IMG/VR virus record: IMGVR_UViG_3300046721_000117
Location: 1-23,051 of that record
Length of the DNA stretch: 23,051 bases
Source: a virus
Strand: one strand, 5' to 3'
Part shown: positions 1 to 23,051 of the stretch, piece after piece
Layout: each line of letters begins with the position of its first letter
Position numbering within the stretch: position 1 is the stretch's first letter
The notes under the pieces: generated by a model
Told to the model about the DNA's origin: nothing
Databases searched by the model: none
Seen by the model: only the letters and a program-made list of their open reading frames with translations
Made by a program: the position numbers and the translations under genes

Positions 1-31
1 CTTTCTCGGCGCCTCGGCTGGCGATGTTTGG

Positions 32-466
32 GTGCCCCCCCCTACAATGAAGCAACGCGGCCGGCAGCCTTCATCGTTGGCTTTGGTTTCGCGACCTCTT
101 GATATTGCCGAGCGACCTCAACCACCACACCAACTGAATGAGGAAGAGGTTGAGGTATGGGTGAGCATAGTTAATCAGGAGACATCCGATTGGTTCACTG
201 CTGCTACTGTTCCCTTATTGGCTCAGTACTGTAGGCATGTGGTGCATAGCAATCGCATAGCCGAACTGATTGAACACACCATCCACAGTGCTGACACCAT
301 GCCGTGGATAGAGGAATACAACCAGCTACTGAAGCTACAGGAGCGGGAGAGCAAGGCGATGATGCTGCTAGCCCGCAGCATGCGGCTTACTCAGCAGACA
401 TCCAGGCATGACAAGTCACGCAAGACGGTCACACTCCGCAGCCCGCATGCCCGCATCGCGGTCTAG
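32..466 (+). CDS. Terminase small subunit, P27-like (probable)
   Basis: A 144-residue protein directly before the large terminase and overlapping it. Small terminase subunits bind the packaging site on phage DNA and present it to the large-subunit motor. Residues 1-40 are basic and Pro-rich. They are followed by a helical region containing 'EEEVEVW' and 'LLAQYCRH' segments, which resembles the P27 small terminase layout; the family call is from pattern and position, not an alignment. The start is either GTG at 32 or ATG at 47, and neither has a convincing ribosome binding site. Base composition is clearly more AT-rich than the rest of the window, with many TTG, AAT, ATA and CTA codons, which suggests this end of the genome was exchanged separately from the head genes. 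Confidence 0.7.
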   Translation: MPPPTMKQRGRQPSSLALVSRPLDIAERPQPPHQLNEEEVEVWVSIVNQETSDWFTAATVPLLAQYCRHVVHSNRIAELIEHTIHSADTMPWIEEYNQLLKLQERESKAMMLLARSMRLTQQTSRHDKSRKTVTLRSPHARIAV

Positions 467-1967
467 CGTCAACATCACCTGGATCGAGGAATGCTGCCGG
501 GTGCCATCGGGACGTGCCGACATGGTTGGCAAGCGGGTGGTATTGCGGGAATGGCAGCGGGAAGCACTGCGCTTGATCTACGACAACCCGGCGGGCACGC
601 GTCGGGCGATCTTCAGCTTCGGCCGGAAGAACGGCAAGACGGCGCTGTCGGCATTCCTGCTGTTGTTGCATTTGTGCGGGCCGGAAGCTCGGGCGAATAG
701 CCGGATGTATTCGGCGGCGCAATCGCGGGATCAGGCCGGTTTGTTGTTTGATCTGGCGGCGCAGTGTGTGCGGCTATCGCCGGAGCTGCATCCGTTCATA
801 CAAATCCGGCAAACGGCGAAGGAGATATTGTACCCGGAGCTTGGCACTTTCTACAAAGCGCTGAGCGCCGAGGCTACAACCGCATTCGGATTAAACCCGC
901 GGTTCATTGTTCACGATGAGCTAGGGCAAGTCCGCGGCCCGCGCAGCACCTTGTACGAAGCATTGGAGACGGCGACGGGCGCCCAGGACGATCCGCTATC
1001 GATCGTGATCAGCACGCAGGCGCCGACCGATGCGGATTTGTTTTCGGTGCTGATCGACGACGCGGTGGCGGGGCACGATCCGCGGGTGGTGGTGAAACTC
1101 TACACGGCCGATCAGGCGCTCGACCCGTTTGGCGAGGAGGCGATCCGGGCGGCCAACCCGGCGTTCGGCGATTTCTTGAATGCGACCGAAGTGCTGGCGA
1201 TGGCGGAGGATGCGCGGCGGATGCCGAGCCGCGAGGCGGAATTTAGGAATCTCGTTCTCAACCAACGTGTAGAGGCGAACAACCCGTTTGTGTCGGCGAG
1301 CGTGTGGGCGTCGTGCGGCGGCGAGGTGTTGCCGATCGACGGCGTGCCGGTCTATGGCGGCCTCGATCTGTCGGCTGTGAGTGACCTGACGGCGCTGGTG
1401 CTGATCGGCCAGGTCGAGGGCGTGTGGCAGGTGCATCCGACGTTCTGGCTGCCGGGTGATGGCTTGGCGACAAAGGCGCGGGCCGACCGGGTGCCGTATG
1501 ACCAGTGGCACCGCGAGGGCTGGCTGGAAACGGCGCCGGGCAACTCGGTCGAATACGAGTATGTGGCGGATTACCTGCGCGATGCGTTCCAGCGGTATGA
1601 CATCAGGAAGCTGGCGTTCGATCGGTGGGGCTGGCGGCATCTTCGCCCGTGGCTGGTGAAGGCGGGCTTCAGCGACAGCGATCTTGATACGAAGTTCGTC
1701 GAGTTCGGGCAGGGCATGCAGAGCATGAGCCCGGCGCTGCGCGAGCTTGAGAGCGACCTGCTGAACGGCAAGCTGGCGCACGGCAACCACCCGGTGCTGA
1801 CCTCGTGCGCGGCGAATGCTCGGGTGCAGGCCGACCCGGCGGGCAACCGCAAGCTGGACAAGGCGCGCAGTGCCGGGCGGATCGACGGGATGGTGGCGCT
1901 GACGATGGCGCGGGGGGCATCGGCCGATGCCGACGAGCCGCTCGACATCATGGCGATGGTGGCATGA
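447..1967 (+). CDS. Terminase large subunit (packaging ATPase-nuclease)
   Basis: Motor protein that drives DNA into the prohead and cuts the concatemer. The start at ATG 447 overlaps the small subunit by 20 bases and gives 506 residues, a normal length; ATG 408 is an alternative 13 residues longer. The ATPase domain has a Walker A motif GRKNGKT at about residues 59-65 and a Walker B-like VHDE at about 155-158. The C-terminal nuclease half shows the expected spaced acidic residues: 'GGLDLSAVSDLTAL' near 318-331, 'AFDRWGWR' near 392-399 and 'RIDGMVAL' near 477-484. This matches the Terminase_1 (HK97/P27-partner) family. The stop overlaps the next ATG (ATGA). Confidence 0.93.
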   Translation: MPASRSSVNITWIEECCRVPSGRADMVGKRVVLREWQREALRLIYDNPAGTRRAIFSFGRKNGKTALSAFLLLLHLCGPEARANSRMYSAAQSRDQAGLLFDLAAQCVRLSPELHPFIQIRQTAKEILYPELGTFYKALSAEATTAFGLNPRFIVHDELGQVRGPRSTLYEALETATGAQDDPLSIVISTQAPTDADLFSVLIDDAVAGHDPRVVVKLYTADQALDPFGEEAIRAANPAFGDFLNATEVLAMAEDARRMPSREAEFRNLVLNQRVEANNPFVSASVWASCGGEVLPIDGVPVYGGLDLSAVSDLTALVLIGQVEGVWQVHPTFWLPGDGLATKARADRVPYDQWHREGWLETAPGNSVEYEYVADYLRDAFQRYDIRKLAFDRWGWRHLRPWLVKAGFSDSDLDTKFVEFGQGMQSMSPALRELESDLLNGKLAHGNHPVLTSCAANARVQADPAGNRKLDKARSAGRIDGMVALTMARGASADADEPLDIMAMVA

Positions 1968-2143
1968 CCGGCGATTGGTCGCAGAACAAGGCGGACATGG
2001 TTGCTCGGCTGTTGGGTGCTTTCGTCGTGCCGGTGTTCGGCGATGAAAAGATCCTCGCCATCGCGCTCGGCGACACACCGGAACTAGCGCAGGCACGTGC
2101 CGAGCAGATCATCCGCGCAGCGTCCTCGCTTTCTAAAGGCTGA
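1964..2143 (+). CDS. Small phage protein between terminase and capsid, unknown
   Basis: A 59-residue protein starting at an ATG that overlaps the terminase stop (ATGA) and ending 5 bases before the protease-capsid gene. It has a short polar N-terminus (MTGDWSQNK), a hydrophobic central part (about residues 12-35) and a helical, alanine-rich C-terminus. I do not recognise a family. Continuous coding potential and tight spacing on both sides support a real gene. A longer reading of this frame from 1805 would overlap the terminase by more than 160 bases and is not needed. Confidence 0.6.
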   Translation: MTGDWSQNKADMVARLLGAFVVPVFGDEKILAIALGDTPELAQARAEQIIRAASSLSKG

Positions 2144-2148
2144 ACATC

Positions 2149-4065
2149 ATGGCAGTTGTTCGTAAAACCGCCGCCGGCAAGGTGGACGGGAGCCTCAGCT
2201 ATGTCCTCTCGGATGCGACGGTCGACCGCTACGGCGACGTGATCGAGCCGGATGGGTGGATGCTGGATCAGTTCCGGCAGAATCCGATCGCGTTGTTCAA
2301 TCACAGCGCCATGCAGCCGATCGGAAAGTGGAAGAACATCAGGGTTGACGACGAGCGGCTGGTGGCGGATTTCGAGCCGGCGGCGAAGGGCACCAGCCGG
2401 CGCACCGACGAGATCCTGTCGCTGATTGAGCAGAACATTCTGCGAGCGACCTCGGTCGGCTTCCTCGGGATCGAGAGCGAGCCGCTGGACCCGAAACGGC
2501 CGGGCGGTGGCACCCGCTACACCCGGCAGGAATTGCTCGAAACATCGATCGTAAGCGTGCCGGCCAACCCGGCGGCATTGCAACTGGCGCGGTCCCTCGG
2601 GATCTCGGACGACACCATGACCCTGGCCTTCGGCGAGCATGCCGCAATCGGGCGACGGGACATGACCACGACCGGCGGGCAAGCCGTGACGAAACGCCTA
2701 TCACGGGCGGACATTCCAATGAGCATCAGCAAGAAGATTCAGGACACGCAAACACGATTAAACGCTGCCAGAGACGCCTTGACCGAATACCTCGACCAAG
2801 AGGAGCAAGACCCGGTACAGCGCGACGCGATGTCGGACGATATCGTTGCCGTCGAGGCCGAGCTGCGCAGTCTTGAGAATGCCGAGCGGGCAATGGCGCC
2901 GCGGGGACCGGCGCAGCAGCTAGCGGCAACCACAGTAACCGCGCCGAATATCAATCGGCGGCCGCTTGGGTTGCCGACCGCACAGCGAAGCCCGCTGGAC
3001 CTCTACCTAGGCATGTTGGCGACGCGGGTGCGTTCCGCGGTTACACGCCAGCCGATCGAGGACGTACTGCGGCAGCATTACCCCGAGGACGAGGGAACGG
3101 CGATCGTAACCCGCGCCGCGGTTGCCGGGGCGACGACGACCGGCAGCGGCTGGGCGATCGACCTTGTGCAGTTGGCTCAGGGAGAGTTCGTCAACCTGCT
3201 GTATCCGAACAGCGTCTTCCCGAAGCTCTCGATGATGGGGACCGCGCTGAACTTCGGGCCGAATTCCGGGGCGATCAAGATTCCGAGCAGAACCGCCACG
3301 CCATCGATCGGTGGTGCGTTCGTCGCCGAATCGCAACCGATCCCGGTTCGCAGGTTGGGAACGACGAGCATCACGTTGTACCCACACAAGGTAGGCGGGA
3401 TCAGCGTCTACAGCCGGGAGATCGCGGCATATAGCAACCCGGCGATCGAAGCGCTGATCCGCGACAGCATCGTCAACGACACCAGCATCAACATCGACGG
3501 CGTATTGCTCGACAACGTGGCGGTGTCGACGACCCGGCCGGCGGGGTTGACCAACGGCGTCTCGACGCTCACCGCAACAGCGGGCGGCGGCTATGCGGCG
3601 TTCCTCGGCGATCTGAACAAATTGACGGCGCCGTTCTACGCCGCCAATGCCGGCCGCAAGCTGGCGTTGCTGATGAATCCGGCACAGCGGCAGCAACTGG
3701 TGTTCGCACCGGGCCCGGCCGGCGCTCCATTCGGATGGGCGGCTCAGTTCGAGGAGATGTTCACGGTGATTGCCAGCACCAGCATCGCCGCGGGCAGCGC
3801 CTACATGATCGACGCCGTCGATTTTGTCAGCGTGGCCGATGCGCCGGAGTTCGTCGTCAGCGAGGAGGCGACGTTGCACATGGAGGACACCAGCCCGTTG
3901 CAGATCGCGACGGGTGCGCAGGGCTCGGGTGTGTTGGCGACACCGACACAATCGATGTTCCAGACTGCGCAGATCGCCATCCGCATGACCGCCAATGTCT
4001 CCTGGGCGATGCGGCGCACCGGCATGGTGCAGTTCATCGGCACCGGCATCAATTGGGGACCGTAA
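2149..4065 (+). CDS. Prohead protease-scaffold-major capsid fusion protein (HK97-like)
   Basis: One uninterrupted 638-residue frame. Residues 1-150 are an HK97-type prohead protease: 'SDATVDRYGDVIEPDGW' at 21-37, a candidate catalytic His at 52 (FNHS), a candidate Ser at 102 (TSVGF) and the family's 'ETSIVSVPANP' at 131-141. Residues 191-250 form a charged coiled coil (KKIQDTQTRLNAARDAL, then EAELRSLENAERA), which fits a scaffolding delta domain. From about 280 to the end it is an HK97-fold major capsid protein ('ITLYPHKVGGISVYSREIA', 'INIDGVLLDN'). Separate protease and capsid genes are the commoner layout, so this fusion implies self-processing during prohead maturation. An in-frame ATG at 2719, with a weak GGGCGGA-like leader, could additionally give a scaffold-capsid product without protease. 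Confidence 0.92.
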   Translation: MAVVRKTAAGKVDGSLSYVLSDATVDRYGDVIEPDGWMLDQFRQNPIALFNHSAMQPIGKWKNIRVDDERLVADFEPAAKGTSRRTDEILSLIEQNILRATSVGFLGIESEPLDPKRPGGGTRYTRQELLETSIVSVPANPAALQLARSLGISDDTMTLAFGEHAAIGRRDMTTTGGQAVTKRLSRADIPMSISKKIQDTQTRLNAARDALTEYLDQEEQDPVQRDAMSDDIVAVEAELRSLENAERAMAPRGPAQQLAATTVTAPNINRRPLGLPTAQRSPLDLYLGMLATRVRSAVTRQPIEDVLRQHYPEDEGTAIVTRAAVAGATTTGSGWAIDLVQLAQGEFVNLLYPNSVFPKLSMMGTALNFGPNSGAIKIPSRTATPSIGGAFVAESQPIPVRRLGTTSITLYPHKVGGISVYSREIAAYSNPAIEALIRDSIVNDTSINIDGVLLDNVAVSTTRPAGLTNGVSTLTATAGGGYAAFLGDLNKLTAPFYAANAGRKLALLMNPAQRQQLVFAPGPAGAPFGWAAQFEEMFTVIASTSIAAGSAYMIDAVDFVSVADAPEFVVSEEATLHMEDTSPLQIATGAQGSGVLATPTQSMFQTAQIAIRMTANVSWAMRRTGMVQFIGTGINWGP

Positions 4066-4080
4066 CGCACGTTGAGGGTG

Positions 4081-4100
4081 GGCGGGGCTTCGGCCCCGCC
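4081..4100 (+). terminator. Perfect 8-bp GC hairpin with UUCG tetraloop after the capsid gene
   Basis: GGCGGGGC at 4081-4088 pairs perfectly with GCCCCGCC at 4093-4100 around a TTCG loop, an exceptionally stable C(UUCG)G tetraloop. It sits 15 bases after the capsid stop. The bases that follow (GGTTTCA) make a poor U-tract, so this is more likely a partial terminator, RNA-processing stop or 3' stabiliser than a full terminator. A plausible role is to keep capsid mRNA far more abundant than downstream portal mRNA. Confidence 0.6.
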
Positions 4101-4107
4101 GGTTTCA

Positions 4108-4114
4108 CAGGAGG
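4108..4114 (+). promoter_or_regulatory. Strong Shine-Dalgarno for the Ig-like protein
   Basis: CAGGAGGA lies 6-7 bases before the ATG at 4121. It is one of only a few strong ribosome binding sites in the late operon; most other genes rely on overlapping stop and start codons. It fixes the start of the Ig-like protein gene and restarts translation after the hairpin. Confidence 0.75.
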
Positions 4115-4120
4115 AATAAA

Positions 4121-4528
4121 ATGTCTGACCCAACGCCGACGCAGGCCGAGGCCGACGCGCTGAAGCTACAGGGCCACGGCGCCGCGGCGACCGATCTGCC
4201 GCCCGCCGTTGTCGACATTCCATCGGTGAGCGGCGCCGGTACGGTTGGCGGCACATTGACCTGCACGATGGGCAACTGGACCGGCGAGCCCAGCGGTTAT
4301 GCCTACGAATGGCGCGCCGACACGACAAACGTGCTCGGCAACGGCGAAAGCTACGTGGTCGACGAGGTCTGCGTCGGGCATGAGGTTTGCTGCGTCGTGA
4401 CCGCCAGCAATGCGTTCGGCTCGACGCAGGCACCACCGTCGAATGCAACGATGATTGCAGCGGCGGGCGCACAGTCGGCGCGGGCCGAGCGGGCCGAGCG
4501 CAGTGCGCCGCGCGAGCGCGACAAATGA
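4121..4528 (+). CDS. Ig-like domain protein, candidate capsid decoration protein
   Basis: A 135-residue protein. After a polar N-terminus of about 30 residues there is a bacterial/phage Ig-like beta domain at about 30-112, with the recurring pattern 'VSGAGTVGGTLTCTMGNW', an aromatic Tyr-Trp strand (YAYEW) and 'CCVVTASNAFGSTQAPPSN'. The C-terminus is charged (RAERAERSAPRERDK). Cys48 and Cys90/Cys91 are placed where Ig-type disulfides can form. It directly follows the capsid gene and has its own strong ribosome binding site, so high-copy decoration of the capsid surface (Hoc-like in role) is the best inference. The domain type is fairly clear; the location in the virion is not shown by sequence. 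Confidence 0.7.
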   Translation: MSDPTPTQAEADALKLQGHGAAATDLPPAVVDIPSVSGAGTVGGTLTCTMGNWTGEPSGYAYEWRADTTNVLGNGESYVVDEVCVGHEVCCVVTASNAFGSTQAPPSNATMIAAAGAQSARAERAERSAPRERDK

Positions 4529-4680
4529 AGGCGGCCGACAAGCCGGCAAAGGATGAGCCGGAATTGCCGCTGGAGAAACACCTGTCGGCAGACCGGGATC
4601 GAGTGGTCAAGCGGCGGCTGAAGAAGCTGGCGCGCGATATGCGGCCGGCGGCGCGCAAGCCCGGATATACCACCCGCTGA
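4525..4680 (+). CDS. Small basic phage protein, unknown
   Basis: A 51-residue, strongly charged protein (Lys/Arg/Glu rich, about residues 2-48) starting at an ATG that overlaps the previous stop (ATGA) and ending in TGATG with the portal start. The pattern 'DRDRVVKRRLKKLARDM' suggests a basic helix. I recognise no family. Its coupling to the genes on both sides supports expression as part of the head module. Confidence 0.55.
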   Translation: MKAADKPAKDEPELPLEKHLSADRDRVVKRRLKKLARDMRPAARKPGYTTR

Positions 4681-6056
4681 TGGCGTTCTCGCTGGCGCGG
4701 CTATTGCCGTGGGGCAAGCGCGCGGTCGAGGGGCAATACCGGCCGGGGCCGTACATGCTCTCGAACGGCTGGTTGCCGGCCGGCAGCCCGTGGAACTGGT
4801 GGCAGACCGGCGCCAACCTGCAACCCTACGGCGGGCCGAGCGCGATGCTCGAGGCGTGCGTCAGCGCTTATGCGCAGACGGTGCCGATGTGTCCCGGCGA
4901 CCACTGGCGCAGCCTCGATAACGGCGGGCGCGAGCGCGTCACCAACAGCGCGCTGTCTCGCATCCTTCGGCGGCCGAACGATTACGAGAGCATCTCCGAT
5001 TTTATGATGGGATTGACGCGGCACCTCTACGAGCGCGGCGAGAGCTTTGCGCTGGCGGTGCGCAACAACCGCGGCGAGATCACCGAATTGCACCGCATGC
5101 GGTACGGGATCGGCTACGTCGCGGTCGACGGCAGCATTTTCTATTCGCTCTACGGCAACGAGATTGCACAAGCGCGGTTCGATCTGAGCGCGACGATCCC
5201 GGCACGCGACGTGTTGCATGTCCGGTTGCACACTCCGGTTCATCCGTTGCGCGGTGTGACGCCGATCCTGGCGGCAGCGCTGGATCTCGCGATGTCGGGG
5301 GCGGCGCGGGCGCAGCAGCTCGCGTTCTATCTCAATCAGTCTCGACCCAGCTTCATCCTGCAAACCGACGCCGCGCTGAAAATGGAGGAGATCGAGGCGA
5401 TCCGGGCGAAATGGATCGAGCGCTCGACCGGCGAAAATGCCGGCAACACCATGTTTGCGACGCACGGGCTGAAGGCTCAACCAATCCAAACCACCGCAGT
5501 GGACGCGCAACTCGCCGAAGTCATGAAGATGAACGAGCAGGACATTGCGCTGGCATTGCGCATACCGCTCCAGATCCTCGGCATTGGCGGCACGACCTAC
5601 GCCAGCACCGAATTACTGATGCAGTCGTGGATTGCCACCGGCTTCGGCTTCACCATCAACCACATCGAGGAAGCCTTCGGGCTGCTGTTCAACCTGCGCG
5701 GCGTGCCGGACGAATATCTGGAATTTGATACCAAGGCGCTGCTGCGCAGCGCGTATCGCGAGCGTATCGAGGCGCTGGCGCGCGGGGTGATCAGCGGCAT
5801 TTATTCGCCCGACGAGGCGCGCGCGGCCGAGGATCTGCCGGCGGTGCCGGGAGGTTTCGGGGCGCAGCCGCGGGTGCAGCAACAAGTCGTGCCCTTGAGC
5901 TACGGCGCCGACCTACAGCCGCCCTCGCCGCAACCGGCGACGCCGCCCCAACCCGAGACGACACCTGCCGACAGCACGACGCAGCAAAACGCCATGATCG
6001 GGCAGATCATCGATGCCGCAGACGACTTTGATGAACGGCAACAGCGGGCTGCCTGA
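4680..6056 (+). CDS. Portal protein, HK97 family
   Basis: A 458-residue portal, the dodecameric ring at one capsid vertex through which DNA passes. The family pattern is visible in 'RPGPYMLSNGW', the early 'LEACVSAYAQTVPMCP' segment, 'NDYESISDFMMGLTRHLYERGESFALAVRNN', 'DVLHVR' followed by a Gly-Val-Thr-Pro turn, and 'LRIPLQILGIGGTTYASTE' in the C-terminal half. The last 70 residues are Pro/Gln-rich and look disordered. The start is fixed by a TGATG overlap. Its location is odd: it lies downstream of the capsid, with two small genes between, whereas HK97-like phages usually have the order portal-protease-capsid. Confidence 0.92.
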   Translation: MAFSLARLLPWGKRAVEGQYRPGPYMLSNGWLPAGSPWNWWQTGANLQPYGGPSAMLEACVSAYAQTVPMCPGDHWRSLDNGGRERVTNSALSRILRRPNDYESISDFMMGLTRHLYERGESFALAVRNNRGEITELHRMRYGIGYVAVDGSIFYSLYGNEIAQARFDLSATIPARDVLHVRLHTPVHPLRGVTPILAAALDLAMSGAARAQQLAFYLNQSRPSFILQTDAALKMEEIEAIRAKWIERSTGENAGNTMFATHGLKAQPIQTTAVDAQLAEVMKMNEQDIALALRIPLQILGIGGTTYASTELLMQSWIATGFGFTINHIEEAFGLLFNLRGVPDEYLEFDTKALLRSAYRERIEALARGVISGIYSPDEARAAEDLPAVPGGFGAQPRVQQQVVPLSYGADLQPPSPQPATPPQPETTPADSTTQQNAMIGQIIDAADDFDERQQRAA

Positions 6057-6813
6057 CGCCCTCGCGGGCGCGCTCGGGCAGGTCGTCGCGAAGGCACGCC
6101 AGGAATGGCGCTCGGAACGCGAGTTAGCGCATGCCGAGACGCGCCGGACGATTGCCGAGATGGAAGCGCGCCTTGCGACACTGACCCTCGAATTGCGCCA
6201 GATGTACGCCGAACGGCTGGCCGAGCTGCGCGATGGCCCACCGGGGCCGCAGGGCGAGCCTGGGATGCGCGGCGAGCGCGGCGAGGCTATCGCAGGCCCA
6301 CCGGGCGAACAGGGCATCCAGGGGCCTCCAGGGAGGTTTGTGGCGCCGGCAGCATGGCAACGCGGCGTCAGCTACGGCGGCGATCTGGTCGCGCATGCCG
6401 GCTCGACCTGGTGCGCGGCGCGCGACACCGCCGAGGAGCCGCCGCACGATGATTGGGTTTGCGTTGCTGAGCGCGGCACCGATGGACGATCACCCGCGTT
6501 CCAGGGCACATGGAAGGCCGCCAGAGCGTATGAAGCGCTCGACGTGGTGGCAATGGACGGGTCGTCGTTTGTCGCGCTTCGGGACGCCCCAGGGGCTTGT
6601 CCCGGCGATGGCTGGCAACTGATCGCCAGCCGCGGCAAGTCGGGCCCGCCCGGCGCGCCCGGCCCGATCGGCGAGCGCGGCTATCCCGGCCCGCCCGGCG
6701 CCTCAGTCGTGGCGTTTCAGATCGACGAGCAGGGCTTGCAGACGCTGCGGTTCAGCGACGGCTCGACGCTGACCTGCGATTTGTATCCGGTGCTTGCCGG
6801 GATGGTGCGGTGA
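6013..6813 (+). CDS. Collagen-like, CBM-like fibre protein in the head module
   Basis: A 266-residue protein overlapping the portal end by 44 bases (an ATG at 6031 is an alternative start). Visible parts are a helical coiled-coil segment at about 25-72, a Gly-X-Y collagen-like run at 75-107, two related Trp-containing beta modules at about 112-155 and 161-207 that resemble small carbohydrate-binding modules ('WQRGVSYGGDLVAHAGSTW' and 'TWKAARAYEALDVVAMDGSSF'), a second Gly-X-Y run at 208-229 and a short C-terminal beta part. This is a trimeric-fibre architecture. Its position between portal and connector genes suggests a capsid or neck fibre that may touch cell-surface or environmental glycans. 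The role is inferred. Confidence 0.75.
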   Translation: MPQTTLMNGNSGLPDALAGALGQVVAKARQEWRSERELAHAETRRTIAEMEARLATLTLELRQMYAERLAELRDGPPGPQGEPGMRGERGEAIAGPPGEQGIQGPPGRFVAPAAWQRGVSYGGDLVAHAGSTWCAARDTAEEPPHDDWVCVAERGTDGRSPAFQGTWKAARAYEALDVVAMDGSSFVALRDAPGACPGDGWQLIASRGKSGPPGAPGPIGERGYPGPPGASVVAFQIDEQGLQTLRFSDGSTLTCDLYPVLAGMVR

Positions 6814-7451
6814 ACAACGCCTATCGGATCACCCGGGTGGTGACGCCGGCAACCAGCATGGCGCTGGTAACCATCGATCAGGTCAAGGAGGTGCTCGACA
6901 TCGACCCGGCCGATACGTCGGACGATGCGGCGCTGACGCAGCACATCGCTGCGGTTTCGCAGGCGATCAATAACTGGTGCGACCGGATATTCGTGGTGCA
7001 GGGCTACCGCGATCAGTTGCGCGAGGTCACGGGCAATTTCGGCGAGCCGCTGGTGATGCGGCAATATCCGATCGTGGTCGACGATACCACCGGGCCGGCT
7101 GTCGTGGTGACGCAGGATGGCGGCGTGGTCGACCCGACGCTGATGGAGGTGTTCCCTGAGACGGGCGGCCTCTACCGGCTCGATGGCTCGCTGGCGCCGG
7201 TTGCGTGGGCGGCTTCCTTGCTGGTGGTGGACTACACCGCCGGCTTTGAGACGATCCCGGCCGACGTGCAGAGCGCGGCGCTGGAGTGGATCACGTCGCG
7301 GTGGTTCTCGATCGGAAGCGACCCGACCCTGAGCCGCGAGAGAATCACTGACGTAATCGATCTGTATTACAGCCCGGCCAGCACCGCTGGCAACGCAATC
7401 CCGCCCAACGTCCGCGACCTCCTCGGGGCTTACCGGATTTGGACGGTATGA
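6810..7451 (+). CDS. Head-tail connector, gp6-like
   Basis: A 213-residue protein with the typical connector N-terminus 'ALVTIDQVKEVLDIDPADTSDD' followed by 'ISQ/AINNWCDR'-like helices; these adaptors form a ring beneath the portal. The chosen GTG at 6810 overlaps the previous stop (GTGA); an ATG at 6858 is the alternative and gives a shorter form closer to the conserved part. The reading frame is open much further upstream inside the fibre gene, but that part is not needed. The C-terminal half is beta-rich ('YTAGFETIPADVQSAALEW'), as in gp6/QLRR-type proteins. Confidence 0.82.
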   Translation: MNNAYRITRVVTPATSMALVTIDQVKEVLDIDPADTSDDAALTQHIAAVSQAINNWCDRIFVVQGYRDQLREVTGNFGEPLVMRQYPIVVDDTTGPAVVVTQDGGVVDPTLMEVFPETGGLYRLDGSLAPVAWAASLLVVDYTAGFETIPADVQSAALEWITSRWFSIGSDPTLSRERITDVIDLYYSPASTAGNAIPPNVRDLLGAYRIWTV

Positions 7452-7792
7452 CGCCGCGAACCATCATCGGCCGCCTGGATAAAGCGATTGCAGGTTACGG
7501 GCAGACCGTGACCTTGCAGCGCACGTCAGTCGATGGCGCCACCGGCGGCATTACCGTGGCGGCCGAAGTGACCTGCCCGGCAAAGTTCCGAACCTATGGT
7601 CCACAGGATATCGAAGCCGGCGGAATCCAAGACATCAGCGTCGTGATCAGCCCGACCGGGCTCGGGACGTTCGGCATCCCGTCGCGCGACGACCGGATCG
7701 TGCTGGGCGGCGATCCATCCAATATCGAACAGATTGCGCCGCTCTATTACGGCGGCCAACTCGTGCGGGTTAACCTGCTCTGCCGTGGCTGA
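7448..7792 (+). CDS. Head-tail joining (stopper-like) protein
   Basis: A 114-residue, beta-rich protein starting at an ATG that overlaps the connector stop (ATGA). It carries 'GQTVTLQRTSVDG' near the start and 'PSRDDRIVLGGDPSNIEQIAPLYYGGQLVRVNLLCRG' split over the end, a pattern often seen in phage head closure proteins. The position right after gp6 supports a stopper or head-closure role; sequence evidence alone is modest. Confidence 0.62.
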   Translation: MTPRTIIGRLDKAIAGYGQTVTLQRTSVDGATGGITVAAEVTCPAKFRTYGPQDIEAGGIQDISVVISPTGLGTFGIPSRDDRIVLGGDPSNIEQIAPLYYGGQLVRVNLLCRG

Positions 7793-8246
7793 TCAGCGCG
7801 AGGCGATCCTGTCGCGGCTGGTGACGGTCTGCGGTGCGGTTGCCGGCATCAACGCGGTCGATCGCAACCGGCTCGACGTGACCGGCATGCTGCGGCCGGC
7901 GGTGATCATCCTCGACGGCGCCGAGACGGTGGGGCTGCCGCCGATATCCGACGGCCGAGGCGCGACCATATCGCACGTGCAGCTCATGGAATTGCGCCCG
8001 GCGATCATCGTCGCGGTGCGCGGCGACGGCGGCGGCGAGGCCGGGAGCCTATTGACGCTTTACCGCAACCGGGTACTGGCGGCGATCCTGACCGACGCGA
8101 CGCTGATCGCCAGCGTCTCCCGGAACGGCGGCATCCGTTACGAGGGCTGCGTCGTGCCCGAGCCGGACGCCGAGGCGAAAGAATACCGAATCGACCTACA
8201 GGTGGTGTTCGTCTACCGCTTCACCCTCGCCGACCTGGGACCATGA
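7785..8246 (+). CDS. Neck/tail-completion protein, tail-terminator position
   Basis: A 153-residue protein. GTG at 7785 overlaps the previous stop by 8 bases and gives MADQREAILSRLVTVCGAV, a sensible amphipathic first helix. 'LRPAIIVAVRGDGGGEAGSLLTLYRNRVLAAILTD' and a final 'YRIDLQVVFVYRF' strand resemble tail-completion proteins that cap the finished tail tube. The assignment rests mainly on gene order; it could be another neck component. Confidence 0.55.
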   Translation: MADQREAILSRLVTVCGAVAGINAVDRNRLDVTGMLRPAVIILDGAETVGLPPISDGRGATISHVQLMELRPAIIVAVRGDGGGEAGSLLTLYRNRVLAAILTDATLIASVSRNGGIRYEGCVVPEPDAEAKEYRIDLQVVFVYRFTLADLGP

Positions 8247-8737
8247 GCGGGCCGATCAATCTCACCATCGACTCGTCCAGCATCACCAAACTAGCGGTTC
8301 ACTTCGACGAGATCACGCCGGCCCTGCAAGCCAAGCTGAAGGTGGCGATCAGCCGGATCACGCATCAGTTGCTCGCGCAGGTCAGAGCGGCCGAGCCGGT
8401 GCGCACCGGGCGGTTGCGTGCGGCGACGGCGGCGTATGTCGACGAGCGCCCGAACTTCGTCCGCGGGCGCGTCCGCATCAGCCGGGGGCGCGGTGCAGCA
8501 CAGGATCTGGGCGCTCGCTTCGGTGCGCTCGAATACGGCGGGCCGGGAAGGCGCGGCGGCCGAGTGGCAGTCGGCGTCTACAGCAGAGCAGGGGTTGCGG
8601 TTGCGGCTTATCAGCGGCGGCGCCCGCATATCAGGGCGCGCCGGTTTCTGCGCGGGCCGGCGGCCGCCATGCGACCTGCGATCCGCGCAGAACTTGAGGC
8701 GGCGATCAAAGAGTTCGACTTCAGCATCGTGAGGTGA
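8243..8737 (+). CDS. HK97 gp10-like neck protein
   Basis: A 164-residue protein starting in an ATGA overlap. It shows the gp10 family pattern: an early helix, the conserved 'AEPVRTGRLRAAT' segment, 'FGALEYGGPGRRGG', and the C-terminal 'RPHIRARRFLRGPAAAMRP' stretch before a final helix. Members of this family belong to the head-tail joining/tail-completion set. Gene order (connector, stopper, gp10, major tail) agrees. Confidence 0.78.
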   Translation: MSGPINLTIDSSSITKLAVHFDEITPALQAKLKVAISRITHQLLAQVRAAEPVRTGRLRAATAAYVDERPNFVRGRVRISRGRGAAQDLGARFGALEYGGPGRRGGRVAVGVYSRAGVAVAAYQRRRPHIRARRFLRGPAAAMRPAIRAELEAAIKEFDFSIVR

Positions 8738-8747
8738 GGGACAGGCA

Positions 8748-9260
8748 ATGGCAGCATCGACACTGAACATCGGCACCGAACCCGAAAAACGCGGGAAGCT
8801 GATTTTTACCGGCGCCAACAACATCGGGCCGAAACTGACGATCACGCTGACGTCGTGCCAGATCAACCCGAACGCCGCCATCAATGCTATCGGCGACGAA
8901 TACGGGCTGTTGGAAGTCACTGGCGAGGTGCTGGCACAACCCGACGGCAGCTTCGGCACGGTGGTTCACCCGGACGGCTCGCAAGCCGCGCCCGATGTCG
9001 ACAATTACTACGTCGGGACGGGCGTGGTGACGTGGACGCCGGAACCGACCACCGCGGTGCCGACCCCGGTTGCGCGTGACGTCGGCAACGTCAACGTCTT
9101 CGAGTTCACCCAGGCGGTCGAAATGCTCGATCACTGGAACCACCGCGGCGGCATCAGGAAGCGCGACTTCCGGCCGGTGGTTCAGCAGACCGCGACGGTG
9201 CGCATGGTCATGGACGAGTTCACCGCGGAGAACCTGCGGCTCGCCCTGCTGGCCGCCTGA
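8748..9260 (+). CDS. Major tail tube protein
   Basis: A 170-residue, beta-rich protein that would polymerise into the tail tube. It lies between the gp10-like protein and the tail chaperones, the canonical place. Features include 'IGTEPEKRGKLIFTGANN' at the N-terminus and a middle with 'GLLEVTGEVLAQPDGSFGTV'. A purine-rich GAGGGACAGG leader precedes the ATG. The stop overlaps the next start (TGATG). Confidence 0.78.
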   Translation: MAASTLNIGTEPEKRGKLIFTGANNIGPKLTITLTSCQINPNAAINAIGDEYGLLEVTGEVLAQPDGSFGTVVHPDGSQAAPDVDNYYVGTGVVTWTPEPTTAVPTPVARDVGNVNVFEFTQAVEMLDHWNHRGGIRKRDFRPVVQQTATVRMVMDEFTAENLRLALLAA

Positions 9261-9679
9261 TGCCGATCAGCTTTCTCGACATTGTACCGAAGCGGCCTCG
9301 CGCCACGGTCATGATCGACAGCGAAGACGGCCCCGCTGCGGTGGAGCTGACGGGCGTGGCCTTGTCGCACCTTGCCGAGATCAGCCGCAAGTTCCCATCC
9401 TTTGCCCGTGTTATCGAGGGCGACGCCAGTCTCATGAGCGCCAGTGACGCTATGCCCGCGCTGATCGCCGCGGGGCTGGGTCATCACGGCGACCCGCAAT
9501 ACGAGCGACAGGCGGAACAACTGCCGCCCGATATCGCGATCGCCATTGCCGGGGAGGTCGTCAAATTGACATTTCCGCAGCGCCCTTCCCTCGCGCCGGC
9601 CGAACCCGAGCCGGCGCCAGGGGCCAACGTCAACGGCCTGCTGCCGGAACCCACCTTGCCGTCGCGGTTGAACAGTTGA
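9260..9679 (+). CDS. Tail assembly chaperone, first frame
   Basis: A 139-residue protein in the position of lambda gpG, between tail tube and tape measure; such chaperones coat the tape measure during tail assembly. It has an ordered first 105 residues and a Pro/Ala-rich tail (RPSLAPAEPEPAPGANVNG). Its last 230 bases overlap an open -1 frame that continues into the next short gene, the arrangement expected for a G/GT pair. Confidence 0.68.
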   Translation: MPISFLDIVPKRPRATVMIDSEDGPAAVELTGVALSHLAEISRKFPSFARVIEGDASLMSASDAMPALIAAGLGHHGDPQYERQAEQLPPDIAIAIAGEVVKLTFPQRPSLAPAEPEPAPGANVNGLLPEPTLPSRLNS

Positions 9680-9864
9680 TTGCCTGGAACCATCGTGCCG
9701 AAGCGGTCTGGGAAATGACGCCGCGGCAGGTTTTCGCATGGGCGACGCTCGGCCTCGATCGCGAGAAGGTCGAGCGTGCCACCCGCTTGGTCGACGGCGC
9801 CAACGCCGCCCGCGGCGAAGGTAGCGACATTCAACGCACCGTGCGCGAATTGACCGGAGCCTGA
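9676..9864 (+). CDS. Tail assembly chaperone, second frame (separate TTG start or -1 extension)
   Basis: A 62-residue segment (starting IAWNHRAEAVWEMTPRQVFAW after the first residue) in frame -1 relative to the upstream chaperone. If separate, it would start at TTG 9676, overlapping the upstream TGA and lacking a good ribosome binding site. The same frame is open back to 9448, so a -1 frameshift would fuse it to the first chaperone. I see no canonical X XXY YYZ slippery heptamer in the overlap. Gene order strongly supports a tail chaperone either way. Confidence 0.62.
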   Translation: MIAWNHRAEAVWEMTPRQVFAWATLGLDREKVERATRLVDGANAARGEGSDIQRTVRELTGA

Positions 9865-9867
9865 GCC

Positions 9868-11880
9868 GTGCCGTCCACTAATTTAGATTTCAGCGTCAGC
9901 GCCGATACCAGCAAGGCGCGGGCCGACCTAAAGCTGCTCAATGAGCAAATGAAACTGGTGGGGCAGCAAATGCGCGCTGCCCTTAAAGCCGGCGATGCCG
10001 CTGGTGCTCGTGGATTCGCCGACACTTTTGGGGTGATGGCGGCCAATGCCGCGGGGCTGACTAAAGAGCTGCGGGCGACAACCGGCGCAATGGACAATCT
10101 GGGCCGCAGTACTGCACTGACTCAACGAAGTTTCAAGTCGTTCGAGGGCGCCATTCTTGGCATTGGCCGAAGTCTAGGCGGGGCGAAAGCCGGGCTGATC
10201 GCCTTCGCTGCGGTCACTGGCGTTGAGAAGCTACTCAGCAATCTCGACGAGGTCGACAAGCGCCTGCGTGATATCCGCGATACCTCGCAGGAGATCGCCG
10301 GAGCCGCCGGGGAAACGCCAGAGTCGGCCAACAAAATCTTGGCTAGTTTCAGCGCCGCCTTTGCAAAGGCGCAGGTCGAGGGGCAAAGCGCCGCCGATGC
10401 CATCGGAAACGTCAACTCACAGATCCAACAGGGAGTCCAAGTATTCAAAGGCGCGAGCCCGATCGTGCTGGATCTGGCGCACGCCTATGAGACGCTCGGC
10501 ATACATTTGAACAGATACAAAGGCGACGCGGCCGCCCAAGAGAAGGCTTTTCTCGACGCGGCAAAAGTGTTCCTGCAAGCCCAGAGAAACTTCAACCCTG
10601 CGCAGCTCAATGAGTTATCCAAGGCGTTGTTTGGGGTCTCGGCTGCGGCGGCGAAAAACGCACTTCCCGAGATGATCGCAAACGTCACGCAAAAAGTCGC
10701 CGAGCTTCAAAATGCAGAAAGAGGCGCCACGGACGACCGTCTAAAGCAAATCGCAGCACTGGATGCCGCGCGGAGCAAACTAACCGACGCATTTAACGAG
10801 CTAAACGCCAGCGTCGGTAATGCCTCGCGCCAGACACGCATAGACTTCGCGGACTGGTTAACTAGCGTTTTAAAAGGTCGAGCCGACTTCGAGGAAGCCC
10901 TTAAACAAGGAATGGCTCAGTGGAAGTTCCACCTCGGAGATTTTGATGATTGGCAGAAGCGCACCAAGGAGGCGTTCGGCACCTTGTGGGGTGACATTGG
11001 AACGGATTTAACCAACTCAGCGAAGCTCTGGGAAGCTGCGCTGCCGGATTTCAGCGGCTGGATCGAGCGCACCAAGGCGGCGTTTAAGTCCTTATGGGAC
11101 AGTATCAAAGCCGGGACGGCTGCGGCGGGGGCGGCTGCCGCTGGCAGCGGAACCGCCCCGGCATCAGCGCTAATACCGGAAACCGTAAATGTCTTCTCGG
11201 CCACGATGGATGGAGGCGGCGGCAGCGGCGTATTGGTCGGCCGCGGCCCCGGAACCGGGCCGACCGGCGGCTATGGTCCGGCGAGCTTTAACCAGGAAGG
11301 CGGGCATGGCCCCGGCAGCTTCCCGACACAGTCGATCCTGCCAGGGGTAAGCGACTATCAGGCACCGCCGCCGAAGATGGTTAGTCCATCGATGATGTCT
11401 ACTCATCCCGCGGTCAAGTCGGCCGCCGAGGCCAGCGCCGACGCTGCCTACGCCGCCCGAACCGCCGCCGAGGCCAGCGCCACCGCCGTCAACGCTTGGG
11501 TCAAGCCCGGCTACAGCGCCTACGCCTCGGGCGGCATGGTGCGCGGTCCCGGCACGGCAACCAGCGACAGCATTGTCGCGCGACTAAGTGCGGGCGAGTT
11601 CGTCATGCGCGCCGCCGCGGTGAACCGCTTGGGTGCGGGTTTTCTGTCCCGGCTCAACGGGTTTGCCGATGGCGGCATGGCGATGCCGTCGCGCGGTATG
11701 CCCCGCTTTGCCGGCGGCGGCATGGTTCACGGCGGGGGCGGCGGTAGCGTCGTCAACCTGCACTTCCCCGGCGGCAGCTTTTCGCTCCGCGCCGATGCCG
11801 AGATCGTCGGCGGGCTGACCCGTGAGGCGCGACGCGCCGGCATGCTGTCGGCCGGGCGCATGGCGGGGGCGCTGGCCTAA
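9868..11880 (+). CDS. Tape measure protein
   Basis: A 670-residue tail-length ruler. GTG 9868 is preceded by GGAG with 8-base spacing. The N-terminal 330 residues are largely helical and Ala/Lys/Gln-rich (SVSADTSKARADLKLLNEQM). A hydrophobic patch lies near residues 108-118. The last 130 residues are Gly-rich and carry the widespread tape-measure ending 'ASGGMVRGPGTATSDSIVARLSAGEFVM'. With the roughly 1.5 angstrom per residue rule known for such proteins, the tail would be about 100 nm. The middle (about 10100-11000) is more AT-rich than the flanks, hinting at recombination within the gene. Confidence 0.9.
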   Translation: MPSTNLDFSVSADTSKARADLKLLNEQMKLVGQQMRAALKAGDAAGARGFADTFGVMAANAAGLTKELRATTGAMDNLGRSTALTQRSFKSFEGAILGIGRSLGGAKAGLIAFAAVTGVEKLLSNLDEVDKRLRDIRDTSQEIAGAAGETPESANKILASFSAAFAKAQVEGQSAADAIGNVNSQIQQGVQVFKGASPIVLDLAHAYETLGIHLNRYKGDAAAQEKAFLDAAKVFLQAQRNFNPAQLNELSKALFGVSAAAAKNALPEMIANVTQKVAELQNAERGATDDRLKQIAALDAARSKLTDAFNELNASVGNASRQTRIDFADWLTSVLKGRADFEEALKQGMAQWKFHLGDFDDWQKRTKEAFGTLWGDIGTDLTNSAKLWEAALPDFSGWIERTKAAFKSLWDSIKAGTAAAGAAAAGSGTAPASALIPETVNVFSATMDGGGGSGVLVGRGPGTGPTGGYGPASFNQEGGHGPGSFPTQSILPGVSDYQAPPPKMVSPSMMSTHPAVKSAAEASADAAYAARTAAEASATAVNAWVKPGYSAYASGGMVRGPGTATSDSIVARLSAGEFVMRAAAVNRLGAGFLSRLNGFADGGMAMPSRGMPRFAGGGMVHGGGGGSVVNLHFPGGSFSLRADAEIVGGLTREARRAGMLSAGRMAGALA

Positions 11881-12308
11881 TGGCGCTGGATACGCTGCTG
11901 GAAATATCCGGTCCGGGAATCGCCGACTACAGCGCGCGTGGTGCCAGCCAGACGCTCGATCCGATCGATGCGTCCAGCGTCATGGCGCGCACCGTCAACG
12001 GCGCGCTGATCGACTTGAGCCCGAGCCAGATGCGGAAATACAAAAGCAGCATCCGTTGCCACGACGTTGAGACGCCGGCACTCGACGGCGTATGGCCCGG
12101 CATGCTCCTCACGGTCAATTGCATCGCCGAGCTTGGGTACAAGACGGCCGGCGGCACACCGGGGCGGCCTGTGGTGGCCGGTTCGTCGCGCACCTCGGGC
12201 GCGTGGACTTGGTATCGGCCGCAACTATCCATGCGGGTCATCAACTACAGTGTCAGCCGCGACGAATACGGGGCGATGACCGACTGGTCGTTGGACTTGG
12301 AGGAATAA
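11880..12308 (+). CDS. Minor tail protein, unassigned (distal-tail position)
   Basis: A 142-residue, beta-rich protein whose ATG overlaps the tape measure stop (TAATG). The first gene after a siphophage tape measure normally encodes the distal tail protein. Here 'SGPGIADYSARGASQTLDP', 'RTVNGALIDLS' and a late 'YRPQLSMRVINYSVSRDEY' can be seen, but I cannot match it to a named family. Four aromatic residues cluster near 109-116. Confidence 0.55.
   Translation: MALDTLLEISGPGIADYSARGASQTLDPIDASSVMARTVNGALIDLSPSQMRKYKSSIRCHDVETPALDGVWPGMLLTVNCIAELGYKTAGGTPGRPVVAGSSRTSGAWTWYRPQLSMRVINYSVSRDEYGAMTDWSLDLEE
12299..12303 (+). promoter_or_regulatory. Strong Shine-Dalgarno for the small membrane protein
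   Basis: GGAGG lies 8 bases before ATG 12312 and overlaps the end of the preceding gene. Strong sites are rare in this operon, so the membrane protein seems to be translated independently of its neighbours. Confidence 0.7.
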
Positions 12309-12311
12309 ATT

Positions 12312-12506
12312 ATGCTGTCACTCCTCGTCACCCTGCTCATCATTCTTATCGTTCTGGCGCTTTGCTGGTGGGTTCTGTCGATGATCCCGCTGCCGCCGCC
12401 GATCGCGCAGATCGCGCAGGTGATCTTCGTTGTTATTGCCGCCATCGTGCTGATCGTTTTCCTGCTCCAACTTGTCGGCGGCGGGACTTGGCCTCTGCTG
12501 CGGTGA
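12312..12506 (+). CDS. Small two-helix membrane protein inside the tail module
   Basis: A 64-residue protein that is almost entirely hydrophobic. One transmembrane helix lies at about 2-25 (LSLLVTLLIILIVLALCWWV), then a PLPPP turn at about 27-31, and a second helix at about 32-56. Its start is fixed by a strong ribosome binding site. It resembles small bacterial membrane proteins of the Thivi_2564 type in layout. In a phage it could be a holin, a holin antagonist or a superinfection-exclusion protein; the location between tail-tip genes is unusual. The membrane nature is clear, the function is not. Confidence 0.7.
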   Translation: MLSLLVTLLIILIVLALCWWVLSMIPLPPPIAQIAQVIFVVIAAIVLIVFLLQLVGGGTWPLLR

Positions 12507-12513
12507 GCCACTG

Positions 12514-14367
12514 ATGCCGGGGCCGTTCTTTTTTAGTTACTGCAACAACGGCGACGCCTTCGACCCGGCCGTCCACAACCGCGAAGACGAAGCGATCACG
12601 TCGCTATCGGTGACGCAATCCGAGGGCGACTTCGCCGGGCTGACCATCGAGGTCATCAACCCCGGCGAGGGATTGCTGGCAACCGGCCGGCAGGCGTGGT
12701 GCTGGCTATCGTGGGACAACGGAACGGCAATCGTGCCGCTGTTTCACGGGCGCATCGCCGCGGTGCCGGAGTCGATCGACGGCGAGGCGGTGCGGCTGCT
12801 GTTCGCCGCCCGTCCGCTCGGCTTCGACGCGACGAAAGCGGCCTACGCCGAGACGCTCAAGATTTTGCCATATTACGACCCGGTATGGATTGCCGGCGGC
12901 CTGACCGACCCGGACAACGTGCTGACCGGCTACGGCACGCGCTGGCATATCGACCGCTGCACGCACGCGCTGACGCACAGCGACGAGCTGACCGGCGAGG
13001 ACGGCACGCTGACGATCGGCGAGGCCGACCACGTCTACAACGATTTCTCGGCGAGCTATACCGAGCCGCCGCTGGCGCGCGTCGATATCGAGGGCACGCT
13101 GGCGTGGACGCAGGGCGGCACCGGCACCATCGACCTGACCGAGCGTATTCACCACGCCTTCAATTTTACCGGCAACCTTTACACCCACCCGCGCTCGGGC
13201 GTGATCTCGTCCTTGACCGGCGACGGGCTGATGAGCGATTGGCCGAAGGCCGGCGCCGAGATCAGCGGTGGATGGAAGGTCAGCGCCAACACCTACATCC
13301 AGGAAGCGCCGAAATCGTTCAAGACATACAACTATCACGTCGAATACCGGCAACTGGCGCCGCCGCCCGAAGGCTCGACCGACGCTCTCGGATTGCCGGT
13401 GACCGGGACCGGCGCCCTGTTCCAGCGCTACGGGACGTCGTTCGCCTACTTCGACTCGTATACCGATTACTTTGTGGACTTCCCGATTGCTGCCCTGAAA
13501 CAGCGGACCTATTTCAACTGGCTCGCCGACCGGCCGCGCACCGAGAAGGTGCTCTGCACGATGGTCGCGGACATCCAGCCGCTCTTGGTCGAGGTGCTGG
13601 AGGAAAACAAGCAGACGATCTCGGTTAACGCGCAGGATACCGTGACCGAGCCGGACGAAGCCGGCGCCATGCCGATCGGCGACATACGGCGCGCGAGCTA
13701 TCTCAACACCGACCGCGGCAACCTCTCGATGCAGTACCTGCTGCTGCTCGGCCGCACCGAGTTACGGCGGCGGGCGCGCGCGGTCGAGGTGTCGTGCAAA
13801 GTGCCGTGGGCCACCGGCATCGCCGCGACGCTGCGCATGAACGCGCACATCGTCGACTACCGGCTGCCAGGCGGTGAGGCGTTCGGCAAGATCACCGCAT
13901 ACGAGTTCGCGGCCGGCGGAACCGGCGACTTCAGCGTCCGACTGACGATCGGCTGCGCCATCGGCCGCGACGGCACGGTGACAGCGGCGGCCGGAACCCC
14001 GAGCTATGTCGATGCCGGCTACGTCGCCGCCGGGTATCAGCAAGCGACCGGCGCCGAGGTCATGCTGCCGACCGGCGACCTGGCTTACCAGACGCTGGAC
14101 GACTTCCCGATCGTCGACGACGGGGTGAACCTGCAAGGGCTCGACGAGATAACCGCGGTGCAATCGCTGACGCTGACAGGCGGTATGGATGAGCAGATCA
14201 CCGTCGTCGATTCCGTTTCGGATCCCGTCGATGCGCTGAAGCAATACCCGAGCCGGATCTGCGTGCAGCTCGTGCCGGTCGCCGGGATGAATTTTCAGAC
14301 GGTGTTCACGCCGGCTATCGACCCGCTGCCGATCCCGCGGCTGATCGATCTGGAGGCCGCCGCCTGA
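12514..14367 (+). CDS. Large tail-tip protein, candidate hub
   Basis: A 617-residue protein. ATG 12514 comes just after the membrane-protein stop; a start at 12472 would overlap that gene and is less likely. The N-terminal 110 residues have a pattern seen in tail hub proteins ('ITSLSVTQSEGDFAGLTIEV', a Trp-rich segment, then 'PLFHGRIAAVPES'). The rest alternates beta segments with no motif I know. Size and position fit the tail-tip hub that receives the distal tail protein and carries the fibres. No NlpC/P60 peptidase or lysozyme domain is visible. The hub role is an inference. Confidence 0.6.
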   Translation: MPGPFFFSYCNNGDAFDPAVHNREDEAITSLSVTQSEGDFAGLTIEVINPGEGLLATGRQAWCWLSWDNGTAIVPLFHGRIAAVPESIDGEAVRLLFAARPLGFDATKAAYAETLKILPYYDPVWIAGGLTDPDNVLTGYGTRWHIDRCTHALTHSDELTGEDGTLTIGEADHVYNDFSASYTEPPLARVDIEGTLAWTQGGTGTIDLTERIHHAFNFTGNLYTHPRSGVISSLTGDGLMSDWPKAGAEISGGWKVSANTYIQEAPKSFKTYNYHVEYRQLAPPPEGSTDALGLPVTGTGALFQRYGTSFAYFDSYTDYFVDFPIAALKQRTYFNWLADRPRTEKVLCTMVADIQPLLVEVLEENKQTISVNAQDTVTEPDEAGAMPIGDIRRASYLNTDRGNLSMQYLLLLGRTELRRRARAVEVSCKVPWATGIAATLRMNAHIVDYRLPGGEAFGKITAYEFAAGGTGDFSVRLTIGCAIGRDGTVTAAAGTPSYVDAGYVAAGYQQATGAEVMLPTGDLAYQTLDDFPIVDDGVNLQGLDEITAVQSLTLTGGMDEQITVVDSVSDPVDALKQYPSRICVQLVPVAGMNFQTVFTPAIDPLPIPRLIDLEAAA

Positions 14368-14852
14368 TGGGGCAGGGCTTCGGCGGCGCCGGATTGCCGA
14401 CATGGATCTCCTACGCGCGGCATATCGCGATCCTGCCGCCGATCAGCACCGCGTCGCAGACGTTCCGCGGCTATCGCATCCCGCGGCCGGCGGTGCCGCT
14501 GGAAGGCGAGACGCCGCCGGGGCTGTTGTGCTGGGGCACGGTCGGCAATCTGCCATCGCCGCAGCAGATGCCTACCGTCGGATTTACGGTCGTGCATGAC
14601 GAAAATTGGACCGAGTGGGGGCGGAAGACCCAGGACGTGCGGATCGAGAACCCTGACGACTCATCGCAGTATATCATCGACCGCCGGCCGACCGAGGTCA
14701 GCTTCAACAAAAAAACCCTGGCGTCGCAGGCGGGCAGCAACACCTCGGCACAGGTGCCGCCGGGCATGAACCCCGATGCCCCGGCGGGTAAGTTTATCGA
14801 CGCCACGGGCGGGTCGACGAGCCAAGTCAAAATGAACTACGCCACCCAGTAG
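14367..14852 (+). CDS. Tail-tip associated protein, unknown
   Basis: A 161-residue protein with a TGATG junction to the upstream hub candidate and ending immediately before the next ATG. The first 65 residues are hydrophobic and Pro-rich ('PTWISYARHIAILPPISTASQTF'). A Trp/acidic segment 'VVHDENWTEWGRKTQDVRIENPDD' follows, and the C-terminus is low-complexity. I recognise no family. It is probably a structural tail component, from operon position only. Confidence 0.5.
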   Translation: MGQGFGGAGLPTWISYARHIAILPPISTASQTFRGYRIPRPAVPLEGETPPGLLCWGTVGNLPSPQQMPTVGFTVVHDENWTEWGRKTQDVRIENPDDSSQYIIDRRPTEVSFNKKTLASQAGSNTSAQVPPGMNPDAPAGKFIDATGGSTSQVKMNYATQ

Positions 14853-15848
14853 ATGCCACCGCTCCCCGAAGGCTCGGCGGCGAATCCGTACAAGGAAAAC
14901 CCGCCAACGCATTTTGTCGAAGTCCACTGGGCGGCCGGCCTCGCCGTCAAATGGAATTACTCGCAGTTCATGTATCGCGACGGCGCATTGCCGGTTGCCA
15001 ATAGCCCGACCGGTACGATGAGCGTGTGGCTTAAGTTCCACCCGGATCTGGCGGGCTACGGGGCCGGCGTGGCATCGCTGTTCTTCAGCGGCTGGATGGA
15101 TTTCGAGGTAACGACCCGGAACGATTTCAGGACACAGGTGGTCTTCGACCCGGTCACCTACGCCTATCACAAGTTCAAGTTTTCGCCGGCCAGCGCCGAG
15201 GCGTTCTTCGGCACGGGGCCGAATACTTTCGGCTATCTGGTCGATAACAACGCCGCGTTCCCGGCTACCGGCACTTGGTATCACCTCTTTGCGCAATGGG
15301 ACACGGGCGCCGGCACGCTGGTGATCAAGGTAAACGGCGTGACCGTCGGGACCGCCGCCTATCCCGGCTCCGCGGTAATTCCCGGCGACCTCGGGTTCCC
15401 GTTCGATGTGTCGTGGGCTTATCCGACCAACGACGACCTTTCGCCGAACTCGTCGCAGTTTCTCAGCAACGCGAACATGGAAGACGTGGTGCCGACCGGG
15501 TTCTCGATTGCCGAATATTGGATGGACAACACGGCAGGCACGACACTCACCGTCGACAAGTTCGTGGATCTGACGACCGGCCGGCCGAAGCCGCTCGGGA
15601 CGAACGGCGAGCTGCCGAAACTGCCGGCAACAGGCGACACCAGGCCGGCCTTCTTCTTCGCGCGGAGCGGGGCGCCGCAGACGTTTGTGGCTAACCGCGG
15701 CTACGGCGGCACCTTCCAGTTCGCGCGCGGCCACTACGGCAGCGATCTGAGCTTTACCGTCGAGGACATCGCCGACCCGGCCACCGACCCGCCGCTCGAC
15801 GAGCCGGACAACCCGCACTACACGCCAGCAACGGCATTGGCAGCATGA
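14853..15848 (+). CDS. Lectin-fold (ConA/LamG-like) tail protein, candidate receptor binder
   Basis: A 331-residue, beta-rich protein beginning directly after the previous TAG. Between about residues 50 and 240 it shows the jelly-roll hallmarks 'TGTMSVWLKFHP', 'TWYHLFAQWDTGAGTLVIKVNGV' and a late 'FSIAEYWMDN' strand, the usual order in LamG/concanavalin-like domains. These domains bind glycans, so a host-surface role is plausible. It sits beside the S74 fibre and before a second LamG protein. Similarity is by pattern, so the family is moderately sure. Confidence 0.6.
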   Translation: MPPLPEGSAANPYKENPPTHFVEVHWAAGLAVKWNYSQFMYRDGALPVANSPTGTMSVWLKFHPDLAGYGAGVASLFFSGWMDFEVTTRNDFRTQVVFDPVTYAYHKFKFSPASAEAFFGTGPNTFGYLVDNNAAFPATGTWYHLFAQWDTGAGTLVIKVNGVTVGTAAYPGSAVIPGDLGFPFDVSWAYPTNDDLSPNSSQFLSNANMEDVVPTGFSIAEYWMDNTAGTTLTVDKFVDLTTGRPKPLGTNGELPKLPATGDTRPAFFFARSGAPQTFVANRGYGGTFQFARGHYGSDLSFTVEDIADPATDPPLDEPDNPHYTPATALAA

Positions 15849-17587
15849 CAATCGTTTACCGCACTGATGGCGCCTGGGGCAGCGGCAAGGGCAGCAACCT
15901 GTCGCCGGCCGAAGTCGACGGCAACTTCCACGATGTCGATACCCGCGTCACCACGATTGAGGACAACCCCGTCGAGCCGATCGCGCCGATCGCCATCAAC
16001 ATCGAGGGCTCCGCGTTCACGATGGGGCTGAGCAACGGCGACACGCTCGGCCCGATCGCGATCACCTATCCGATGCCGACCTGGCGCGGCAATTGGGCGC
16101 CGAGCATCGCCTACAACGAGATGGATTTCTTCATCGCGCCGGACGGCGGCCTCGGCGCGGTGATGATCCCGCACACCTCGGCCGCGACGTTCGATTGGGC
16201 GGCGATCGATACCGGCACCAGCCTGCCGGTTTATCGCAAGCTGATCGGTGGCAGCGGCAGCACGCTCGCGCTGGACGGGCTGACCGACGTGACGCTGACC
16301 AGCGTTACCAACGGGCAACTGCTCGCGTATGACGCCACCGCCGGCTATTGGAAGAACGCCACCATCGGCAGCGGCACCGGCACGGTGACCAGCGTTGCAA
16401 CCGGAGCCGGGTTGACCGGCGGGCCGGTGACCACGACCGGCACGATCTCTCTGGACACCATCGCCAATCAGCGGCTGCTTGCCAACATCAGCGGCAGCAC
16501 CGCGGTGCCGATCGCCAACACGATGACGGCAATTCTCGACGCGGTATTCGGCGCGGTGCGCGGCAACCTGCTCTATCGCGGCTCCGGCGGCTGGGCTTCA
16601 CTCACCCCCGGCACCGACGGCAACGTCTTGACGACGCACGGCACTAGCGCCGACCCGGCATGGGCGCCTGCGGCGGGCGGCGGCGCCAGCATCTCGATCA
16701 GCGACACGCCGCCGGGCTCGCCGACTGCCGGCGCGCTGTGGTGGGACAGCGTCGGCGGCCAATTATATCTCTTCTACAACGACGGCAGTTCGTCGCAATG
16801 GGTGCCCTCGAGCAACCAGCCGGGGCCAACGGGCGCGACAGGTGCCACGGGGCCGGCGGGACCATCGGGACCGTGGACGGTCGGCTCGATCCCGTTCGCG
16901 ACCACGACGAGCGCGCTCGGACAGGACAACGCCAATTTGTTTTTCGACGACACCAACAACCGTCTCGGCATCGGCACGACGGCGCCGTCGGACAGGCTGG
17001 ACGTAGGCGGCAACATCAAGATCGGCGCCACTGCGAACGACGGCGTTATCGGCTTTGGCAGTGGAGGCGCGGCGACGACGCAGGGGATCTATATCGGGCG
17101 CAATCTCGACAGCACGTCGGGTCTGAGCATTGGTGGCTATGGCGGCACTTTTTTCCATGCCGTGGACACCTGGAATGCACCAGGGGCGGTAAAAGCGATC
17201 ATCGACAATACCAATACTCGCAACCTTTCCGGCGCCTGGGCGGTCATCTCGGGGCTGGAAACCAAGCAGGATGTCGCGCCGTACACTCGTGGTCTTGATG
17301 CCCTGCTGAACCTCAATCCGGTCGAGTTCCGTTACCGCGCCGGCACCCCGTTTGCCGGGCCAGACGAGCCATCCAAGCCGCTCTTTGGGCTGATCGCCGA
17401 CGACGTCAGGCCGCATGTGCCGGAGATCGTCGGGCAAACGACAATGACCGTCGCTGGCAAGGAAGACGTGCCGGTCGACTGCCTGGAACCGGGCAACTTG
17501 ATTTACGCTCTCCTGAACGCGGTCAAGACATTGAAAGGGGAGATCGACGAATTGCGGGCGCAGTTGGCGCCGCAGGCGAGGCACTGA
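15845..17587 (+). CDS. Tail fibre with C-terminal S74 self-cleaving chaperone domain
   Basis: A 580-residue fibre starting in an ATGA overlap. Residues 1-40 carry 'LSPAEVDGNFHDVDTRV', a common phage-fibre attachment segment. Repetitive Gly/Thr-rich beta stretches follow, then a collagen-like GPTGATGATGPAGPSGP at about 327-343 and 'NRLGIGTTAPSDRLDVGGNI'. From Ser469 the last 112 residues are an intramolecular chaperone (peptidase S74): Ser469 and Lys474 keep the Ser-x4-Lys spacing, with 'GLIADDVRPHVPEIV' and a final helix (LLNAVKTLKGEIDELRAQL). The chaperone trimerises the fibre and then cuts itself off near Ser469. Unusually, Gly rather than Asp follows the Ser. Confidence 0.85.
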   Translation: MTIVYRTDGAWGSGKGSNLSPAEVDGNFHDVDTRVTTIEDNPVEPIAPIAINIEGSAFTMGLSNGDTLGPIAITYPMPTWRGNWAPSIAYNEMDFFIAPDGGLGAVMIPHTSAATFDWAAIDTGTSLPVYRKLIGGSGSTLALDGLTDVTLTSVTNGQLLAYDATAGYWKNATIGSGTGTVTSVATGAGLTGGPVTTTGTISLDTIANQRLLANISGSTAVPIANTMTAILDAVFGAVRGNLLYRGSGGWASLTPGTDGNVLTTHGTSADPAWAPAAGGGASISISDTPPGSPTAGALWWDSVGGQLYLFYNDGSSSQWVPSSNQPGPTGATGATGPAGPSGPWTVGSIPFATTTSALGQDNANLFFDDTNNRLGIGTTAPSDRLDVGGNIKIGATANDGVIGFGSGGAATTQGIYIGRNLDSTSGLSIGGYGGTFFHAVDTWNAPGAVKAIIDNTNTRNLSGAWAVISGLETKQDVAPYTRGLDALLNLNPVEFRYRAGTPFAGPDEPSKPLFGLIADDVRPHVPEIVGQTTMTVAGKEDVPVDCLEPGNLIYALLNAVKTLKGEIDELRAQLAPQARH

Positions 17588-18147
17588 TGGCGATCAATTT
17601 CCCCGACGCGCCGACCACCAACCAGATTTACACCGTCGGCGCCGCGTCGTGGAAATGGGACGGCGCCAAGTGGCTGGGCGTTAGCGGCGCTGGCGACGTT
17701 GTCGGGCCCGGCAGCGCGACTAGCGGCAACCTCGCAACCTACAACGGCACGACCGGCAAGCTGATCGCGGACGGCGGCACTAGCATTGCTACGCTGAAGC
17801 AGGAGGTGATCGAAGTCGCGGCCTCGGATGAGACGACGGCGCTAACCACCGGCACGGCGAAGCTAACCTTCCGCATGCCGTTTGCGCTGACCCTGACAGC
17901 GGTGCGCTCCAGCCTGACGACCGTCAGCAGCTCGGGCCTTGTCACCGTCGATATCAAAGAGAGCGGAACCACGATCCTATCGACGGCGCTATCGATCGAC
18001 GCGACGGAAAAGACCAGCACGACCGCAGCAACGCCCGCCGTGATCTCCGATGCCGCGCTCGCCGACGACGCCGAGATCACGATCGACATAACGGCTGCCG
18101 GGACCGGTGCCAAGGGGCTGAAGGTTACCCTAATCGGCACCCGCTGA
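17587..18147 (+). CDS. Fibre-associated structural protein
   Basis: A 186-residue protein with a TGATG start. The N-terminus 'INFPDAPTTNQIYTVGAASWKWDGAKW' is a short beta motif often found in phage tail fibre and appendage proteins. The C-terminal part (about 75-186) is Thr/Ala/Ser-rich beta structure (LTFRMPFALTLTAVRSSLTT). It lies between the S74 fibre and a LamG protein, so it is probably part of the same host-recognition appendage. I cannot assign a specific family to the second half. Confidence 0.6.
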   Translation: MAINFPDAPTTNQIYTVGAASWKWDGAKWLGVSGAGDVVGPGSATSGNLATYNGTTGKLIADGGTSIATLKQEVIEVAASDETTALTTGTAKLTFRMPFALTLTAVRSSLTTVSSSGLVTVDIKESGTTILSTALSIDATEKTSTTAATPAVISDAALADDAEITIDITAAGTGAKGLKVTLIGTR

Positions 18148-18848
18148 TGCTGCTCAATCCGTTTTGGTTTGCACCGACTGTCGCGACCGACCCAAATTTC
18201 GCCAGCGTCGTTCTGCTGTGCCATTTCGAGGGAGCAAATGGGGCGACCGGCGCGGCGGCGTTCGTCGATAGTTCATCGAAGGCTCACACGTTTTCCGCCG
18301 CGACGTTGTCGCTTACGACGGCTCAGCAGAAATTCGGGGTTTCATCGGTAGGTGCGACCGGCCAAAGCCTCGCGCTTTCGGACAGTGCCGATTGGGATCT
18401 TGGCGCCGGCCAATTCACCGTCGAGGTTTGGGCGCGGCCGACTACGGCCATCACCGGCATTGACGCATTGGTTGGGCAATACAGTTCCGGCTCGCAGAAT
18501 TGGTATTTAGGATTTAACGGTAACAACCTTGTGTTTACTTACAGCACGACCGGGACATCCAACGTGGCCGTATCCGGGGCATATACTGTAACATTAAACA
18601 CCTGGACTCATTTTGCCGCCGACCGGGACGCCAGCAATGTGCTCCGGGTTTACGCCAACGGGGTTGTGATTGCGTCGGCTACGGTGGCTGCGACATTTTT
18701 TAATTCCACGACGTTTTTAGCGATTGCCGATCTCTCGACCGGCACGAATACTTTCTTCGGTCAGCTTGATGATCTACGCATAACCAAAGGCGTTGCCCGC
18801 TATGCCGGCGCGTTTACGCCGCCCACGGCGCCATTTCCGAACGCATGA
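18147..18848 (+). CDS. LamG/concanavalin-like domain protein
   Basis: A 233-residue protein that is nearly all one LamG-like jelly roll (about 20-225): 'SVVLLCHFEGANGA' at the start, 'GQFTVEVWARPTT', 'TWTHFAADRDASNVLRVYANG', then the highly characteristic 'GQLDDLRITKGVARYAGAFT' ending. Such domains occur in phage receptor-binding and appendage proteins and bind carbohydrates. The start overlaps the previous stop (TGATG). Codon use is noticeably more AT-rich (for example TTT, TTA, AAC/AAT runs near 18500-18720) than its neighbours, suggesting recent acquisition. Confidence 0.82.
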   Translation: MLLNPFWFAPTVATDPNFASVVLLCHFEGANGATGAAAFVDSSSKAHTFSAATLSLTTAQQKFGVSSVGATGQSLALSDSADWDLGAGQFTVEVWARPTTAITGIDALVGQYSSGSQNWYLGFNGNNLVFTYSTTGTSNVAVSGAYTVTLNTWTHFAADRDASNVLRVYANGVVIASATVAATFFNSTTFLAIADLSTGTNTFFGQLDDLRITKGVARYAGAFTPPTAPFPNA

Positions 18849-19139
18849 ATGCCGGACAACCACGACCGCTTGATCTGGGCGACATTCGCGATGGTGGGCG
18901 TGCTCGTGGCTGTGTCCGGCATCGTGGTGTTCGGGAGCATCCTCTACTCCCCCGGCAGCGACAGCGCCGTAGGCAAGATGATCGAGGGCAGGATCATCTC
19001 TCGGGCGATCGTGCTGTTCCTGATCATCCCTACGATCACCATCCTATGCGTGCGCGACAAGATTTCCGGCGAGGCGACGCTGGCGGCGCTGTCGGCGATC
19101 GCCGGGTATGTCCTCGGCGGCGCCCAGGCAGGCCAGTAG
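18849..19139 (+). CDS. Candidate holin (small multi-span membrane protein)
   Basis: A 96-residue protein immediately after the LamG gene with no gap. Hydrophobic helices lie at about 8-32 (IWATFAMVGVLVAVSGIVV), 50-66 (RAIVLFLIIPTITILCV) and 75-90. The last gene of a late operon with two or three membrane helices is a frequent holin position. No endolysin follows, so the role is not proved; it may be another membrane protein. Confidence 0.6.
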   Translation: MPDNHDRLIWATFAMVGVLVAVSGIVVFGSILYSPGSDSAVGKMIEGRIISRAIVLFLIIPTITILCVRDKISGEATLAALSAIAGYVLGGAQAGQ

Positions 19140-19146
19140 CGTTGTT

Positions 19147-19398
19147 TCAGCGCGTGTTATAGGCCCGCCCCGGCGGGCCATAGCCGGGGTCTTGCGGGGC
19201 ACCAAAGGTCGAGTTGGGCGGCCCGTATCCATTGCCAGCCGGCCTCTCAGAGGTCGTGGATTGGCAGACCGACCTGCCCGGGGCAAGCTTGCACTTCGTT
19301 TCGGTGATCGTTCCGTTGCCGTTGTCTGCTGCAAAGGCCGGCAATGACGCGGCGGTGAGACAAGCCACGATAGCTGCTGATAAAATCCGGTAAGCCAT
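19147..19398 (-). CDS. Small exported protein, possible lysogenic-conversion gene
   Basis: An 83-residue protein read leftward, toward the late operon end. It has a clear signal peptide (MAYRILSAAIVACLTAASLPAFA, shown in part, cleavage near residue 23), then a mature chain of about 60 residues with two Cys (KCKLAPGRSVC) and a Gly/Pro-rich tail in which GYGPP occurs twice. GAGG sits 7 bases before the ATG. It is isolated, in opposite orientation to its left neighbour and separated by att DNA from its right neighbour, which fits a cargo ('moron') gene expressed in the lysogen. Function unknown. Confidence 0.68.
   Translation of the reverse strand: MAYRILSAAIVACLTAASLPAFAADNGNGTITETKCKLAPGRSVCQSTTSERPAGNGYGPPNSTFGAPQDPGYGPPGRAYNTR
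19162..19179. repeat. GC palindrome at the convergent junction
   Basis: GGCCCGCC at 19162-19169 and GGCGGGCC at 19172-19179 form an almost perfect palindrome with a 2-base centre (effectively a 7-bp stem and 4-base loop). It lies 22 bases after the late operon's last stop and inside the exported-protein gene near its 3' end. It lacks a T-tract. It may act as a two-way transcription stop or may just be coding for the Gly/Pro-rich tail. Confidence 0.35.
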
Positions 19399-19401
19399 GA
19401 T

Positions 19402-19418
19402 CGAACCTCATACGTTCG
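19402..19418. repeat. Short inverted repeat over the exported-gene leader
   Basis: CGAAC at 19402-19406 pairs with GTTCG at 19414-19418. On the minus-strand transcript the loop contains most of the GAGG ribosome binding site of the 19147-19398 gene. It could be a small operator or an RNA hairpin that influences translation; the stem is short. Confidence 0.3.
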
Positions 19419-19573
19419 GTTGCGGTGAGGCGTCGGGTGGGTGGCAATGCCCGCCTGGCGCCGCCTTCAAAGATAGGCGCCCGAGCGACGCGCCGGCTTG
19501 ATAGCGCCGGCCAAAAGATTGATTTGAGCGGCCACGCCCGGCAAGCTTGGCATACCGACCCGCCGCCGAGGGC

Positions 19574-19580
19574 TTTTACA
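19574..19580 (+). repeat. Candidate integrase arm-type site, left (P) arm
   Basis: TTTTACA, identical to three heptamers on the right side of the tRNA-Phe fragment and in the same orientation. It lies about 47 bases left of the core. In this GC-rich region a repeated T-rich heptamer stands out. Confidence 0.5.
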
Positions 19581-19593
19581 TTCGGCATCTCGG

Positions 19594-19606
19594 TAAGTGT
19601 TTGATT
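19594..19606 (-). promoter_or_regulatory. Candidate IHF site between P arm and core
   Basis: The 13 bases read TAAGTGTTTGATT, a full match to the reverse complement of the IHF consensus WATCAANNNNTTR. It lies between the left arm heptamer and the att core, where a bend is needed to bring arm-bound integrase to the core, as at lambda attP. Confidence 0.5.
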
Positions 19607-19626
19607 GCACGTTAAGAAACCTGCAC

Positions 19627-19671
19627 CTGAAAATCCGTGTGTCGGTGGTTCAATTCCGCCCCTGGGCACCA
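19627..19671 (+). other. attP core: 3' half of tRNA-Phe (anticodon loop to CCA)
   Basis: The fragment starts at the anticodon loop CTGAAAA (GAA anticodon at 19629-19631, Phe). It continues through TCCGT, then the T arm (GGTGG, loop TTCAATT, CCGCC, with one G-U pair), the acceptor strand CCTGGGC, A and CCA ending at 19671. The 5' half (acceptor GCCCAGG-type strand, D arm, 5' anticodon stem) is absent upstream. Temperate phages that integrate into tRNA genes carry just such a 3' portion in attP, so that integration rebuilds an intact tRNA. Adjacent integrase supports this. Confidence 0.85.
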
Positions 19672-19708
19672 AGTTTTTCAAGGAGTTATCGGGTGAGGCC
19701 AATATCAA

Positions 19709-19739
19709 TTTTACACCATTTTACAAAATTGGTTTTACA
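19709..19739 (+). repeat. Three tandem candidate arm-type sites, right (P') arm
   Basis: TTTTACA occurs at 19709-19715, 19719-19725 and 19733-19739, spaced 10 and 14 bases apart, between the att core and the integrase stop. Same-strand tandem sites near one helical turn apart are how lambda-type P' arms are built. With the left copy at 19574 this makes four identical heptamers in about 170 bases. Confidence 0.6.
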
Positions 19740-19759
19740 GCCAGAACACAATGGAAACA

Positions 19760-20833
19760 TTACCCCCGCGGATTGAGCCGGAGGATGGCCGCCTCGCCGA
19801 GTTCGTCGCGGTTGGCCTCCTGCGAGTAAAGCGTCGCCATCGCCAGCGTCCGTTGGCCGAGCATGGCGGCGATCTCGTGCGGCGAGGCGCCGAGTTCGGC
19901 CAGGGTCGAGGCCGCGGTGTGGCGCAGCCCGTGGAAGGTCAGGCCCGGCATCACCTCGCCCGCGACTTCCAGCTTGTGAATCAGCTTCCACAGCATGGTG
20001 CGAAAGCCGTCGGGCGTGTACGGTTCGCCCCGCGATCCCAGCACCAGTTGTAGATGCTTAACACCGTCCCCGGCCGCTGTTGCTGCCAGAGCTTCGTCGA
20101 GGATGGCGCGCAACTGCGGCGCCGCGGGAAGCCGGATCGGCGCCCCGGTCTTGCCCTGCACCCAGGTCAGGCGCTCGCCGTCGTAATTGAGCCGGGTCGC
20201 CCGCAGCACGTCGCCCTCGCGCATGCCGGCGAACATGCCCAACCCGATCGCGACCTTGAGTCCCCCGGCGGCCGTGCCCAGCACGACATCGCACTCGTAA
20301 GGAGCCCAGCGTCGATTCGCCTTCGGCGTCCCGTGCGGACGCTTGATCTTCAGCCGCTTGTCGGCGAGCGGGTTGACGTCGATGTAGCCGTAGAGCGTCG
20401 CCCAGTTCAGCACCAGACGCAGCACCGTGACGCAGTAATTCGCGAAATGCCGCTTGTGCTTCTCGGCCGCGACGTTGCGTATTTCAAGCGCGTCCTTGAC
20501 CTTGAAATTCAGCACCAGCTTCCGCTCGGCACCGGGGCGCAGGAACAGAAATATCTTCTCGTAGTCGGCGCGCGTCCGAATCGCGAGGCCGCGAAACTCC
20601 GGGCTCCTGCGGTATGCTTCGAAGAGACTGGCGAGAGTGCCGCGCAGCGGTGTGTCGGCAGGGCGGCCGGTGCCGTTGAGGCGATCGACTTCGGCCAGGA
20701 ACTCAGGCGAGCCGATTTCGGCGGTGAGGCGGGTCTTGGTCTTGCGGTGATAGGCGCGGGTGACCCCGTCTTTTTTGTTGGTGATCAGTTGGACGCCGGG
20801 ATAGCTCCGGGCGTTATTGGCAAGCATAGCCAT
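19760..20833 (-). CDS. int: Tyrosine recombinase integrase
   Basis: A 357-residue integrase. The start at 20833 is chosen because GGAGG lies 8 bases upstream (minus strand); a frame open to 20944 has only a TTG there. The N-terminal part has an arm-binding-like region (NARSYPGVQLITNKKDG) and a core-binding SAM-like domain at about 60-160. The catalytic domain has Arg205 (GMREGD), Lys228 (VQGKTGAP), His301 and Arg304 (FHGLRHTAAS) and Tyr336 (ATLYSQEANR). The usual His of the 'LGH' motif is Gln327 here (LGQ). It would recombine the adjacent att core with the host tRNA-Phe gene, helped by the excisionase-like protein for the reverse reaction. Confidence 0.93.
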   Translation of the reverse strand: MAMLANNARSYPGVQLITNKKDGVTRAYHRKTKTRLTAEIGSPEFLAEVDRLNGTGRPADTPLRGTLASLFEAYRRSPEFRGLAIRTRADYEKIFLFLRPGAERKLVLNFKVKDALEIRNVAAEKHKRHFANYCVTVLRLVLNWATLYGYIDVNPLADKRLKIKRPHGTPKANRRWAPYECDVVLGTAAGGLKVAIGLGMFAGMREGDVLRATRLNYDGERLTWVQGKTGAPIRLPAAPQLRAILDEALAATAAGDGVKHLQLVLGSRGEPYTPDGFRTMLWKLIHKLEVAGEVMPGLTFHGLRHTAASTLAELGASPHEIAAMLGQRTLAMATLYSQEANRDELGEAAILRLNPRG

Positions 20834-20841
20834 GTGTCGAG

Positions 20842-20846
20842 CCTCC
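20842..20846 (-). promoter_or_regulatory. Ribosome binding site that sets the integrase start
   Basis: GGAGG on the minus strand, 8 bases before ATG 20833. It decides among three close ATGs (20848, 20833, 20827) in favour of 20833. Confidence 0.65.
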
Positions 20847-20922
20847 ATCTCGATGCGTGGTTCAGGCGGCGGCGGGTGAGTCCAAGCACCTGCCGTCGCC
20901 GTCTCTATAGCATGAGTGACGC

Positions 20923-21174
20923 TCAACGCAGCGCCTTTGACCAATCAACGCCGTCGTCGGATTGCATCTCGGCAATCCCCGATTGGCGATCGAGCCAACG
21001 GTCGAGCGCCCGCAGATCGTAAAGATTGCGGTTGCCAAATACCCGCAACGGCGGAATGCCGACCCGTGCCTCGAAATTTTCCGGGCCGACCCCGCAATAA
21101 GCCGACGCCTGTTCCTTGGTCAAAAGGCGCGGGGTCATTCCCGGCGGCAATCTGCTGTGGTGATCGCGGGACAT
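20923..21174 (-). CDS. Excisionase/AlpA-like DNA-binding protein
   Basis: An 83-residue protein with a MerR-like/HTH_17 winged-helix pattern at about 15-60: 'RLLTKEQASAYCGVGPENFE', the Pro-Pro turn, then 'VFGNRNLYDLRALDRWLD'. Such proteins act as recombination directionality factors or small regulators. ATG 21174 follows the previous stop by 5 bases; a longer frame from 21216 would overlap the upstream gene. Location next to integrase makes excisionase the most likely role, but regulator of int is also possible. Confidence 0.78.
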   Translation of the reverse strand: MSRDHHSRLPPGMTPRLLTKEQASAYCGVGPENFEARVGIPPLRVFGNRNLYDLRALDRWLDRQSGIAEMQSDDGVDWSKALR

Positions 21175-21178
21175 CGGC

Positions 21179-21376
21179 CTAGCCTGAACCGCGTTCGAGT
21201 CCAAAGATCGAGGCAATCCGGCGCTCGATCGCGTGCCGCAGCAGCATCAACTCGCTTTCGCGGGCGTGGACCGCTTCCAGCAACCGCTCCAAGTCGTCGG
21301 CCCCCAGACCGAACCCGCTAACGACGACGCCGAGCGCCTCGGCGCGCTCGAATAGATGAGATGAACGGCTCGTCAT
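21179..21376 (-). CDS. Small helical phage protein, unknown
   Basis: A 65-residue protein. ATG 21376 overlaps the stop of the YkgJ-like gene (ATGA), which is why it is preferred to 21406. Most of the chain is predicted helical and charged ('DDLERLLEAVHARESELMLLRHAIERRIA', split here over residues 27-55), possibly a short coiled coil. I recognise no family. Confidence 0.55.
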   Translation of the reverse strand: MTSRSSHLFERAEALGVVVSGFGLGADDLERLLEAVHARESELMLLRHAIERRIASIFGLERGSG

Positions 21377-21978
21377 TTCTGCGCGCTCAGTTGCGCCGCG
21401 CGCCAATACCGCTCACCCACGCTCATCCCTACCTCTTGGTCGGGCGTGGGAGGCGTCGGCGGTCCCATCGTCAATCGACCGTCGCCGTCGCGGAACAATA
21501 GGCGGGCGAGCTGCTGCTGGCTCTTGTCCGGAGCCATATCCCAGATGACGCCCATGCCGGCGTCGATCACTGCAAGGATCAGCGCGTGCGCAGGCTGACG
21601 CTGAAAATCCTCCTCGTGCCCCGGCAGCACCCAGAACCGCACGACCGCCATTTCCTTGCCCTCGACCCACACGAGGTCTTGCATCGGGTCGACAACCACG
21701 CCGCAGCGGTCGGGCCGCAGATCAGCCGCCCAGTCGGCGCCAAGCCAGCCACATATCCACATTCGACAGGACGGGGGCCGCTTCTCATAGATCGAACAAC
21801 CCGTATGGATCGAGGGGAGCGAGTGGAGATGCGGGCAGCGTTTCCACGCTGGCAACCCGATCTCCTTGACCGGCAGTGACGAGCAGCACGCGGTACAGCC
21901 GGCGCAGGTCTTGCCGGGGTACGGCCGCAAATTGTCCATTAGCTCGACAGCCGCGGCAACGCGATCTTTGGTTTTCAT
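21373..21978 (-). CDS. YkgJ-like CxxCxxCC metal-binding protein
   Basis: A 201-residue protein with the cysteine signature of the YkgJ/UPF0153 family: Cys25, Cys28, Cys31 and Cys32 (CAGCTACC), Cys48 (KRCPH), Cys61 (TGCSIYEKRPPSC), Cys71 and Cys76. The family is thought to bind zinc or an iron-sulfur cluster; its biochemical role is poorly known. The C-terminal 110 residues (from about GVVVDPMQDLVWVEGKE) are an additional region that may be family-specific. The start overlaps the upstream stop (ATGA). It is a phage early-operon gene, between a conserved-looking unknown and small genes near int/xis. Confidence 0.8.
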   Translation of the reverse strand: MKTKDRVAAAVELMDNLRPYPGKTCAGCTACCSSLPVKEIGLPAWKRCPHLHSLPSIHTGCSIYEKRPPSCRMWICGWLGADWAADLRPDRCGVVVDPMQDLVWVEGKEMAVVRFWVLPGHEEDFQRQPAHALILAVIDAGMGVIWDMAPDKSQQQLARLLFRDGDGRLTMGPPTPPTPDQEVGMSVGERYWRAAQLSAQK

Positions 21979-22472
21979 GCCGCCTCCGCTACCGCGGTGA
22001 TCGGCGCGACGAGCGAGGCGATGTAGCCGAGGACTGCGTCCTTCGATGCCCCGAACGTCTGGCGGTCCATCGCCCGCGCGCTCTGGGACCGGGCCGTCAG
22101 CATGACGACCGTGGAGGCGGACACATTCACCACCGCATATTCGTCAATAGGCCGCAGGAAAGCCGCAACGCGCAGAGCTTCGGCGTGGGATCGGCACTCC
22201 ATCGAGCGCTGGTCACAGTACCCGGTCATGCATAGCGCGTGTTTCCGGAGATGATCCGGCGACGGGAAACGCTCGGCGAGATGCGCCGGCAGCTTGTCGA
22301 AGGCGTCGTTGATAGTGGCGAAATAATGCGCCTGGCTGGCGGGCGAGCGATCCATCCACGGCTCGAGGCGATAGGTCCGCCCGAGCTGGAACGCCTTCTC
22401 GGCGGCGCGCGAATCAAGCGGCAGCATACCGATGCCGGTCCACCGAAACACCAGAGCCGGCGGGCTAGGCAC
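21975..22472 (-). CDS. Early phage protein next to ERF, unknown family
   Basis: A 165-residue protein if started at GTG 22472, which overlaps the ERF stop by 8 bases; ATG 22499 (35-base overlap) and ATG 22430 are alternatives. 'LVFRWTGIGMLPLDSRAAEKAF' is followed by an acidic/aromatic middle ('YRLEPWMDRSPASQAHYFATINDAFDKLP', split over residues 35-63) and 'LRKHALCMTGYCD'. The end is hydrophobic and Ala-rich. It looks like a globular phage recombination-operon protein, but I cannot name a family. Gene neighbours suggest DNA metabolism. Confidence 0.6.
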   Translation of the reverse strand: MPSPPALVFRWTGIGMLPLDSRAAEKAFQLGRTYRLEPWMDRSPASQAHYFATINDAFDKLPAHLAERFPSPDHLRKHALCMTGYCDQRSMECRSHAEALRVAAFLRPIDEYAVVNVSASTVVMLTARSQSARAMDRQTFGASKDAVLGYIASLVAPITAVAEAA

Positions 22473-23051
22473 TGGCGTACATTTCCTGCTTGCGAGCATT
22501 AGCGAGGGTCATCAGCCGATCGTAGTGCGCCTCGCTGACTTCCTTAATGATCGGCAAAAACGAGTCGCTGTTCGCCTTGATCAGCTCGTCGATCATATTC
22601 GGTGTGCCGGCGTGCTGGATGGCGGTCCTGATCCGCTTGTAGGCATCCTCGGCCTCGGTCTTCCGCGGATGATCAGAACGGGATGCGGGCCCGGGATCAT
22701 CACGCATCTGCGGCTGGCGTTGCTCGGGGCGGCCGGCAGACGCCTCGCCATCATCGTCGTCTTGCCAGACACCAGCCATCGCCATGAGCGCGTACCGGCG
22801 CAGATAGGAGATCACCGAGCCCGCGCCCTGCGCGTCGAATTTCGTCGGCACGATAAAAAGGCCGCTCTCGATCCATTGTCCCGACTTGTGAACAAGTCGA
22901 GTCATTACGCCGATGCTGGAACCCTCGCCGTTGACGGCCATCTGGACTATGGCGATGCCCTGTTTCGCGAGCTGCGGACGCACCTCGTCGAGGACTGCGC
23001 CGAGCGTGGCATACCGCGATCTAAAGTGCGGGTTCGCGCCGTCCTTCCCGA
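22465..23051 (-). CDS. erf: ERF-family single-strand annealing protein (5' end outside window)
   Basis: A partial gene. The frame stays open to the window edge, and the bases at 22984-23049 read KDGANPHFRSRYATLGAVL then DEV before RPQLAKQGIAIVQM, the ERF N-terminal signature, so the real start is beyond 23051 and GTG 22983 is internal. ERF proteins (P22 Erf type) anneal complementary single strands during phage DNA circularisation and recombination. Further hallmarks are 'SGLFIVPTK' and 'QGAGSVISYLRRYALMAMAGV'. The C-terminal half is charged and linker-like, then helical. It is the first visible gene of the leftward operon. Confidence 0.9.
   Translation of the reverse strand, partial: GKDGANPHFRSRYATLGAVLDEVRPQLAKQGIAIVQMAVNGEGSSIGVMTRLVHKSGQWIESGLFIVPTKFDAQGAGSVISYLRRYALMAMAGVWQDDDDGEASAGRPEQRQPQMRDDPGPASRSDHPRKTEAEDAYKRIRTAIQHAGTPNMIDELIKANSDSFLPIIKEVSEAHYDRLMTLANARKQEMYASA

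Follow-up and report, generated by a model that had tools for sequence, protein, structure and literature searches.

Candidate integrase arm sites around a tRNA-Phe attP change in concert and covary with two integrase residues

Four copies of the heptamer TTTTACA stand beside a tyrosine integrase gene in a viral contig, which raises the question of whether they are the arm-type sites of that integrase and, if so, which parts of the protein might specify their sequence. The contig, referred to in its entirety as the window, is IMG/VR record IMGVR_UViG_3300046721_000117 (23051 bases, linear). A sequence-only reading had noted three same-strand copies within 19709-19739, with spacings of 10 and 14, and a fourth at 19574 across the core; all four proved to be exact matches on the + strand (19709..19715, 19719..19725, 19733..19739 and 19574..19580). 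They fall within 166 bp, and a fifth copy is absent from both strands of the 23051 bases, compared to a mean of 0.39 and a maximum of 3 copies in 100 dinucleotide shuffles. Read on the int strand the heptamer is TGTAAAA. When the 550 bp surrounding the end of int were screened without bias for any repeated 7-mer, this word also ranked first, and neither 100 dinucleotide shuffles of that region nor 39 control windows from the contig produced a score as high. A fortuitous cluster of A+T-rich words in a region of low GC would be eased by a short A+T-rich stretch, in which an A/T heptamer might readily recur; given these scores, and relatives that keep the same positions with different words (see below), we attach a negligible probability to it. 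A literature search found no earlier report of this arm word, and the matches returned for TGTAAAAC with attP were set aside as seemingly unrelated, probably the M13 forward primer.

Between the far heptamer (19574) and the other three lies a 45-bp segment (19627..19671, +) that equals the 3′ end of tRNA-Phe(GAA) base for base, running from the anticodon loop through CCA; the comparison was with the intact tRNA-Phe(GAA) gene of relative L077. Neither Rfam nor ARAGORN called an RNA gene in the window, consistent with a tRNA that is only partial. Since phage genes occupy both sides of this core (lectin-like and others to the left, the integrase and early genes to the right), it corresponds to attP rather than to a prophage end, and its location next to int is that of a tRNA-targeting integration module. 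Identity to tRNA-Phe starts at the anticodon loop in the window, L003 and L004, from which we infer a crossover in that loop; the putative 7-bp overlap is accordingly the loop sequence CTGAAAA (19627..19633, +), where the identity begins. Two 10.3-kb contigs (L057 and L079) carry two copies of the tRNA-Phe core and look like integrated elements with both ends present. Two 11-kb Synechococcus phage records (OM868077.1, 2372-2430; PP438433.1, 619-677) also contain 61 bp with 84% identity to the tRNA-Phe core region. To the left, the tail-region genes of the window (15845-18848) encode a Peptidase_S74 chaperone domain as well as a lectin-like Laminin_G_3 domain.

The integrase gene (19760..20833, −; 357 aa from the ATG at 20833; PF00589, phrog_1) encodes a catalytic domain matching PF00589 (E 4e-11), with the GLRH and C-terminal tyrosine region conserved in the integrase alignment. 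Its family profile matches lambda Int (1z1b, E 3e-21), which is also the closest structure to the full-length model (1z1b, E 5.9e-13). The arm-binding region is predicted to adopt a beta-beta-beta-alpha arrangement (pLDDT about 79); Pfam gave no convincing model for this domain, and a sequence comparison with the lambda domain gave no match. A fold search of the domain alone returned lambda Int 1z1g first but weakly (Z 2.9 at rmsd 7.0, level with WW domains) amid WW-domain-like noise, and was not taken as evidence. Given this weak fold match and the missing sequence match, we do not claim homology to the lambda contact residues. Elsewhere in the window, an Erf-like single-strand annealing protein is encoded at 22465-22983 (−; phrog_2324, E 7e-25).

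At the level of motifs, IHF-consensus sites separate the arms from the core on both sides. Specifically, an H′-like site TTTCAAGGAGTTA (19676..19688, +) with 1 mismatch to WATCAANNNNTTR lies at −58 to −46 from the centre of the anticodon loop, and an H2-like site AATCAAACACTTA (19594..19606, −), an exact match, lies at +24 to +36; a further exact match AATCAATCTTTTG (19512..19524, −), at +106, is off the position seen in relatives (+68) and possibly arose by chance. Across 24 tRNA-Phe att loci the motif matched 24 times on the int-side arm compared to 2.8 in shuffles, always between −20 and −14 relative to the tRNA end, and 9 times on the far side compared to 0.87. On the int strand the arm words of the window start at −109, −95, −85 and +50 from the centre of the anticodon loop, so that the outer, middle and innermost P′-like copies span −109..−103, −95..−89 and −85..−79 from the overlap centre, and the P-like copy +50..+56. 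The order of the attP is three P′ arms, H′, core, H2 and one P arm, as in lambda; repeated arm sites, 3+1 copies of TGTAAAA, flank the core. Run on lambda as a control, the layout script recovered H1, H2 and H′ with 0 mismatches and placed P1, P2 and P′1-3.

The same order of arm, IHF and core sites characterizes the lambda Int/attP system (P1, P2, P′1-3; H1, H2, H′)(PMC4880445, eLife 2016), in which int likewise adjoins the P′ arm and the three P′ sites are about one helical turn apart. The window differs from lambda in its arm word (TGTAAAA versus the CAGTCACTAT type), in the more distant H′ and P′ sites (46-109 bp versus 32-83), in the nearer H2 and P arm, of which only one is seen, in its tRNA-Phe target, and in an arm-binding domain with no detectable sequence similarity. 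Its three-plus-one arm count equals P′1-3 plus P1. This is the set that lambda uses in integration. The lambda-like arrangement of P′123 plus P that the sequence-only reading had described is thus real, and it is shared by relatives with the same integrase; its proposal that the heptamers are candidate integrase arm sites gains support from this layout, from the IHF-like sites, and from the concerted changes of word in relatives described below.

We hold with high confidence that the window contains a temperate-phage attP at the 3′ end of tRNA-Phe, in which the four heptamers are integrase arm-type sites with lambda-like bending; as far as sequence can tell, the TTTTACA heptamers are very probably docking sites of the integrase. 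The phage would integrate into the 3′ end of the tRNA-Phe gene, with the N-terminal domain of the adjacent integrase binding three heptamers on the int side and the fourth across the core, and DNA bending would come from the IHF-like sites that flank the core. Each integrase could then bridge one arm site and one core site, as in lambda, with strand exchange occurring within the anticodon loop, and the phage core would restore the tRNA after integration. The host is probably an alphaproteobacterium, since related integrases, phages and plasmids are found there.

To place these sites in a wider family, we drew on 157 distinct integrases from viral scans and genome searches; a single-sequence search of genome contigs with the integrase gave no match, and a profile search of them yielded only relatives at 29-31% plus one short match at 43%. 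The relatives carry two to three int-side and one to two far-side copies of a single word, many of them two plus two. The far arm begins at +49 or +50 from the overlap centre in 10 of the 12 loci scored, and in one of the two non-fitting loci, L003 (= L014), the core had been mis-located by the script and arithmetic gives +49; int-side arms are mostly near −85, −95 and −105. The words themselves (TGTAAAC, TGGCAAA, TGTATAA, TGTCTAA, TGTCAAA and TGGAAAA) are swapped together at nearly all sites. Int- and far-side copies alike read TGGCAAAC in L004, TGTCTAAC or TGTCTAGC in L076, GTCTACAC in L023, TGTACAA in L123, and TGGAAAAC in L166 and L171; L003 carries TGTAAAC but a far copy of TGTAAAA, L134 has one direct and one inverted copy on the int side, and in L156, whose sequence stops shortly past int, TGTATAA is seen on the int side alone. 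The sequence-only reading had named heptamers that are not conserved in relatives with the same integrase as an outcome that would count against it: layout and positions are conserved, while the literal heptamer varies even at 75-79% integrase identity, so that, read strictly, this outcome is what the relatives show. Insofar as the words change together, along with two N-terminal residues of the integrase, this pattern favours specific recognition despite the non-conservation of the heptamer. Separately, L169 combines TGCAAAAC near int with TGGAAAAC on the far side and has N at the first specificity position, a mixture that could represent a transitional state.

The inverted loci bear on a different reading, in which the heptamers are operator or excisionase (Xis) sites through which a phage regulator controls int or directionality. 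Direct repeats are typical of such sites too, and a candidate excisionase or directionality factor is encoded adjacent to and upstream of int (20923..21216, −; phrog_66, E 7e-6). However, copies occur on both flanks of the core at constant distances from the overlap, and L185 and L224 have arm words, spacing pattern and tRNA core all reversed in orientation with respect to int, the pair spaced by 40 bp being the one nearer int (the arms of L185 lie at −5, +35, +189 and +211 from its int stop). Words, spacing and core having inverted together, the words are part of the att site rather than of the gene. Moreover, the best association of the word is with two residues of the integrase arm-binding domain, as detailed below, and we consider the regulatory reading highly improbable. 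Inverted words also occur in L191, L196 and L210.

Assignment of the heptamers as arm-type sites leads to the question of which residues might read them. Grouping N-terminal sequences by word indicated that residues i and i+2 of strand one track the word, and the resulting residue-word rule was fixed before further loci were fetched. In the window these are Q15 (residue 'a', codon 20789..20791, −) and I17 (residue 'b', codon 20783..20785, −), both in predicted strand one of the arm-binding region, so that their side chains would share one face. With a word caller blind to the protein, both word and residues were available for 57 integrases: KY occurred with TGTCTA in 13 of 15; a second residue that is aromatic other than Y (KF/QF/RW) with TGTCAAA in 13 of 14; KV with TGGAAA in 7 of 7; and Q/H/W/F followed by V/I/P with TGTAAA in 10 of 11. 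KT and KS accompanied TGGCAAA, and ET accompanied TGCCAAA. The two KY misfits, L286 (the same site called from the opposite strand) and L076 (mis-called), were corrected by hand before the tree and column tests. Within the sampled family, base 3 is G with K, T with Q/H and C with E at the first residue (second residue non-aromatic), and base 4 is A with V/I/P and C with an aromatic residue or S/T at the second. Exceptions occur among later main-scan loci, namely L390 (QAV, TGGCAAA) and L295 (KRF, TGTCTAG), and L183/L187 have Q at the second position with TGTCAAA.

The association suggests that two integrase residues may decide which arm word is used, and Q15 and I17 would accordingly determine the central bases of the window's own word. 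The rule, derived by comparing sequences, is correlative, and it could be a by-product of ancestry, with real arm sites and clades that differ independently in both word and residues. Raised association appears in other columns too, and TGTCAAA comes mostly from one clade. Mutual information with word bases 3-5 was ranked over 323 columns of 43 non-redundant integrases, and the two strand-one columns came first (I17, z 10.9) and second (Q15, z 7.5); catalytic-domain columns share the ancestry common to all columns, which makes this ranking a partial control. Independent pairs on a tree built without the N-terminus were all concordant in three tests (3:0, about 3.5:0 and about 4:0), yet these underpowered tests fell short of significance (p 0.125-0.25). 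Word and residues nevertheless switch together among the closest relatives, with QI and TGTAAAA in the window, KT and TGGCAAA in L007, QQ and TGTATAA in L156, and KY and TGTCTAA in L076; a near pair shows QRI with TGTAAAA (L251) versus KRV with TGGAAAA (L392).

The rule was also compared with five further phage and plasmid elements, taken from phage and plasmid collections outside the scans behind it. All five have H-x-V/I and the predicted TGTAAAA/C, which addresses one line of the rule only. TGTAAAA accompanies H-x-V/I in L408, L410, L414/L415 and L416, its carriers being Bradyrhizobium p195_1, Rhizobium phage RHph_N3_2 (four copies), Mesorhizobium phage vB_MseS-P1, and RHph_Y48 with its close relative RHEph27; RHph_N28_2 (L412) has TGTAAAC. 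In the other records fetched the arm word was not callable or the N-terminus was unalignable. Given the column ranking, the joint switching among the closest relatives and these five elements from separate records, we regard the ancestry reading as unlikely. We favour, with moderate confidence, a simple readable code in which bases 3 to 5 of the arm word are specified by a pair of alternating residues on a beta strand, lineages can switch all sites while keeping the geometry, and the arm sites of integrases not yet characterised are predictable from the protein.

A precedent exists in cluster K mycobacteriophages (CrimD, Anaya and Adephagia), where the authors linked a base change in the arm site to residues 17 and 19 of the integrase N-terminus(PMC3203893), an i, i+2 pair analogous to that of the window family. 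That study concerned two close variants of one site, with pairs inverted across the core(PMC3203893); the present family is divergent, spans at least 7 word types at constant geometry, and comes with IHF sites and a check against additional records. The IntS integrase of ICEMlSym(R7A) resembles that of the window in being an alphaproteobacterial tyrosine integrase whose attP, of 283 bp, holds several P/arm sites, but differs in its arm consensus TGKTGGTATC and its five sites(PMC11963761). The type of system is already known, with an arm word that had no earlier report in the papers searched; the concerted switching and the candidate two-residue rule amount to more than one attP annotation. Joint evolution of integrase and arm-site specificity is poorly sampled, the precedent found being a few close mycobacteriophages, and the window integrase family offers dozens of natural integrase/arm-word pairs with fixed geometry and a small set of candidate residues. 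Should the rule hold, it would allow attP sites to be annotated from sequence, and integration vectors that do not interfere with one another could be selected for alphaproteobacteria.

A more distant integrase group (L044, L105, L110, L043, L065 and L069) is also found with the 3′ end of tRNA-Phe; its IHF-like sites are at −36 and +32 rather than −19 and +62, which suggests a crossover in the T loop. GTCCCAC-type relatives (L103, L117, L032 and L068), whose IHF-like sites have different offsets, were left out of the analysis, and are probably a different group that uses the T loop.
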